Assembly: GCF_001886955.1 (NCBI RefSeq)
Contig: NZ_CP016804.1
Coordinates: 124,001-188,000 of the forward strand
DNA: 64,000 bases
Direction of reading: 5' to 3'
Source: Halodesulfurarchaeum formicicum
GTDB taxonomy: Archaea > Halobacteriota > Halobacteria > Halobacteriales > Halobacteriaceae
Shown here in pieces: positions 1-64,000 of this stretch. Every line of letters begins with the position of its first letter. Positions within the stretch are counted from its first letter, which is position 1. The position numbers and the translations under genes were made by a program. Under the pieces are notes generated by a model. It did no database searches. It saw nothing but the letters and a program-made list of their open reading frames with translations, and had not been told where the DNA came from.

Positions 1-750
1 TTCCTTTGCCACCACGCGGTAGTGGGGCGCTTCGACGGTGATGGTTCGGAACGGGGCCGATTTTTGGCGCTCGTAGAGGAACTCCATCACGTCACGGGTC
101 GCCTCGGGTTCGAGCTGGTCGAGTTCGGTGCCCCGACCGATGGGGACCAGGAAGAACACCTCCCACATCGCCGCCCCCAGCTCTTCGACCAGATCCGCGA
201 TTTCGGGGAGTTCGTCGGCGGTGTTCGCGGTGACGGTCGTGTTGATCTGAATGCCCAGGCCGGCTTCTTTTGCCATCTCGGCCCGGTCCATGATCAGCTC
301 GAAGGACCCCTCCTCGCCGCGGAAGGTGTCGTGGCTCTCCGGGGTGGCTCCATCGAGGGAGAGCGCGATGCGTTTGACCCCCAGGTCCGCGAAGGTCTCT
401 AGCACGTCGCGGTCCAGAAGCGAGGTCGGGGCCGGGGTCACCGCCGTGGGGAGTCCCTGGTCGGTGGCATGCTCGATGAGTTCGTAGAGATCCGGGCGCT
501 TGAGCGGGTCGCCACCGGAGATGACAAAGACCGGGGGCGGGTGCCCGAAGTCCGCGATCTGGTCGATCAGGGCCTTCCCCTCGGCGGTCGAGAGCTCGTT
601 CGGGTCGCGATCGGGCTGGGCGTCCGCTCGGCAGTGATCACACTCCAGATCACAGGCCTGTGTTACCTCCCAGGTCGCGATGAGCGGGGTTTGCGCGTAG
701 TTCCGCCCACCGCCGCCACCGGGGTGGCCACCCGGATGTCCGTGTGCCAT
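1..750 (-). CDS. Radical SAM/SPASM heme-biosynthesis protein, AhbD-like (3' truncated by window)
   Basis: Reading from 750 towards 1 gives 250 codons without a stop, so the C-terminus lies outside the window. After a His/Gly-rich N-terminus (MAHGHPGGHPGGGGG) comes the radical SAM motif C-x3-C-x2-C (ACDLECDHC), then SGGDPL and SLDGATPESHD, typical of the TIGR04053 radical SAM/SPASM family. Haloarchaeal members are usually assigned to the siroheme-dependent heme pathway (AhbD, decarboxylation of Fe-coproporphyrin III). That role fits the divergent neighbour hemA, which makes the tetrapyrrole precursor. The AhbD-versus-other-SPASM-enzyme assignment is inference; the radical SAM fold is clear. 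Start chosen at the only ATG ahead of the conserved core. Confidence 0.85.
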   Translation of the reverse strand, partial: MAHGHPGGHPGGGGGRNYAQTPLIATWEVTQACDLECDHCRADAQPDRDPNELSTAEGKALIDQIADFGHPPPVFVISGGDPLKRPDLYELIEHATDQGLPTAVTPAPTSLLDRDVLETFADLGVKRIALSLDGATPESHDTFRGEEGSFELIMDRAEMAKEAGLGIQINTTVTANTADELPEIADLVEELGAAMWEVFFLVPIGRGTELDQLEPEATRDVMEFLYERQKSAPFRTITVEAPHYRVVAKE

Positions 751-810
751 TGGCGGGGGTAGGGGAGCAACGGATAAAAGCCCAGTTCTCCGCGGACCAA
801 GAGCCGCGAA

Positions 811-816
811 TTTATA
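811..816 (+). promoter_or_regulatory. TATA box of hemA
   Basis: tttata lies about 40 nt before the first hemA start candidates (GTG 849, ATG 855). The predicted transcript start is near 840, giving a very short leader. The 98-bp gap is shared with the divergent radical SAM gene. Confidence 0.6.
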
Positions 817-854
817 TCGCCCCGCCCGACTAGGACTACACAGAATCAGTGACG

Positions 855-2111
855 ATGAACGATCTTCACGCCCTGATCGTCTCGCACAAACGGGCTTCCG
901 TCGACCAGATCCGGCGGTTGACGGAACGAGACGTGGGGCAACTCCGCTATCGGCTGGCAAACGCCGGGGCGGAGGAAGTCTACGTGTTGCATACCTGCAA
1001 CCGGGCCGAGTACTACGTCACGGGATCCAGCACGGCCCGCGAGGCGGTCGTCGAGGACATCGAGTTGCCCGCCGACACTATCCAGCGGCTCTCGGGCCCG
1101 GCGGCCGCCCGGCACCTCCTGCGGGTCGCGGCTGGCCTGGAGAGCATGGTCGTCGGCGAGGACGAGATCCTCGGCCAGGTTTCCCGGGCCCAGGAGGAGG
1201 GGCTCTCCCAGTTGAACGGCACGCTCGGCCCCATCGTCGAGAAGGCGATCCGGGTAGGTAAACGGGTCCGCTCGGAGACCCGGATCAACGAGGGCAACCC
1301 CTCGATGGGGACCGCGGCCGCGGAACTCGCCAGCCGCCAGCTCGGCGATCTCTCCGACGTGCGGGCGATCGTGATCGGGGCCGGCGAGATGGGCAAACTC
1401 GTCGCCAAACCGCTTGCGGACCGCGGGGCCGAACTGTTGATCACGAATCGGACCTACGACTCCGCGAAGGAACTCGCCCAGCGGGTGGCTGGCACGCCCA
1501 TCTGTTTCGAGGCGATTCACGGCAGTCTCTCGGAGGTCGACCTCGTGGTGACCGCGACCGACGCCCCCCACCCGATCCTCGATGCGGCGACCTTCGACGA
1601 GACGAACGTGACCGTGCTGGACCTGGCGAATCCCCCCGACGTTGCCGACCCGGCCCGGGATCTGGACTCGGTGACGCTCTTTGACATCGACGACATCGGT
1701 TCGATCGTCGACAGCGCGATGGCGACCCGGACCGAGGCGGCCACCGAGGCCGAGCGGATCGTCGACACCGAGATGGAGGCCCTCGAACGCGACCTGAAGA
1801 AACGCGAGGCCGACGAGATGCTCTCGACGATCTACGATCGGGCCGAGGAGTTGCGGCAGGCGGAGGTCAATCGGGCACAGAATCGACTGAACCAGAACGG
1901 CGGGCTCACGGAGCGAGAACGGGAGATCCTGGACGACCTGGGCTCGGCGCTGGTCAACAAGCTGCTCTCGACGCCGACCCGGTCGATCAAGCAGGCGGCG
2001 GTCGCCGAGGACTACGAGACCCTCCGAACCGTCGCGGACGTCTTCGAGGTGCCAGAGGCCCCGCCCGAGGAGCCGGTCGAGCCCGACACCGAGGAGCAAG
2101 CGGATGGATAA
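855..2111 (+). CDS. hemA: Glutamyl-tRNA reductase HemA
   Basis: Reduces glutamyl-tRNA(Glu) to glutamate-1-semialdehyde with NADPH, the first step of the C5 tetrapyrrole pathway. About 418 residues, the normal family length. The catalytic Cys sits in LHTCNRAEYY (about residue 48), followed by the family signature MVVGEDEILGQV, the NADP-binding IVIGAGEMGKLVA and a C-terminal helical dimerisation region. A GTG at 849 (GTG ACG ATG) is an alternative start two codons upstream. The divergent radical SAM gene acts later in heme synthesis. The last part (PPEEPVEPDTEEQ) is an acidic haloarchaeal tail. Confidence 0.96.
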   Translation: MNDLHALIVSHKRASVDQIRRLTERDVGQLRYRLANAGAEEVYVLHTCNRAEYYVTGSSTAREAVVEDIELPADTIQRLSGPAAARHLLRVAAGLESMVVGEDEILGQVSRAQEEGLSQLNGTLGPIVEKAIRVGKRVRSETRINEGNPSMGTAAAELASRQLGDLSDVRAIVIGAGEMGKLVAKPLADRGAELLITNRTYDSAKELAQRVAGTPICFEAIHGSLSEVDLVVTATDAPHPILDAATFDETNVTVLDLANPPDVADPARDLDSVTLFDIDDIGSIVDSAMATRTEAATEAERIVDTEMEALERDLKKREADEMLSTIYDRAEELRQAEVNRAQNRLNQNGGLTEREREILDDLGSALVNKLLSTPTRSIKQAAVAEDYETLRTVADVFEVPEAPPEEPVEPDTEEQADG

Positions 2112-2173
2112 AGAGCGGAGGATACCCCGTGGACCCAAAGGGACTTGATTATCCGGACCGTACTCACGCCAAA

Positions 2174-3403
<1,230 letters not shown>

Positions 3404-3449
3404 CTCGCAACCGACACGGATTAATTCGGGACCGGCCTTCTCCGAGTCG

Positions 3450-3923
3450 ATGGGTCAGATCAGAATCGTTTGGGGGACCGGCCGCGGCCCCACGGAGACC
3501 GCCGCGTACGACGCCGCCCTGGCCGCGGCGAACGTGCACAACTACAACCTCGTCGCGGTCTCCTCGGTCATTCCGGCCGACGCCACGGTTTCGCGAGTCG
3601 GGACGGCCCCGGACCTGGGGCCGATCGGCCACCGGCTGACCGTCGTTGAGGCTGCCACGACCGTCGCCGGACCCGGGGTTGCCTCGGCCGGCCTCGCCTG
3701 GACGACCGGGGACGGCCCGGGACTGTTCTACGAGTCGGCTGGCCCGACCGACCGCGCCACGGTCGAGGCCCGGGTGCGGGAGGGGATCGCGGCGGGTCAG
3801 GACCTGCGGGATTGGGAGATGGATGGTCCGGCGGTCGAGACGACGAGCATCGAAGCCGAGAGCGGCGAATACGCTGCAAGCGTCGTCATCGCGGCCTACG
3901 GGACCGCCGAGCCGATTCTCTGA
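3450..3923 (+). CDS. pdaD: Pyruvoyl-dependent arginine decarboxylase PdaD
   Basis: Makes agmatine from arginine. In archaea agmatine feeds polyamine synthesis and agmatidine modification of tRNA-Ile2. 157 residues, the usual length. The proenzyme self-cleavage site is the Ser-Ser pair in VAVSSVIP (residues 38-39), where the second Ser becomes the pyruvoyl group. The segment GPGVASAGLAW and the late acidic residues also fit the family. A TATA-like attaat lies about 30 nt upstream of the ATG, so it probably has its own promoter. Confidence 0.95.
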   Translation: MGQIRIVWGTGRGPTETAAYDAALAAANVHNYNLVAVSSVIPADATVSRVGTAPDLGPIGHRLTVVEAATTVAGPGVASAGLAWTTGDGPGLFYESAGPTDRATVEARVREGIAAGQDLRDWEMDGPAVETTSIEAESGEYAASVVIAAYGTAEPIL

Positions 3924-3971
3924 CTGCTGGGACCGAAGTGTTTACCCAGCCCGCCCGGCTATGCGTGGGTA

Positions 3972-4337
3972 ATGTATGGAAATACGCCGTACGCGGGCCG
4001 TCCGGGCGACGAGGAGGTTCCGGAACTCTCTCCCGCGGCGCGGCGCGCCCTCCAGGAGGGCGTCTCCGACGTAGAGCGGGCGACCCGTCGCTTTCTGCCC
4101 GATGACTACCAGGTCGGCTCCCGTGTCGGCCAGTCGAACTCGGGGCCCCAGGTCACCATCTCGGTCCGACCACCGGTCGGCAACCCCGTGAGCGCGGGCT
4201 TCACCCCCGACATGGACAGCGAGGAGGACCTCATCCCGGTCGAGGACGTCGACGAGGTCGCCCGCGGCCTGGCCGCGAGCGCGGCGCTGCAGGTCAAGCA
4301 GGCGATCGGTGACGACGTGCCGCCAATGGCACGATAG
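3972..4337 (+). CDS. Conserved haloarchaeal protein, DUF5811-like
   Basis: 121 residues beginning MYGNTPYAGRPGDEEVPEL. I recognise it as a small protein conserved in haloarchaea (DUF5811 type) with no known function. It is acidic, with no membrane segment or metal motif; residues 45-120 look like one alpha/beta domain. It lies 48 nt after pdaD on the same strand, but a TATA-like stretch in that gap allows separate transcription. Function not assigned. Confidence 0.8.
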   Translation: MYGNTPYAGRPGDEEVPELSPAARRALQEGVSDVERATRRFLPDDYQVGSRVGQSNSGPQVTISVRPPVGNPVSAGFTPDMDSEEDLIPVEDVDEVARGLAASAALQVKQAIGDDVPPMAR

Positions 4338-4412
4338 CTCGCTTGAAAACGTCGAGACCGTCCGAAAAACCCGAGTTGTCCCGAGGAACCTGAGACAGCA
4401 GTCGCTCTTGTA

Positions 4413-4568
4413 CTAACTCGCCTGGCACGTCGGACAGGTGTCGTCTTGCTTGTAGTCGACCAGGCCGACCGCGTGGCGGCCGGTTCGTCGCCAGTAGCTG
4501 TTGCAGTTGGGGCACTCCCGGATCTGGTGGAATTCCGTGGTGTGTTGCATCACATCCCTATCGTTCAT
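4413..4568 (-). CDS. Small zinc-ribbon protein (51 aa)
   Basis: Short gene on the minus strand. The product has two Cys pairs, ECPNCNSYW and TCPTCQAS, making one C-x2-C...C-x2-C zinc ribbon that fills the protein and ends three residues before the stop. Start taken at the ATG whose complement is 4566-4568; an ATG six codons later is also possible. Haloarchaea carry many such micro zinc-finger proteins, some acting in regulation or stress, but this one's role is unknown. It converges on the DUF5811 gene with a 75-bp gap, and the GC content drops just upstream of it. Confidence 0.75.
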   Translation of the reverse strand: MNDRDVMQHTTEFHQIRECPNCNSYWRRTGRHAVGLVDYKQDDTCPTCQAS

Positions 4569-4928
4569 GGTTGTGCACATAAGGGTTCCCCTGATACCAA
4601 TTGAAACAATATTAGAACCTTATATTCATATAAGGTCTGGCAAGCGGCGGCGCTTGTTCTCGGTGCTGGTGTCCAAAACTGACTGTGTGTGCCCTTTAAA
4701 TTCCCATTCTCCCAAAAGGTGTGTGGAATTGTATAGATAATCGTTAATACAATATCTTATGTCCACTCATTGTTTGGATTGTGGATTATGTATAGAAAGG
4801 ACCTCTCAATGGTAGCCCACCATCTGGTCGCTCGTGATTTTCCAAGACTGGATAAAAATGAGAAGTGAACAACAAACAAATAACCTGAAGAGCCTGGCAT
4901 TTGGCGTGTCCGTGAAGTGGTCTATGTC
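4569..4928. other. AT-rich gap at the left edge of the accessory island
   Basis: About 350 bp of clearly lower GC than the rest of the window. It holds the 20-bp palindrome at 4617-4636, several TATA-like stretches and an 18-codon micro-frame at 4759-4815, but no gene I can support. It probably carries the promoters of the zinc-ribbon gene (leftward) and the membrane protein gene (rightward). Confidence 0.6.
4617..4636. promoter_or_regulatory. Perfect 9-bp inverted repeat, possible operator
   Basis: ACCTTATATTCATATAAGGT has 9-bp arms around a 2-bp centre. Each arm contains a TATA-like core (TTATAT), so it could be a two-way TATA element or a binding site for a dimeric repressor. It lies about 50 bp upstream of the zinc-ribbon gene and at the left edge of the AT-rich island. 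Confidence 0.55.
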
Positions 4929-5621
4929 ATGAGCAGGTGGACGATTATCTCCATTTTGGTTACAGTTGTTCTAATCGGAATTCCCACTGCTGCCAATTTT
5001 TATCCGCCCTTATTTGCTGGTTTGGCTGATCGATTACCGATTAACGTCATTTTCTCCTGGATGGCCCGCACAGGAATTCTCGCTATCGGGGCTATGAGCG
5101 GGTGGATTGTGAGGGGCATTTGGGAAGGGGAAAACGAGTCAGAGAGGGATATTGCGCCGGACGAAGAAACTGGGACAGACATCAATGGTGATGCTAAAGT
5201 CTCAGAAATTGAGGGGTGTATTGAGGTGGAGGGAAGTTGTTGGAGAGGAACAGCTGAAATATCAGATGAAAGGATATCTGATATTGACGTGGAATACAAA
5301 GCAATCTGTCCAAATTGCCAGACAGTGATGTATGACGGTGAAAATCGCGCTCCTGTTGCTGTGGCCACTGCGGGTGGAGGGCCAGACTTTTGGGAATGTC
5401 CAAGTTGCAACCATCATACGAGAGATCAGTATAGCAAATATGAGGATGCTCAAAATTTGTTCGATAGTCACGCTCGTCGGATTGTAGAAAGTGAGGGAGA
5501 AGTATATTCACTTGATAATTTAATTGATGAGATCCCCCACGAGGTGACGCCAAGGGGTATATGGGAACAATATGCAGAGACGACGGATGATAGTCAAGTC
5601 TCTACAAGTTGTTTCCACTGA
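4929..5621 (+). CDS. Hypothetical membrane protein with zinc ribbon
   Basis: About 230 residues. The N-terminus has two hydrophobic helices (one starting WTIISILVTVVLIG, one around GILAIGAMSGWIV), followed by an acidic linker. A soluble part carries a zinc ribbon made of CPNC and, some 40 residues later, CPSC. The C-terminal ~60 residues look helical and charged. I do not recognise the family. Codon choice and GC are unlike the neighbours (many A/T third positions), suggesting recent acquisition. The start could also be GTG at 4917. The next gene has the same plan of an N-terminal membrane anchor plus a cytosolic domain, so the two may act together. Confidence 0.7.
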   Translation: MSRWTIISILVTVVLIGIPTAANFYPPLFAGLADRLPINVIFSWMARTGILAIGAMSGWIVRGIWEGENESERDIAPDEETGTDINGDAKVSEIEGCIEVEGSCWRGTAEISDERISDIDVEYKAICPNCQTVMYDGENRAPVAVATAGGGPDFWECPSCNHHTRDQYSKYEDAQNLFDSHARRIVESEGEVYSLDNLIDEIPHEVTPRGIWEQYAETTDDSQVSTSCFH

Positions 5622-5716
5622 CTTTCAAGAACGGTCACACCGCCGTGGGCCATTCGGGGAGCCATGTAACCTGCAGAGGGAAAACGCTTATTTCATCAAG
5701 GTAGGTGCATGCTTGT

Positions 5717-6535
5717 ATGCCGACTATATTGCAGTCGCTTCCTCCCAATTTTTGGTCTGTTGATGTCGCGGATGTTGTTTCACTACTTTTGACGGTGGGA
5801 CTGTTTTTGGTCTATTTCAGTATGAGGAATATTCAGGACGAACAGAATACGATTCAGCGAACTCAAAATAGGCTGATGCAGAGACAGACCGCTTTGATGG
5901 CGGCAAACCATCAGCCGAGACTAACGTTTGACAGCCATCGGGGGGACGACGATACCCTGAAACTTAGTATAGACAATAGTGGCGAGGGTCCCGCGGACAA
6001 TATCCATTCACAGTGTGTGATTTACGAACAAGAGTTTGGTGGCGACGGTCCCCAATTTAAGCCTGGATACCAAGGGGCTGGAACGGTCGTCAGTTCAGCG
6101 CTAAACCCCATGGTTCGTAAACCTACTACGTCGATGCATGACGACAAGCCGCCCGATATGAACAAGGTAGGAGAAAGTACCGTTGAGGCGGGAGAGATGA
6201 ATATTCTACTTGATGGTGTGATCAAACTCAAGCCGTTCAGTGGCGGGTCTGAACCCTACGATGCCCCTTTCTCCGAAGTCATGCAGAGGCTTAGTCGGGA
6301 ATGGAACGATGTTGACCATATCGCTATTGACCTGTTCGTATTTTTCACCGACGTAGTGGGTGAGGAGTATGGAATGCATGTGGAGAGTTACTCGGATATT
6401 CCGCTCAGTATGGATTTGACATTTGAGGAGGCTCTTGAGCGGGGAAGTAAGCATAGTCGAATTGGTGACCCTCTTACCGAAGATGACGCCGCGGCTATGA
6501 TACCGCTCAATCCCGAGAATATGGACTTTAGGTAA
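5717..6535 (+). CDS. Hypothetical membrane-anchored protein
   Basis: About 272 residues with one N-terminal membrane helix (VVSLLLTVGLFLVYFSM), then a Gln-rich coiled coil (IQDEQNTIQRTQNRLMQRQ), then a ~200-residue soluble domain that begins PRLTFDS and looks beta-rich. This plan occurs in prokaryotic membrane-anchored proteins of unknown function; I cannot name the family. A TATA-like cttattt at about 5687-5693 sits 24-30 nt before this ATG, supporting a leaderless start here and not at the upstream GTG 5705. Its low GC matches the preceding gene, and both lie on the AT-rich island. Confidence 0.7.
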   Translation: MPTILQSLPPNFWSVDVADVVSLLLTVGLFLVYFSMRNIQDEQNTIQRTQNRLMQRQTALMAANHQPRLTFDSHRGDDDTLKLSIDNSGEGPADNIHSQCVIYEQEFGGDGPQFKPGYQGAGTVVSSALNPMVRKPTTSMHDDKPPDMNKVGESTVEAGEMNILLDGVIKLKPFSGGSEPYDAPFSEVMQRLSREWNDVDHIAIDLFVFFTDVVGEEYGMHVESYSDIPLSMDLTFEEALERGSKHSRIGDPLTEDDAAAMIPLNPENMDFR

Positions 6536-6757
6536 CGCTTGGCGCCCTCAAATCCACCCCCTACCATGGAGCGATAGGGACCCGTCCGCTCTGTAATCTT
6601 GACGGGGTCGTTTGGGGGTGGTGTCCGTCGGTTTGAGTGACGCGCGAGAACTGGCGAAGCGGCTATCTATCAGATTGGTAGAGCAGTCTGGCGGGGTTGA
6701 CCCCGACCACCGGCTAAAACCTCCGAATTTGTGTAAACAATTGATTACACAAAACGC
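6536..6757. other. Gap at the right edge of the AT-rich island
   Basis: 222 bp between the island gene and the convergent infB stop. It contains a small hairpin at 6692-6705 (CGGGGT-TG-ACCCCG) and the large palindrome at 6728-6753. An open frame from 6612 runs antisense into infB and has no recognisable product. Confidence 0.5.
6728..6753. promoter_or_regulatory. 26-bp palindrome next to the infB stop
   Basis: Arms TTTGTGTAA (6728-6736) and TTACACAAA (6745-6753) are perfect inverted copies around the centre ACAATTGA, itself nearly symmetric (CAATTG). It lies 4 nt beyond the infB stop codon, at the right end of the AT-rich island. It could be a terminator, a repressor operator or an integration boundary; no adjacent gene start explains it. 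Confidence 0.55.
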
Positions 6758-8554
6758 CTACTTCCCCCAGAATGGCTCGCGCTCGCGCCGGGTCTCCAGG
6801 AACTGGGCGAGCGCCTCCCGCTCGTCGGCCGGCAAGTCCTCGCGGAGTTCCTGTTCGAGCACTTTGGCGTGATTCTCGGGGAGGTCGACCCAGAGCACGT
6901 CTTCTTCCTCGATGTCCCGGCCCACTGTCGGGCCGTCGATCGAGACCGCGGCGCGCTCACCGGCCCGAAGTTCGTCCAGGTCCTCGCCCTCGTCCTGGAT
7001 CGTCTTGAGGACGCCCACGCGCTCGAACTCGCCGTTCTCGAAGTAGCCAACGGGAACGTTCCGTCCCAGCGTGCCCGTCGCGACCTCCACGCCGACCACG
7101 GCGGGCCCGGACTGCCGAAAGACGTGATCCCGGAGGATCCGGAACCGGGCGGGCCGGACGACGTTCTCGAAGACGGCCTCGCGTTGCCGTCGGTGGATGT
7201 TCTCGACGTACGCCTCGTAGTCCTCGATGAGCTGATAGATCACGTCGTCCATGAACAGCCGGACGTCGGACTCGGCGGCCAACTCCGCGGCGTCGTCGTG
7301 TACGTCGACGTTGAACCCCAGGATCGCCTGGTGGGTGTCCTCGTCGGCTGTGGATGCCACACTCACGTCCCGGGGCGCGATGTCCCCGACCTCGGCCCGG
7401 AGGATCGGAATCTCGGCCTCGCGCAGCGAGTTGGCGATGGCCTCCAGACTGCCCAGGGTGTCGGCCTTGACGACGATGCCCTCCTCCTCGGTGCTCACGG
7501 CCACCTCCGCGAGTTCCTCCTGGACGGCCTCGACGACGGCCTCGGTCTCCCGGTCCCCGACGACCCGGACTGGCGCTCCAGAGAGGGCCTCCTTGAGATC
7601 CGGCGCGGCGATCTTCAGCCCCATCGCGGCCGAGACCGACTCGACCTGCTCGAAGCGCTTCTCGGTGCGGATCTCCGCCAGATCACGTGGCTGGAGCAAC
7701 GCTCTAACAGTCGTGACGATCGGGCCCTGGGTCCCGCCGACGACGATCTCGTCGCCCTCCTCGATCGTGCCGTCGTACAGGATCACGTCCAGCGTGGAGC
7801 CAAAGCCCCGCTCCTCGGTGACTTCGAGGACGGTGCCCGCACCGGGGCCCGAGATGTCGACCTCCATCTCTTCGCCCATGTAGCGCTGGGAGAGCCCCAT
7901 CAGGACCGCCAGCAGGTCCGGGATGCCCTCGCCGGTCTCCGCGCTCACCGGGATCACGCCCACGTTCTGTCGGAAGTTCTTCACCCGCCAGTAGAAGTCC
8001 GCGGAGAAGCCCGCATCCGAGAGGTCGCCGATGATCTCGTAGAGCCGTTCGTCGAGGTCCCCGCGCACGCGGTCGCTCTGGGCCTCGTAACTCGCCCGGA
8101 TCGGGGCGTCGGGGCTGGGATTCCAGCCCGGAATCGTATCGACCTTGTTCGCGGCGACGACGAAGGGCGTCTCGCTGTCCTGCAAAATCGAGACTGCCTC
8201 GTGGGTCTGTGGCTGGAAGCCGTCGGTCACGTCCACGACGAGGATGGCGATGTCCGCCAGCGCCCCGCCCCGGGCCCGCAGCGTGGTGAAGGCGTGGTGG
8301 CCCGGCGTGTCGATAAAGAGCAGGCCCGGCAGGTCGAACTCCTCGGGGTCGACCAGGTCGCCGGCGATCTTCGAAACCACGTCCAGCGGGACTGCGGTCG
8401 CGCCGATGTGCTGGGTGATCGCTCCCGATTCGCCCTCGATCACGGCCGAGCCCCGAATCTTGTCGAGGAGGCTCGTCTTGCCGTGATCAACGTGGCCCAG
8501 GACGGCCACGATGGGGGTTCGAAACGCGTCGGTTTGGGCTGGGTCAGGCGACAT
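6758..8554 (-). CDS. infB: Translation initiation factor aIF5B (IF-2-like GTPase)
   Basis: GTPase that promotes subunit joining and initiator tRNA placement. 598 residues, the normal archaeal length, so without the intein found in some archaeal homologues. G1 motif GHVDHGKT at residues 20-27, a G2-region Thr in ITQHIGA, G3 DTPGHH, G4 NKVD. Domain II follows, then domain III and the C-terminal beta-barrel that binds initiator tRNA. The start MSPDPAQTDAF is the only good ATG just ahead of the G domain. It ends FWGK at the palindrome described separately. Confidence 0.96.
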   Translation of the reverse strand: MSPDPAQTDAFRTPIVAVLGHVDHGKTSLLDKIRGSAVIEGESGAITQHIGATAVPLDVVSKIAGDLVDPEEFDLPGLLFIDTPGHHAFTTLRARGGALADIAILVVDVTDGFQPQTHEAVSILQDSETPFVVAANKVDTIPGWNPSPDAPIRASYEAQSDRVRGDLDERLYEIIGDLSDAGFSADFYWRVKNFRQNVGVIPVSAETGEGIPDLLAVLMGLSQRYMGEEMEVDISGPGAGTVLEVTEERGFGSTLDVILYDGTIEEGDEIVVGGTQGPIVTTVRALLQPRDLAEIRTEKRFEQVESVSAAMGLKIAAPDLKEALSGAPVRVVGDRETEAVVEAVQEELAEVAVSTEEEGIVVKADTLGSLEAIANSLREAEIPILRAEVGDIAPRDVSVASTADEDTHQAILGFNVDVHDDAAELAAESDVRLFMDDVIYQLIEDYEAYVENIHRRQREAVFENVVRPARFRILRDHVFRQSGPAVVGVEVATGTLGRNVPVGYFENGEFERVGVLKTIQDEGEDLDELRAGERAAVSIDGPTVGRDIEEEDVLWVDLPENHAKVLEQELREDLPADEREALAQFLETRREREPFWGK

Positions 8555-8666
8555 GCGAGTAAAGAACCCGGTTACTCCTACAGATCAACGGGCGGCAGTT
8601 AAGAGCATCGTCACCCGGCCCGGGCAGCCCAGGGCATTTATGGTCGCGGGTCGAGTCCGATGGCGT

Positions 8667-8909
8667 ATGGCCGATATGCTCGCTGAGACCCTCTCCGGCA
8701 AGTCGGTGATGGGGGCCGACGGCACCGAACTCGGAAAACTGTACAACGTCACGATGGACCTGGAATCGGGTCGGATCGAGAACCTCCTGGTCGAACCCTT
8801 GGAGGAGGGCTCGGCCCACGTCGACTTCCCGCAGGACGAGTCGGGCCGCTTCCAGATCCCGGTTGCCCGGGTACAGGCGGTCAAAGACTACATCGTCGTC
8901 GACCGGTAG
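8667..8909 (+). CDS. PRC-barrel domain protein
   Basis: 80 residues forming one PRC-barrel (MADMLAETLSGKSVMGADGTELGKLYNV... IPVARVQAVKDYIVVDR). PRC-barrel proteins in archaea are small RNA-processing or division-related beta-barrels. A TATA-like atttatg at about 8637 is 30 nt before the ATG, indicating a leaderless transcript. The stop TAG is immediately followed by the ATG of nob1, so the two are co-transcribed and probably translationally coupled. The link to Nob1 suggests a role near rRNA processing, but that is inference. Confidence 0.88.
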   Translation: MADMLAETLSGKSVMGADGTELGKLYNVTMDLESGRIENLLVEPLEEGSAHVDFPQDESGRFQIPVARVQAVKDYIVVDR

Positions 8910-9368
8910 ATGTACGTCCTCGACGCGTCGGCGTTCATCGAGGAGTTCGACACGGAGGAACCCGTCGCGACCATTCCCGCCGTTCGGGAAGAACTGGTCG
9001 ACGGGGCCGGGTATCGCTACGACGCGATGGAGGGCGCGGGGATGCACGTCCACATTCCCGACCCCGACGTGCTCGATCGGGTCAAACGCGCCGCCGAGTC
9101 CACCGGCGACCTGGACACTCTCTCCGAGACCGACCTGCGCCTGCTCGCCGCGGCCTTCGAACTCGACGGGACCCTGGTGACCGACGATTATGCCATCCAG
9201 AACGTCGCCGAATCACTCGACGTGGCCATCGAGGTCATCGCCCAGGAGGGAATCACCGAACAGCGTGACTGGCTGTGGCAGTGTCAGGGCTGTGGAAAGG
9301 AGTTCGACGAAAAACACGACCGCTGTCCGATCTGTGGGGCCGACCTGGCCCGCAAGAACCCGAACTAG
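8910..9368 (+). CDS. nob1: rRNA maturation endonuclease Nob1
   Basis: PIN-domain endonuclease that makes the 3' end of 16S rRNA in archaea. 152 residues. The PIN domain (about 1-110) starts MYVLDAS with the first catalytic Asp at residue 5 and has later acidic residues in SETDLRLLAA and VTDDYAIQN. The C-terminal zinc ribbon has Cys 125, 128, 139 and 142 (WQCQGCG...RCPICG). This PIN-plus-ribbon order is diagnostic for Nob1 and separates it from VapC toxins. It follows the PRC-barrel gene with no gap, and its stop overlaps the stop of the convergent CPBP protease gene by 4 nt (CTAG). Confidence 0.95.
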   Translation: MYVLDASAFIEEFDTEEPVATIPAVREELVDGAGYRYDAMEGAGMHVHIPDPDVLDRVKRAAESTGDLDTLSETDLRLLAAAFELDGTLVTDDYAIQNVAESLDVAIEVIAQEGITEQRDWLWQCQGCGKEFDEKHDRCPICGADLARKNPN

Positions 9369-10450
9369 CCCAGCACGCCGGCGGTGATCGCCACGTAGGC
9401 GAGGCCGAACTGGATGGCATCGTACGTGCCATGGACCAGGGCGGGCACCACGACGTTCTCCGTTCGTTCGTAAACGACCCCCAGCACCAGCGAGATCCCG
9501 AACAGCCGCAAGAGCGTCGCGAAGATCGCCGGCGGTGGGCCGGTCGCATAGGCGGGCAGGTGAATCACGGTGAAGACGACCGTCGCCACGATCACTGCCG
9601 AAGGGCGGGAAAACGCGTCGTAGAGGTGTTTCTGAACGACGTTCCTGGAGAGCAGCTCCTCGCCCGGCCCGATCGCGAGCCACGAGAGCGGGATGAACGC
9701 GAGCAGAATCACCGGATCCTCCCGGGCCTGCTCGATGAGTCCGTGTTCCACGGATGGAACGCCCACGAGCTCCGCGAGCCAGCCCGAGACCCCCAGGATC
9801 ACGAACATCGCGATCGTGCCCCCGATCACGTACAGCCAGTCCCGTCGGGTCGGCCAGGCCACGTCGAAGAAGTCCCAGCCCCGATCGGTCCGGATGACAT
9901 AGCCCACGGCGACCACGCCCAGCCCGACGCTGAACGCCGCGGTCGCAACCCCGTTGCTGGCGATGGAGCCACCGGGGAACAGTGCCAGGACGGCGACCGT
10001 CGAGAACGCAAACCCGACCAGCAAGCCGGTGAGTCCGATGAACAGCGCCGTCGAGGTGGCGTGGCTGCGAACCAAGACTTGCGCCCGATCCTGTCCCAGA
10101 TAGTCGGCGTAGGCGATGCCGACTCCCAGCACGCCGACGACGAACGCCACTGGCACCCCGGGGCCGACTCCCGGGTCGGCCATCGCCGATGGGTGAAGCG
10201 TCGCGGCCCCGGCGGCGGTTGCCAGGCCCCCAGCGCCCACGCCCGCGAGCAGACTCCACCGGCGATCGGTGGCTCCGTAGCGTCGCGCCGCAAAGCCCAC
10301 GAGCGAGAGCAGGCCGAAGAGCACCCCTGGCAGACTCTCTACCGGGCCGACGGCGACGAGGTTCGTCCACCGGAGAAACCCAGTCCCCAGGCCGAGCCCA
10401 CCCAGGACGAACCCGAGGGCGGGCGCGAAGTCTCCGCGATCCCGGCTCAT
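9365..10450 (-). CDS. CPBP-family intramembrane metalloprotease
   Basis: 361-residue polytopic membrane protein with about 9-10 hydrophobic helices. The C-terminal third carries the CPBP (Abi/CAAX protease) signature: EE-x3-R as GPGEELLSRN, then a histidine in TVIHLPAY and a final HGTYDAI. These residues form the glutamate/histidine active site in the family. Substrate unknown; family members process prenylated peptides, bacteriocin-like peptides or membrane regulators. It lies 3 nt downstream of pgi on the same strand, so the two form an operon. Confidence 0.9.
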   Translation of the reverse strand: MSRDRGDFAPALGFVLGGLGLGTGFLRWTNLVAVGPVESLPGVLFGLLSLVGFAARRYGATDRRWSLLAGVGAGGLATAAGAATLHPSAMADPGVGPGVPVAFVVGVLGVGIAYADYLGQDRAQVLVRSHATSTALFIGLTGLLVGFAFSTVAVLALFPGGSIASNGVATAAFSVGLGVVAVGYVIRTDRGWDFFDVAWPTRRDWLYVIGGTIAMFVILGVSGWLAELVGVPSVEHGLIEQAREDPVILLAFIPLSWLAIGPGEELLSRNVVQKHLYDAFSRPSAVIVATVVFTVIHLPAYATGPPPAIFATLLRLFGISLVLGVVYERTENVVVPALVHGTYDAIQFGLAYVAITAGVLG

Positions 10451-10453
10451 GAG

Positions 10454-11749
10454 TTACTGGGACTCGGGCCCGGTGCGAACCGAAAGCCCGTCCACCGTTT
10501 CGAGGGTTTGCTCGCCGCGCAGGAGCGCTCGGGCGGTGTCCTTGCCCCACTCGACGGCGGGTTGTGTGAAGGTGTCGACGCCAGCGAGTTCGCCGGCCAT
10601 GATACACGCCGCCTCCATCGTGTAGAGCAGTTCGCCGATCCCGGCCGGGTCGAGCGCGTCGATCTCGATCCGGATGGCCGGCACGCCGGCTTTCCGGAGG
10701 CTGGCCTCGGTCGCGTCGAACTCCGCATCGATCAGTGCCCGGAGGTCGCTGCCGCCAAGGTAGTCGATGGCGTCCTGGTCGGTCTCCGGAATCGGGACGG
10801 AGGGCCGTTCGCGTGGGCGCACGAGCGTGACGACCTTGTCCTTCGGACCGGCGCGGTAGAGCTGGAGTTGCGAGTGCTGATCGGTCGCACCGAGGGCCCG
10901 TGCCGGGGTCTGCCCGCGCCCGTCCTTGCCCAGGCTCTCGGCCCAGAGCTGAGCGAACCACTCCGCGAAGGCTTCCAAGGATTCGGCGTAGGGCATCATC
11001 GCCGCGACGTTCGCGCCCCGCGCTTCGAGGGCGTACATCGTCGCGCCGTAGGCGTAGGCCGGGGACTCGAACAGCGAGTCCGCGAGGCTCGCTTCGGCCT
11101 GGCGACCGCCGGCCAGGATGGCCTCGAGATCGAGCCCCTGGAAGGCTGCGGCGGCCAGGCCGACAGCGGAGAGCGCGGAGAACCGTCCGGGGACCCCCTC
11201 CGGGACGGTGAGCGTCGGGAGGTCGTGGCGGTCGGCGAGGGTCGCGAGTGGCCCCGACTCGCCGGTGGTGACGACGGTCCGCTCGGTCCACTCCACCCCC
11301 GCTGTCTCCATGGCTTCACGGACGACCAGGAAGTTCGCGAGGGTCTCGGCGGTCCTCCCGGAGCGGGAGACGACGTTCATCGCGGTCTCGGAGAGGTCAA
11401 TATCCGCGAGCAAAGCCTCGATCGCGGCGGGGTCGACGTTATCGAGGGAGTAGGTCGCTCCGTCGCCGTCCAGGGCCTCGGTGATCGTCGCCGCGCCCAA
11501 TGCGCTCCCGCCGATTCCGATCGTCAGCCAGTTCTCCGCCGGTGTGACCGACTCGACGGCCGCTTCGATCGGTTCCGGGTCCGTTTCGTCGGGCAGATTC
11601 AGGGCTGCATAGCCGTGTTCGTCCTGTTCCCGACCGGTCGCGATGCGCTCGGCGGCCGAACGCACCGCCGCGTCGAGTTCCTCCAGATCGGCTCGCGGCA
11701 CGCCGATAGGGCTGTGTTCGGCCAGCGCGCTCTCGATGGTCACTTCCAT
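10454..11749 (-). CDS. pgi: Glucose-6-phosphate isomerase
   Basis: Interconverts glucose-6-phosphate and fructose-6-phosphate. 431 residues, the haloarchaeal/bacterial PGI superfamily and not the cupin type of some Euryarchaea. The SIS-domain phosphate-binding motifs are visible (IGIGGSALGAATI; VVSRSGRTAETLANFL). The C-terminal lysine and histidine region (GATDQHSQLQLYRAGPKDKVVTL) fits the catalytic part. In haloarchaea it serves gluconeogenesis and storage/glycan sugars more than classical glycolysis. First gene of an operon with the CPBP protease. Confidence 0.95.
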   Translation of the reverse strand: MEVTIESALAEHSPIGVPRADLEELDAAVRSAAERIATGREQDEHGYAALNLPDETDPEPIEAAVESVTPAENWLTIGIGGSALGAATITEALDGDGATYSLDNVDPAAIEALLADIDLSETAMNVVSRSGRTAETLANFLVVREAMETAGVEWTERTVVTTGESGPLATLADRHDLPTLTVPEGVPGRFSALSAVGLAAAAFQGLDLEAILAGGRQAEASLADSLFESPAYAYGATMYALEARGANVAAMMPYAESLEAFAEWFAQLWAESLGKDGRGQTPARALGATDQHSQLQLYRAGPKDKVVTLVRPRERPSVPIPETDQDAIDYLGGSDLRALIDAEFDATEASLRKAGVPAIRIEIDALDPAGIGELLYTMEAACIMAGELAGVDTFTQPAVEWGKDTARALLRGEQTLETVDGLSVRTGPESQ

Positions 11750-11792
11750 ACCCTCGGGTGGACCGCGGGCCTAAGGCGTTTTCCGGTTCTCC

Positions 11793-12395
11793 CTAGCGCG
11801 TGCGTTGCACCAGCTCCCGAATCGGCGTCTCGCGCCAGTCGACCCGGCCGCGGCTCAACACGCCCACGACGATCGCACCCACCGCGTCGAAGAGCAGGTC
11901 GAGGATCGTGTCCTGGAGCCCGTACTGGACGAGCAAGGGCTGGTGGCCGAGCCAGCTTGCGAGCAGCCGCCCCACGAACTCCAGGACCTCCCAGAGCACC
12001 CCCGCGGCCATCGTAAAAAGGACCACGTACACGAAGAGGAAGTCCGCAGGGAGCGTGATTCCCGGGGCCTGCTCCTCGAAAGCCCGGGCGAAGGCATAGC
12101 CCACACTCGCAACCAGCGTCGCCGAGAGGGTGTGGGTGAGGTGATCCCACCACCAGACCGTGGTGTACGGGCCCGCCATGCCGAGGGTGTGGAGGAGGAC
12201 CGCGACGGCGACCCAGAGGACGACTGTGGTCGGGAAGGAGACTCCATAGGCCCGTTTCAGGCCCGTCGGAAGTAGAGTCGTCCCGAGGCCGAGGAGGCCG
12301 TTCACGACGACGACCAGATCCATTGTCACCGTCCCGTAGATGACGACCAGGGCGATCGCCACCTGGATGGCACGGATGAGTCCCGTGAGGAGCAC
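11793..12395 (-). CDS. Integral membrane protein, DUF2238/YjdF-like
   Basis: 200 residues with about six hydrophobic helices. The central WWDHLTHTLSATLVASVGYAFAR and the later WEVLEFVGR and DTILDLLFDAVGAIVVG resemble the DUF2238 (YjdF) membrane family, in which His, Asp and Glu within the membrane part are conserved. Biochemical role unknown. A short gap separates its stop from the pgi start (44 bp), so it could head a three-gene unit with pgi and the CPBP gene. Divergent from the YdjM-like gene at 12483. Confidence 0.75.
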   Translation of the reverse strand: MLLTGLIRAIQVAIALVVIYGTVTMDLVVVVNGLLGLGTTLLPTGLKRAYGVSFPTTVVLWVAVAVLLHTLGMAGPYTTVWWWDHLTHTLSATLVASVGYAFARAFEEQAPGITLPADFLFVYVVLFTMAAGVLWEVLEFVGRLLASWLGHQPLLVQYGLQDTILDLLFDAVGAIVVGVLSRGRVDWRETPIRELVQRTR

Positions 12396-12482
12396 GGCTA
12401 GCGGCCTGTAAGTTCCGGGGGCCTATAACTCGCCATTCTGACCTCGAACAGGCGACAGTCATATACCCGCTCGCGCTGTAGG

Positions 12483-13121
12483 ATGGCCACGATGATGGCG
12501 ACCACCCACGCGCTCGTGGGAATCGCGATCGCAGCGGCGGCCGCCGTGGCGGTTCCCGAAGTCACGCTTCTGGGATTTATCGCGGCTGCCGCTGGCGGCG
12601 TGTTTCCCGACCTGGACCTGTACGCTGGCCATCGCCGGACGCTGCACTATCCAGTTTACTTCGGTCTCGCAGCGGTCCCAGCGGTTTTGCTGGCACTGGT
12701 GGTCGCCACGCCGGTCGCCTGGGCGCTGGCTCTTTTCCTCCTCGCCGCGGCGGCCCACTCGATCATGGATGCGGCTGGTGGTGGACTCGAACTCCGCCCC
12801 TGGCGGGGTCGCTCCCAGCGGGCCGTCTACAGCCACTATCACCGGCGATGGCTCCGACCTCGCCGGTACGTGCGCTACGACGGCGCGCCCGAGGACCTCG
12901 CGCTGGGTGCGATCGTGGCTGTGCCAGTACTGGTCACCGTCGAGGGCCCAATCGCGCTGGGTATCTGGGCGCTGCTGCTCGTCTCGGTCGTGTACACGTT
13001 GGTCCGCAAACCGATGGTCGCGGCCGCCGAGTGGCTGTTCGAACGGGTCCCGTCGACCGTACAGACCCGCCTCCCCGATCGGTTCCTCGAGGAGACTGTC
13101 AACGGAGATACGAAGTCTTAA
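12483..13121 (+). CDS. Membrane-bound metal-dependent hydrolase, YdjM family
   Basis: 212 residues with four hydrophobic helices. Family motifs are clear: TTHALVG near the N-terminus, GGVFPDLDL, HRRTLHYPVYF and AAHSIMDAAGG. Together they make the His/Asp metal site of the YdjM (LexA-regulated, inner-membrane hydrolase) family. The substrate is unknown; members are probably phospholipid or glycan phosphodiesterase-like. It sits 25 nt before secF on the same strand, so co-transcription is likely though no functional link is known. Confidence 0.85.
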   Translation: MATMMATTHALVGIAIAAAAAVAVPEVTLLGFIAAAAGGVFPDLDLYAGHRRTLHYPVYFGLAAVPAVLLALVVATPVAWALALFLLAAAAHSIMDAAGGGLELRPWRGRSQRAVYSHYHRRWLRPRRYVRYDGAPEDLALGAIVAVPVLVTVEGPIALGIWALLLVSVVYTLVRKPMVAAAEWLFERVPSTVQTRLPDRFLEETVNGDTKS

Positions 13122-13146
13122 CCCGGGCCCCGCCTCACACGCCGAT

Positions 13147-14007
13147 ATGCCGCAGTTCGAGGTCCCGGAAGTCGATTACAGCCGGTACTCGAACCGCCAG
13201 CTCGTGGCGGTCCCGCTGGCGGTCCTCGTTGTCGCCGTGTTGATCGTCGGCGGAATGTGGGCGATCACCGGGTCACCGGCCCATATGGGGGTCGATTTCG
13301 CCGGTGGCTCAGAGCTCACCGTCGAATCCTCACTTTCACAGGCGGATATCGCCGCCCAGTTCGACGAACCGGTGGTCTCCGTCCAGGGAATCGAGGGACA
13401 GAACACCTACGTCGTGACCTTCGAGACGGCGAATGTTGATTCGGTCAGGGCAACCGCCGAGAGCGCTGATGGCCTCACGGTCCTCGGGAGTGGTGAGACA
13501 TCCGCGATCTTCGGCGACGAGAACAAGAAGTGGGCGATCATCGGGCTCGCGATCGCCTTCCTGGGGATGAGTGTGCTCGCCTTTGCTCTCTTCCGGACGT
13601 TCATTCCCAGCCTGGCGATCGTGGTCTCGGCCTTTTCCGACATGCTCGTTCCGATCGCCGTCCTCAACCTGCTGGGTATCAGACTCTCGCTTGGGACCGT
13701 CGCGGCGCTGTTGATGCTCATCGGGTACTCCGTGGACTCGGACATTTTGTTGACCAACCACGTGCTCCGACGCTCCGGGGACTTCTACGAGTCGACCTAC
13801 CGGGCGATGCAGACCGGGGTGACAATGACCGTGACCTCGATCGCCGCGATGGCCGTGATGGCCGTCGCCGCGACGTTCTTCGGGATCGACCTCATGGCCT
13901 CGATCGGACTGATCTTGGTCATCGGACTCACGACTGATCTGCTGAACACGTACATGTTCAACGTCTCCCTGCTTCGCTGGTACAAGTACGAGGGGGTGGC
14001 CCGATGA
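13147..14007 (+). CDS. secF: Protein-export membrane protein SecF
   Basis: 286 residues with six membrane helices: one at the N-terminus (AVPLAVLVVAVLIVGGM), an external domain beginning MGVDFAGGSELTVE, and five more. The signature regions MGVDFAGG and TVAALLMLIGYSVDSDILLTNHVL are those of archaeal SecF. With SecD it uses the ion gradient to assist late protein export and membrane-protein maturation. The start is the ATG at MPQFEVPEVD. Its stop overlaps the secD start (ATGA), giving coupled translation. Confidence 0.96.
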   Translation: MPQFEVPEVDYSRYSNRQLVAVPLAVLVVAVLIVGGMWAITGSPAHMGVDFAGGSELTVESSLSQADIAAQFDEPVVSVQGIEGQNTYVVTFETANVDSVRATAESADGLTVLGSGETSAIFGDENKKWAIIGLAIAFLGMSVLAFALFRTFIPSLAIVVSAFSDMLVPIAVLNLLGIRLSLGTVAALLMLIGYSVDSDILLTNHVLRRSGDFYESTYRAMQTGVTMTVTSIAAMAVMAVAATFFGIDLMASIGLILVIGLTTDLLNTYMFNVSLLRWYKYEGVAR

Positions 14008-15551
14008 GCGCCATCCGCGAGAACTGGCGCCTGGTCCTGCTCGTGGTCCTGGTCGTCCTGAGTTCGGTCGCGCTGTTCGTCCCGGGGGCCCCGGCCGGCA
14101 GCACTGGAGAACAGGTCGCCGAATCGGACGCGACGACGAACCTGCAGTACGGTATCGAACTCAGCGGCGGGACCCGAATTCGGGCCCCACCGGTCGGGAT
14201 CACGGCCGAGGAGGTGCGCGTTTCTGTCGAGGAGGAGACGGCCCTCACGGCCTCACTCGCCGATCGCCTGGAAATCGACCCGATCGACATCCGGGTCGCA
14301 AACGAGACCAACACCGTCGAAGTGTTCACGAAGGACGTCTCTGGGGACGAACTGCGGAGCGCACTCGAAGCTGAGGGCTATGACCCCGGCACGGTCCGGG
14401 ACGGAGTGACCGATGAGACGGCCACCGATCTCGTCGAACGCGTGGAGGAGAAGCTAAGCGAGTCCGCACTCAGCGGGGGTTCGGTCCAGAAGATCACGCT
14501 TGGTGGACGACAGGTTATCAGTATCACGGCCCCCGATCGGGACCGTGAGGAACTCGTCAGGATTCTGGAGGACCGCGGTGTCGTCCGGATCTACGCGGTC
14601 TCGCAGAACGAGAGCGGTGCCTACGAGCCGACACAGGTCCTGAACCAGGACGAGTTTGCCCGCGTCGGGTCGGCGACGACAAACCAGGACGGTGAACCTG
14701 GCGTGCAGGTCACGATCGCGGAGGCGAGTGCGGAGTCCTTCTCCCAGGAGATGGTCGAACTCGGCTTCGGCGACGGTTCGACCTGTACCGCAGCGGCCGA
14801 GGAGCACGACTCGATCGAGAGCATCGAGGGGGACTGTATGGTCACGACGCTGAACGGGAACCCCGTCTTCGTCGGGGGCGTGGAGCCCGGACTGGGCGAG
14901 GACTTCCGGAGTGGCGACTTCGCCAAGAGCCCCACCTTCACCATGACCACCACCTCGATGGAGGAGGCCCGAAACCTCGAACTCAGCCTGAAGGCCGGGC
15001 GACTGCCGGCACCGCTGGACTTCGAGAACTCCGACAGCCTCTCGCTCTCGCCCGCGCTGGCTGACCGGTTCAAGAGCAACTCGCTGATCGTCGGTATCCT
15101 GGCGGTCATCGCGGTGAGCCTGGTCGTCTACGGCCGCTATCGTCGGCCCGAGGTGGCCGCGCCGATGGTCGTGACCGCCCTCTCGGAGGTCTATCTCCTG
15201 CTCGGCTTCGTCGCCTTCGTCCAGTACCCGCTCAATCTCTCACACATCGCCGGGTTCATCGCGGTCATCGGGACGGGGGTGGACGACCTGGTGATCATCG
15301 CCGACGAGATCCTCCAGCAGGGGAACGTGGCGACCGGTCGGGTCTTCCAGAGTCGCTTCCGGAAGGCCTTCTGGGTGATCGGGGCGGCCGCCGCCACGAC
15401 CATCGTGGCGATGAGTCCGCTCACGGTGCTCTCGCTGGGTGATCTCTCCGGCTTTGCCATCATTACCATCGTCGGGGTCCTCATCGGGGTCTTCATCACC
15501 CGCCCGGCCTACGGTGACATTCTGCGCCACCTGGTCGTCTCCGAGGACTAA
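14004..15551 (+). CDS. secD: Protein-export membrane protein SecD
   Basis: 515 residues. N-terminal helix (LVLLVVLVVLSSVALFV), then a large external region starting with the archaeal QYGIELSGGTRIR motif, then five membrane helices with FIAVIGTGVDDLVIIADEIL. Partner of SecF in the haloarchaeal Sec complex. Overlaps secF by 4 nt. The stop TAA overlaps the stop of the convergent rnhB (CTAA), so there is no room for a 3' untranslated region without antisense overlap. Confidence 0.96.
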   Translation: MSAIRENWRLVLLVVLVVLSSVALFVPGAPAGSTGEQVAESDATTNLQYGIELSGGTRIRAPPVGITAEEVRVSVEEETALTASLADRLEIDPIDIRVANETNTVEVFTKDVSGDELRSALEAEGYDPGTVRDGVTDETATDLVERVEEKLSESALSGGSVQKITLGGRQVISITAPDRDREELVRILEDRGVVRIYAVSQNESGAYEPTQVLNQDEFARVGSATTNQDGEPGVQVTIAEASAESFSQEMVELGFGDGSTCTAAAEEHDSIESIEGDCMVTTLNGNPVFVGGVEPGLGEDFRSGDFAKSPTFTMTTTSMEEARNLELSLKAGRLPAPLDFENSDSLSLSPALADRFKSNSLIVGILAVIAVSLVVYGRYRRPEVAAPMVVTALSEVYLLLGFVAFVQYPLNLSHIAGFIAVIGTGVDDLVIIADEILQQGNVATGRVFQSRFRKAFWVIGAAAATTIVAMSPLTVLSLGDLSGFAIITIVGVLIGVFITRPAYGDILRHLVVSED

Positions 15552-16192
15552 TCGAAGTCTTCGAGGCCAGTCTGGGTGGCCGCTGAAAGAATATCACTGC
15601 TCGTCTGCCAGGAGCGACGCGCGCAGTCGGGTAATTCGCCGGTTCGCTTTACGTAGGCTTCGAGAAACGATCGGGTGCGTTCGTCGCTTGGATAGCCACT
15701 GCCGAGGTCGGTCCCGTACTCGGCACGGAGCGCCGCTACATGTGTGTCCCGGCTGACCTTCGCGATCACGCTTGCGGCCCCGACTAGGGGATAGGTCTCG
15801 TCGGCCCCGTGTTCGGCCTGAATCCGCACGTCCGTGTCAACTCGCTTCTCGACCCGTCGCCCGAACCGCTCGGCGTCAACGTCCCCGGCGTCGACGTACC
15901 CTGTTTCTCCGCTCACCCCGGTCGCGTCGATGGCCTGGGCCTGGGCGCTGACGGTCAGGGTGTTCATGTCCGTCTCGGGATCGTCGATCCTCGCGACCGG
16001 GATCTCCGCGACGCCGATCGAGATGGCCTCCGCAGCCCGGAGTGTCGCCGCGAGCCGTTCCCGTCGCTGTGGGGTAAGTGTCTTCGAATCCGCGATCCCG
16101 TCCGGGAGATCCTCGGGGTCGGCGACGACAGCGGCCGCGAACATCGAACCGAGCACCGGTCCCTTGCCAGCCTCGTCGACCCCGAAGGGCAT
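15548..16192 (-). CDS. rnhB: Ribonuclease HII
   Basis: Removes RNA from RNA/DNA hybrids and single ribonucleotides from DNA. 214 residues. Starts MPFGVDEAGKGPVLG, which includes the catalytic Asp-Glu and the G(K/R)G motif. The third Asp lies in DSKTLT-following segments and the fourth in GYPSDERT, as in archaeal RNase HII. The start is the ATG immediately ahead of the motif. Divergent from nothing close; its upstream neighbour on the same strand is pus10 (24 bp gap), so they may share a transcript. Confidence 0.95.
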   Translation of the reverse strand: MPFGVDEAGKGPVLGSMFAAAVVADPEDLPDGIADSKTLTPQRRERLAATLRAAEAISIGVAEIPVARIDDPETDMNTLTVSAQAQAIDATGVSGETGYVDAGDVDAERFGRRVEKRVDTDVRIQAEHGADETYPLVGAASVIAKVSRDTHVAALRAEYGTDLGSGYPSDERTRSFLEAYVKRTGELPDCARRSWQTSSDILSAATQTGLEDFD

Positions 16193-16216
16193 ACGCTTTC
16201 CTCGCTCGGTGCCGGG

Positions 16217-17512
16217 TTAGCTCTTGGGACTTGGGGCCGTCCGGAAGTAGGCCTCGTCCTCGAAGGATTCGTCCTCGCCTTCGACGGCGAGCACGTCCAG
16301 GGCGGTGACGTGACAGGACACCCCGAGTTCGCCGGCCAGGCTCGGTTCGGTCCGCCCGTTGTCGGAGCTGACCAGTTCCTTCACGTAGAGTCCGCCTTCG
16401 CCGTGGATCTCGACGGTGGCCTCGGTCGGCGAGTCGAGGTCACCCTCGATGGCGTAGACGGAGCGGGTCCGGACCTTCGAGGCCCGGCGATGGTCGACCC
16501 GGGTCGGGGTCTCCTGCTCGATGGTCGCCCCGTCGAGGGCCTCAAGTGCCGCCGTGAGTGTGTCCTCGGTGATCGGCTCCTCGAAGCTCACCGTCGCCCG
16601 GTAGGTCTTGGAGGCCGGGAGGCGTTTCACCCGCTCGACACTCTCGTAGGTCGCGAGTCGTAGTCCCTCGACCTCGACTTTGCCGTCGGCGAAGTCATTG
16701 ATCTCGGCTTCGAGCGCATCGACGTCCGGAAATCGCTCCCGTGGCGCAGCGACCTCGATCACGAACGGCCGACCGGTCCCCAGCATCCGGGCGTCGATGT
16801 CCTCGCGACCGGCCCCGTGGAAGGTCGCGTCGCGGCCGTCCATGGCCGCCTCGACCGGCGGTGTGGTCAACTGTTCGACCGACTCGGGGTACTGATAGCC
16901 GGTTCCGTCACAGTACACACAGGGTTCGCCCGCTCGGGTGCCGCTGCCGTGACACTCCCGGCAGGGCCACTCGGTCTGTGGGATCCCCCGTTCGAGCTTG
17001 CGATAGCGGCCGTAGACGAACGCGGAGTTGATCGTCACGTCGACGGTTCCAGCGTCGACGTCGAGGAGCAACTGCACGTCAGGCCGTCCGAAGTCGACCT
17101 CGGCTCCCGTCTGCTGTCCGACCCGCTTGCCCACCTCGCGGTTCATCTCCGACCCGAGCCGTTCGCCGGCCGCTTCGTCCAGCCCGGCCAGTTCCCGAAG
17201 TAAGGTCTCGTTCTCCTCGATCAGCGGTGGGAGACGCGTCCCGACCTGGTAGGTCTCGAATTCCACGTCGCCGATGGCTTCGACGGCTCGATCGGCCCAG
17301 TCCTCGAAGGCCGCTGTCTCCCCCTCACAGACCCAGCACTCCTCGCTCGGCTCGAAGGGCTCGTCCGCGTCGAGGGCCACGGCGACCCGCAGGGCCCGGC
17401 CCCGTTCGGCGTTCGTCAGGCCGTGGCTCAGGTCGGCGAAGGGCCGCCCCAGACAGGGATCACAGACCGGCCCGTTCTCGAGGACCGCCGCCGCGTCCCG
17501 AAGTAGCGTCAT
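16217..17512 (-). CDS. pus10: tRNA pseudouridine synthase Pus10
   Basis: Makes pseudouridine 54 and 55 in the T-loop of archaeal tRNAs. 431 residues. N-terminal zinc site formed by C17-x2-C20 and C59-x2-C62, then a THUMP-containing region. A CxxC-G-x-G pair (PCRECHGSG...PCVYCDGTG) precedes the catalytic domain, whose motif GAGREDIDARMLGTGRPF contains the catalytic Asp. TrmY, which methylates the pseudouridine 54 made by this enzyme, is encoded about 1.1 kb away on the other strand. Confidence 0.95.
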   Translation of the reverse strand: MTLLRDAAAVLENGPVCDPCLGRPFADLSHGLTNAERGRALRVAVALDADEPFEPSEECWVCEGETAAFEDWADRAVEAIGDVEFETYQVGTRLPPLIEENETLLRELAGLDEAAGERLGSEMNREVGKRVGQQTGAEVDFGRPDVQLLLDVDAGTVDVTINSAFVYGRYRKLERGIPQTEWPCRECHGSGTRAGEPCVYCDGTGYQYPESVEQLTTPPVEAAMDGRDATFHGAGREDIDARMLGTGRPFVIEVAAPRERFPDVDALEAEINDFADGKVEVEGLRLATYESVERVKRLPASKTYRATVSFEEPITEDTLTAALEALDGATIEQETPTRVDHRRASKVRTRSVYAIEGDLDSPTEATVEIHGEGGLYVKELVSSDNGRTEPSLAGELGVSCHVTALDVLAVEGEDESFEDEAYFRTAPSPKS

Positions 17513-17600
17513 GCTCTCCCGTTACGCAGGCAGGGGTTCGTATGCTTCGGTCCGGTTTCAAGAGGTACATCTATGTGTTGGCCGGTTGACGGTCCACACG

Positions 17601-18593
17601 ATGGCCCTCCACGCAGTCGATGACCTTTCGGACGCGTATCGAGCGACGCGTGCCTTTCTCTTCCCCATCGAGTGGGGACGCTGGCTTCGACTGGCGCTCC
17701 TCTCGGTGTTCGTCGCGGGCACTAGCGGTGGCGGTGCCCCGTCGGGGAACGTCCAGATGCCCTTCAACGGTGGGACTACCCCCGGGCAGACCCCGGGTGG
17801 AGACCTCACGATGGACCAACTCGGGGCCCTGCTCTCACAACATCTCGGTGTCATCGCGCTGGTGGCCCTGGTCGGGCTTCTCGTCTTGCTCGTCGTCCAG
17901 TGGCTCGCGGCGACCTTCGAGTTTGCCTTCCTCGAATCGCTGCGAACCGACGAGGTACGGGTTCGCCGGTATGTGAGTGCCTTCCAGGGACTCGGGACGC
18001 GGCTGTTCGCGTTCCGCCTGGTGTTCGGCCTGCTCACGCTCCTGATCGTCGGGACCGTGCTCCTGCTCACCCTCGGTCCCATCCTCGCCGGTGTCGCCCC
18101 GGGCGGGCCGCTTCTGGTTCTGCTGCTCGTGATGCCGGTCTTGCTGGTCTTCGGGATCCTCGGCTCGATCGTCTATGTGTTCACGACCGCCTTCGTCGCC
18201 CCGATCATGCTCCTGGAGAATCGGGGTGTCATCTCGGCCTGGAAGCGGTTTTGGGGTGTCTTCAAGGCCGCCTGGAAGGACTTTCTGGTCTATCTCCTCG
18301 TCGGGCTCTTCCTGATGATCGGGATCGGGATCGTCGTGGGGATCGCCATGGCGGTGATCGGCATTGCAGTCGCGCTGCCGGTCGTGGCGGTGTTGATCGC
18401 CGCGGGCCCGCTCTGGGCCGGGCTTCTCGCCATCCCCTTCGCGATCGTGGGGATCGTCGCCTGGGCGCTGGTCCAGGTGCCGGTCCAGACCTACCTCCGG
18501 TACTGGGCCCTGCTGGTGCTGGGGGACGTCGAGCCCGAACTCGATCTCATTTCCGAGCAGCGCCAGGCCGTCAGAGGCGAAACGCCTTCGTGA
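17601..18593 (+). CDS. Haloarchaeal integral membrane protein, DUF7544-like
   Basis: 330 residues with about six strongly hydrophobic helices and a Gly/Pro/Thr-rich insert near residue 45-70 (GGTTPGQTPGGD). The start MALHAVDDLSDAYRATRAFL is typical of a membrane-protein family seen across haloarchaea (DUF7544) with no known function. The amphipathic N-terminus followed by the segment IEWGRWLRLALLSVFV suggests membrane insertion from the start. Divergent from pus10 (88-bp gap) and 20 nt before trmY, so probably co-transcribed with trmY. Confidence 0.8.
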   Translation: MALHAVDDLSDAYRATRAFLFPIEWGRWLRLALLSVFVAGTSGGGAPSGNVQMPFNGGTTPGQTPGGDLTMDQLGALLSQHLGVIALVALVGLLVLLVVQWLAATFEFAFLESLRTDEVRVRRYVSAFQGLGTRLFAFRLVFGLLTLLIVGTVLLLTLGPILAGVAPGGPLLVLLLVMPVLLVFGILGSIVYVFTTAFVAPIMLLENRGVISAWKRFWGVFKAAWKDFLVYLLVGLFLMIGIGIVVGIAMAVIGIAVALPVVAVLIAAGPLWAGLLAIPFAIVGIVAWALVQVPVQTYLRYWALLVLGDVEPELDLISEQRQAVRGETPS

Positions 18594-18613
18594 GCGGCCC
18601 CCGTGGGTAGGGT

Positions 18614-19207
18614 ATGCGCCGTTTCATCGTCCTCGGGCACACCGCCCCGACGGACCCGGATTTCGACCTCGACGACCTCGCGGGCGGGGCGGGTCGCCTG
18701 GACGTGCTCGCCCGGTGTGTCAACTCGGCGTTTTTCCTCTCGCATGCGATCCGGGAGAACGTCCGGGTGTATCTGGTGCTCTCGGATACGGTCACGATCA
18801 AGATCGAGGGGGTGGAGCTCCGCTACATGAACCCCGACGAGCGGAACATCGCCAGCCTGCTGCGCCAGGCCCTGGAGGCCCGGGCGGACGCCATCGGCCA
18901 CAGCGAGGTCGAATCGACCCCGGGGATCTACGTCTCGAATCGGGGCTTCGAACCGGTGCTCAAGGCGGCGGCCCGCGAGGGAGCGATCGTCCAGCTCCAC
19001 GAGGACGGGGACCCGCTCGCGAGCGTCGAGCCGCCGGAGAATCCGGCGTTCGTGCTCTCGGATCACCTCGATTTCACCGCTGCGGAGAGCGAGCTTCTCA
19101 GGGAGTACGCCGACTACCGGGTCAGCGTGGGGCCCAAAGCCCTGCACGCCGATCACACGATTTCGGTCGTGCACAACTATCTGGACACCGACGGCTACTC
19201 GTTCTAG
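18614..19207 (+). CDS. trmY: tRNA (pseudouridine54-N1)-methyltransferase TrmY
   Basis: SPOUT-family methyltransferase that converts pseudouridine 54 to N1-methylpseudouridine, the archaeal stand-in for T54. 197 residues, the normal length. Starts [17 protein letters not shown], a hallmark of TrmY, and has [13 protein letters not shown] and [11 protein letters not shown] in the knotted SAM-binding part. It lies next to the gene for Pus10, which makes its substrate. Likely co-transcribed with the DUF7544 membrane protein gene. Confidence 0.96.
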
Positions 19208-19254
19208 GGCGCTTTCGAAACGTTAAACCCGTGTCGTGCCTTCGCTTTGGATGC

Positions 19255-19327
19255 GGGCCGGTGGGGTAGCTTGGTATCCTTCGGCCTTCGGGTGGCCGTA
19301 ACCGCGATTCAAATTCGCGCCGGCCCA
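19255..19327 (+). tRNA. tRNA-Pro (anticodon CGG)
   Basis: A 73-nt cloverleaf. Acceptor arms GGGCCGG (19255-19261) and CCGGCCC (19320-19326) pair fully, with discriminator A at 19327. Anticodon stem CGGCC/GGCCG encloses loop TTCGGGT, anticodon CGG. T-arm CGCGA-TTCAAAT-TCGCG. No intron and no encoded CCA. It is followed at once by TTTT and then by repeats of its own 3' end. Confidence 0.93.
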
Positions 19328-19470
19328 TTTTCCCACCGCTTTTTCGACGAGCGGTGCGACCCGGCAGGTCGCGCCGCGAGTCCCTCGGCGGTGGGAAATT
19401 GCCACGGGAATTTGAATCAGGGAACAAATCTTTGATTTGTGACCGAGATTCAAATTCGCGCCGGCCCATT
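19306..19470. repeat. Direct and inverted copies of the tRNA-Pro 3' end
   Basis: A 24-bp segment from T-loop to just past the discriminator base (19306-19329) recurs exactly at 19447-19470, 141 bp downstream. Between them an inverted copy of the T-loop part (GAATTTGAATC, 19408-19418) pairs with GATTCAAATTC. Another inverted pair, TTTCCCACCGC (19329-19339) and GCGGTGGGAAA (19388-19398), lies inside. A tRNA 3'-end direct repeat is the usual scar of tRNA-targeted integration, but no integrase gene is near. Confidence 0.8.
19424..19440. repeat. Small perfect hairpin
   Basis: ACAAATC-TTT-GATTTGT, a 7-bp stem with a 3-nt loop, placed between the inverted and the second direct copy of the tRNA-Pro 3' end. 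Confidence 0.6.
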
Positions 19471-19493
19471 CACACCCACCTTTTGCTGCGCTC

Positions 19494-19691
19494 GGTCGCG
19501 GAGCGACCTCGCTGGCAAAATCTGTCGCGCAGGAGCGGAGCTCCTGCTGGATGTCGTCAGAAGCGCTGCTTCTGACTGCAAGCCAGACCGCAAAGCGGTC
19601 TGGCACTGCCACGAAGCTTCGCTTCGTGAGCAGACCAAAAGCCGTCGTCACCCCCTTCGGGGGTTCCTCGGCCCGAGCGCTTCGCGCTCGG
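19494..19691. repeat. Array of seven perfect triloop hairpins
   Basis: Seven back-to-back perfect inverted repeats, each with a 3-nt loop: 19494-19508 (6 bp, GGA), 19529-19547 (8 bp, GGA), 19556-19576 (9 bp, GCT), 19582-19604 (10 bp, AAA), 19610-19628 (8 bp, TTC), 19650-19664 (6 bp, TTC), 19673-19691 (8 bp, TTC). Six of the seven have GC on each side of the loop. The first is enlarged by TTTTGC (19481) and GCAAAA (19515). The stem sequences differ, so the architecture is what is conserved. No coding frame accounts for it. Confidence 0.8.
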
Positions 19692-19701
19692 TGAGCGTGC
19701 T
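19683..19701 (+). repeat. 19-bp direct repeat, left copy
   Basis: CGCGCTCGGTGAGCGTGCT occurs here and exactly again at 20450-20468. The two copies bracket the first VapBC module. Confidence 0.75.
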
Positions 19702-19809
19702 TGACGGTGGACCGCAGGCGTGTTATCGTGAGCAGTCCTGGACCTTTGAAATCGCTTGAAACCGGCTGCGATACACCTCAATTCAGACGATCGAGAAGAG
19801 TCGCCACCA

Positions 19810-20202
19810 CTACGATTCGCCTAGATAGGTCACGTCCATCAGATCCGCGAGCAGTTGCGTTTCGAAATCCCCATCGGAGACCACGAGTTCGTCCCCCGTC
19901 GATCGGGCTGTCGCGGCAATCAAGAGATCCCGTGTCGCCATCCGCTCCCCGTCGTCCATCAACTGGCTCTGCATCCGGCCTGCTTCCAGGGCGATCTGTT
20001 CAGTGAGATCGAGCGCTCGAACCCCACCGAACTCCTGGCGAATCGCGACGACATCTGTGGCCCCGAAGCCGACTTCGCCATTGATGACCTCGAACACACA
20101 CAGTGTGGACGTGAGGTAGGGCTGTCCGCGATCTTCGACGTACTCGACGACCGCCGGCACGCCTTCGAGCATGTCGATGATAACCGAGGAGTCCAGGAAC
20201 AT
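19810..20202 (-). CDS. vapC: VapC-type PIN-domain toxin
   Basis: 130 residues. PIN-domain ribonuclease with the acidic site D4 (MFLDSS), E38 (CVFEVING), D92 (MATRDLLIAA) and D110 (VVSDGDF). Single-domain, no zinc ribbon, hence a VapC toxin and not Nob1. VapC toxins often cleave tRNAs or rRNA; the target of this one is unknown. The ATG overlaps the stop of the upstream antitoxin gene by 1 nt, so it is translated from the same mRNA. It ends near the hairpin array that follows tRNA-Pro. Confidence 0.92.
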   Translation of the reverse strand: MFLDSSVIIDMLEGVPAVVEYVEDRGQPYLTSTLCVFEVINGEVGFGATDVVAIRQEFGGVRALDLTEQIALEAGRMQSQLMDDGERMATRDLLIAATARSTGDELVVSDGDFETQLLADLMDVTYLGES

Positions 20203-20399
20203 TATCGCTCGAAACTCTCCCGGGAGCGTTTCACAGCCTCTCGTGCGTGGTCTGCCTGCTCCTCACTCCAGGCACCGACGTTGATCGGCTGTTCGTTCGT
20301 TGCAAGCCGTGCCAGCAGTTCGTCGAAGGTTTCGTCCTCCCGTTTCAGCCGTTCGAGGATGGCTTTCGTTTCCTCGGAAACCCGAAGTGACGTGCTCAT
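20202..20399 (-). CDS. vapB: VapB-type antitoxin (first module)
   Basis: 65 residues beginning MSTSLRVSEETKAILERLKREDETFDELLARL, a ribbon-helix-helix-like DNA-binding N-terminus with a charged, flexible C-terminus that would wrap the toxin. Antitoxins of this kind bind VapC and repress the operon. It is first in the pair, and the palindrome CTGTATACAG just upstream is a candidate operator. Confidence 0.88.
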   Translation of the reverse strand: MSTSLRVSEETKAILERLKREDETFDELLARLATNEQPINVGAWSEEQADHAREAVKRSRESFER

Positions 20400-20410
20400 G
20401 TGTATGCAAA

Positions 20411-20420
20411 CTGTATACAG
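20411..20420. promoter_or_regulatory. Palindrome CTGTATACAG, candidate VapB operator
   Basis: A perfect 10-bp palindrome 12 nt upstream of the vapB ATG (minus strand), within tgtatgcaaactgtatacag. The gtata core can serve as the TATA element, so antitoxin binding here would block transcription. Confidence 0.55.
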
Positions 20421-20449
20421 CTGTAATTACCTTTCGCCGCTCTCGCGTA

Positions 20450-20468
20450 CGCGCTCGGTGAGCGTGCT
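20450..20468 (+). repeat. 19-bp direct repeat, right copy
   Basis: Second exact copy of the 19-mer at 19683-19701, 767 bp away. It lies in the 116-bp gap between the two divergent antitoxin genes and includes the small hairpin CGCTC-GGT-GAGCG. Confidence 0.75.
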
Positions 20469-20495
20469 CGGGAGTGGCCGTAACACTCTTCGACT

Positions 20496-20513
20496 CATAT
20501 ATCCTAATATATG
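20496..20513. promoter_or_regulatory. Palindrome over the promoter of the second VapBC module
   Basis: CATATAT-CCTA-ATATATG has perfect 7-bp arms and ends 2 nt before the ATG at 20516. It includes TATA-like sequence, so it is probably both core promoter and autoregulatory operator. It differs from the palindrome of the other module, implying separate control. Confidence 0.6.
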
Positions 20514-20515
20514 CC

Positions 20516-20764
20516 ATGGTCAAAACCATCCGCGTCTCCGAGGAATACCACGAGTGGCTGAGCGCCCACAAGAACGAGGGGGAGACGATGGAAGAGACAC
20601 TTCGCCGGATGACTCGCGGCCCGCCCCCGGGCGATGTCGCCGGGTTGCTGACGGAGGCGGAGGCCAGAAACGCCAAAGAAGCGGCCGAGCGCTTTCGGAA
20701 CGGTGATCGGGACCGCCTCGAAAACGCTCACGACGCGTTTGAAACCAACGAGACTGGCGAATGA
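20516..20764 (+). CDS. vapB: VapB-type antitoxin (second module)
   Basis: 82 residues from the ATG at MVKTIRVSEEYHEWL; a longer frame reaches a GTG at 20474 but would swallow the promoter palindrome. The N-terminal ~35 residues look like a ribbon-helix-helix DNA-binding domain, followed by a charged helix (LLTEAEARNAKEAAERF) that probably contacts the toxin. Its last codons overlap the toxin start by 4 nt (ATGA). Sequence is only distantly like the first antitoxin. Confidence 0.85.
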   Translation: MVKTIRVSEEYHEWLSAHKNEGETMEETLRRMTRGPPPGDVAGLLTEAEARNAKEAAERFRNGDRDRLENAHDAFETNETGE

Positions 20765-21156
20765 TCATCGACTCCTCGTATCTGTTCGATTTGATGGCAG
20801 AAGATCCAGGTGCGTTTGCGAAGGGCACAACACTCGTCGAAAACGGGGAAATGCAATGGTTGCCGACGCCAGTTATCGCCGAGGTCTACTACGGTGTTGG
20901 GACAGCGCGAAGCGATACGACGAGTCAGGAGGTGCGCAATCGCATGCTGGGCTATCCACGGGTTGCAGTCGATGCGGAAATCGCTCGAACGGCAGGGGAG
21001 CTACTTGCGGCGGCTGACGATCAGGCCGGCGGCCACGCCGGCGTTGGTCCAAACGACGCGTATATCGCTGCGATGGCCTCGGTTCTTGACGACGCCGTCC
21101 TGACGGCGAACGTCGAGGACTTCGAACGGCTGGGTGTCCCAGTCGAAACCTACTGA
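20761..21156 (+). CDS. vapC: VapC-type PIN-domain toxin (second module)
   Basis: 131 residues. PIN domain with D4 (MIIDSSYLFDLM), E41 (VIAEVYYG), D99 (GPNDAYIAA) and an Asp in ANVEDFERLG. Arranged antitoxin first, toxin second, with a 4-nt overlap. The two VapC proteins in this region are different in sequence outside the PIN motifs, so this is not a recent duplication. Target unknown. Confidence 0.92.
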   Translation: MIIDSSYLFDLMAEDPGAFAKGTTLVENGEMQWLPTPVIAEVYYGVGTARSDTTSQEVRNRMLGYPRVAVDAEIARTAGELLAAADDQAGGHAGVGPNDAYIAAMASVLDDAVLTANVEDFERLGVPVETY

Positions 21157-21297
21157 GACTGCCAGCATTCAGCCGTTCGGGCCAGGCTCCCGACGTGGGA
21201 ACTCCCACGTGCAGATCGCTCCACCATCGTTTCGCCCCGTACGGGTCGCTTCTCCGAACGCGACGCCGTTTTACTGTTCGAATACGAATCGCCGCCC

Positions 21298-22410
21298 ATG
21301 CCGCCGGCCGCTCCGGACAGGCTTCCCTCGCCCGAGGCCATGCGCTCGGTCTTCCGCGTGTACGAGGTGAGCGAGGCCGAGGAGGGAATCCACTACTACG
21401 GCGACCCGCTGGTGGATCGGGAGCGACTCGTCGAGGCCGTCTGGCCCGAGTTTCGGGCGGCCGGCTACGAGGTCCGCCTGGAGCGCCGCCTGGGTGAGTA
21501 CGTGCTCGTGGCGACCCCCCAGGGAACCGACGACGGGGTCCCCTGGACGAACGTGATCCTCGCGGTCGCGACCATTTTCTCGACGCTGTTGGTCGGCACG
21601 CAGTGGTACTACGTCGAGGACCTGTTCTCGCCGGCGATCCTGCAGGCCCTCCCGTTCACGCTCGCGGTGATGGGCGTGCTGGGGACCCATGAACTCGGTC
21701 ACTACGTGCTGAGTCGCTACTACGACGTCCCGGCCTCCCTCCCCTACTTCATCCCCTTCCCGTCGATCATCGGGACGATGGGCGCGGTGATCAAGGTCAA
21801 GGGCCGCATCCCGAATCGACGGGCGCTCTTCGACATCGGGGTCGCCGGCCCACTGGCGGGCCTGGTTGCGACCGTCGTCGTGACCGTCATCGGACTGTCC
21901 CTGCCGCCGGTGCAAGTCCCCGAGTGGGTCATGGCCGCGGAGTCGACCGTGGAGGTGCAGTTCAACTACCCGCTCCTGTTGCAGGCGATCGCCGCCGTAA
22001 TGGGCCAGCCACTCTCCTATGCCGATCCCCGGCTGGTCGTCAACCCCGTCGTCATCGGCGGCTGGGTCGGGATGTTCATCACCTTCCTGAATCTCATTCC
22101 GGTGGGCCAACTGGACGGGGGCCACCTCCTGCGGGCGATGGTCGGGCCGGCCCAGGAGCGGATCGCCCCGCTGGTGCCCCTGTCGCTTTTCGGGCTGGCC
22201 GGCGGGCTCTACGCGCTGACCGACGCCGGCCAGATGGTCACGGTGTGGGTTATCTGGGGGTTCATGGCGATGCTCGCGGCCTGGATCGGTTCTGCCTCGC
22301 CGGTCGTCGACACCCCGCTCGATCGCCGGCGACAGCTCCTCGGGGTGGCAACCTTCGCCCTCGGACTGCTCTGTTTTACGCCGGTCCCGATCGAGATCAC
22401 CGGTCTGTAG
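21298..22410 (+). CDS. Site-2 protease family intramembrane metalloprotease (M50)
   Basis: 370 residues with about seven membrane helices. The zinc site is HExxH in GTHELGHYVLSRYYDVP plus the downstream NLIPVGQLDGGH, the M50/S2P signature. An N-terminal soluble domain of about 80 residues precedes the first helix. Site-2 proteases cut membrane-bound regulators; the substrate here is not apparent from the neighbours. A TATA-like gttttac at about 21268 fits a leaderless start. Its 3' end overlaps thiL by 14 nt. Confidence 0.92.
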   Translation: MPPAAPDRLPSPEAMRSVFRVYEVSEAEEGIHYYGDPLVDRERLVEAVWPEFRAAGYEVRLERRLGEYVLVATPQGTDDGVPWTNVILAVATIFSTLLVGTQWYYVEDLFSPAILQALPFTLAVMGVLGTHELGHYVLSRYYDVPASLPYFIPFPSIIGTMGAVIKVKGRIPNRRALFDIGVAGPLAGLVATVVVTVIGLSLPPVQVPEWVMAAESTVEVQFNYPLLLQAIAAVMGQPLSYADPRLVVNPVVIGGWVGMFITFLNLIPVGQLDGGHLLRAMVGPAQERIAPLVPLSLFGLAGGLYALTDAGQMVTVWVIWGFMAMLAAWIGSASPVVDTPLDRRRQLLGVATFALGLLCFTPVPIEITGL

Positions 22411-23290
22411 ACTCGCCGTGGGTGTAGCCCTGGTCCGGGAGGGGCTCGCCGTCGAGTTCGATCCCGGCAGCCGCTGGCCGGACCTCGCCGATAACTGTCA
22501 CAGGAACCGAGAGCGCCGATCGGACGGCTTCGAGTTCGGCTTTTGGAATCGTGAAGACGAGTTCGAAATCCCCGCCGTATGTCCCAGCCACCTCGCTGCC
22601 GGTTTCGCCGACAGCGAGAAACCGATCGAGGGTGTCGGCGACCGGGATCGCGTTGCCGTCGACCTGAAAACCCACGTCGCTTGCCGCCCCGAGCTGGTGC
22701 AACGAGCGAGCGAGCCCGTCACTGGAATCCATCATGGCGGTCGCGACCCCGGCGAGCGCCTGGCCGGCCTCGACCCGGGGGGTGAACTGGAAGAGGTCGT
22801 TCCCGAGACCGATCGCACCCGCTTCGAAGGCCCGGACGCCGGCCGCGCCCCGGCCCAGCGTTCCCGTGACACAGAGGAGTTCGCCTGGGCTGGCACCCGA
22901 CCGACGGACTGGCTGCTCGGTGGTTCCGATCGCGGCCGTCGCCACGGTGAACTCCGAGTGCTGGTCCAGATCGCCCCCGACGTACTGCGCGCCGACGGCC
23001 GTCGAGACGTCCCGTGCCCCCTCCAGAAACGTTTCGAGGACGTCCGCATCGAACTCGGGGACGCCGAACGCGGCGACGGTGGCGGTCGCGGTCGCGCCCA
23101 TCGCGGCGACATCCGAGAGGGAGACACCCACCGATCGCCAGCCAGTCGTATACCGGCTCGTTCCTGGGGGGAAGTCCGTCCGCTCGTGGAGCATGTCGAT
23201 CGTGAGCACCGTTCCGTCCACGACCGCCGCGTCGTCTCCGGCGGCGTTCACGAGGCCCTCGACGACCGACCGGGCCGCCTGTTCGTCCAT
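22397..23290 (-). CDS. thiL: Thiamine-monophosphate kinase ThiL
   Basis: Phosphorylates thiamine monophosphate to the active cofactor thiamine diphosphate. About 297 residues from ATG at MDEQAARSVV; a start 7 codons upstream is possible. PurM/AIR-synthase fold: AGDDAAVVDG (metal/ATP), TIDMLHERTDFPPG, YVGGDLDQ, MMDSSDGLARSLHQLG and GGDFELVF. The N-terminal segment before GDDAAV is short compared with bacterial ThiL. Convergent and overlapping with the S2P gene; divergent from rps19e. Confidence 0.93.
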   Translation of the reverse strand: MDEQAARSVVEGLVNAAGDDAAVVDGTVLTIDMLHERTDFPPGTSRYTTGWRSVGVSLSDVAAMGATATATVAAFGVPEFDADVLETFLEGARDVSTAVGAQYVGGDLDQHSEFTVATAAIGTTEQPVRRSGASPGELLCVTGTLGRGAAGVRAFEAGAIGLGNDLFQFTPRVEAGQALAGVATAMMDSSDGLARSLHQLGAASDVGFQVDGNAIPVADTLDRFLAVGETGSEVAGTYGGDFELVFTIPKAELEAVRSALSVPVTVIGEVRPAAAGIELDGEPLPDQGYTHGESTDR

Positions 23291-23382
23291 GCTCGCTCCT
23301 CGGGAGCCCACTCAAAAAGTCGCCCGGTCCAGCCTGAACGCCGAACGAATAGTTTAAACAGCGCCATCGAGAATCCGCGGGC

Positions 23383-23838
23383 ATGGCAACTCTCTACGAC
23401 GCCCCCGCGGACGAGCTCATCGACGCGCTCGCCGGGGAGCTCGCGGACCGAATCGAGGCGCCCGACTGGGCCGACTACACGAAGACCGGTGCGAACCGGG
23501 AACTGCCGCCCGAGCAGGAGGACTTCTGGGCCCGCCGGGCCGCCAGTCTCCTTCGGAAGGTCGCGATGAACGCGCCGATCGGCGTCGAGAGTCTCTCGAC
23601 GGCCTACGGCGGCACGAAGGGCGGCTCGAACCGCTACGCGGTCGCCCCGAGCAAGCGCAGCGACGGGTCCCAGAAGGTCATCCGCGAGATTCTCCAGGAC
23701 CTGGAGGACGAGGGCCTGCTCATGACTCGCGAGGGTGAGGGCCGGGACATTACGGCCGAAGGCCAACAACTCCTCGACGAGACGGCCGGCGCCGTCATCG
23801 AGTCCCTCGACGATCCGGCGCTGGAACGCTACGCCTGA
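23383..23838 (+). CDS. rps19e: 30S ribosomal protein S19e
   Basis: 151 residues, a winged-helix ribosomal protein specific to archaea and eukaryotes that binds the head of the small subunit. Typical family landmarks: KTGANRELPPEQEDFWARRAAS, YGGTKGGSNR and IREILQDLEDEGLL. A TATA-like agtttaaa at about 23350 lies close to 30 nt before the ATG. Transcribed alone; followed by a 69-bp gap to the convergent ahcY. Confidence 0.96.
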   Translation: MATLYDAPADELIDALAGELADRIEAPDWADYTKTGANRELPPEQEDFWARRAASLLRKVAMNAPIGVESLSTAYGGTKGGSNRYAVAPSKRSDGSQKVIREILQDLEDEGLLMTREGEGRDITAEGQQLLDETAGAVIESLDDPALERYA

Positions 23839-23907
23839 TCGGGCACAGCGGTTCGAACGGGGCGTTTTTGCGCTGCTTCTCAGCCGAAGAAGTTCACTCG
23901 CCGTCGA

Positions 23908-25188
23908 TCAGGTTCCCTGTGACCAGCTGTCCAGGTACGCCGCCTGTTCGTCGGTCAACTCATCGATCTGGATGTCCTCGGCTTCGAGTTTGATCGTCGC
24001 GACCTCCCGATCGAGTGCGTCGGGAACCTCGTGGACGCCGGCGTCGTAGGCGTCGCCGTTCGTCGCCAGTTCCCGGACCGCGACGGCCTGGATCCCGAAG
24101 CTCTGGTCCATGACCTCGACGGGGTGGCCAAGCGAGACCGGCGTCGCGAGGTTTACCAGCCGCCCCTCGGCGAGGACGTTGATCCGGCGCCCATCTTCGA
24201 GTTTGTACTCCCGAACACCGTCCCTGACCGCCCGCTGCTCGACGGCGAGGTCGGCCAGACCGTCCAGGTCGATCTCCACGTCGAAGTGCCCCGCGTTGGC
24301 GAGAATCACGCCGTCCTGCATGTGCTGCACGTGTTCGGGTGTGATGACGTCCCGGTTGCCCGTGGTGGTGATGAAGACATCGCCTTTCTTTGCGGCCTCG
24401 GCCATCGGCAGGACCTCGTAGCCCTCCATGTGGGCTTCCAGGGCCCGCCGCGGATCGACCTCCGTGACGACGACCGAGGCGTTCTGTCCGGCGGCCTTTC
24501 GCGCGACGCCACGGCCACACTGCCCGAACCCGCCGACGACGACGGTCTTGCCGGCCCAGGAGAGGTTCGTGGTCATGGCGATGCTCGAAAGGGAAGCCTC
24601 ACCGGTGCCATGGACGTTGTCGAACAGCCGCTTCATCGGCGTGTCGTTCACGGCGAAGACGGGGTAGTCGAGTGCATCGTCGGCGTCCATCGAGCGGAGC
24701 CGGTGGACCCCGGTGGTCGTCTCCTCGGAGCCGCCGATGATCGAGTCGATTAGCTCGGGGTGTTCCTCGTGAATCCGGAAGACCAGGTCGCCGCCGTCGT
24801 CGACGGTGATGTCGGGCTCGTGGGCGATGACGGCCTCGATGGCGTCGTAGTAGCCGGTCTCGTCGACGCCGTGTTCGGCATAGGAGGTGATTGCCTCGTG
24901 GGCGTCCAGCGCTGCACTCACGTCGTCGTGCGTGGAGAGTGGGTTACAGCCAGTGATGGCGACTTCTGCCCCGCCCGCGGCGAGTGTCTCGACGAGGGCC
25001 GCAGTCTTGGCCTCCACGTGGAGGGCCATTCCGATGGTGAGTCCCGCAAATGGCTGCTCGGCCTCGAAGTCCGCCCGCAGGGACTGGAGGATCGGCATGT
25101 GTTCGTACGCCCAGTCGATTTTCGTCCGGCCGTCGGCGACGGCGGACTCGACGTCAGCGAGCCGGTCGCTGATCGGAGAAACGGTCAT
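23908..25188 (-). CDS. ahcY: Adenosylhomocysteinase
   Basis: Hydrolyses S-adenosylhomocysteine, the product of all SAM-dependent methyl transfers, to adenosine and homocysteine. 426 residues, the compact archaeal/bacterial form. NAD-binding [13 protein letters not shown]; substrate-site motifs [21 protein letters not shown] and DNVHGTGEA. The C-terminus YLDSWSQGT lacks the KPDHYRY-type tail of long forms. It is the second gene of an operon behind a deaminase of the DadD type that can also consume S-adenosylhomocysteine. Confidence 0.96.
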
Positions 25189-25228
25189 GTCCGGATGGAG
25201 GGCCAGCGCGCTTTAAACGTTACCGGGA

Positions 25229-26512
25229 TCAGGCGCGGTCGGCCAGGCGTTCCGCGCGGGTCTGGGCCGTCTCCCGGACGGCCTGCTCGTCGAGGGGCAG
25301 AACGTCTCGATCGCGCATGAGCACCGTCCCGTCGACGATCGTGTGGCGCACGTCACTCCCCTGGGCCGCATACACCAGATGCGAGACGTGGTCGTGAACG
25401 GGCGTCATCCGCGGCGCCTCGAAGTCGACGACGATCAGGTCCGCAGCCGCACCCGGTGTGACCTGGCCCCCCGGAAGGCCGAGTGCCCGTGCGCCACCGG
25501 CGGTGGCCATCTCGATGACTGCCTCGGCCGGGACTGCACTGGCGTCGTCCGCAGCGAGTTTGCCCAGAAGCGCGGCGTCTCGCATCTCGTCGAACATGTC
25601 GAGGTCGTTGTTCGAAGCGGCCCCGTCCGTCCCAAGTGCGAGCGGGACACCCGCATCGAGCAGGGCCTCGACGGGGGCCATTCCGGAGGCCAGTTTCATG
25701 TTCGAGGCCGGGCAGTGGACCACGCTGGGCTGACGGTCGGCGAGGAGTTCCAGTTCCGTCTCGTCCAGGTGGACCCCGTGAGCGAAGAAGTCCTGGGAGT
25801 CGAACAGTCCCAGCTCGCTGCCGTAGGCGAGTGGGCGAACCCCTCGCTCCTCGACGATCGGCTCGACTTCCTCGGTGGTCTCGTTCGCGTGGAGGTGGAC
25901 TGGGACGCCGAGTTCGCGAGCGGCCTGGATCGCCTCTCGCAGCGTCGACTCGTCCACGGTCGTCAACGAGTGAGGTGAGATGGCGGTCTGAACCCGGCCC
26001 TTGGCTTCGCCGTCCGCCCGGCGTGCGAAGTCGATGCCCTCCTGGAGGTCGGCTGTGGCTGCCTCCTCGTCCTTGCCGACCGTCACGATCCCGTGGGCGA
26101 GTCGGGCCCGCAGGCCAGCCCGCTCGACGGCGGCCACGACTTCGTCCATGTGGAAGTACATGTCCGCAAAGGCGGTGGTGCCCGACCGAATCATCTCCAG
26201 GAGCGCCAGTTCGGTGCCGGCCCGGACGTCGGCCGGTTCCAGGGCCGACTCGGCCGGCCAGATGTCCTCGCTGAGCCAGGCATCGAGTGGCTTGTCGTCG
26301 GCATAGCCCCTGAGGAGCGTCATCGCGGCGTGTGTGTGGGCGTTCACCAGCCCGGGCATGACCAGGCCGCCCGCGGCGGAGAGGGTCCGGTCGGCGGCGA
26401 GTCCCTGGCCGACCGCCTCGATCTCGCCGGTGGACTGTTCGAAACGAACGTCGGCCCGCGAGACCGAGCCGTCGGGATGGAGGACGTGCCCGTTGGTGAG
26501 CGTTGTCGACAT
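25229..26512 (-). CDS. Amidohydrolase, 5'-deoxyadenosine/SAH/MTA deaminase (DadD/MtaD-like)
   Basis: About 427 residues from ATG at [15 protein letters not shown]. Metal-dependent TIM-barrel deaminase: [15 protein letters not shown] (H-x-H), [32 protein letters not shown] and [18 protein letters not shown] are the ATZ/TRZ-family motifs. Such archaeal enzymes deaminate 5'-deoxyadenosine, S-adenosylhomocysteine and methylthioadenosine. It starts the transcript that continues 40 nt later into ahcY, which fits recycling of SAM by-products. Guanine deaminase or cytosine deaminase is less likely given this context. Divergent from hisG. Confidence 0.9.
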
Positions 26513-26609
26513 GGCCGCCGGTTCTCGGTGGGCGGCCCTGAATCTGCCGCTTGCGTACTCGGCCGTCCGATGGAAACGCAAATACGCACCCGCCTATAAG
26601 AGGCCGCTA

Positions 26610-27458
26610 ATGCGTATCGCGATACCGAACAAGGGCCGGCTCCACGATCCGGCAGTCGACCTGCTGGACCGGGCGGGCATCCACGTGGTCGACGGCGAGG
26701 ACCGACAGTTGTACGCCGACACGGTCGACCCCGAGATCACGATCCTCTTCGCGCGGGCGGCGGACATTCCCGAGTACATCGCCGACGGTGCGGCCGACCT
26801 GGGGATCACCGGCTTCGACCAGGCCCAGGAGGCCGACTGTGACGTGGTGAAACCGCTCTTGGACCTCGAATTCGGCCAGTGCCGAATCGTCGTCGCCGCT
26901 CCCGAGGAGGGCGAGATCACGGACATTCAGGACCTGAACGGCAAGACCGTCGCGACGGAGTTCCCCCACATCACGAAAAAGCACTTCGCGGCGGCCGGAG
27001 TCGACGCCGAAATCGTCGAGGTCACCGGCGCGACCGAACTCACGCCCCACGTCGAGATGGCCGATGCCATCGTGGACATCACCAGCACCGGGACGACCCT
27101 CGCGGTCAACCGCCTCGCGATCATCGACGAGGTGCTGGAGAGTTCAGCGCACCTCTTCGCCCACGAGGACGTGCTGAACGACCGGAAGACTTCCGAGATC
27201 GACCGCGCGCTCGAATCCGTGCTCGCGGCCGAGGATCGCCGCTATCTCATGCTGAACGCGCCGGCGGCGAACCTCGAACGGATCAAAGAGGTCATTCCGG
27301 GGATGGGCGGCCCGACCGTGATGGACATCGCGGATACCGATCAGGTCGCGATCCACGCCGTGGTGCCGGAGAGTGAGGTCTTCCGGGCGGTCACCCGACT
27401 CAAAGCAGAAGGGGCGACGGACATCCTCATCACCGAGATCGAGCGACTCGTCGAGTAA
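26610..27458 (+). CDS. hisG: ATP phosphoribosyltransferase HisG (long form)
   Basis: First step of histidine synthesis: ATP + PRPP to phosphoribosyl-ATP. 282 residues, the long form with a C-terminal ACT-like regulatory domain (from about residue 210), so no HisZ is needed. Motifs: [11 protein letters not shown] start, ADLGITGFD, and [13 protein letters not shown] for PRPP binding. The TATA-like cctataag at 26592-26599 is too close for a long leader, so the mRNA is leaderless or nearly so. Its stop is directly adjacent to the convergent tbp stop. Confidence 0.96.
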
Positions 27459-28019
27459 CTACTCGAGCAGGCCGAGTTCTTCCAGCCGAGAGACGATCTT
27501 GTCGACGGCGTGTTCGGCGTCTTCGGGCTGTTTCCCGCCGGTGATGACCAGCTTGCCGCTGCCGAACAGCAGCGCGACGACTTCGGGCTCGTCGAGTCGA
27601 TAGACCAGTCCGGGGAACTGTTCGGGCTCGTACTCGATGTTCTCCAGACCCAGGCCGATCGCGATGGCGTTGAGGTTGAGCTGGCGGCCCAGATCGGCGC
27701 TGGTGACGATGTTCTGGACGACGATCTCGGGCTCCTCCTCGACCTGAATGCTGAGGTCCCGGAGCTTGTCGAAGACGATGTGGAGGCTCTCGTGGACGTC
27801 ATCCGTGCTTTTCGCGCCGGTACAGACGATCTTGCCGGAGCGGAAGATCAGCGCGGCCGACTTGGGGTCCTGGGTCCGGTAGACCAGTCCGGGGAACTGT
27901 TCGGGGTCGTAGTCGGCCCCTTCGAGATCCATGGCGACCGACTGGAGATCGAGCTCTTGCCCGATCCCGGTCGAGGCGACCACGTTCTCGATGTTGATGG
28001 TTTCCTTGGGATCAGTCAT
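27459..28019 (-). CDS. tbp: TATA-box-binding protein TBP
   Basis: General transcription factor. 186 residues with two direct repeats of the saddle fold (repeat 1 with FPGLVYRTQDPKSAALIFRSGKIVCTGAKS, shown only by its key part; repeat 2 with FPGLVYRLDEP...LLFGSGKLVITGGK). Start at MTDPKETINIENVV; a longer frame upstream is AT-rich non-coding. The acidic tail is short. Haloarchaea often have several TBPs; this looks like the main chromosomal type because of full conservation of both repeats. Confidence 0.97.
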   Translation of the reverse strand: MTDPKETINIENVVASTGIGQELDLQSVAMDLEGADYDPEQFPGLVYRTQDPKSAALIFRSGKIVCTGAKSTDDVHESLHIVFDKLRDLSIQVEEEPEIVVQNIVTSADLGRQLNLNAIAIGLGLENIEYEPEQFPGLVYRLDEPEVVALLFGSGKLVITGGKQPEDAEHAVDKIVSRLEELGLLE

Positions 28020-28042
28020 GTGCGTTTTAAACTTGTATTTAA

Positions 28043-28052
28043 GGCTTATAAA
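28043..28052 (-). promoter_or_regulatory. TATA box of tbp
   Basis: On the minus strand the stretch reads tttataagcc, 24-33 nt upstream of the tbp ATG, in an unusually AT-rich upstream region. Fits a leaderless tbp transcript. Confidence 0.6.
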
Positions 28053-28144
28053 TATTTGTAGTCGATGGCAGGTGTTCACGGTAACTGATGAGTCAGTCGG
28101 GCCGGACCGACACGCTCAGGAACGTGGCCACCCGTTGACCGATC

Positions 28145-29113
28145 GTGTACGTCCTTGAGTTTGCCGGCGAGGACGACCCGTTCTCGGCCGCGGAGGCCAG
28201 AGCGGCGGCTACGGACGTCGAGATTCTCGCGCCGGGGCTCGGGCGGGCCGAGTCAGTGAGTCCGGATCGCGCCCGGGGGCTGGCCTTCACTCGACGGGTC
28301 AGCGAGGCCGTGGGAACGAGTGCTGGGGACCCTGAAGCGGCGGCGTCAGTACTGAAATCCGCGTCGATCTCCCGCTCGGGGTCGGTCGCGGTTCGAGCCC
28401 GAGATATTCGGGGCACGGCCGGGATCGACACCCAGCAGGCCGAGCGGCGACTCGGTCAGGTGCTCGTGGATCGAGGCTTTGCCGTTGACCTCTCGAACCC
28501 GGATCACACGCTCGTGGCGCTCTTTGCCGACGACCTGGCGGTGCTGGGCTGGGAGGTACTCACTGCCCGCCGGGATTACGGCCGCCAGCCGACCGACCGA
28601 CCGTTCTTCCAGCCCGGGAGCATGGATCCCCGACTGGCCCGGGCCGTCTTGAACCTTGCCGGGGTCGGTCCCGCGGATCGCGTGCTCGACCCGATGTGTG
28701 GGACGGGCGGTCTGCTCATCGAAGCGGGTCGGCTGGGTGGGGTCCCCATCGGGTTTGACGCCCAGGCAAAGATGGTCCACGGCACGCGACGGAACCTCCA
28801 GGCGGCCCTCGACGGGCCGTTCCTGGTTGGTCGGGGTGATGCCACTGCACTGCCGCTTCCCGATGACAGCATCGACGCCGTCGTCTTCGACGCTCCCTAC
28901 GGTCGGCAGTCGAAAATCGCGACCCACGGTCTGGAACAGCTGGTCCGGGGCGCACTCACGGAGGCCAGGCGGGTCAGTTCGCGGGCCGTGGTCGTCGCCG
29001 ATCGGGCGTACGATCAGTTGGTTCGCGAGGCCGGCTGGACGCTACGCGAGCGACACGACCGCCGGGTTCACCGCTCGCTCACGCGGTTCGTTCACGTTCT
29101 GGAGCCGAGATAG
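28145..29113 (+). CDS. trmG10: tRNA (guanine10-N2)-methyltransferase TrmG10
   Basis: Methylates N2 of G10 in tRNA. About 322 residues starting at GTG 28145 (MYVLEFAGEDDPFSAAEA), with an N-terminal THUMP-bearing half and a Rossmann methyltransferase half. SAM motif I is LDPMCGTGGLLIEAG. Motif IV reads DAPYGRQS instead of the more usual DPPYGRS. Its 3' end overlaps the convergent rfcC gene by 35 nt, the longest overlap in the window. Confidence 0.92.
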   Translation: MYVLEFAGEDDPFSAAEARAAATDVEILAPGLGRAESVSPDRARGLAFTRRVSEAVGTSAGDPEAAASVLKSASISRSGSVAVRARDIRGTAGIDTQQAERRLGQVLVDRGFAVDLSNPDHTLVALFADDLAVLGWEVLTARRDYGRQPTDRPFFQPGSMDPRLARAVLNLAGVGPADRVLDPMCGTGGLLIEAGRLGGVPIGFDAQAKMVHGTRRNLQAALDGPFLVGRGDATALPLPDDSIDAVVFDAPYGRQSKIATHGLEQLVRGALTEARRVSSRAVVVADRAYDQLVREAGWTLRERHDRRVHRSLTRFVHVLEPR

Positions 29114-30104
29114 TCGAGAGCAGGTGGGCGAGGTGGATCCGGTCGCTGGTGCCCTGGGTCAGGTCGAACTCGATCTCGCCAGCTTTTGCGTGCAGCGTGG
29201 CGAGGCGGTCCCCGCTGTATCGGGTGCGAGCGACCGCGAGTAGCTCTTCGAGGAGTTCCTCCCCGGACCGGCCCTCTTCGACCAACAGGTCATCGAGGAT
29301 CGAGCGGGCGTCCGTGAACTGTCCGTCCTCGGCGGCCGCGAGCATCTCCTCGATTCGGTCGGCCAGACCCACGTCCTGGAGGGGATCCAGGACCGCGGTC
29401 CCGAGCAGTTCGCCCTGCTTCTCCGCGGCGGTCTGGGCGGCCAGAATCGCCTCCCGGAGGTCGCCCTCGGCGTAGGAGGCCAGATAGGACAGGCCCTCCT
29501 CGTCGTAGTCGACCCCTTCGGCCTCGGCGATGTCCGCGAGGACCGAGACCGTCTCCTCGCGGGTCGGGGCCCGCATGGGAATCGGGACACAGCGCGAGCG
29601 GATCGGCGAGATGAGCTTGCTCGGCTGGCGGGTCGTGAGCACGAACTGGGTCGCCTCGTAGTACTGCTCCATCACGCGCCGGAGGGCCTGCTGGAAGTCC
29701 TCCCGGATGGCCTCGGCGTTGTCGAGCAGAATCGTGTTGTAGGAGCCCGAAACTGGCGGGTGGCTCGCGGACTCGGTGAGGACGTAGTTGATCAAATCGG
29801 CCTTCGAGGAGTTGCGCTTGCGCTTGGGCGTGATGAACCGCTCGAAACGGGGGTCCTCGCTCAACTCCGCCTTGGTCATCCCGAAGAAGTCAGCGACGTT
29901 GATCTCGATCAGATCGCCCTCGGGGTCCTCGTGGGCCGCCTCGGCGAGCGCTCTGACCGCGGCCGTCTTGCCCACGCCGGCCGGTCCGTGCAGGACCAGG
30001 TTGACCGGATCGCTCACCGCATCGGTCAGTCGCTCCCGGACCGGCTCCTGTGGCAACTCCGAGAGTTCGGGGGCGTGGCGGTCGATCCAGAGGGGCCGCT
30101 CCAT
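29079..30104 (-). CDS. rfcC: Replication factor C small subunit, RfcC type
   Basis: Clamp-loader subunit, 341 residues. AAA+ domain with intact Walker A (GPAGVGKTAAV) and the SRC motif (PIRSRCVPIP). The Walker B is degenerate: LLDNAEAI instead of LDEAD, so the catalytic Glu is Asn. That points to an ATP-binding but weakly or non-hydrolysing small subunit, the second small subunit found in haloarchaea beside a canonical RfcA. An insert rich in basic residues (TPKRKRNSSKADL) lies between Walker A and B. Divergent from rnz. Confidence 0.9.
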   Translation of the reverse strand: MERPLWIDRHAPELSELPQEPVRERLTDAVSDPVNLVLHGPAGVGKTAAVRALAEAAHEDPEGDLIEINVADFFGMTKAELSEDPRFERFITPKRKRNSSKADLINYVLTESASHPPVSGSYNTILLDNAEAIREDFQQALRRVMEQYYEATQFVLTTRQPSKLISPIRSRCVPIPMRAPTREETVSVLADIAEAEGVDYDEEGLSYLASYAEGDLREAILAAQTAAEKQGELLGTAVLDPLQDVGLADRIEEMLAAAEDGQFTDARSILDDLLVEEGRSGEELLEELLAVARTRYSGDRLATLHAKAGEIEFDLTQGTSDRIHLAHLLSTISAPERERTA

Positions 30105-30194
30105 CGCCGGGCACTACCCGTCCGGCGGGTAAGAATCGGTCGGTTCGGGGCCCGAAGTCCAAACGCGTTTATCCGAACCGGCCGAACCCCCGCT

Positions 30195-31124
30195 ATGAGT
30201 CTACGCGTCACCTTTCTGGGGACCAGCGGGGCGATTCCGACGACCGACCGCAACCCCAGTTCGATCTTTCTGCGCCGGTCCGGCGAGGCCTTCCTCTTCG
30301 ACGTCGGCGAGGGCACCCAGCGCCAGATGATGCGCTTTGGGACCGGATTCGACGTCGATGCGGTCTTTCTGACCCACGCTCACGGCGATCACGTCCTCGG
30401 GCTCCCGGGACTCATCCAGACCTGGGGGTTCAACGGCCGGAGCGAACCGCTCGTGATCTACACGCCCGAGGGGACCCGGACCAGCGTGGTCGAGTTGATT
30501 CACGCGATCGGTCACGAACCGGATTTCCCGGTCTCGGTCGAAGAGGTCTCGCCGGGATCGACCATTAGAGACCGTGAGGAGTATACGATCCGCACCATCG
30601 CGGTCGATCACGACGCTCCGGCGGTGGGCTATGCCCTGGTCGAGGCCGATCGCAAGGGTCGCTTTGACCGCGAGCGAGCCGAAGAACTGGGTGTCCCGGC
30701 TGGCCCGCTGTTCTCCAGGCTCCACGAGGGCGAGTCGGTCGAACTCGAAGACGGGACGGTCGTCGACCCGGACCAGGTCGTCGGTCCATCTCGACCGGGT
30801 CGGACGGTCGTGTACACGGGGGACACCCGGCCCACCCACACGGTCGAATCAGCGGCGGAAGACGCCGATCTGTTGATCCACGACGCCACGTTCGCCGACG
30901 ACGAGGCCGGTCGGGCCCGGGAAACTCGCCACTCGACGGCTCGCGAGGCGGCCCGGCTGGCAAGCAACGCCGGCGTGAAACAACTCGTACTCACCCACGT
31001 CTCACCGCGGTACGCCGGCAACACTGGGCTCCTGCTGCGGGAGGCCAGGGATGCCTTCGACGGCGAAATCGTCCTGGCCGAGGACGGCCGGACGATCGAG
31101 GTGCCCTATCCGGAGTCGGCCTAG
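30195..31124 (+). CDS. rnz: Ribonuclease Z
   Basis: Endonuclease that trims the 3' trailer of pre-tRNA. 309 residues from MSLRVTFLGTSGAIPTTDRNPSS. Metallo-beta-lactamase fold with H-x-H-x-D-H (THAHGDHVLGLPG), a downstream YTGDTRPT and the final HVSPRYAG that supplies the last metal ligand. The TATA-like gtttatc about 25 nt before the ATG indicates a leaderless mRNA. Needed here because tRNA genes such as tRNA-Pro and tRNA-Ala in this window do not encode CCA. Overlaps fixX by 4 nt at the stops (CTAG). Confidence 0.95.
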   Translation: MSLRVTFLGTSGAIPTTDRNPSSIFLRRSGEAFLFDVGEGTQRQMMRFGTGFDVDAVFLTHAHGDHVLGLPGLIQTWGFNGRSEPLVIYTPEGTRTSVVELIHAIGHEPDFPVSVEEVSPGSTIRDREEYTIRTIAVDHDAPAVGYALVEADRKGRFDRERAEELGVPAGPLFSRLHEGESVELEDGTVVDPDQVVGPSRPGRTVVYTGDTRPTHTVESAAEDADLLIHDATFADDEAGRARETRHSTAREAARLASNAGVKQLVLTHVSPRYAGNTGLLLREARDAFDGEIVLAEDGRTIEVPYPESA

Positions 31125-31432
31125 CCGTACCGGTAGGTCATGCCAGTGCCGTTCGGCGGGTTCTCCCAGATCACGTTGTCGTAGGGACAGGCCCACCGAC
31201 AGCTCCCACACTCCAGGCAGTTCTCGTAGGCGATGAAGGGCACGTCACCGTCGCCTTCATCGCGCCAGACGTTGGCCGGACAGACAGAGACACAGTCGTA
31301 GGTCTCACAGTCCAGGCAGGTCTGTTCCTCGAAGACGCCCAGGTGGGACTCCTCGTGGTCGGTGTATTTGTTCGTGTACAGGCGATCCTCGATGCTCGGG
31401 GTCTCGATGTCGGGTGTTTTGGGTGTGCTCAT
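31121..31432 (-). CDS. fixX: Ferredoxin-like protein FixX
   Basis: 103 residues with eight Cys in two clusters (CLDCETYDCVSVCP and CLECGSCRWACP) for iron-sulfur centres. Functions with FixC as the quinone-reducing half of the electron-transfer flavoprotein system. Last gene of the fixABCX order (etfB-etfA-fixC-fixX), overlapping fixC by 4 nt. The C-terminus NPPNGTGMTYRYG is typical of FixX. Its stop overlaps rnz. Confidence 0.93.
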   Translation of the reverse strand: MSTPKTPDIETPSIEDRLYTNKYTDHEESHLGVFEEQTCLDCETYDCVSVCPANVWRDEGDGDVPFIAYENCLECGSCRWACPYDNVIWENPPNGTGMTYRYG

Positions 31433-32766
31433 GACAGGAGTTTCCGGTACTTCCAGGCACGTTTGGCCGCGCCGGTCCAGCCGCCCAGGGCCCGAATCAC
31501 CATGTTCTTGGCCCGTTTAGCGTGGGTTTCCTTCGGTTCGCGATCCTGTTTGAAGAACTCCAGTTCGGCCTCGGTGAGGGCCTTCGGGAGTTCCTGGAAG
31601 AGGAACTGCTTCTCGTCGTGGGCGAAGTCCCCGAACCAGTCGTAGTGTTCGAGGTTCTCCATGACAAAGGAGTCCTCCAGGTTCTCGGGGTAGGCCTGTA
31701 GGGCCGTGGCGTCGTACTGGCCGGCCGCGGCGGCCTCGGCGACGGCCTTGCCGGCCCAGTACCCGCTCTCGATGGCCATGTTCGTCCCTTCGAGGTGGAT
31801 GCCGTTGTTGAGGACGAGGCTGGCGGCGTCGCCGACGATCACGGCCCCGTCGTGGGCCAGATCGGGGACGGCAGACGCCCCGCCCTCCGGGATGGCCTTC
31901 GCGGAGTACTCGACCAGCCGCCCACCCTTCACGAGCGGCGCGACGGCCGGGTGTTGCTTGAAGTCGTCCAGCAACTCGTCGGGTTTCCGTGGGTCCTCGA
32001 CGGCGTCGCTGATGGTGTAGGCGACGCCGATGGCCAGGGTGTTCTTGTTGGTGTAAATGAAGCCGCCACCGACGGCCCCACCGCAGGCCCCCTCGCCGAA
32101 GTAGTGGTGGGAGGCCCCATCCTTCTCGCCGAGTCCGAACCGGTCCTCGATGGTCTCGCGGTCGTACTTCCGGACCTCCTTGGCCCCGATGGCGACCTCC
32201 TGGCGCTTGTCGGGTTCCTTGAGCCCCGCGGCCTCGGAAACCAGGGAGTTACCTCCTTCGGCAAGTACCACGACTGGGGCCCGAATGGCCCCATCAGGGC
32301 GGTCGGTCTCGACGCCCACGATCGGGCCGTCTTCGCCCTCACGGATCACGTCGGTCACGGTGGTCTCGGTGAGCAGGGTCGCACCCGCTTCGACGGCCTG
32401 GTCGGCGAACCACTCGTCGAAGTCCCCTCGAAGGACCATGTGCGTGTCGTTGTGCGGGGGGTCCTGCCACGCCGAGGGCCGGACCGAGACGGCTGTCTCG
32501 TCCTCGGGTGAGAGCAGGCTGAACTGCTTGCGACCGAGGTAGCGCTCGGTCGGGGCGTCCTCGAAGTCCTCGCCGACGAGGTCTCGCACCCGCGGCGTGA
32601 ACATCGTCCCGCCGAAGACGTTCTTCGAACCCGGCGAGGCGCCACGTTCGAGGAGCAGCACCTCCAGGTCCTCCTGGGCCATCGTCAGGGCGGCCGCGCT
32701 GCCAGCCAGGCCGGCCCCGACGACGATCGCGTCGAAGTGATCGTCGTAGTTCGGCGTCTCGGTCAT
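31429..32766 (-). CDS. fixC: FixC, electron-transfer flavoprotein:quinone oxidoreductase
   Basis: 445 residues, FAD-dependent. N-terminal dinucleotide-binding VVGAGLAGSAAALTMAQ, then GGTMFTPRVRDL, and near the C-terminal third GDAASLVLNNGIHLEGTNMAIESG, the FAD pyrophosphate-binding part. With FixX it accepts electrons from the EtfAB (FixBA) pair and passes them to menaquinone. Sits 4 nt into both neighbours (overlap with etfA upstream, fixX downstream), so the operon is translationally coupled. Confidence 0.94.
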   Translation of the reverse strand: MTETPNYDDHFDAIVVGAGLAGSAAALTMAQEDLEVLLLERGASPGSKNVFGGTMFTPRVRDLVGEDFEDAPTERYLGRKQFSLLSPEDETAVSVRPSAWQDPPHNDTHMVLRGDFDEWFADQAVEAGATLLTETTVTDVIREGEDGPIVGVETDRPDGAIRAPVVVLAEGGNSLVSEAAGLKEPDKRQEVAIGAKEVRKYDRETIEDRFGLGEKDGASHHYFGEGACGGAVGGGFIYTNKNTLAIGVAYTISDAVEDPRKPDELLDDFKQHPAVAPLVKGGRLVEYSAKAIPEGGASAVPDLAHDGAVIVGDAASLVLNNGIHLEGTNMAIESGYWAGKAVAEAAAAGQYDATALQAYPENLEDSFVMENLEHYDWFGDFAHDEKQFLFQELPKALTEAELEFFKQDREPKETHAKRAKNMVIRALGGWTGAAKRAWKYRKLLS

Positions 32767-33776
32767 GCGGTCTCACCTCGTTTCTGCTCGATGAGTTCAG
32801 TCAGCGCGGGACAGATCTCGAAGAGGTCCCCGACGATACCGTAATCGGCGTCGTCGAAGATCGGCGCGTTTGGGTCGTCGTTGATCGCGACGATGGTCTT
32901 CGAGTCGTTCATCCCCTCGAGGTGCTGGATCGCGCCGCTGATCCCACAGGCGATGTAGAGGTCGGGTTTGACGGTCTTGCCCGTCTGCCCGACTTGCCTC
33001 GCGGCTTCGATCCAGCCCTCCTCGACGGCTTCACGGGTCGCGGCGACCTCGCCGCCGAGGGCCGCAGCGAGATCCTCGACCGGACCGAAGTCGCCCTCGG
33101 TGCCGTACCCGCCGGCGACGACCACGTTCGCGTCGGTGATGTCCGTAATGTCTCCAACCACTCGTTCGATCATCCGGGAGCGCTGGTGGCTCTCGTCGAC
33201 GACGACCTCGACCTCGGTGATCGTGCCCTCGCGGTCCGGATCGGGTTGGGCTGCGTCGAAGACTCCGGGGCGGACCGTCGCCATCTGCGGGCGATGCTCC
33301 ACACACTTGATCGTCGCCATGGCGTCCCCGCCGAAGGTCGGCCGTTTCGCCAGGAGCAAGCCCGTGTCCGGTTCGATGTCGAGTTCGGTACAGTCAGCAG
33401 TCAGGCCGGCGTAGGTCGGGACGGCCACGCGACCGGCAAAGTCCCGGCCCGTGTGGCTCCCGCCGATGAGCACAACGTCCGGGTGACGCTCCTCGACGAG
33501 GTACCGGAACTGCTCCCCGTAGGGGCCGGGGAGGTAGGGCTCGAAGATCGGATCCTCGGCCACCAGGACCTCGTCGGCCCCGCGCTCGATCGCCTCCTCG
33601 GCGAGGTGTGTCACGGAGTCGCCCATGACCAGTGCCACGAGCCGTTCGCCCTTCTCGTCGGCGAGTTCCCGGCCCTTCGCCAGCAGTTCCCAGGAGACCT
33701 TCGCGGCCTCGCCGTCGTGCTGTTCGATGAAGACCCAGACGTCCGCGTAGTCCTCGGTGTCGACTTCCCCGGGCAT
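32763..33776 (-). CDS. etfA: Electron-transfer flavoprotein alpha subunit (FixB)
   Basis: 337 residues. C-terminal FAD-binding domain is visible as [34 protein letters not shown] and [24 protein letters not shown]-terminal alpha/beta domain pairs with the beta subunit. Starts immediately after the etfB stop and overlaps fixC by 4 nt. Belongs to the Fix-type ETF, some members of which bifurcate electrons between a quinone and ferredoxin; whether this one does cannot be told from the sequence alone. Confidence 0.95.
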
Positions 33777-34562
33777 CTAGATCGCCCCCGTGCTTTCGAG
33801 TTCCTCGAAGAGCGTTTCGACGTCCTCGACCATCTCCCGTTTCCGCTCGACCGGGTCGGCGGTGGCCATCCCACCCACCGAGGTCGGTGAGGCCGCGAGG
33901 CCGACCGACTCCTCGATGCCCAGGTCACTCGCGGAGTACTCCTGGGGCTCGAACTCGTTCTCGGCGTAGATTTTGCGGTGCAGGCCGGCGATCCGCGGTT
34001 CGTTCAGCCCGAAGCCGACCGCCACGACCACGGGGAGACTCGCGGCGACCTTCTCGTGGCCGCCCTCGATGTCACGGACCGCGATCAGTTCGTCCTCCTC
34101 GGGGTTCGGTTCGAGTTCCTCGACGTAGGTGAGCTGGGACCAGTCGTTGTGCGCGGCGATCCCCGGCGGGACCTGCCCCGTCGAGGAGTCCGTACTCTCC
34201 TCGCCACAGATCACGACATCGGCGTCGAGTTCCTCGGCGATCGCGGCAAGCGCCAGGCTCGTCGGCCAGGTGTCACTCCCGCCGAAGGCACGGTCGGTCA
34301 GCAGGACGCCGTCGTCGGCACCCAGGGCGACGGCTTCCTGTAGCACGGCCGTGGCGAAGGGCGGCCCCATCGTGACGGCGGTGACGGTCCCGCCGACCGC
34401 TTCGCGCAACTGGAGGGCCGACTCGACGGCGTTGTAATCCGGCTGGTTCAGCACGGCCTCGGCGTCGGAGCGATTCAGCGTTCCGGTATCCGGGTCGATC
34501 GAGACGTCGTCGGCGTCGGGTACCTGTTTGACGCAAACGACGATGTTCCATTCCTGTGACAT
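33777..34562 (-). CDS. etfB: Electron-transfer flavoprotein beta subunit (FixA)
   Basis: 261 residues, first gene of the fixABCX operon. Features: VVCVKQVPDADDVSID start, LQLREAVGGTVTAVTMGPP, LLTDRAFGGSDTWPTSLAL, VICGEESTDSSTGQVPPGIA, the nucleotide-binding loop of the Fix group. It is divergent from the DUF460 gene across a 262-bp gap that contains a nested stem-loop (34626-34665). No acyl-CoA dehydrogenase gene is next to it, so the electron donor is not defined by context. Confidence 0.95.
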   Translation of the reverse strand: MSQEWNIVVCVKQVPDADDVSIDPDTGTLNRSDAEAVLNQPDYNAVESALQLREAVGGTVTAVTMGPPFATAVLQEAVALGADDGVLLTDRAFGGSDTWPTSLALAAIAEELDADVVICGEESTDSSTGQVPPGIAAHNDWSQLTYVEELEPNPEEDELIAVRDIEGGHEKVAASLPVVVAVGFGLNEPRIAGLHRKIYAENEFEPQEYSASDLGIEESVGLAASPTSVGGMATADPVERKREMVEDVETLFEELESTGAI

Positions 34563-34625
34563 ATGAGTGTCGGTGGTGGCTGCCCGGCTACGCGAATTGC
34601 TTTCCAGTCCCGTATTGTCGGTCGT

Positions 34626-34665
34626 ACTGGCTCTTGACGGGCAAATCGTTCGCCCGTCGGCCAGT
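34626..34665. promoter_or_regulatory. Nested inverted repeat upstream of fixABCX
   Basis: Outer arms ACTGGC (34626-34631) and GCCAGT (34660-34665) enclose inner arms GACGGGC (34636-34642) and GCCCGTC (34652-34658). Located in the 262-bp gap between the divergent etfB and DUF460 genes. It may be a protein-binding site for redox or carbon control, or a structured leader of either gene. Confidence 0.5.
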
Positions 34666-34824
34666 CGCGTCCCGGGTCTCTCTCACCAGTGTTGGCAAAG
34701 TTTGCGGGCATCGGCTATCAATCCACCCCTTTTTCCCGACTGGCGGCAGTGTCCGATCCGTACACGTCCGCTCAGGGCTGCCCCGGCCGGAACGAACTTA
34801 TTCGCCTCGCCGTTATGTCCGTCC

Positions 34825-36816
34825 GTGAGTACGCGGACCGACGCCCTCGACGCCGTGGTCTTCGGCGTCGACGTGCAGAGCGGTGACGTGCGAGGTGACA
34901 CGCCGTCGTATGCCCTCTGTGTCTTCGACGGGACGGACCTCGAACGGACGACCGTGAGCTATCACAAACTCCTGCGTCGGGTGCAGGAGACCGAACCGGC
35001 CCTCCTCGCGACGGACAACATGTACGAGCTGGCGGCGGACAAGGACGATCTCGTCCGCTTTCTGAAACGCCTTCCCGCCGAGACCCGGCTCGTCCAGGTC
35101 ACGGGCGATCAGCGCCCGGAGCCACTCTCCCGGGTGGCCAACCGCCACGGCGTGCCCTACGACTCCGATCCCATGGCCGAGGCCGAGGCGGCAGCCCGAC
35201 TCGCCGCCCGCAACGTGGGGTTTGCGGTCCGGGCGTTTACGGACCGGACGACGGTCAAGGTCTCCCGGGGCCGCTCCATCGGGAAGGGCGGGTCGAGCGA
35301 GGACCGATACACCCGGCGCATCCACGGGCACGTCAAGACCGAAGCTCGCCGGGTGGCCTCGGCCCTGGAGGAGGCCGGCCTGGACTTCGAGCGCTCGGTC
35401 ACCGAGAAGTACGGCGGTTTTTCGAATGCCGTCTTCACCGTCGAGGCCCCAATGAGCGAGATCCCGGTTTCGGGCGGTCGTTCCGGTGACACCCGCATCG
35501 AGATCGAACCGGTCGAACGGGACGGTATCGACTTCGAACCGCTTGTCACCCGCCGGGACCGGGTCTTTGTGGGCGTCGACCCGGGGACGACGACCGCGGT
35601 GGGGATCGTCGACCTCGACGGCGAGCCCCTGGAGACCTGGCACAGCCGAACCGCGGACATGGCGACGGTTATCGAGTGGATCATCGAGCGCGGTCGACCA
35701 GTGCTGGTCGCGGCCGACGTCACGCCGATACCCGAGACTGTCGAGAAGATCCGTCGTTCCTTCGACGCGGCGGCCTGGACGCCCACCGCGGACCTCCCGG
35801 TCGACGAGAAGCTCCATCGAACCCGGAACGCCGCCACGGCCAACGACCACGAGCGGGACGCCCTGGCGGCGGCACTGTTCGCCCACGACGACTACGCGGA
35901 CACGATCGAGCGGGTAACCCGGAAGGTGCCCCGGTCGGCAGATCGGGACGAGATCGTGGGCGAGGTGATCGCCGAGGACCTCTCCGTCGAGGCGGTTCTC
36001 CGGGACCGGGCGGAACCCGAAACGGGGGCCGAAGAATCCGCCGGACCCGAACCGGCCGAGCCCTCGCCCGAACAGCGCCGGATCAACGACCTGGAGACTC
36101 AGGTCGACCGGCTGCAATCACACGTGGAGGACCTCAAGGGCCGACTCGATACGAAAGACGAGACGATCGCGGAGCTTCGGGACAAGCTCTCGGACGCCAA
36201 ACGCGAGGAACGCACCGAGGCCCGGACTAGGCGGGAGGTGTCGAAACTCCGCTGGGAGAACGACCGCCTGGAGGCCGAACTCGACGAACAGCGCCGGGCC
36301 CGGGAGACCCTCGAAGAGAAACTCGAACGGCTGAAGGCCCTCTGGAAGCTCGATCACTCGAACTTCGCGGACGTGGCCCAGGAGGGGTTGACCCCAGTGA
36401 AGGTGATCGAGAAGTTCACCGTCGAGGCCATCGAGGCCGCCGAGGCGGCCTACGGTATCGCGGCGGGGGATGTGGTCTACCTGCGGGACGCCTCCGGGGC
36501 GGGTCGCCGGACGGCCGAGCGACTGATCGAGCACGAACCCCGGCTGGTCGTCCGGAACGGCGGGATCTCGGACGTGGCCGATCAACTGCTCTTCGAGGCC
36601 GACGTGCCAGTCGCCCCCGCCGAGATGGTCACGATCCAGGAGGTCGACGAACTGGCGGTCGCCCGCGAGGACGATATCGAGGCGGCTATCGCGGATTGGG
36701 CGGATCGCGCCGAGGAACGCTCCCGCTCGCAGAACGCCGCGATGGTCGATCAGCTTATCTCCGAGCACCGGGCGGACCGGCGGGACGCGGACCCGAGTGA
36801 ACTGCTCGACTCCTGA
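34825..36816 (+). CDS. DUF460 protein (RNase H-like domain plus coiled coil)
   Basis: About 663 residues from GTG 34825 (MSTRTDALDAVVFGVDVQSG). The family (PF04312) is found in archaea and contains an RNase H/RuvC-like nucleotidyl-hydrolase fold: FVGVDPGTTTAVGIVDLDG carries the first Asp, LVAADVTPIPETV the next, and NDHERDALAAALFA the last. A long coiled coil (about residues 400-510) follows, then a C-terminal domain. The family function is unproven; the fold suggests RNA or DNA processing. A TATA-like cttattc at about 34796 supports the GTG start. An open frame continues upstream to 34567 but is non-coding in character. Confidence 0.88.
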   Translation: MSTRTDALDAVVFGVDVQSGDVRGDTPSYALCVFDGTDLERTTVSYHKLLRRVQETEPALLATDNMYELAADKDDLVRFLKRLPAETRLVQVTGDQRPEPLSRVANRHGVPYDSDPMAEAEAAARLAARNVGFAVRAFTDRTTVKVSRGRSIGKGGSSEDRYTRRIHGHVKTEARRVASALEEAGLDFERSVTEKYGGFSNAVFTVEAPMSEIPVSGGRSGDTRIEIEPVERDGIDFEPLVTRRDRVFVGVDPGTTTAVGIVDLDGEPLETWHSRTADMATVIEWIIERGRPVLVAADVTPIPETVEKIRRSFDAAAWTPTADLPVDEKLHRTRNAATANDHERDALAAALFAHDDYADTIERVTRKVPRSADRDEIVGEVIAEDLSVEAVLRDRAEPETGAEESAGPEPAEPSPEQRRINDLETQVDRLQSHVEDLKGRLDTKDETIAELRDKLSDAKREERTEARTRREVSKLRWENDRLEAELDEQRRARETLEEKLERLKALWKLDHSNFADVAQEGLTPVKVIEKFTVEAIEAAEAAYGIAAGDVVYLRDASGAGRRTAERLIEHEPRLVVRNGGISDVADQLLFEADVPVAPAEMVTIQEVDELAVAREDDIEAAIADWADRAEERSRSQNAAMVDQLISEHRADRRDADPSELLDS

Positions 36817-36860
36817 GTGCTTTCAGAAATACTAACCCGCCGGGCCGTTTCCGGGGCTGT

Positions 36861-37841
36861 ATGGATACGTTCGACCTCCTGACGCGGAACGCCTCGGAGG
36901 TGGTTACCGAGGAGGAGCTTCGGGACCTGGCCGCCGATCCCGACGGGAAGCGGGCCTACGTGGGGTATGAGCCCTCCGGCGTGCTCCACCTGGGTCACCT
37001 GCTGACCGCGAACAAGCTCATCGACCTGCAGGAGGCCGGGATGGAGGTCGTCGTGCTGCTGGCGGACGTCCACGCCTATCTCAACGGGAAGGGCACCTTC
37101 GAGGAGATCCAGGCCACGGCCGAGCAGATGCAGGCCCAGTTCGTCGCGTACGGGCTCGACCCCGAGCAGACCGAATTCCGGTACGGCTCGGAGTTCCAGC
37201 TCGACGAGGAGTACGTGCTCGACGTGCACGCCCTGGCGGTCGACACGTCGCTCAACCGGGCCCAGCGCGCCATGGCCGAGATCAAGGGCGACGAGACGGT
37301 CACGGTCTCACACGTCGTCTACCCCCTGATGCAGACCTTAGACATCGAGTACCTCGATCTGGACCTGGCCGTGGGCGGGATGGACCAGCGCAAGGTCCAC
37401 ATGCTCGCTCGCGAGGGCCTGCGCAGCCTGGAGTACGACGTGCGCCCGGCGATTCACACCCCGATTCTCGGGGATCTGGAGAGCGGCGACGGGAAGATGT
37501 CCTCCAGTGCGGGGCTGACCATCTCGATGGAAGACTCCCGCGAGGACATCGAGGAGAAGGTCAACGCGGCGTTCTGTCCGCCGACCCGGGATCCCGAGGG
37601 CGACCTGGTCAATCCGGTCCTCCAGCTGTACCAGTACCACGTCTTCCCCCGCTTCGAGACGGTGCGGATCGACCGTCCCGAGGAGTACGGCGGCGACCTG
37701 GTCTATGACTCGTTCGAGGCGCTCGCGGCTGATCTGGAGTCGGGCGAACTTCACCCGGCCGACGCGAAGTCCGGGCTGGCCGCCCACCTCGACGAACTCA
37801 TCGCACCCGGCCGGGAACGACTGCAAGAACTGCGGTCCTGA
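36861..37841 (+). CDS. tyrS: Tyrosyl-tRNA synthetase
   Basis: Class I synthetase, 326 residues, the short archaeal/eukaryotic type. The HIGH-like motif is GVLHLGHLLTANK and the KMSKS-like motif is GDGKMSSSAG. Tyr-recognition residues lie in YVGYEPSG (start) and AVGGMDQRKVHMLARE. 44 nt after DUF460 with a TATA-like aatacta, so probably its own promoter. Its stop is directly next to the convergent arsC stop. Confidence 0.96.
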   Translation: MDTFDLLTRNASEVVTEEELRDLAADPDGKRAYVGYEPSGVLHLGHLLTANKLIDLQEAGMEVVVLLADVHAYLNGKGTFEEIQATAEQMQAQFVAYGLDPEQTEFRYGSEFQLDEEYVLDVHALAVDTSLNRAQRAMAEIKGDETVTVSHVVYPLMQTLDIEYLDLDLAVGGMDQRKVHMLAREGLRSLEYDVRPAIHTPILGDLESGDGKMSSSAGLTISMEDSREDIEEKVNAAFCPPTRDPEGDLVNPVLQLYQYHVFPRFETVRIDRPEEYGGDLVYDSFEALAADLESGELHPADAKSGLAAHLDELIAPGRERLQELRS

Positions 37842-38300
37842 TCAGAATTCGGGCTCGATTTCGCCCGACGTGGGTTCGTCCTCGGCTCGGACTGCTTCGA
37901 GCAACGACTCGACTCGCTCGGCGATCTCATCGCGGATCTCTCGGACCACGTCGAGTGGCTGCCCACCCGGGTCCGGAAGCCCCCAGTCGCGGCTGTCACC
38001 CCGCCAGGTGGCCGGGCAGACGTCGTCGGCCGAACAGCCCATGGTAATCACGTAATCCATTTCCATGACCGTCTCGCGCGGGAGTTTTCGGGGTTGGTTC
38101 TCCGAGATGTCGATTCCCGTCTCGGCCATGGCCTCGATCACCACGTCGTGGACCGCCGCGGCGGGGTCCGTGCCGCCGGAGTGGATCTCGATCCCGTCGA
38201 GGTCGCGCTCCTCGACGGTCCGCCTGGCGAATGCCGCCGCCATCTGGCTCCGGCCGGCGTTCTCGACACAGACGAAGGCGATCCGGGTGGGCTCGCTCAT
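37842..38300 (-). CDS. arsC: Low-molecular-weight phosphatase-type arsenate reductase ArsC-like
   Basis: 152 residues from MSEPTRIAFVCVENAGRS. The P-loop C-x5-R-S (CVENAGRSQM) identifies the low-molecular-weight tyrosine phosphatase/ArsC fold. The further Cys in TMGCSADDVCPATW are placed as in thioredoxin-coupled arsenate reductases, and DWGLPDPGGQP is the acid loop. It reduces arsenate to arsenite or dephosphorylates phosphotyrosine; no other ars genes are near, so the arsenate role is likely but not certain. Confidence 0.85.
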   Translation of the reverse strand: MSEPTRIAFVCVENAGRSQMAAAFARRTVEERDLDGIEIHSGGTDPAAAVHDVVIEAMAETGIDISENQPRKLPRETVMEMDYVITMGCSADDVCPATWRGDSRDWGLPDPGGQPLDVVREIRDEIAERVESLLEAVRAEDEPTSGEIEPEF

Positions 38301-38400
38301 CGCTGTCCCTTGAGCGGCCGAAAGTAAAGGGGTGCTCCTATGGGTGGTCGCCCGGACTCGTGTGATTGGGTTTAAGCGTTTGTGTCGCCAATCCGGAGTC

Positions 38401-38688
38401 ATGAGCGAGAACGAGCGTGGCCGGACTGACCTCAGGATGCCCGACGAGGACGAGGTATTCGCCGTGGTCGAGAACATGCTCGGAGCGAACCGGGTGCAGG
38501 TCCGGTGTGCGGACGGCGTCGAGCGCACTGCCCGCATTCCGGGCCGGATGCAGAAACGGATCTGGATCCGCGAGGACGACGTGGTCCTGGTCGAACCCTG
38601 GGACTGGCAGGACGAGAAGGGCGACATCGTCTGGCGATACGAGAAAAGCGAGGCCGACCAACTCCGCGAGGAAGGGCACATCCAATGA
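38401..38688 (+). CDS. eif1A: Translation initiation factor aIF1A
   Basis: 95 residues with an S1-like OB fold ([34 protein letters not shown], key part), acidic N-terminus and short C-terminal tail. Promotes scanning-free mRNA and initiator tRNA placement on the small subunit. A TATA-like gtttaagc at about 38370 is 30 nt upstream, indicating a leaderless transcript. Followed after 3 nt by rio1, then by the Dim2-like KH gene: a small-subunit biogenesis/initiation cluster. Confidence 0.96.
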
Positions 38689-38691
38689 CCC

Positions 38692-39528
38692 GTGACTGAG
38701 TTCGTCGAATCGGGCGACTCCGCCGAGTGGGAGGAGATCGAGGTTCGGGACACCGAAGCCGACCGGATCGCGCGCCGACAGGACCGGGAGTTCTCCGAGT
38801 TCCGGAAACGGCTGAAGGACACCGAGCAGTTCAAAGTCGAGGGCTCGGTCTTCGATGATGCCACCTACGCCGCCCTGTACAAACTCGTCCAGGACGACTA
38901 CCTCCAGGCCTTCGGGGGGCCGATTTCGACGGGCAAGGAGGCAAACGTCTACGAGGCCATCGGCGAGGACGGGGAGACCGTCGCGGTGAAAGTCTATCTC
39001 ACGACGACGAGCAACTTCCAGCAGATGAGCGACTACCTGGCCGGCGACCCCCGATTCGAGGGGATCAGGGGTACCACCACGAAGGTCGTCATCGCGTGGG
39101 TGCGCAAGGAGTTCTCGAACCTGCGTCGGGCGAGGGAGGCCGGGGTGGCCGTCCCCGACCCGATCGCCGTCCAGCGCAACGTCCTCGTGATGGAGTATCT
39201 GGGTGACGAGGACGGGCCGGCACCGACCCTCGACGAGGTCGAGATCGAGAACCCCGAGACTGCCTTCTCGGTCGTCAGGGAGTACATGCGACGGCTCTAC
39301 GACGCGGGCCTGGTGCATGGCGATCTCAGCGAGTACAATCTGGTCGTCCACGACGGCCAGATCACCGTGATCGACGTGGGCCAGGCGGTCACCGTCCACC
39401 ACCCGAACGCCGAGGACTTCCTCGAACGGGACTGCAAAAACGTCGCCTCGTTTTTTGCCGATCTGGGCGTGGACGTCACGACGGACTCGTTGCGGGCGTA
39501 TCTGGACGCGGAAGCGTCCCCGCCGTAG
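38692..39528 (+). CDS. rio1: Serine/threonine kinase/ATPase Rio1
   Basis: 278 residues starting at GTG 38692. RIO domain: phosphate-loop STGKEANVYEA, catalytic LVHGDLSEYN and metal-binding IDVGQAV. Rio1 acts in late small-subunit maturation, releasing Nob1 and Dim2 from pre-40S-like particles. Placed 3 nt after aIF1A and 46 nt before the Dim2-like KH gene; Nob1 is also encoded in this window. The longer C-terminus here ends in an acidic tail. Confidence 0.95.
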   Translation: MTEFVESGDSAEWEEIEVRDTEADRIARRQDREFSEFRKRLKDTEQFKVEGSVFDDATYAALYKLVQDDYLQAFGGPISTGKEANVYEAIGEDGETVAVKVYLTTTSNFQQMSDYLAGDPRFEGIRGTTTKVVIAWVRKEFSNLRRAREAGVAVPDPIAVQRNVLVMEYLGDEDGPAPTLDEVEIENPETAFSVVREYMRRLYDAGLVHGDLSEYNLVVHDGQITVIDVGQAVTVHHPNAEDFLERDCKNVASFFADLGVDVTTDSLRAYLDAEASPP

Positions 39529-39574
39529 CCCGGCGGAACGAACGCTTAAACCCGCTGAGTGGGTACGTCCGCCC

Positions 39575-40126
39575 ATGCAACACGTGAAGATTCCGACGGA
39601 GCGGATCGGGGTCCTCATCGGCGAAGGGGGTGAGACGGTCGAGACCATCGAGCGACTGGCGGAGGTCGAACTCACCGTCGACTCCGAGAACGGGGCCGTC
39701 CGCGTGGAGTCCGTGGGGGACTCCGTGAAGGCCATGACGGCGACGGACATCGTGGAAGCCATCGGCCGGGGCTTCTCGCCGGAGGAGGCGCTGACCCTGC
39801 TGGACGACGAGCTCCGGATGTTCGACGTCATCGACATCGAGCGGGCCGCGCGGAACGACAACGACCTGCGACGTCAGAAGGGCCGACTCATCGGTGAGGG
39901 TGGACGCACCCGCGAACTGATGGAGGAGCTGACCGGGGCGAGCGTGGTCATCTACGGGTCGACCATGGGCATCATCGGTCAGCCACGCGAGGTCGAGATC
40001 GTGCGGAGCGCCGCGGACATGCTGCTCGACGGCGCGCCACACGGTGCGGTGTACTCCTTCCTGGAGCGAAAGCGCGTCGAGGAGCTGAAGAGCCAGGGCA
40101 TGGATTACCACGAGTACTCGGACTGA
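39575..40126 (+). CDS. KH-domain ribosome biogenesis protein, Dim2/Pno1-like
   Basis: 183 residues with two KH domains: first IPTERIGVLIGEGGETVE, second GRLIGEGGRTRELMEELTGASVVIYG. Archaeal Dim2/Pno1/Krr1-type proteins bind the 3' end of 16S rRNA and guide Nob1. A TATA-like gcttaaac at about 39543 suggests leaderless transcription separate from aIF1A-rio1, but read-through is also possible. The start ATG at MQHVKIPTERIG is the only sensible one. Confidence 0.92.
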   Translation: MQHVKIPTERIGVLIGEGGETVETIERLAEVELTVDSENGAVRVESVGDSVKAMTATDIVEAIGRGFSPEEALTLLDDELRMFDVIDIERAARNDNDLRRQKGRLIGEGGRTRELMEELTGASVVIYGSTMGIIGQPREVEIVRSAADMLLDGAPHGAVYSFLERKRVEELKSQGMDYHEYSD

Positions 40127-40211
40127 GTGCCAGGATTTCCTCCTAAAGGGCAGTTCTATGTGAGTGGGTTACACACTTCTGGGGCGCTGGGCCGCCGGTT
40201 TTCGTGCTCGT

Positions 40212-40227
40212 CCAAAGCACTTATATA
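40212..40227 (+). promoter_or_regulatory. Thermosome promoter (BRE plus TATA)
   Basis: CCAAAG (40212-40217) followed by cttatata (40220-40227), 28-35 nt before the ATG at 40255. A strong archaeal promoter. Heat-shock control is likely from the gene family but no extra operator is visible. Confidence 0.7.
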
Positions 40228-40254
40228 GAATGGCAAAACAACTCCCTCTCGAAC

Positions 40255-41949
40255 ATGGCACAGATGGGTAATCAACCCCTCATCGTTCTCTCCGAGGAGT
40301 CCCAGCGAACATCCGGCGAAGACGCACAGTCGATGAACATCACGGCCGGCAAGGCCGTCGCCGAGTCCGTCCGCACGACACTCGGCCCGAAAGGCATGGA
40401 CAAGATGCTCGTCGACTCGACGGGCAACGTCGTGGTGACAAACGACGGCGTCACCATCCTCAAGGAGATGGACATCGAGCACCCGGCGGCCAACATGATC
40501 GTCGAGGTCGCCGAGACCCAGGAGAACGAGGTCGGTGACGGCACCACGACCGCCGTCATCGTCTCCGGCGAACTCCTGAAGGAGGCCGAGAACCTGCTCG
40601 ACCAGGACATCCACGCGACCACGCTGGCCCAGGGGTACCGCGAGGCCGCCGAGGAGGCCAAGGACCTCCTGGAGGAGCAGGCTATCGAGATCTCCACCGA
40701 GGACACCGAGCACCTCGAACAGATCGCCGCGACGGCGATGACCGGCAAGGGTGCAGAAACCGCCAAGGACACCCTCTCCTCGCTGGTTGTCTCGGCCGTC
40801 CAGTCGGTCGCCGACGAGACTGGCATCGACACGGACAACGTGAAAGTCGAGAAGGTCGTCGGCGGCTCCATCGACAACTCCGAACTGGTCGAGGGCGTCA
40901 TCGTCGACAAGACTCGCGTCGACGAGAACATGCCCTACGCGGTCGAGGACGCCAACGTCGCGCTCGTCGACTCCGGGCTGGAGGTCGAGGAGACCGAGAT
41001 CGACACCGAGGTCAACGTCACCGACCCCGATCAGCTCGAGGAGTTCCTGGAGCGCGAGGAAGCCCAGCTCCGCGAGCTGGTCGATGCCCTCGTCGCGGTC
41101 GACACCGACGTGGTCTTCGTCGACGGCGGTATCGACGACATGGCCCAGCACTTCCTGGCCCAGGAGGGCATTCTCGCCGTCCGGCGGGTCAAGTCCGACG
41201 ACATGACCCGCCTCGCCCGCGCCACGGGTGCGACCCCGGTTTCCAGCGTCCGTGACATCACCAGCGAGGACCTCGGGCAGGCCGGTTCGATCGCCCAGCG
41301 TGACGTCGGTGGCGACGAGCGCATCTTCATCGAGGACGTCGAGGAAGCCAAGTCCGTCACGATGATTCTGCGGGGCGGCACGGAACACGTCGTCGACGAG
41401 GTCGAGCGAGCCATCGAGGACTCGATGCACGTGGTTCGGGTCACCCTGGAGGACGGCAAGGTCGTCCCCGGCGGTGGCTCCCCCGAGACCCAGCTTGCCC
41501 TGGAGCTTCGGGACTTCGCAGATTCGGTCGGTGGGCGCGAGGCCCTGGCCATCGAGCACTTCGCCGATGCGCTTGAGGTCGTCCCGCGCACCCTGGCCGA
41601 GAACGCGGGTCACGACCCGATCGACTCCCTGGTCGACCTGCGCAGCCAGCACGACAGCGGCTCGACCGGTGCCGGGCTGGACGCCTACACGGGCGACGTG
41701 GTCGACATGGAAGGTGAAGGTGTCGTCGAGCCCCTCCGCGTGAAGACCCAGGCGATCGAGTCCGCCACGGAGGCCGCCGTGATGATCCTCCGCATCGACG
41801 ACGTGATCGCCGCCGGCGACCTCAAGGGTGGGGCCGTCGACGGTGACGACGATGACGACATGCCCGCTGGCGGCCCCGGCGGTGCCGGTGGCATGGGCGG
41901 CGGCATGGGCGGTATGGGCGGTATGGGTGGCATGGGCGGCGCGATGTAA
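40255..41949 (+). CDS. thsA: Thermosome (CCT) subunit
   Basis: Group II chaperonin subunit, 564 residues. Equatorial-domain motifs [24 protein letters not shown] and [12 protein letters not shown] bind and hydrolyse [12 protein letters not shown] is in the second equatorial half. The C-terminal GGM-repeat tail (GGMGGMGGM...) projects into the cavity. The start [15 protein letters not shown] matches the family; a frame to 40204 would overlap the promoter. The a/b/c paralogue cannot be fixed from this one gene. Stop is followed by a large hairpin. Confidence 0.96.
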
Positions 41950-41955
41950 ACGCAC

Positions 41956-41996
41956 GTTTTGCTCTGCGGGGCGCCTTCGGCGCCCCTCGGCAAAAC
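41956..41996 (+). terminator. Terminator-like nested hairpin after the thermosome gene
   Basis: GTTTTGC...GCAAAAC arms enclose GGGGCGCC-TTC-GGCGCCCC (41968-41986). The 8-bp inner stem has a 3-nt loop. It lies 7 nt after the thermosome stop. The CAAAAC side would give a U-rich run only on the opposite strand, so it may act on convergent transcription or as an mRNA 3'-end structure. Confidence 0.55.
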
Positions 41997-42022
41997 CTGC
42001 ACTAAAACGCGCCTGCTCCTGT

Positions 42023-42083
42023 CGCGCGGCCACAGGCCGCGCGGTAGTCCGCGGGCGCGACCGCGAGCACTCAGTGCTCGCGG
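42023..42083. repeat. Two perfect triloop hairpins
   Basis: CGCGCGGCC-ACA-GGCCGCGCG (42023-42043, 9-bp stem) and CCGCGAGCAC-TCA-GTGCTCGCGG (42061-42083, 10-bp stem). They have the same design as the array after tRNA-Pro, a perfect stem with a 3-nt loop, but different sequences. Confidence 0.75.
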
Positions 42084-42152
42084 AGAATAACGAACCTCGC
42101 GGAGAATAACGAACCTCGCGGAGAATAACGAACCTCGCGGAGAATAACGAAC
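42077..42152 (+). repeat. Four tandem copies of a 19-bp repeat
   Basis: CTCGCGGAGAATAACGAAC is repeated four times without interruption (42077, 42096, 42115, 42134). The first copy shares its start with the right arm of the preceding hairpin. No spacers, so not a CRISPR array. Confidence 0.9.
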
Positions 42153-42254
42153 GGACCTCTACGCTCCGCAAGTGAGCTCTGTAACACGGCCCACCACGCC
42201 CGAACCGTCTGCTGCCGATTTCGTCTGTTCTCCCGTTCGAAAAAGACGCGCCGA

Positions 42255-42425
42255 CTACACCTCGTAGATGCTGTCCTGGAGTTGGCTCACCGTCGCCTCG
42301 TCCAACTCCATCTCGGGGTGGGCGCTCTCGACGTGTTCGCGGGCCTGTTCCATGACTTCCTCCTCGGTGCCGGCCTGACAGAACCCGTCACAGCCGTCGA
42401 CGGGACAGTCCAGTTTGAGTGGCAT
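42255..42425 (-). CDS. DUF1059 small protein
   Basis: 56 residues from MPLKLDCPVDGCDGFCQAGTEEEVMEQ. The DUF1059 family has a short Cys-containing start (C-x4-C-x3-C) and a His-bearing helix (AREHVESAHPEM), probably binding a metal. Widespread in archaea and bacteria, function unknown. A longer frame to 42497 exists but lacks similarity. The upstream gap is shared with the divergent regulator at 42594. Confidence 0.85.
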   Translation of the reverse strand: MPLKLDCPVDGCDGFCQAGTEEEVMEQAREHVESAHPEMELDEATVSQLQDSIYEV

Positions 42426-42593
42426 TGCACCCGTGGGTACGAGCCAGGGTACCATAGGTCTATGTCGCTCGCCAGTTTCGGGCTGGTGAGCGCACAATCC
42501 TTATGTAGGGGTACATTTCACGGGCTTGACTGCCGAACGCGGGCATCCGTCCTGGCCCTCGAATTTACATTGTCCCTCGAACAAGTTGTGGCT

Positions 42594-43130
42594 ATGACAA
42601 CTCCAGCGGCCCAGGTCTTCGAGTGCGAGTCGTGTGCGAACACGCTCGTGGCCGTGCACCGGCCGGACGAACTCCGCTGCTGTGGCGAGGCCATGACTCC
42701 GGTTCACCCCGAGGAGCCCATTATCGAGCCGCCCGATCTCGAAACGCTCTGGCGGGAGATCTTTGGTCTCTCCCGAACCCGCATTCTCGTCTGTATCTGT
42801 GTGCTGATGGACGAACCCACGACGGTCGCCGAGGTCGCGGAACTGAGCGATCTGAGCGAGAGTACCGTCTCGAATCACCTCGATCCGCTCGTGGCGGCCG
42901 GTATTCTGGAGCGTTCGGTTCGGAACCTCCGGGCGGGCGGAACGATTCACGTCTATCGTGGGGCTTCGATCGAGACCCAGCAGGCGATCTATCGCCGCGG
43001 GCTATTCACGTGGTTCGCACGGGCGATCTCCATGATCGACGCGTACAGTCCGGACCAACTCAAAGCGCCCTACACCGCGGTTGCGGAGACCGAAACCCAG
43101 CAGGCACAGGCCGCGGTGTTCTGGGACTGA
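42594..43130 (+). CDS. Transcriptional regulator with zinc site and winged helix
   Basis: About 178 residues. N-terminal ~35 residues carry a Cys-rich site (FECESCANTLV...RCCGEAM). A central winged-helix domain follows (TTVAEVAELSDLSESTVSNHLDPLVAAGILE), typical of TrmB/ArsR-like haloarchaeal regulators. The C-terminal half is probably for ligand or dimer contacts. A TATA-like tttaca at about 42565 is 25-29 nt before the ATG. What it controls is not evident; the next gene on the same strand, an AlaDH/OCD-family gene 68 nt downstream, has its own TATA box. Confidence 0.8.
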   Translation: MTTPAAQVFECESCANTLVAVHRPDELRCCGEAMTPVHPEEPIIEPPDLETLWREIFGLSRTRILVCICVLMDEPTTVAEVAELSDLSESTVSNHLDPLVAAGILERSVRNLRAGGTIHVYRGASIETQQAIYRRGLFTWFARAISMIDAYSPDQLKAPYTAVAETETQQAQAAVFWD

Positions 43131-43198
43131 CCAGGGCGTTGGGGGATGGAAAAACGAATTCGCCGCCATATAAGTACGCCCTCGTCAAAGTTCCAGAT

Positions 43199-44194
43199 AT
43201 GCCAGCGCGCACAACGCGCCTTCTGAACGGTGACCAGGTCGACCGCGAGATGCCCATGGACGAACTCATCGCCGGTGTCGAGGACGCGTTCCGGGCCTAC
43301 GAGCTCGGCAACGCCCAGATGCCCGCGAAGTCCTACGTGGATCTCCGCAAGTACAACGGCGACTTCCGCTCGATGCCGGCCTACCTCGAAACCGAGGACT
43401 GGGACGCGGCTGCGATCAAGTGGGTCAACGTCCACCCGGACAACCCCGAGAAGTTCGACCTGCCCACCGTCATGGGCACGGTCATCTACAGCGATCCGGA
43501 GACGGCCTATCCGCTCGCGTTGATCGACGGGACGGTCCTCACGAAAAAGCGCACCGGCGCGGCCGCCGGCGTCGCGACCGACTACCTCGCCGTCGAGGAC
43601 GCCTCCTCGATGGGGATCGTCGGGGCCGGGATCCAGGCCTACACCCAGCTCGAGGCCGTCGCGACGGTTCGGGACATCGAGGAGGTCGTGGTCTCGGACG
43701 TCGACGACGAGGCCGTCCAGGCCTTCATCGATCACTTCGAGGACCGGTTCGACGTTCGCGGCGGCTCGGTCAGCGAGGCCGCGAGCTGCGACGTGCTCTC
43801 GACGGTAACACCCGTCCGGGAGCCGATCGTGAGCGCCGCGGACGTCGGCGAGCACACTCACATCAACGCGATGGGCGCCGACGCCGAGGGCAAGCAGGAA
43901 CTGGCCGATGACCTCATGCAGGACGCGACGATCGTCATCGACGATTACGAGCAGTGCACTCACTCGGGCGAGATCAACGTCCCGTTCCACGAGGGGGTCA
44001 TCGACGACGCGGACATCTACGGCGAGATCGGCGAGATCGTCGCCGGGAACAAGCCCGGCCGCGAGGGCATCGACGGTGTCACCGTCTTCGACAGCACCGG
44101 CCTGGCGATTCAGGACGTCGCCGCGGCCCACGTGGTCTACGAGCACGCGACCGAGGAAGGAATCGGGACCGACTTCGACCTGCTCGGGGTCTAA
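43199..44194 (+). CDS. Ornithine cyclodeaminase/alanine dehydrogenase family protein
   Basis: 331 residues, mu-crystallin fold. Substrate-binding residues in ARTTRLLNGDQVDREM and KTYVDLRK-like KSYVDLRKYNGD, dinucleotide binding as GIVGAGIQAYTQLEAV, and the conserved HINAMGADAEGKQEL. Archaeal members are often alanine dehydrogenases (NAD-dependent alanine to pyruvate); others are ornithine cyclodeaminases or ketimine reductases. The sequence alone does not separate these well. A strong TATA (catataag, about 43168) precedes it. Its stop touches the leuS stop. Confidence 0.87.
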   Translation: MPARTTRLLNGDQVDREMPMDELIAGVEDAFRAYELGNAQMPAKSYVDLRKYNGDFRSMPAYLETEDWDAAAIKWVNVHPDNPEKFDLPTVMGTVIYSDPETAYPLALIDGTVLTKKRTGAAAGVATDYLAVEDASSMGIVGAGIQAYTQLEAVATVRDIEEVVVSDVDDEAVQAFIDHFEDRFDVRGGSVSEAASCDVLSTVTPVREPIVSAADVGEHTHINAMGADAEGKQELADDLMQDATIVIDDYEQCTHSGEINVPFHEGVIDDADIYGEIGEIVAGNKPGREGIDGVTVFDSTGLAIQDVAAAHVVYEHATEEGIGTDFDLLGV

Positions 44195-47029
44195 CTACTC
44201 CAGGAGAATTGCCGGACGGAACGGTTCTGCCTGTTCGGCTTTCGACGCCTCGGTTTCTGACTCGGGGACGACCGCGACTGTCGCGTCGTAGGTCCGGGCG
44301 AGGAAGCGGGCCGCCTCCTCGTACAGGTCGGTCTCGTCGATCTCCGAGAGCGCCTCGATCTCTTCCTCGCTGCGTTCTCGCACCACCTCGATCAGACTTC
44401 CCACGAGGTCGTTGACGGCCTCGCCTTTTTCTCGGAGTTCGGGATCGGACATGACCTCGCTCATCGCGGCGCCCTGATCGGGGCCGGTTTCGAGCACGGT
44501 CTCGAAGACCCGGTGTTTCCAGTCCGCGGCCAGGAAGAGCCGGATCTCCGTGGGGTCGGTGCCGGTGACGTCCACGATGTCACGCACGTCCTCGGTGACG
44601 GCCTCGATCAGTCGCTCTTCGGTCTCGACGACCTCGCTCTCCAGGCTGGGGTCCGGCTCCGGCCAGGCGGCGTCCTCGACGGGCTCGCCGGCCAGTTGCT
44701 CGTGGAGTTCGTTCGTCATGAACGGGATGATGGGGGCGAGCAGCCGGAGCCGGGTCCGGAGGACTTCCGCGCGCGTCCAGCGTGCGCCGGGACGGTCGAG
44801 GTCGGTGCGCTTGCGGTACCAGCGCAGCACCTCTTCGAGCTGGTAGAAGGCGTCCTGGCTCGCGTGCCGGGTACTGAATCCCTCCATCGCGTCGGTCACC
44901 TTGCGGATTATGCCCTGTAGCTCGGAGAGCAGCCAGCGGTCGATGCGCTCCAGTTCCGGCTGGGTCTCGGGCACCTCGCTCTGGATGATCTCCTGGGCCC
45001 GTCGCCAAAATCCGGCGAGCTGGTCGCGGGTGCCCTGTACGTCCTCGGCCCGCCAGTCGTAGTCCTGCCAGGGCTCCGCGGAGTTTAGCAGGAAAAAGCG
45101 GACCGTGTCCGCGCCGTACTCCTCGATGGCGTCGGTCGGGAGAACGACGTGGCCCTTCGAGGAGGACATCTTCGTCCCTTCGAGCAGGCCCATGCCCATG
45201 ATGGTGATGCCCTGGGGCCACTGGGGCTCCTCGAAGAGTTCGGCGTGATGGAAGAGATAGAAGGAGAGGTGATTCGAGATGAGGTCGTTCGCGGAGCAGC
45301 GGTAGTCCACGGGATACCAGTAGTCCCACTCCTCGCGCAGTTCGAGGGCCCGCTCGTCGGGGGTTTCGACCGCGTCCGGGCCGTAGAACAGCGTGTCGAA
45401 AAAGTCCCGGGTGAGATCCTCGGTGGGCACGTCTTCGATCCGGTGGGCGATCGTGTAGTAGGCCATGTAGATCGTCGAGTCCGAGAGGGGCTCGATCACG
45501 AAGTCCTCGTCCCACGGGAGTTTGGTGCCCAGCCCGTAGTTGCGGATGCAGGGCCACTCGTTGAGCCAGTCGATCGTGTGGTAGTACTGCTCCCGGGTGT
45601 TCTCCGGGATCGCGTCCATGTTCCGGACGATCTTGCGGGTCTCTTCCTTCCAATCCTCGTCGCTGTAGCGCAGGAACCAGGTCTCCTGTTTGGCGACCTC
45701 GACTGTCCCGCCACACCGACAGACCACGTCCTCGGAGAACTCATGCATCGTGTCGAAGGCCCCCTGGGACTGGAAGTGGGCAGCGAGTTCGTCCCGGACG
45801 TCCTCGATTACTTCGCCGGCGTATTCGTCGTACATCGCCTTGAGCTGGCCGGCGTGGAACTCCCGGTTGTACACCTGCTGGGTCGCCTCCTCCAGGGCCG
45901 GGTCGTCCTGGTCCTCGATGCCGAACTCCTCGACGGCGTCTTTGGCCGGGAACTCGCCGTAGCCCTCCACGTCGATGATCGACCGGGGCTCGATGGCTTC
46001 GACTGCTGCGGGGTCGATCCCGTACTCGGCCATTCGCTCCGTGTCGGCCTTGGCCGCCTGGAGGGCCACCCAGTCGTCCGGACTGTGGGCCGGGACGGAC
46101 ATCACGATCCCCGTGGCGTTGTCCGGATCGACGAACGCGGCCGGCAGGATCAAGACCGCCTCCCCGGTGACCGGGTTGGTGACGGTCTCGCCGACCAGTT
46201 CCTCGCCGGCGAACTCGCGGTTGACGATGACCTCGCGTTGCTGGAGTTCGAGTTTCTCCACGGCGGCTTTCGAGACGATCCAGTCCTCGCCGTCGACTGT
46301 CGCCTCGACGTACTGGCCCTCCGGGAGGATGTAGGCGTTGGTGACCCCCCGGACCGTCTCGGGTCGCAGGGTGGCCATCGGGATGGTCGCCCCGTCGTGA
46401 CCGAACTTGATGAGCGTGTACTCCTGGAACTCGGCCTCCTCGCCCTCCAGGATGTCGTGGGTCGTGACCGGGTTTTCCTCCTCGGTGCAGTACTTGACGG
46501 GGTGCAGGCCCTTCTCCAGGCGGCCCCGATCCCGCAGGGTCTCGTACTGCCAGGTGATGAACTTCGAGTACCGCTCGTCGTTGGTGGTGAACTCCCGCCG
46601 CCAGTCGATCGAGAGCCCCAGGGACTGCATGTTCGTCTTGTAGTGGTTCTCGATGAAATACCGGGCAAAACCCATCGGCGTCTCCAGGGATTCGAGTTCG
46701 TCCTCGGGGACGTTGTAGGTGTCCCGCAGCACCGAAAGTTGCTCCTCCTCGCCCTTCTGCAGGCGGTTCACCGCCCCGACGATGGGCGTGCCGGTGACGT
46801 GCCACCCGATGGGGAAGAGGACGTTGTCTCCCTGCAGGCGGCGATAGCGGGCGTACACGTCCGGGACCGTGTACGTGCGGGCGTGTCCGATGTGCATTCC
46901 CCCGCTTGGGTAGGGGTAGGGCACGGTGACGAAGGTCGCCTCCCCGTCGTCCGGATCGGCCTCGTACCGGCCGCGTTCCGCCCAGCGCTCCTGCCACTTC
47001 CGCTCGATGTCCCGGGGGGTGTAGTCCAT
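44195..47029 (-). CDS. leuS: Leucyl-tRNA synthetase (archaeal type)
   Basis: 944 residues, class I. HIGH motif in YPSGGMHIGHARTYTVPD; GWHVTGTPIVGAVNR is typical of the archaeal/eukaryotic type; the editing (CP1) domain spans about residues 160-420; KMSKS as GTKMSSSKGHVV; C-terminal anticodon-binding region. Start MDYTPRDIERKWQERW chosen over a frame reaching 47080 because it begins at the conserved N-terminus. A TATA-like attttag sits about 30 nt upstream. No leader peptide visible here. Confidence 0.96.
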   Translation of the reverse strand: MDYTPRDIERKWQERWAERGRYEADPDDGEATFVTVPYPYPSGGMHIGHARTYTVPDVYARYRRLQGDNVLFPIGWHVTGTPIVGAVNRLQKGEEEQLSVLRDTYNVPEDELESLETPMGFARYFIENHYKTNMQSLGLSIDWRREFTTNDERYSKFITWQYETLRDRGRLEKGLHPVKYCTEEENPVTTHDILEGEEAEFQEYTLIKFGHDGATIPMATLRPETVRGVTNAYILPEGQYVEATVDGEDWIVSKAAVEKLELQQREVIVNREFAGEELVGETVTNPVTGEAVLILPAAFVDPDNATGIVMSVPAHSPDDWVALQAAKADTERMAEYGIDPAAVEAIEPRSIIDVEGYGEFPAKDAVEEFGIEDQDDPALEEATQQVYNREFHAGQLKAMYDEYAGEVIEDVRDELAAHFQSQGAFDTMHEFSEDVVCRCGGTVEVAKQETWFLRYSDEDWKEETRKIVRNMDAIPENTREQYYHTIDWLNEWPCIRNYGLGTKLPWDEDFVIEPLSDSTIYMAYYTIAHRIEDVPTEDLTRDFFDTLFYGPDAVETPDERALELREEWDYWYPVDYRCSANDLISNHLSFYLFHHAELFEEPQWPQGITIMGMGLLEGTKMSSSKGHVVLPTDAIEEYGADTVRFFLLNSAEPWQDYDWRAEDVQGTRDQLAGFWRRAQEIIQSEVPETQPELERIDRWLLSELQGIIRKVTDAMEGFSTRHASQDAFYQLEEVLRWYRKRTDLDRPGARWTRAEVLRTRLRLLAPIIPFMTNELHEQLAGEPVEDAAWPEPDPSLESEVVETEERLIEAVTEDVRDIVDVTGTDPTEIRLFLAADWKHRVFETVLETGPDQGAAMSEVMSDPELREKGEAVNDLVGSLIEVVRERSEEEIEALSEIDETDLYEEAARFLARTYDATVAVVPESETEASKAEQAEPFRPAILLE

Positions 47030-47096
47030 ACCAATGGGTCTCGCGGCCGCTCTAAAATGGCTTGTGACACGGCCGGCCAAAACCAGCGCCCGGTCG

Positions 47097-47531
47097 TTAC
47101 TCGATCTCGATGGTGTGTGACTCCTCGCTTCCCTCGGCCTTGGGGAGACAGACGGTGAGCACGCCGTTCTTGAACGACGCCTCGACGGTCTCGGCCTCGA
47201 CTGGCTCGGGGAGGCTCACCCGCCGATCGACGGAGCGTTCGCTGCGTTCGCGGCGGATGTAGCGCCCCGCCTCGGCTTCCTCGGTTTCTGTCTTCCGCTC
47301 GGCACAGATGTGAAGCTGGTCGTCGAGCAACTCCACGTCGATGTCCTCGCTCTCGAATCCGGGCAGGTCCGCGGTTACCTCGTAGGCGTCATCGAACTCC
47401 GCTAGATCGACCTTGAGTCGGCCTGGCCAGGCCGATTCCAGGGACTGTATCTGGTCGACATCCTCGAACTGATTGCTCATGCGCTCGAGCAGACGCTCGA
47501 TCTCCTCGAAGGGGTTGGATCGTCGGGTCAT
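47097..47531 (-). CDS. hsp20: Small heat-shock protein Hsp20
   Basis: 144 residues. Alpha-crystallin domain from about 45 to 135 (LKVDLAEFDDAYEVTADLPGF... VSLPEPVEAETVEASFKNGVLTVCLPK, key parts), with the conserved A-x-x-x-n-G-V-L and a short hydrophilic C-terminal tail. The N-terminus is short (MTRRSNPFEEIERLLERM), typical for haloarchaea. ATP-independent holdase. 67 nt upstream of leuS on the same strand; own promoter likely. Confidence 0.93.
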   Translation of the reverse strand: MTRRSNPFEEIERLLERMSNQFEDVDQIQSLESAWPGRLKVDLAEFDDAYEVTADLPGFESEDIDVELLDDQLHICAERKTETEEAEAGRYIRRERSERSVDRRVSLPEPVEAETVEASFKNGVLTVCLPKAEGSEESHTIEIE

Positions 47532-47584
47532 GCAATCGAAACTACGTGTCGAGTCGGCAAAAAGATGTCCCCCAAATCACATTT

Positions 47585-48391
47585 TCAGACGACGTGCTCG
47601 ACGTCATACGAGCCCATTCGTTTGACCCAGCCCTCCGAGGCGAACTCCTCGATCTCCGCGATCGCCGCCTGGGTCCGTTCCTCGTAGAGCCCCGCTTCCA
47701 GGTCGATGTGGAAGACGTAATCCCCGAGTCGCTCGCCGCTGGGTCGGGATTCGAGCCGCGAGAGGTTGATGTCCCGGTCGGCAAAGGGCTCCAAAAGCTC
47801 CAGGAGCAGGCCGGGATAGTTGGTGTTCGGGTAGACGATGAGGGAACTTTTGCCCCCGGACACCGAGCGGGCTTCGGGGCCGGCGATGGCGAAAAAGCGG
47901 GTGGCATTCGAGTTTTGGTCCTGGATGTCCTCGGCGAGGACCTGCAGGCCGTCCCCGGCGTTGTCCGGGTGGCCGATACCAGCGATGGTGGGGTCCTCGC
48001 GGGCCCGTTCGACCCCGCTGGCCGTCGAGGCGACTGCCTCCAGGTCGGCCTCCGGATAGGTCCCAAGCAGGTAGTCCCGACACTGGGCCAGCGCCTGGGA
48101 GTGACTGGCGACGGTAGCGAAGTCCTCGCCCTGGGCGAGCAACGCGTGGCGGATCGGTGTGACGATCTCCCGGGTCACCGCCACGTCGGCGTCCGCGAGC
48201 GCATCGAGACTCTCCGTGACCGATCCCTCGATGCTGTTCTCGATCGGGACCACTCCCTGCTCGAATTTCCCGCCGGCGACGCCGCTCACGATGCTGTGAA
48301 CCGACTCCGTGAACGCAATTTCATCGTCCGCGACCGCGGTCGCGGCGCGGTGTGAATAGGTACCCTCGGGACCCAGTGTCACCGTTGTCAT
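47585..48391 (-). CDS. pheA: Prephenate dehydratase PheA
   Basis: Converts prephenate to phenylpyruvate in phenylalanine synthesis. 268 residues. Catalytic domain about 1-180 with NATRFFAI (the TRF motif) and GVVPIENSIEGSV; ACT domain with SRLESRPSG (ESRP), where Phe binds for feedback inhibition. Monofunctional, without chorismate mutase. Interesting because the Phe-tRNA synthetase operon of this window carries a Phe-rich leader frame. Confidence 0.95.
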   Translation of the reverse strand: MTTVTLGPEGTYSHRAATAVADDEIAFTESVHSIVSGVAGGKFEQGVVPIENSIEGSVTESLDALADADVAVTREIVTPIRHALLAQGEDFATVASHSQALAQCRDYLLGTYPEADLEAVASTASGVERAREDPTIAGIGHPDNAGDGLQVLAEDIQDQNSNATRFFAIAGPEARSVSGGKSSLIVYPNTNYPGLLLELLEPFADRDINLSRLESRPSGERLGDYVFHIDLEAGLYEERTQAAIAEIEEFASEGWVKRMGSYDVEHVV

Positions 48392-48431
48392 GTCCTTCGA
48401 TACAGCGTCGTGGGGGAAAAGACCGTCGGGC

Positions 48432-49847
48432 CTATCGGTTCAGCGTGTGGATCGCCTGGCCGAGGGCGTTCTCCGCGGCCTCCATCGTCGACTCCGCGAG
48501 GGTGGGGTGGGTGTGGACCGTCTCGGCCACTTCCTCGATCGTTGCGCCAGTCTCGACGGCCAGCCCGAGTTCGGCGATCAGCTCTGAGGCCTTCGGGCCC
48601 ACGATCCGGGCTCCGAGGACCCGGCCGTCGTCCGCGTCGCCGATGATCCGGACGAATCCGTCCTGGTGGCCGGTGGTGAGCGCCCGGCCACTCGACCGGA
48701 ATGGGAACTCGCCGATCCGGGTGTTATGGCCCGCGTCTTCGGCCTCGGCTGCGGAGAGCCCGACCATGGCGATCTCCGGGTCGGTGAACACGGCAGCCGG
48801 GATGGCCCGGTCGGCCATGGAGGCGTCCTCGCCAGCGATGGCCTCGACGGCGACCAGCCCCTCGGCAGTTCCGGCATGAGCAAGGAGTGGCTCGCCGATC
48901 ACGTCGCCCCCGGCGAAGACGTGGTCGGTGGTCGTCCGGCCCTGATCGTCGGTCTCGACGAAGCCGTGGTCGTCGAAGTCGATTCCGAGGGCTTCGAGGT
49001 TCGCCGAATCGGTGACCGGCTCGCGACCGACCGCCACGATGGCTTTGTCCGCTTCGTAGGCGGTGACTTCGCCGTCCTCGGTCTCGGTTTCGAGGACCAG
49101 GCCGTCGCCGTCTTCCGACCAGTCGCTTGCGGCTTCGCCGAACGCAAACTCGATGCCCAGGGCCTCGGCCTGGTCCTCGACCGGCGAGATCAAATCCCGG
49201 TCGTAGCCCGGGAGCATCGCATCGAGCATCTCGATGACGGTCACGTCCACGCCGAGTTTGGCAAAGACCATCGAGAGCTCCATCCCGATGTAGCCCGCGC
49301 CGACGACGATCAGTTCTTCTGGCAGTTCCTCGAGGGCGAGTGCGTGCTTCGAGGAGAGGATGTACTCGCCGTCGAACTCGAACCCGGGCACCTCGATGGG
49401 CCGCGAGCCGGTTGCCACAAGCGCGTTGTCGAACTCGTAGGACTCGGTTTCGCCATCGGCCAGGTCCACAGCGAGGCTGTGCTCGTCCTCGAAGGTGGCC
49501 GTCCCTTCGATTACGTTCACGCCGTTTGCCTTGTTGAGTTTCTCGACGGCACCCGTGAGGGTGTCGACGATCCCGTCCTTCCACTCGACCATCTCGGCGA
49601 AGTTGACCTCGGGGTCGGCGTAGACACCCATCTCCTCGGCGTGGCTGGCTTCGTGGGCCACGTCGGTGGCGTGGATCAGTGCCTTGGATGGGATACACCC
49701 GAAGTTCAGACAGGTGCCGCCGAACGCTCCGGCCTCGATGAGCGTGACGTCGAGCCCGAGCTGACCCGCCCTGATTCCCGCCGCGTAGCCGGCCGTCCCC
49801 GCCCCGACGATCGCGAGTTCCGTATGCGTGACATTCTCTCCGGACAT
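48432..49847 (-). CDS. lpdA: Dihydrolipoyl dehydrogenase
   Basis: 471 residues from MSGENVTHTELAIVG. FAD-binding GAGTAGYAAGIRAGQ, redox disulfide GGTCLNFGCIPSKAL, NAD-binding VVGAGYIGMELSMVFAKLG, and the C-terminal HTHPTLAEST with the catalytic His. Component E3 of 2-oxoacid dehydrogenase complexes or the glycine cleavage system; none of the other subunits is encoded near, so the gene is orphaned here. Divergent from the Ski2-like helicase gene (90-bp gap). Confidence 0.95.
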   Translation of the reverse strand: MSGENVTHTELAIVGAGTAGYAAGIRAGQLGLDVTLIEAGAFGGTCLNFGCIPSKALIHATDVAHEASHAEEMGVYADPEVNFAEMVEWKDGIVDTLTGAVEKLNKANGVNVIEGTATFEDEHSLAVDLADGETESYEFDNALVATGSRPIEVPGFEFDGEYILSSKHALALEELPEELIVVGAGYIGMELSMVFAKLGVDVTVIEMLDAMLPGYDRDLISPVEDQAEALGIEFAFGEAASDWSEDGDGLVLETETEDGEVTAYEADKAIVAVGREPVTDSANLEALGIDFDDHGFVETDDQGRTTTDHVFAGGDVIGEPLLAHAGTAEGLVAVEAIAGEDASMADRAIPAAVFTDPEIAMVGLSAAEAEDAGHNTRIGEFPFRSSGRALTTGHQDGFVRIIGDADDGRVLGARIVGPKASELIAELGLAVETGATIEEVAETVHTHPTLAESTMEAAENALGQAIHTLNR

Positions 49848-49937
49848 GTGAGCCCCTTCCGGCGGAGGGGTATTGAGGTATTCCCTTCCCCGACGGGACG
49901 AAACGCCTTTGCGCGGACCACTCCTCTCCCACGACAG

Positions 49938-52274
49938 ATGGACGTCGCCGAGGTCGTGCCCGAATTCGCCGACGTATTTCCCTTCGATTCCTTCAACGAG
50001 ATGCAGCGAACGGCCCTGCCGGCGGTCCTCGAACGCGAGGACAACGTCGTGATCAGCGCGCCGACTGGCAGCGGGAAGACGGCGCTTGCGGAACTCGCGA
50101 TCATCAAGGCGCTGGCTGCGGGCGGGACCGCGCTCTTCATCGCCCCGATGCGGGCGCTCACCAACGAGAAGGAAAGCGAGTGGGAACGCATCGAACAGCT
50201 CGGGCACTCGGTGTATGTCGTCACCGGCGAGCGGGATCTCAACCCCCGTCGGGCCGAGCGCGCGGACGTGCTGGTGATGACTCCGGAGAAGGTCGATTCG
50301 GCCACCCGCAAGCACGACACGCCACGCTATTCGTTTGTGACCGACGTGGACGTGGTAGTCATCGACGAGGTGCACCTGCTTGACTCACGGTCGCGGGGCA
50401 GCGTTCTGGAGGTCGTCGTCTCGCGGCTGCGTCGACTCGTCGATCCCCGGATCGTCGCGCTCTCGGCCACGATGGAGAACATCGAGGAGGTCGCCGCCTG
50501 GCTGGAGGCCCCCGAGGCCGCGACCTTCGACTTCGGGCCCAGCTATCGGCCGGTCGACCTCCACGCCGGGGTCGAAACCTACACGCACGGCGAGAACGCC
50601 TTCGCGGACAAGTATCGGCGGCTGTACACTGCGCTGGACCTGGCCGAACCCCATCTCACCGAGGACGGCCAGGCACTGGTCTTTGTCTCCTCGCGACAGG
50701 ACACCGTCAAAGCCGCGGAGACCGCCCGCGACGAGATCGCCGAGCGGGACATCCCGGTCGGGGCTCGCGGGGATTATGATTTCCACTCAGAGACCCAGGT
50801 TCTTGACAACGACACGCTCCGCCAGTCGGTGCTCGACGGGGTGGCCTTTCATCACGCGGGGCTCTCGAAGTCGGACAAGGACCACGTCGAGGCCTGGTTC
50901 CGGGCGGGCAAGATCGATCTCCTGTTCTCGACCTCCACGCTCGCCTGGGGCGTGAATCTGCCCGCCCGCTGTGTCGTGATTCGTGATACCAAACTGCACG
51001 ACCCGCTGGAGGGCGAGGTGGACATGAGTCCCCTGGACATCCTCCAGATGCTCGGGCGGGCGGGGCGGCCCGGCTACGACGACGTGGGCTATGGCTGGGT
51101 CGTCGCGGACCGGGCGGAGGCGGACAAATACCGTCGGCTCCTGCGGGACGGCAAGGAGATCGAATCCCGCCTGGCCGAGAGCCTTCCGGAACACGTCAAC
51201 GCCGAGATCGCGCTGGGGACGATCGAGGGCCTGGGGGACGTGATGGACTGGCTGGAGACGACCTTCTACTTCCAGCGAGCGGGGTATGCCCCGGGCGAGC
51301 AGGCATACGAGGACGTGCGCGAGCGGGTGCGTGCGGTCCTCGATGACCTGCTCGATCGCGGCTTCGTCGAGACCGATCCTGACCTGGGGCTGTCCTCGAC
51401 TCCGCTGGGGCAACTCGCCTCGGGCTACTACCTCCGGCTTCCCACCGCGAAGCGATTCCGCGACCTCGTGGACAGCGAACCGGCAGCAGAGCCGGTGCTC
51501 GCCGCCGTGGCCCGAGCCGAGGAGTTCGACAGCGTGAGCGCCCGGGAGGCCGAACGCGAGGCGATCGACGGCGTGCTGGGTTCGGCCGGTGGCTCGCTCG
51601 ATCCGGGCGCTCGAAAGGTGCTGGCGATCCTGCAAGCGAGTATGGACGGGGACCTGCCGCCGGAACTCCGGTCGGATGCCTGGGTCATCCGCCAGAACGC
51701 ACTCCGGCTGCTGGCTGCGGTCCGGGCCTTTTTCGACCGGTTCGACCGCCCCGCCGGCGCGAACCTCACGCGACGGCTCCAGGCCCGGATCGAGACGGGG
51801 GTCCCGCCCGAGGCGGTCGGGCTCACCGCGATCGACGGGATCGGAGCCGGCCGCGGGCAACGACTCGCCCAGGCGGGACTCACCGACCCCGGGGCAGTCG
51901 TCGAGGCGGGCGTCTCCGGCCTCGTCGAGGCCGGGCTGGGCGAGGAAGTCGCCCGCTCGGTGACAAACCACGCGGCCGGACTCCCCCGGGTCGAGATCGA
52001 CTGGGGGGCCTTCCCCGAGACCGTTTCGGCCGGCGAGAACGACCTCCAGCAGGTCGCGGTTCGGAACGTCGGGGGCGGCGCGAGGCTGGGAATTCGGGTG
52101 ACGGTCAACGGCGTCGAGATGACCCGGTCGGTCAACTACGTGACAGACGTAGAACAGGTCCCGGTGGGCGTGTTCGGTTCGGACAACGACGAACTCACCT
52201 ACGCCGTAACGATTACCTTCCCCGACCACCCGCTCCAGCCGCTGACCGAGACCCGGACGGTCGCCGTCGAGTAG
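49938..52274 (+). CDS. Ski2-like DEAD/DEVH helicase, Hel308/Brr2-related
   Basis: 778 residues. Helicase motifs: I APTGSGKTALAE, Ib TPEKVDS, II DEVHLLDS, III SATMEN, IV FVSSRQ, V STLAWGVNLPAR, VI QMLGRAGRPGYD. A winged-helix and Sec63-like region follow (to about 640), with helix-hairpin-helix (TAIDGIGAGRGQRLAQAG). The last ~110 residues (VEIDWGAFPETVSAGENDLQ...) look like a beta-sandwich (Ig/FN3-type) seen in Brr2/Mer3 Sec63 units and not in classic Hel308. Acts on DNA forks or RNA; which one is not decided by sequence. Start is ATG at MDVAEVVPEF. Confidence 0.88.
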   Translation: MDVAEVVPEFADVFPFDSFNEMQRTALPAVLEREDNVVISAPTGSGKTALAELAIIKALAAGGTALFIAPMRALTNEKESEWERIEQLGHSVYVVTGERDLNPRRAERADVLVMTPEKVDSATRKHDTPRYSFVTDVDVVVIDEVHLLDSRSRGSVLEVVVSRLRRLVDPRIVALSATMENIEEVAAWLEAPEAATFDFGPSYRPVDLHAGVETYTHGENAFADKYRRLYTALDLAEPHLTEDGQALVFVSSRQDTVKAAETARDEIAERDIPVGARGDYDFHSETQVLDNDTLRQSVLDGVAFHHAGLSKSDKDHVEAWFRAGKIDLLFSTSTLAWGVNLPARCVVIRDTKLHDPLEGEVDMSPLDILQMLGRAGRPGYDDVGYGWVVADRAEADKYRRLLRDGKEIESRLAESLPEHVNAEIALGTIEGLGDVMDWLETTFYFQRAGYAPGEQAYEDVRERVRAVLDDLLDRGFVETDPDLGLSSTPLGQLASGYYLRLPTAKRFRDLVDSEPAAEPVLAAVARAEEFDSVSAREAEREAIDGVLGSAGGSLDPGARKVLAILQASMDGDLPPELRSDAWVIRQNALRLLAAVRAFFDRFDRPAGANLTRRLQARIETGVPPEAVGLTAIDGIGAGRGQRLAQAGLTDPGAVVEAGVSGLVEAGLGEEVARSVTNHAAGLPRVEIDWGAFPETVSAGENDLQQVAVRNVGGGARLGIRVTVNGVEMTRSVNYVTDVEQVPVGVFGSDNDELTYAVTITFPDHPLQPLTETRTVAVE

Positions 52275-52283
52275 CGGCGCACC

Positions 52284-52290
52284 TTTATAA
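52284..52290 (+). promoter_or_regulatory. TATA box of the NucS-like zinc-ribbon gene
   Basis: tttataa, 25-31 nt before the ATG at 52315, only 10 nt after the helicase stop. Supports a leaderless transcript and the ATG at 52315 over the GTG at 52306. Confidence 0.65.
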
Positions 52291-52314
52291 GCCAAAACCG
52301 GGGCAGTGGAGCCC

Positions 52315-53070
52315 ATGCAGGACTCGATCCGCGTGATCGCCGGCCAGTGTACTGTTACTCACGAGGGCGACTCGACCAGCGAATCCGAGGGGCAGGTCGT
52401 CGTGCTGGTGAAACCCGACAACACCGTGCTCGTTCACGACGCGACGGGCTACCGACCGGCCGGGTGGCTCACACGCGCCGAGTCGGTTCAGCTCTCCCTC
52501 TCCGAGCAGGCCATCGACTTGCGGGCCCGGATCGAGGAGACCGAACTCCGGGTCACCGGCGAGGACGTGACCGTCACCGAGTTCCCGGCCACGGTCGCTG
52601 GGCCCGCAGTCGGGACCTGTCCCACTTGCGGGGCGCAAATGGTGCGCGCCGGCGGGGAGGTCGTCTGTCTGGGCTGTGGGGACGCCTACGCGCTGCCCCG
52701 TGACGCCACCGTCACGGATCGGACCTGCTCGGATTGTGGGCTCCCGACCATCTCGGTGACGCGTGGGGCGGCCCTGGAGGTCTGTCTCGACCGGCGCTGT
52801 GATCCTATCGACGAGGCCGTTCGGGAGCGATTCGACGGCGAGTGGACCTGTCCGACCTGCGGCTCGGACCTGGAGATCGACCGCCAGCGAACACTCGGCG
52901 CTCGCTGCCCGAACTGTGAGGTGCACTATCCCATCCCCGACGGTGTCGTCGATGGCACCTGTGCCTGTGGCCTCCCCGTCTTCGAGACCGACCACGGTCG
53001 GCGGTGTCTCGATCCGGACTGCACCCTGGGCGATCTGGACGCCGATTCCCCGCCCGAGCCGCGGCATTGA
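52315..53070 (+). CDS. NucS N-terminal-like domain fused to four zinc ribbons
   Basis: About 251 residues. Residues 1-85 (DSIRVIAGQCTVTHEG ... VVVLVKPDNTVLVHDATGYRPAGW) closely resemble the N-terminal beta-sandwich of the mismatch endonuclease NucS/EndoMS. The RecB-like nuclease domain that normally follows is absent. Instead four zinc ribbons follow (TCPTCG..VCLGCG, TCSDCG..CLDRRC, TCPTCG..RCPNCE, TCACG..CLDPDC), like topoisomerase I C-terminal ribbons. It should therefore bind DNA or dimerise without cutting. Sits between a Ski2-like helicase and EndA; a role in DNA repair is inference. Confidence 0.82.
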   Translation: MQDSIRVIAGQCTVTHEGDSTSESEGQVVVLVKPDNTVLVHDATGYRPAGWLTRAESVQLSLSEQAIDLRARIEETELRVTGEDVTVTEFPATVAGPAVGTCPTCGAQMVRAGGEVVCLGCGDAYALPRDATVTDRTCSDCGLPTISVTRGAALEVCLDRRCDPIDEAVRERFDGEWTCPTCGSDLEIDRQRTLGARCPNCEVHYPIPDGVVDGTCACGLPVFETDHGRRCLDPDCTLGDLDADSPPEPRH

Positions 53071-53095
53071 TGCCCGGCCCGACCGAGTCCCCGGT

Positions 53096-54151
53096 ATGGA
53101 CGCCACGCTTTCCGATGGCGAGGTACACGTCGGTGGGGACGCGCGACAGCGCTTTTTCGACTCGCGTGGCTACGGCCGGCCGCTCACGGGGAACGAGATC
53201 GCACTCGCGCCCGTCGAGGCCGCCCACCTCCTCTACCGGGGGGATCTCGACGCCGTCGACGGCCAGGGCTTCCGCGAGTTCCTGACCGCCCGCGGGCCCG
53301 GCTTTGGCCCCCGGTTTCTGGTGTACGTCGACCTGCGCGATCGGGGGTTCTACCTTTCGCCCGCCCGCGAGGGGTGGGTTCCGGATGCCGACCCGGCAGT
53401 GACCGCTTCCGACGGACCCGACTTCGTCGTCTACCCGCGCGGGAGCGGCCCCGGCGACGGCGAGGTCGCCTATCGGGTGACGGTGTATGGCGAACGCGCC
53501 GAGATCGAGGCTGGGACCCTCGAACCGGGCGTGTACGCGATCGTCGACGAAGAGGGTGATCTGACCTATCTGGCCGTCGAGGAGTTCGATCCGGGCGGGG
53601 AGACGACCTTCGACGCCCCCGAGAACGCAGTCGGAACCCTCCTCGACGATCGCGTGCTCGTGTGGGACCCACCAGAATCGCTGTACGAGGACGGTTTTTA
53701 TGGGCAGCCACTCGCGGGTCGGGGCGCGAGCCACGAGGTGCTCCACCTCTCCCTGCTCGAAGCGGCCGACCTCGCTGCTCGCGGGGTGCTCTCCCTGGAG
53801 GGGGGCGGGGGTGTAGAGGCGCTCCTCGAACGGGGGCGGGCTGTCGAGGGCGAGCGCTTCGACCGCCGGCTCCGGGTCTATCGCACCGTGCGTGATCGGG
53901 GCGCTGTCCCCCGGACCGGCTTCAAGTTTGGCGCGGATTTCCGGGTCTACCGGACCGTCGAGTCCGCCTCGGAACTGGGTCACTCGGAGTTCCTGGTGCG
54001 GGCCCGGCCCCGGGATTTCGTCTTCGGACCGCGGGACCTGGCCCTGGACGTGCGGATGGCCCACGGGGTCAGGAAGCGAATGGTATATGGCCTCGACGGG
54101 GAAAACGGGGACACGACACGGTGGCTCGCCGTTGGCCGCCTGACGCCCTGA
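53096..54151 (+). CDS. endA: tRNA-splicing endonuclease EndA
   Basis: 351 residues. Two tandem endonuclease-type units in one chain (about 1-165 and 166-351), the fused form that dimerises. The C-terminal unit holds the catalytic Tyr (GFKFGADFRVY), His (LGHSEFLVRA) and Lys (MAHGVRKRMVY). It cuts bulge-helix-bulge (BHB) motifs in pre-tRNAs and in pre-rRNA; such a BHB is visible around the 16S gene of this same window. Followed after 3 nt by trpS, an arrangement known in haloarchaea, perhaps because tRNA-Trp carries the intron EndA removes. Confidence 0.95.
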   Translation: MDATLSDGEVHVGGDARQRFFDSRGYGRPLTGNEIALAPVEAAHLLYRGDLDAVDGQGFREFLTARGPGFGPRFLVYVDLRDRGFYLSPAREGWVPDADPAVTASDGPDFVVYPRGSGPGDGEVAYRVTVYGERAEIEAGTLEPGVYAIVDEEGDLTYLAVEEFDPGGETTFDAPENAVGTLLDDRVLVWDPPESLYEDGFYGQPLAGRGASHEVLHLSLLEAADLAARGVLSLEGGGGVEALLERGRAVEGERFDRRLRVYRTVRDRGAVPRTGFKFGADFRVYRTVESASELGHSEFLVRARPRDFVFGPRDLALDVRMAHGVRKRMVYGLDGENGDTTRWLAVGRLTP

Positions 54152-54154
54152 ACC

Positions 54155-55675
54155 ATGACAGAGGATACAACTTCGGAGGACGCTGCCGCCGGCGCGGACT
54201 CGGTCGCGCTCGACCCGTGGGGCTCCTCCACGATCGCGGACTACCGTGCGCTGTTCGAGGAGTTCGGCATCGAGGCCTTCGAGGAGCTTCTGCCGTCGGT
54301 GCCGACCCCCCACTATCTGATGCGGCGGGCGATCATCTTCGGGCACCGGGACTACGATCGGGTGATCGAGGCCATGCGCGAGGACGAGCCCTTCGCCGCA
54401 CTCTCGGGGTTCATGCCGACTGGCGACCCCCACATCGGCCACAAACTCGTCTTCGACGAACTCATCTGGCACCAACAGCAGGGCGGGGACACCTACGCCC
54501 TCATCGCCGATCTGGAGGCCCACAGCGCCCGTGGGCTCTCCTGGGACGAGATCGACGAGCACGCCGAGGACTACCTGCTCTCGCTTCTGGCCTTCGGCTT
54601 CGACCCCGAGGCGGGGACCCTCTATCGCCAGTCCGAACACCGCGAGGTTCAGGATCTTTCCTTCGAACTGGGGATCGAGGCCAACTTCTCCGAACTGGGG
54701 GCGATCTACGGTTTCGACGGCGAGACCGACGTCTCACACATGCAGAGTGTCGTCACCCAGATGGCGGACATCCTCTATCCGCAACTGGAGTCCCCGAAGC
54801 CCACCGTTATCCCGGTCGGCCCGGATCAGGACCCACACATCCGCCTGGCCCGCGATCTGGCGACCCGGATGCGGTACTTCGGCGTGACGACCGCGTATGC
54901 CAGCTTCGAGGCCGACCCGGCGGAACTGGCCCACGTCGAAGCCGCCTACGAGGCGCTGGCGGACGAGCAGGTCCGGTGTGGTGACGCCGCGGACTGGCTG
55001 GAAACCCACGGCGAGGCCGACCAGCCGGGGCTGGCGGGGGCGATCGAGAAGCTCCAGGCGGCCGGGCAGGAGCCGCTCCGGCCCCGGGTGCGCTTCCTCG
55101 ACCGGAACGCGACCGAGACCGCCTTCGAGGCGCTCATCGAGGCCATCGACGGCGAGAAGCGGGTGTACGACGAGCACGTCGATGCCTTCGATCTGGATCA
55201 CGAGGCGGCCGAGCGCCTGGCCCGCGAAATCGAGGTCGAGAACGGCGGCTACGGCTTCATCCGCCCCTCCTCGATCTACCACCGCTTTATGACCGGGCTC
55301 ACCGGTGGGAAGATGTCCTCCTCGATCCCGGCCAGTCACATCAGCCTCCTCGACGACCCCGAGGAGGGCGCGGATAAGGTTCGAGCCGGAACGACCGGCG
55401 GCCGGGAGACCGCGGCGGAACAGCGCGAGTTGGGCGGCCGGCCCGACGAGTGTCCGATCTACGAGCTGTACGCCTACCTTCTGGCCGGGGACGACGATTC
55501 CTATGCCGAGCGGGTCTATGAGGAGTGTACGGCCGGCGACCGTCTCTGTGGGGCCTGCAAGGCCGAAGCGGCCGAGGAGATGGAGACGTTTTTGGCCGAC
55601 CACCAGGAGCGCCGCGAACAGATGCGCCCGGTGCTGGAGGACCTGGAGATCGAGGTCCGACCTGACCGGATCTGA
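54155..55675 (+). CDS. trpS: Tryptophanyl-tRNA synthetase
   Basis: Class I synthetase, 506 residues, the archaeal/eukaryotic type with an N-terminal extension (about 80 residues). HIGH as PTGDPHIGHKLVFDE; Trp-site QSVVTQMADI; KMSKS as GGKMSSSIPAS. The second gene of an endA-trpS transcript (3-nt gap). Ends 78 nt before the Phe-rich leader frame of pheST. Confidence 0.96.
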   Translation: MTEDTTSEDAAAGADSVALDPWGSSTIADYRALFEEFGIEAFEELLPSVPTPHYLMRRAIIFGHRDYDRVIEAMREDEPFAALSGFMPTGDPHIGHKLVFDELIWHQQQGGDTYALIADLEAHSARGLSWDEIDEHAEDYLLSLLAFGFDPEAGTLYRQSEHREVQDLSFELGIEANFSELGAIYGFDGETDVSHMQSVVTQMADILYPQLESPKPTVIPVGPDQDPHIRLARDLATRMRYFGVTTAYASFEADPAELAHVEAAYEALADEQVRCGDAADWLETHGEADQPGLAGAIEKLQAAGQEPLRPRVRFLDRNATETAFEALIEAIDGEKRVYDEHVDAFDLDHEAAERLAREIEVENGGYGFIRPSSIYHRFMTGLTGGKMSSSIPASHISLLDDPEEGADKVRAGTTGGRETAAEQRELGGRPDECPIYELYAYLLAGDDDSYAERVYEECTAGDRLCGACKAEAAEEMETFLADHQERREQMRPVLEDLEIEVRPDRI

Positions 55676-55723
55676 CCGGCCCGCTGTGTGCGGTCGGTCC
55701 GACCGAGGCTGTGCTTCGCAACG

Positions 55724-55729
55724 TTTTTA
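55724..55729 (+). promoter_or_regulatory. TATA box of the pheST transcript
   Basis: tttttag lies 25-30 nt before the ATG at 55754, exactly the spacing of haloarchaeal leaderless promoters. No other TATA-like stretch is visible between this and pheS at 55873. This places the transcript start at the leader frame. Confidence 0.65.
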
Positions 55730-55753
55730 GCTCTGCTCGTGACACTCACGCCC

Positions 55754-55837
55754 ATGCTCGCCGAATCCACGAGCGGGGCACAGCACGCCGGTGACCAGTC
55801 GATCTGCCCGGGATTCGGTTTCTTTTTCGGGGCCTGA
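55754..55837 (+). CDS. Candidate Phe leader peptide of pheST (27 aa)
   Basis: A short frame starting where the predicted transcript starts: M-L-A-E-S-T-S-G-A-Q-H-A-G-D-Q-S-I-C-P-G-F-G-F-F-F-G-A-stop. Four Phe among seven residues just before the stop resemble the Phe-sensing leader peptides of bacterial pheST and pheA operons. The Phe codons TTC GGT TTC TTT TTC also form a T-rich run, a plausible archaeal termination signal. Uses one rare TTT codon. The next 35 nt lead to pheS. The peptide is below any usual annotation length, so its reality needs conservation in relatives to be proven. Confidence 0.6.
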   Translation: MLAESTSGAQHAGDQSICPGFGFFFGA

Positions 55838-55872
55838 GGACTGTCCGTCGACCTCTTGAGACTTTCCAGACG

Positions 55873-57381
55873 ATGAAACTCCCACCAATCCAGGTCGCGG
55901 TGCTCGAAGCGGCGAGCGCCGACGAACCGACCGACATCGACGATCTCGCCGCACAGCTCGAGGAAAAACCAGAAACCGTCACGGGCGCGGCCTTCGCCCT
56001 GGAAGAGGCGGGGTTGCTCTCGGTGACCGACCGGACCGAGACCCAGGTCTCGCTCACCGAGGAGGGGGCGACCTACGCCACGGACGGCCTGCCCGAAGTT
56101 CGGCTCTACGAGGCCGCCATCGAGGCCGGGGCCGCGGACGAACCCGTTCCGATGGGTGAAGTGCTCGGCGCGGCCGCCCTCGACGGCCCGGCGGTCGACA
56201 TCGCGCTCTCGAACTTCGCCCGGAAGGGGTATGGCAGCATCGACTCGGGGCAACTCTCCGCGACGCCCGAGGCCGATCCGGCCGACGACGAGGAGGCCCA
56301 GGCGCTGAAGCGACTGGCTGCAGGCGAGTCACTCGCCGAGGAGTCCCTGCGTGATCGCCTGGCGTCCCGGAACCTGATCGAGGTCACCGAACGCACCCGG
56401 CGGGCAGTGACGCTGACCGAGGCGGGCGTGACCGAACTCATGGCGGGCGTCGAGGCCACCGAGCGGGTCGACCGACTCACGCCGGCCCACTTGCAATCCG
56501 GGGAGTGGGAGGCGGTGACCTTCGCCGAGTACAACGTGGAGGCCGCCGCGGAGACACCCACGCCGGGCAAACGGCACGTGCTCCGGCAGACCGCAAAGCG
56601 CGTGAAGGAGGTGCTCGTGGGAATGGGCTTCCAGGAGATGGCCGGGCCACACGTCGACGCGGACTTCTGGATCAACGACTGTCTGTTCATGCCCCAGGAC
56701 CACCCGGCCCGGACCCACTGGGACCGCTTTGCCCTGGAGAACCCGCGACGGATCGACGAGTTGCCCGAGGACCTGCTGGAGCGAGTCGAGCGCGCCCATC
56801 GCGAGGGCGTCGGCGAGGACGGCGAAGGGTATCACTCGCCGTGGAGCCGGGACTTCGCAGCCGAATTGGCGCTCCGAGGACACACCACCTCGCTCTCGGC
56901 TCGCTACCTCTCGGGCGAACAGGTCGGGGAGTTAGAACCGCCCCAGCGGTACTTCAGCGTCGAGAAGGCCTACCGGAACGACACCCTCGATGCGACCCAC
57001 CTCCTGGAGTTCTTCCAGATCGAGGGCTGGGTGATGGCCGAGGACCTCACGGTTCGTGATCTGATGGGCACGTTCCGGGAGTTCTACAGCCAGTTCGGCA
57101 TCACCGACCTGCAGTTCAAGCCCACCTACAACCCGTATACGGAGCCGAGTTTCGAGTTGTTCGGGCGGCACCCGGAGACCGACGAACTCATCGAGATCGG
57201 CAACAGCGGGATCTTCCGCCCGGAGATGCTCGAACCGCTGGGTGTCGAGGCCGACGTGATGGCCTGGGGGCTGGCACTCGAACGGTTGCTCATGCTCATA
57301 ACCGGCTTCGAGGACATCCGTGACGTCCACGGGACACTCGTCGATCTCGACTTCCTTCGCGGCGTGGAGGTGGAGTACTGA
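55873..57381 (+). CDS. pheS: Phenylalanyl-tRNA synthetase alpha subunit
   Basis: Class II synthetase catalytic subunit, 502 residues. N-terminal winged-helix repeats (about 1-200) bind tRNA. Catalytic motifs 2 and 3 are present (FSVEKAYRNDTLDATH; ELIEIGNSGIFRPEM and GLALERLLML). Phe-binding residues FKPTYNPYTEPSFE. Its stop shares bases with the pheT start (TGATG), so the two are coupled. Preceded by the candidate Phe leader peptide; no separate promoter is visible before pheS. Confidence 0.96.
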   Translation: MKLPPIQVAVLEAASADEPTDIDDLAAQLEEKPETVTGAAFALEEAGLLSVTDRTETQVSLTEEGATYATDGLPEVRLYEAAIEAGAADEPVPMGEVLGAAALDGPAVDIALSNFARKGYGSIDSGQLSATPEADPADDEEAQALKRLAAGESLAEESLRDRLASRNLIEVTERTRRAVTLTEAGVTELMAGVEATERVDRLTPAHLQSGEWEAVTFAEYNVEAAAETPTPGKRHVLRQTAKRVKEVLVGMGFQEMAGPHVDADFWINDCLFMPQDHPARTHWDRFALENPRRIDELPEDLLERVERAHREGVGEDGEGYHSPWSRDFAAELALRGHTTSLSARYLSGEQVGELEPPQRYFSVEKAYRNDTLDATHLLEFFQIEGWVMAEDLTVRDLMGTFREFYSQFGITDLQFKPTYNPYTEPSFELFGRHPETDELIEIGNSGIFRPEMLEPLGVEADVMAWGLALERLLMLITGFEDIRDVHGTLVDLDFLRGVEVEY

Positions 57382-59096
57382 TGCCGGTCGTCGACGTCGA
57401 TCCCGACGAACTTCGGGACCTGACCGGCCGCACCGAGAAGACCGACGACGAACTCAAAGACGACCTGTTCGGCCTCGGGATCGAGTACGAGGGCGAGACC
57501 GAGGACGGCAAACTCCGCCTGGAGTTCGAGGCCGACCGGCTGGATCGGCTCTCGATCACCGGGATCGCCCGGTCGCTTCGCTACCAGTACGGGGACCTGA
57601 GCGGGATCTACGTGCCGGACACGAACGACCCCGAGTGGACGATCGAGGTGGCCGAGAGCGTGCCCGACGAGCGCCCCTACGTCACGGGAGCGATCGTCCG
57701 CGGCCTGGACCTGGACGAGACCGACCTGGAGGCGATCATCCAGCTCCAGGAGAAGCTCCACGCCACGATGGGTCGCAAGCGCGCCAAGGGCGCGATCGGC
57801 GTCCACGATCTGACGATGCTGAAGGGCGCGCCCGCCGACGGCGGAGCGGGGAAGTCCATCCGCTATCAGGGTGTCGAACCCGCGGGGGACCGCTTCGTGC
57901 CTCTCGATAGCGACGCCGAGATGACCCCGGCACAGGTCCTGACCGACCACTCGACGGGGCGGGAGTACGCCGACCTGGTGAGCGACTACGAGCGCTACCC
58001 GGCGATCTACGACGACATCGGGCTGTTCAGCTTCCCGCCGGTTATCAACGGTCGGCGCACGGAGGTCTCGACCCAGTCCCGTGATCTGTTCATCGAGATG
58101 ACCGGGACCGACCAGTGGACCATCGACAAGATGCTCGCCATCATGGTCTACGCCCTCGATGCCCGGGGTGGGCAGGTCGAGTCGGTGACGGTGGACTATC
58201 CGGACCGAAGCGTGGTCCGGCCGGACCTCTCGCTCTCCCAGAAGACACTCGCCCACGAGACAGTCGAGGACACGCTCGGTCTCTCGCTCTCCCCCGAGGA
58301 ACTGCATGACTTGATCGACCGCTCCGGGCTGGAGATCGCCGCGGAACGGACCGAGGACGGAACACGGGCGTACGAGGTCTCGATCCCGCCTTACCGGGTC
58401 GACGTGCTCCACCCGGTGGACCTGATCGACGACGTGGGCCGGGCGTATGGCTTCAACAACCTCGTCCCGCGGTACCCCGACGTGAGTACCGTCGGGGGGC
58501 GAACCGAGGCTTCGCGTCACGAGGAAGCCGTGCGAGACCTGCTGGTCGGGCTCGGGTTCGAGGATCTGCTGAACTTCAACCTCACGAGCGACGGGGAGCT
58601 CTTCGACCGGATGGGCCTCGACCGGGAGGCAGACGCCTTCGGGGCCGGTGAGCCGCCGCGGCTCATCGAGTCCTACAGCGAGGACTTCACCCACCTGCGG
58701 ACCTGGGCGCTTCCCTCGCTCATGCAGGTGCTGGAGAACAACACCCATCGCGCCTACCCACAGCACCTCTCGGAGATCGGCTTCGTCGCGCAGGTCGATT
58801 CCTCGACGGTCACGAACGTGGCCGAGGGACGCTCGGTCGCGGCCGTGCTGGCCGGTCCTGAAGCGACCTACGAGGACGCGAAGGGCCGCCTCCAGGTGCT
58901 CGCGGATCACTTCGGCGTGGACCTGACGACGCCGGCGACGGACCACCCGAGCTTCATCGACGGGCGGGTGGCCGAAATTCGCCTCGACGGGGATTCGGTG
59001 GGTGTTATCGGCGAACTCCACCCGGCGGTGCTCGTCGAGCACGACCTGGAGGTCCCGGTGGCTGGCTTCGAGTTCGAACTCGGAGCGCTTCGATAA
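57381..59096 (+). CDS. pheT: Phenylalanyl-tRNA synthetase beta subunit
   Basis: 571 residues, the shorter archaeal form lacking the bacterial B1/B8 extra domains. It has the editing B3/B4 part (VRPYVTGAIVRGLDL-like ERPYVTGAIVRGLD), the B5 DNA-binding-like region (LSLSQKTLAHETVEDTLGL) and the catalytic-like core (GFEDLLNFNLTS). Editing of mis-charged Tyr-tRNA(Phe) happens here. One-base overlap with pheS. Its stop touches the stop of convergent pyrD. Confidence 0.95.
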   Translation: MPVVDVDPDELRDLTGRTEKTDDELKDDLFGLGIEYEGETEDGKLRLEFEADRLDRLSITGIARSLRYQYGDLSGIYVPDTNDPEWTIEVAESVPDERPYVTGAIVRGLDLDETDLEAIIQLQEKLHATMGRKRAKGAIGVHDLTMLKGAPADGGAGKSIRYQGVEPAGDRFVPLDSDAEMTPAQVLTDHSTGREYADLVSDYERYPAIYDDIGLFSFPPVINGRRTEVSTQSRDLFIEMTGTDQWTIDKMLAIMVYALDARGGQVESVTVDYPDRSVVRPDLSLSQKTLAHETVEDTLGLSLSPEELHDLIDRSGLEIAAERTEDGTRAYEVSIPPYRVDVLHPVDLIDDVGRAYGFNNLVPRYPDVSTVGGRTEASRHEEAVRDLLVGLGFEDLLNFNLTSDGELFDRMGLDREADAFGAGEPPRLIESYSEDFTHLRTWALPSLMQVLENNTHRAYPQHLSEIGFVAQVDSSTVTNVAEGRSVAAVLAGPEATYEDAKGRLQVLADHFGVDLTTPATDHPSFIDGRVAEIRLDGDSVGVIGELHPAVLVEHDLEVPVAGFEFELGALR

Positions 59097-60146
59097 CTAG
59101 TCGAGGTCCGCGCCAACCGCGTCCTGGATACTGTCGAACCCGTCCGCTTCGAGTCGGTCGAGGAGACCACGGTTGATGTCGCGGGCGACGGTCGGTCCCT
59201 GGTAGATGAAGCCGGTGTAGAGTTGCACGAGGTCAGCGCCGGCCCGGATCTTCTCGTAGGCATCTTCGGCGTCGAAGATGCCCCCGACACCCACGACGGG
59301 GAGGTTCGTGCGTTCGGCGACGAACCGGATCGTGGCCGTCGCGCGATCCCTGATGGGTGCGCCCGAGAGTCCGCCCTCTTCTGCGGCGTTCGGGCTGGTG
59401 AGGCTGTCCGGTCGTTTGATCGTCGTGTTCGTCGCCACGATCCCGTCGAGGCCGACCGATTCGGCCAGGTCGATGACCTCCGCGATCGCTTCCTCGTGGA
59501 GGTCCGGCGAGAGCTTGACCAACAGTGGGTGTGCGCCCGCATCCACGAGCGTCGAGAGGATGTGTTCGAGTGGCTCGCGGTCCTGCAGATCGCGCAGCCC
59601 AGGCGTGTTGGGGCTGGAGACGTTCACGACGAAGAAGTCGGCGTGGGGCCCGAGTTTTTCGTAGACGGTCAGATAGTCCTCGGCGGCCGATTCGAGGGGT
59701 GTCTCCTTGTTCTTGCCCAGGTTGGCTCCGATCGGGACGGCCGGATGCTGGCCCGCGAGTCGGGCGGCGATCGCGTCCGCGCCCGCGTTGTTGAATCCCA
59801 TTCGGTTGATGATCGCCTTGTCCGCGGGGAGCCGGAAGAGCCGCGGCTGTGGGTTGCCCGCCTGTCCCTCGGGGGTGACCGCACCGATCTCTATGTGTCC
59901 GAAGCCGAGTGCGCCCAGGGTCTCCGGAATACGGGCGTTCTTGTCGAAGCCGGCGGCGACCCCGACGGGATTCGGGAAGTCGAGGCCGAAGGCGGTGGTT
60001 TCCAGGCGCGGGTCCTCGACGATCAGGTGGCTCCCGAGCGCGTCGAGGATGGGCCCGTGCTGTGCTGCCCGGAGTGCGGTCACCACGGTCTCGTGGGCGG
60101 TTTCGGGTGGGAGCGTGAAAAGCAGGTTGCGGGCGAGTCGGTACAT
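59097..60146 (-). CDS. pyrD: Dihydroorotate dehydrogenase (quinone), class 2
   Basis: Oxidises dihydroorotate to orotate in pyrimidine synthesis and gives electrons to the quinone pool. 349 residues. N-terminal amphipathic helix region MYRLARNLLFTLPPETAHE for membrane contact is the class-2 mark; FMN motifs NPVGVAAGFDKNA, GAVTPEGQAGNPQPRLFRL, NRMGFNNAG and VNVSSPNTPGLRDLQ (Ser is the catalytic base). The gene upstream on the same strand is the small AbrB-like one (3-nt gap). Confidence 0.95.
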   Translation of the reverse strand: MYRLARNLLFTLPPETAHETVVTALRAAQHGPILDALGSHLIVEDPRLETTAFGLDFPNPVGVAAGFDKNARIPETLGALGFGHIEIGAVTPEGQAGNPQPRLFRLPADKAIINRMGFNNAGADAIAARLAGQHPAVPIGANLGKNKETPLESAAEDYLTVYEKLGPHADFFVVNVSSPNTPGLRDLQDREPLEHILSTLVDAGAHPLLVKLSPDLHEEAIAEVIDLAESVGLDGIVATNTTIKRPDSLTSPNAAEEGGLSGAPIRDRATATIRFVAERTNLPVVGVGGIFDAEDAYEKIRAGADLVQLYTGFIYQGPTVARDINRGLLDRLEADGFDSIQDAVGADLD

Positions 60147-60149
60147 GCC

Positions 60150-60347
60150 CTAGAAGTCGTGTTCCACGTCTTCGGGGTCGGCTTTCTGAATGATGATCTT
60201 GTCCTCGCGCACCCGGACGAAGACCTCGTCGCCGATCTCGAGGCCGGCGACGGCCAGTTCGTCCTCGTGGAGGTTCACGTGTGCGTTGTGGTAGTCCCCA
60301 TCCTCTCCCTTCGCTCCAGACGGGCTGAGCGTCTTCTTTCGAACCAT
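60150..60347 (-). CDS. Small AbrB/SpoVT-like domain protein
   Basis: 65 residues, MVRKKTLSPSGAKGEDGDYHNAHVNLHEDEL, with LEIGDEVFVRVREDKIIIQKAD as the swapped-hairpin (AbrB-like) half. Such small haloarchaeal proteins are DNA-binding or antitoxin-like; the function is unproven. Three nt before pyrD, so in the same transcript. Confidence 0.75.
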   Translation of the reverse strand: MVRKKTLSPSGAKGEDGDYHNAHVNLHEDELAVAGLEIGDEVFVRVREDKIIIQKADPEDVEHDF

Positions 60348-60498
60348 CTCGATGTCTTATCCGGACCTTCGCCGCACCGTCTACTTAAGTTCTTCCGAGT
60401 GGCGCCGGGGGACCCCGTCGCGGGCGGGCACTCCAGCTGAAATCGCGTTCGCGGGGTGAAAACGTGCCGACAGCCCCCGGATTCGGGCCGAAATCGCC

Positions 60499-60512
60499 GG
60501 TATATTTATACC
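60499..60512. promoter_or_regulatory. Palindromic TATA region of the MC1 gene
   Basis: GGTATA-TT-TATACC, perfect 6-bp arms over the strong TATA (tatattta). It lies 35-48 nt before the MC1 ATG at 60547, so the mRNA should have a short leader. The symmetry also fits divergent use towards the AbrB-like gene or repressor binding. Confidence 0.55.
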
Positions 60513-60546
60513 ACACTCTTGTGTTGGGTTCGCATGGGACACAACA

Positions 60547-60861
60547 ATGGTACGAGAGGACGGCAAGCGGAACTTCGCCCTTCGAGAGAGTGACGGATCG
60601 GAACCGAGTGTTTTCAGCGGCAACACGCCGCGGCAGGCAGCCAAGAAGGCCGCCAGGCGACTCTCCGACGTGGGTGACTCCGAGGAGTCGGCCCCGCGGG
60701 TGGAGATCCGCCTCCGGGAGAAGGGCACGGACAAGGTCCACATCTACGAGGCCTGGGCGTGGGAGGAGACATCGCCCGAGGACTCGCCGGACTGGATGCC
60801 CCAGCAGATCACCAAGGGTAACGTCTCGAAGAAAGGCATCGAACACCTCGAAGAGGTCTGA
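60547..60861 (+). CDS. Non-histone chromosomal protein MC1
   Basis: 104 residues, MVREDGKRNFALRESDGSEPSVFSGNTPRQAAKKAARRL as its N-terminal core, followed by IRLREKGTDKVHIYEAW. MC1 is a small DNA-bending chromosomal protein of methanogens and haloarchaea, monomeric, that sharply bends DNA. The conserved W in EAWAWEETSP and P-rich loop are present. Own promoter. Next feature downstream is the rRNA operon. Confidence 0.94.
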   Translation: MVREDGKRNFALRESDGSEPSVFSGNTPRQAAKKAARRLSDVGDSEESAPRVEIRLREKGTDKVHIYEAWAWEETSPEDSPDWMPQQITKGNVSKKGIEHLEEV

Positions 60862-61265
60862 GAACTCGAAACGCATACCCGCCCGTCGTTCGAAAGACAC
60901 CTGCGCGGACACACACGGCCCGACCAGGCGTACGAACGCGGGATGACCGGCCGTCCTCCAGCCGCGCGACATTCATCCCACGAGCAACCGCTCGAATGAG
61001 CGTCGGCTCCCTGCTGATTTCTCTGCGAACTCCGGGCTTGTGCAGTTCTGAACGGCCCCGTTCAGCCCGCTCGCTGGCCGGTTCGATGCACCCGGAAGAG
61101 GGTGTCGATCCCGCCGCCGTCCTGCCATGAAACACCCTCCCGAACCGCCTTCGGTTCGACGGGCTTTTCTGTACCCCGGGCTTCGGATGTGATGTGAAGA
61201 TGAGGTGGCCCAGGTGACTGGCGCCACTGATGTACGATGCCGACATCGAGCCGGGTTCGGTCCGG

Positions 61266-61282
61266 TTCGATGCCCTTATGTA
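61266..61282 (+). promoter_or_regulatory. rRNA promoter P1
   Basis: TTCGATG (61266-61272), two bases, then CTTATGTA (61275-61282). Same element order and spacing as P2, and in line with haloarchaeal rRNA promoters. Confidence 0.65.
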
Positions 61283-61426
61283 CTACCCGGCGATTCGGGT
61301 ATAATGCGTTCGGCGGATGGCAGGAGTGCCAGTCCGCCACCCGATCGCCGCCGGTCCAAGCCATTCTGGTGACGGATCTACGTTCGGCATCGGCTTCGAT
61401 GGTTTCGACCATCGTTGTCGGACCCC

Positions 61427-61441
61427 TTCGATGGGCTTAAG
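61427..61441 (+). promoter_or_regulatory. rRNA promoter P2
   Basis: TTCGATG (61427-61433), two bases, then CTTAAG (61436-61441). Second copy, 161 bp after P1, about 187 bp before mature 16S. Confidence 0.65.
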
Positions 61442-61519
61442 GCCTGTCGTCGACAACATACGGGTCCGAAGGAAATGAGGATTCCACCCCTGCGGTCCGC
61501 CGTACAGATGGGATCTGAT

Positions 61520-61552
61520 GTTAGCCTTGATGGTTTGGTGATATCCGGTCGG
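61520..61552 (+). other. 5' half of the pre-16S processing stem (bulge-helix-bulge)
   Basis: GTTAGCCTTGATGGTTT, GGTG, bulge ATA, then TCCGGTCGG. Pairs with 63184-63216. The central 4-bp helix GGTG/CACC flanked by two 3-nt bulges (ATA on this side, AAC on the other) is the consensus BHB cut by EndA. Confidence 0.85.
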
Positions 61553-61627
61553 CCACGTTCGTCGTGGCCTACCGATACCCGCCAACCAGAGTGACTCTCT
61601 CTGGCCGCCGGGGTTTTCCCCGGCAAC

Positions 61628-63099
<1,472 letters not shown>

Positions 63100-63183
63100 A
63101 CGAACGGGACCTGGCATCCGCCAGGCCCACCACAGAGTCGGACCTGACATCCGTCAGGTCCATTCCGGGCCACGCGATCGTGC

Positions 63184-63216
63184 CCGACCGGACACCAACA
63201 AACCATCAAGGCTAAC
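63184..63216 (+). other. 3' half of the pre-16S processing stem (bulge-helix-bulge)
   Basis: CCGACCGGA, CACC, bulge AAC, then AAACCATCAAGGCTAAC, complementary to 61520-61552. Cutting at the two bulges frees a pre-16S that in archaea is circularised. Confidence 0.85.
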
Positions 63217-63241
63217 ACCACACCGCTCCCGAGAGGGAGGC

Positions 63242-63313
63242 GGGCCCATAGCTCAGTGGGAGAGCGCCGCCTTTGCAAGGCGGAGGCCCTGGGTTCGAAT
63301 CCCAGTGGGTCCA
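63242..63313 (+). tRNA. tRNA-Ala (anticodon TGC)
   Basis: 72 nt. Acceptor GGGCCCA/TGGGTCC with one G-T pair, discriminator A. Anticodon stem CCGCC/GGCGG with loop TTTGCAA, anticodon TGC. T-arm CTGGG-TTCGAAT-CCCAG. The 16S-tRNA-Ala-23S order is standard for haloarchaea. Confidence 0.96.
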
Positions 63314-63782
63314 TCCCGGGTTCGGACGTCGAATCGTGTCCCTTAAGTGGGGCACGACGAAACGGACGACCCCGAACGACTGATGCACCACCCCGCAAAA
63401 GCGTGGGTGGGAAGGGTCGAGCTCGCCACCCGACACGGAAGTTCATCAGTGTGAACTTCCCACCACGGGGGCGTGCAATGACGACCGTGTGTACGTGCAA
63501 TCCAGGCGCTCACTGGACTCGTCCGTTTTGAACGGACGAGCGGTATCATCGGATTGCTTGTCCGGTTCGCCGAACGAGCATTCCAACATTGGATCACAGT
63601 TTCCGTTTCGACGGTTTTGTGATCCCATCGATTACGACCCGTTCCAACGGGGGCGTAATCAACATTGGACGGCAGTTCCGTTTCGACGGAACTGTGGTCC
63701 GCCATCGATTACGACCCGTTTGACGGGAACGTAATCATCATTGGGTCACGGTTCCGTTTCGACGGAACTGTGGTCCAGCCAT
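63314..63782 (+). other. Structured 16S-23S spacer after tRNA-Ala
   Basis: About 470 bp without a gene. It holds several strong hairpins: around 63335-63358 (TCGTGTCCC/GGGGCACGA), 63437-63460 (GGAAGTTCA/TGAACTTCC) and 63518-63540 (CTCGTCCGTT-TTG-AACGGACGAG). A 76-bp tandem repeat (63585-63776) follows. One side of the pre-23S processing stem must lie here, but its partner is outside the window. Confidence 0.7.
63585..63776 (+). repeat. Two and a half tandem 76-bp repeats with UUCG hairpins
   Basis: Units start at 63585, 63661 and 63737 (exactly 76 bp apart); the third is cut short by the 23S 5' end. Each starts aacattgg-like and contains CCGT-TTCG-ACGG, a UUCG tetraloop hairpin (63603-63614, 63678-63689, 63754-63765) inside a longer stem ending in tGTGgTCC-like arms. 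The first two also have a GATTACG...CGTAATC stem. Base changes between units are often paired on both sides of the stems. Confidence 0.8.
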
Positions 63783-64000
63783 TTGGCTGCTACGCCATCT
63801 GGTGAATGGCTCGGCTCGGATGCCGACGAAGGACGTGCCAAGCTGCGATAAGCCTGAGGGAGCCGCACGGAGGCTAAGAACTCAGGATCTCCGAATGGGA
63901 ATCCCCACCGCAATTGCCACGCGCAATGGGGAACGTCCGGAATTGAAACATCTTAGTACGGACAGGAAGAGAAATCGTAACGAGACGCCGTTAGTAACCG
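63783..64000 (+). rRNA. 23S ribosomal RNA (5' part, cut by window)
   Basis: Begins TTGGCTGCTACGCCATCTGG, matching the haloarchaeal 23S 5' end, followed by GAAGGACGTGCCAAGCTGCG and GGGAATCCCCA landmarks. Continues beyond the window. Exact first base uncertain by a few nucleotides. Confidence 0.93.

Follow-up and report, generated by a model that had tools for sequence, protein, structure and literature searches.

Control of amino-acid genes by a leader peptide on which the ribosome stalls is a textbook bacterial mechanism that needs transcription and translation to be coupled. In the pheST (pheM) and pheA leaders of enteric bacteria, and in trpL and hisL, a leader open reading frame (ORF) is rich in codons for the regulated amino acid and the pairing of the RNA depends on the ribosome. 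To our knowledge a supply sensor of this kind has been proven in bacteria only, and no ribosome-mediated attenuator from an archaeon was found in the open-access literature searched. The T-box and other curated leaders of aminoacyl-tRNA synthetase genes likewise exert cis-RNA control by charging state, the kind of control proposed here for pheST of haloarchaea, but the T-box binds tRNA directly whereas in the haloarchaeal leader sensing would be by the translating ribosome.

Haloarchaeal promoters carry TTWT and CGAAA motifs, and 72% of the protein-coding transcripts of Haloferax volcanii are leaderless (PMC4983044). The same study lists an upstream ORF (uORF) of 26 amino acids (pI 5.9, 2772 Da) in the long 5′UTR of H. 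volcanii pheS (HVO_2948), with a transcription start site at the uORF and none at pheS, and a 23-amino-acid uORF before a tryptophan--tRNA ligase gene (PMC4983044). Its main text gives no amino-acid content, RNA structure, conservation or mechanism for the pheS uORF. What is new here is the RNA helix of the leader.

The pheST leader and its promoter

The window analysed was a stretch of 64,000 nucleotides from Halodesulfurarchaeum formicicum, the genome of which is a single 2.09-Mb contig; all features described lie on its forward strand. The genes for the alpha and beta subunits of phenylalanine--tRNA ligase, pheS (55873..57381; NCBIfam NF003210, E = 1.9e-174) and pheT (57381..59096; NCBIfam TIGR00471, E = 1.5e-123), follow trpS (54155..55675; NCBIfam NF008928, E = 3.2e-284), with endA, encoding a tRNA splicing endonuclease (NCBIfam), upstream of the trpS, leader, pheS and pheT cluster. 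The initial annotation had placed before pheS a 27-codon frame ending in Phe-Gly-Phe-Phe-Phe-Gly-Ala, with a 35-nt gap to the gene and a TATA box positioned for a transcript beginning at the ATG of the frame, all of which was confirmed on the sequence. This leader ORF (55754..55837; 27 codons and a stop codon) encodes MLAESTSGAQHAGDQSICPGFGFFFGA and is predicted to be read from a leaderless mRNA. It is supported by homologues and by a match (E = 1.3e-10) to a covariance model of the leader and the element that follows it, termed R1. The putative sensor codons, Phe-Gly-Phe-Phe-Phe, occupy 55814..55828. In a screen of the window's own genome for small frames with a leaderless-type promoter and a long gene downstream, the leader was alone among 169 candidates in having four Phe in seven residues and also forms an 8-bp helix from its own 5′ end; no second convincing leader of the same design was found among these frames.

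The core promoter, P1, consists of a BRE-like CGCAACG and a TATA-like TTTTTA (CGCAACGTTTTTA, 55717..55729, -37 to -25 relative to the leader ATG) and would set the RNA 5′ end at the ATG. This spacing is identical to that of the consensus CGnAACGTTTTTG obtained across 92 distinct leaders, in which T stands at -29 in 91 of the 92, and TTTT begins at -29, -30 or -31 in 92 of 98 leaders. Some 25-50 nt ahead of pheS, 111 of 119 haloarchaeal loci have a further box that resembles a promoter (CGGAACCGNTAAC and variants). It is present in 16 of the 17 loci in which no leader was recognised and is probably a basal pheST promoter, such that in these relatives pheST could bypass the leader. The case for a single transcript carrying leader and operon has on its side the fixed position of P1 at the ATG and the published H. 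volcanii start site, and against it this second box. In the window genus no CGGAACCGNTAAC-like box was found before pheS, the 35-nt spacer (55838..55872) being without it, and as such pheST may depend there on P1 or on read-through from trpS.

Conservation of the leader in haloarchaea

A total of 119 haloarchaeal pheS loci (25 from the family, 80 from named GTDB species and further loci, with some genomes or species present in both collections) was compared, yielding 93 leaders distinct in sequence. A homologous Phe-tailed frame stands before pheS in 102 of the 119 loci; within the family, the automatic filter accepted 20 of the 25 loci and inspection by eye added another. The leader accompanies pheS whether trpS or another gene lies upstream, and trpS is therefore taken to be outside the element. 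Model R1 matches 333 of 393 haloarchaeal genomes in 81 of 87 genera, a count that measures spread rather than new kinds since R1 was built from pheS leaders, and the matches that were compared by eye with pheS positions lie directly upstream of that gene. Some genomes gave a second R1 match, which at the loci inspected was the same inverted repeat matched on the mirror strand. In 26 family genomes there are 20 occurrences of the motif GGNTTYGGNTTYTTYTTY, 17 of them being the pheS leader. The frame and its Phe cluster are thus kept across haloarchaea, answering the question of conservation on which the initial annotation had made its reading depend.

The peptide is conserved in its opening residues, M-x-[S/P]-E-[P/S], and in the G-F-G ahead of the Phe run, and its middle is free to differ in both sequence and length. 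Within the tail, G-F-x-F-F-F, 88, 88, 77 and 70 of 88 leaders retain Phe at the successive Phe positions, and codon changes are mostly synonymous between TTC and TTT. The leader is as such a short ORF enriched in Phe codons, as in a ribosome-mediated attenuator, and its Phe run is kept outside the RNA arms described below. One of the haloarchaeal leaders (26 amino acids, pI 5.94, 2792 Da) resembles the H. volcanii uORF in these listed properties, by which alone the two were compared, and the published uORF has the same place and about the same length and pI as the leader (PMC4983044). The proposal of a Phe-coding leader peptide tied to pheST, on a transcript that starts at its ATG, is well supported by this published uORF and the haloarchaea-wide conservation, and comparison of the loci indicates that a conserved and structured Phe-coding leader is almost certainly real.

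The leader is absent from about 15% of genomes, whole genera among them, and a comparable Phe leader was not found at 29 pheS loci of archaea outside the order but within the same phylum. Halarchaeum species (L018, L021-L023, L045, L051 and L066) have neither leader nor element and carry a different gene upstream of pheS, the end of which resembles by eye an ACT domain or aspartokinase. One leader (L325) retains an intact 10-bp helix with an altered Phe run and without a stop where one is usual, and is possibly a decaying copy. A typical haloarchaeal (Natrialbaceae-like) pheS with its leader was also seen on a contig filed as a Candidatus Pacearchaeota MAG (L043), probably a binning error.

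Pairing between the RNA 5′ end and the Phe codons

The 5′ end of the leader RNA is predicted to pair with the codons at its own tail. In this helix, termed helix A, the partners of leader nucleotides 8-16 (CCGAA[U/C]CCC) are the base preceding the tail and GG[A/G]UUCGG, the Gly-Phe-Gly codons, placing the 3′ arm just ahead of the Phe run. RNAalifold finds helix A unaided. Counted over 64 aligned leaders, 97.9% of its cells are paired, with many compensatory changes. At nucleotide 13 and tail position +2, 91 leaders carry T-A (43), C-G (40), T-G (7) and C-C (1), against a mean of 44.8 and a maximum of 60 Watson-Crick pairs in a shuffle control that leaves the relatedness of the leaders in. Nucleotide 8 and tail position +7 are C-G in 76 and T-A in 7 of the 91, with the change from C-G to T-A coupled to a Gly-to-Asp change in the peptide, and nucleotide 16 and tail position -1 are C-G in 71 and G-C in 3. 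Over the structure as a whole, 146 cells showed changes in both partners, compared with 45.4 in shuffles, and pairing fell from 95.8% to 21-55% on sliding the partner strand. In a held-out set of 34 unused leaders, 268 Watson-Crick and 13 G-U pairs were found in 306 cells (92% paired), with nucleotide 16 and tail position -1 again flipping (C-G 15, G-C 10). These repeated two-way flips, together with the held-out set, speak against a pairing pattern due to inheritance alone.

The arms have been rebuilt (CTCGAACGCG/CGCGTTCGAG and similar) in four leaders from a single related group, three of which belong to the same genus. RNA pairing is kept there to within one mismatch, and one of the four leaders has the peptide AFEPFF. 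Since the arms changed together as the peptide became AFEPFF, the helix has been preserved in the RNA through a change of the peptide. Helix A also accounts for two features of the coding sequence: Glu is encoded by the unusual codon GAA in 82 of 86 leaders, and the first TTC does not vary (88 of 88).

In the window the arms are GCCGAAUCC (leader nucleotides 7-15, 55760..55768) and GGAUUCGGU, the Gly-Phe-Gly codons (55811..55819), each supported by covariation, RNAalifold, the held-out set and the centroid fold, in which helix A is present; the stability of the fold of the window leader is not unusual against shuffles (z = +1.33). The arms lie 34-103 nt apart, with the distance changing by multiples of three. 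The 3′ arm ends 16 nt before the stop codon in 64 of 91 leaders and 13 nt before it in 20, and in 88 of 91 the last Phe codon has one to three further codons after it. Helix A as defined by covariation overlaps the sensor codons and is therefore a structure that a stalled ribosome could disrupt. A search against Rfam 15 gave no match at E ≤ 1 in nine loci including that of the window, placing these loci outside the T-box and other Rfam families.

A second element downstream of the leader

A second structure, element B, with the form C-GGYGGA-n-[hairpin]-n-CGAAACC-G, accompanies 86 of 93 leaders and begins in most of them 4-10 nt past the stop codon (for example 2866-2922 of locus L095). It matched no Rfam family in the loci scanned. 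Its purine-rich internal loop, GGYGGA/CGAAACC, is nearly invariant and its hairpin covaries freely, with the hairpin arms 85-93% paired at five positions in one register only, against shuffle values of about 50% for four positions and 87% for the fifth, nearly invariant one. Across the loci, leader and element B occur together in 93 and are both missing from 16, with the leader alone in 9 and the element alone in 1. Element B was not found in the window genus, where the spacer between leader and pheS is without it, or in Halobacterium salinarum, both of which have the leader.

Base pairing does not make helix A and element B mutually exclusive, and only the placement of the ribosome would alternate them. 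An alternative pairing between the Phe tail and element B (GGUUUC/GAAACC) is possible in some species, for which covariation is uninformative as the element B strand hardly varies.

The T-rich run and transcript ends

Termination in H. volcanii has been described at a T stretch ending at C (95%) and at coding-region hairpins (59%; PMC7237163), and FttA/aCPSF1 binds and cuts U-rich nascent RNA and has been discussed as a monitor of coupling (PMC11616081). In the window the T-rich run TTTCTTTTTC (55819-55828) lies immediately 3′ of the helix A 3′ arm. The initial annotation had read this run as a terminator working without a hairpin, a view that finds no support here, the T-rich Phe codons being directly 3′ of a helix with strong covariation. 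T runs of at least five are confined to the Phe tail and occur in only about half of the leaders or species. The leader does have a hairpin (helix A) with a U-rich run, but such a T stretch is neither universal nor above codon background. Enrichment of TTT in the Phe tail was considered as evidence for a U-tract and rejected, the significance at one position against pheS (p = 3e-19) being lost against the leaders' own T-ending codons (p = 0.38). With T runs of this length in about half of leaders and TTT at the leader background, the counts give no sign of selection for the run.

Proposed mode of action

The haloarchaeal leader resembles bacterial attenuators in having a short Phe-codon-rich ORF directly before the cognate genes and, as proposed here, an RNA structure dependent on ribosome position. 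It differs in that its mRNA is leaderless, with the mRNA 5′ end pairing with the sensor codons themselves, in lacking a canonical terminator hairpin and U tract downstream, and in being served by an archaeal RNA polymerase and archaeal termination factors.

Comparison of the loci supports the leader, the position of its promoter, helix A, the second element and the spacing, and the leader is very probably a Phe-responsive cis-regulator of pheST, whatever its kind. That it is a cis-acting sensor of Phe supply working by the position of the ribosome on the leaderless mRNA is the reading we favour and consider probable. Transcription would start at the leader ATG and the ribosome would translate 24-30 codons ending in Gly-Phe-Gly-Phe-Phe-Phe, the RNA 5′ end (codons 3 to 5 or 6) being able to pair with the Gly-Phe-Gly codons as helix A with the U-rich Phe codons next to it. 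When Phe-tRNA is scarce the ribosome would stall on the Phe codons, cover the 3′ arm and the U-rich run and leave helix A open; when it is plentiful the ribosome would reach the stop codon 13-16 nt past the arm and clear it, such that helix A could form by the exposed U-rich run. If a ribosome is taken to occupy some 12-15 nt upstream of the P site and about as many downstream, one waiting at any of the three Phe codons of the run would hide the 3′ arm completely or almost completely. A ribosome at the stop codon would have just cleared the arm, or nearly so, and would reach the 5′ strand of element B. In the relatives that have it, element B would be masked by the ribosome at the stop codon and free on a stall, switching in the opposite direction to helix A.

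Helix A beside exposed U-rich Phe codons would be the OFF state, which stalling prevents, and low Phe-tRNA should in consequence raise pheST. This OFF state would end, or mark for ending, most leader transcripts before pheS, either by termination at a hairpin and T stretch or through the U-rich-RNA nuclease FttA/aCPSF1. The FttA route would fit the timing better because the decision can then fall after RNA polymerase has passed. The stalling, the sign of the response, low Phe giving high pheST, and the level of control, termination or otherwise, are predictions, and the specific switch of helix A through a premature transcript end seems to us evenly poised or a little better.

Alternative explanations

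The leader may instead act on translation or RNA stability, with its structures gating ribosome access or re-initiation at pheS on a read-through mRNA that Phe stalling opens. In keeping with this, the 5′ arm (nucleotides 8-16) lies where a ribosome starting on a leaderless mRNA would cover it and could gate translation, T runs are not universal and the gap between leader and pheS in the window is only 35 nt. In most relatives, however, 75-220 nt separate the leader stop codon from pheS, which is far for re-initiation, and an alignment reaching shortly past element B showed no conserved pairing with the region around the start of pheS. As such this explanation appears unlikely, though worth keeping in view.

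Another possibility is that element B is itself the sensor, bound for instance by phenylalanine--tRNA ligase or another protein, with the leader serving only to position it. Its presence in most of the leaders, its covarying arms and its nearly invariant loop would suit such a role. The window genus and H. salinarum nevertheless keep leader, helix A and Phe codons where element B is missing, and the element was found without a recognised leader at one locus only, making a primary sensor of this kind doubtful.

The arms of helix A also form a near-perfect inverted repeat close to the promoter, as would a DNA operator for a regulator of P1 with the Phe codons incidental, but the tolerance of G-U pairs (7 of 91 leaders at one position), an arm distance that varies in threes with no helical phasing and the retention of Phe at three run positions outside the arms (88, 77 and 70 of 88) render this very improbable. 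That the frame encodes a small protein acting in trans, adjacent to pheS for co-expression only, is the least credible reading, since the start and end residues conserved across an order (SEP/PES and GFG) are those forced by helix A and change in pairs with it, and the middle is free in sequence and length.

Leaders of trpS genes

On plasmids of Haloferax and Natronorubrum, trpS stands behind a 23-codon leader that includes Trp codons (CWRWHA), namely MVSTSHANCWRWHAFREVDSIAV followed by a stop codon, or one of its relatives (L122 at about 823-894, L123 and L128; also L125, L127, L129 and L130). Its 5′ end pairs with a segment after the Trp codons, the two arms having changed together in one species from TCCACTTCCC/GGGAAGTGGA to TCTACTTCCC/GGGAAGTAGA, and it matches the published 23-amino-acid uORF in length and place (PMC4983044). 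Natrinema-type trpS leaders are shorter with one Trp, and plasmid trpS of Haladaptatus (L124, L132) has another conserved short leader, TAGGRFWPTTAH followed by a stop codon, with a hairpin around the Trp codon. Judged from few examples, the plasmid trpS leaders are a second leader of similar logic and different sequence.

Implications

Taken at its widest, the proposal is that the leaderless leaders found throughout the haloarchaea, with a 5′ end that folds back on the sensor codons, constitute the first ribosome-position attenuator in Archaea, with one helix reading initiation, stalling and termination and with the trpS leaders as a second, independently built member, a proposal on which we are evenly divided. 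A conserved leader of this kind would open two questions to experiment, in hosts that include the genetically tractable Haloferax: whether archaea have a functional coupling of transcription to translation, and whether it is the T stretch, the hairpin or FttA through which archaeal termination responds to the ribosome.
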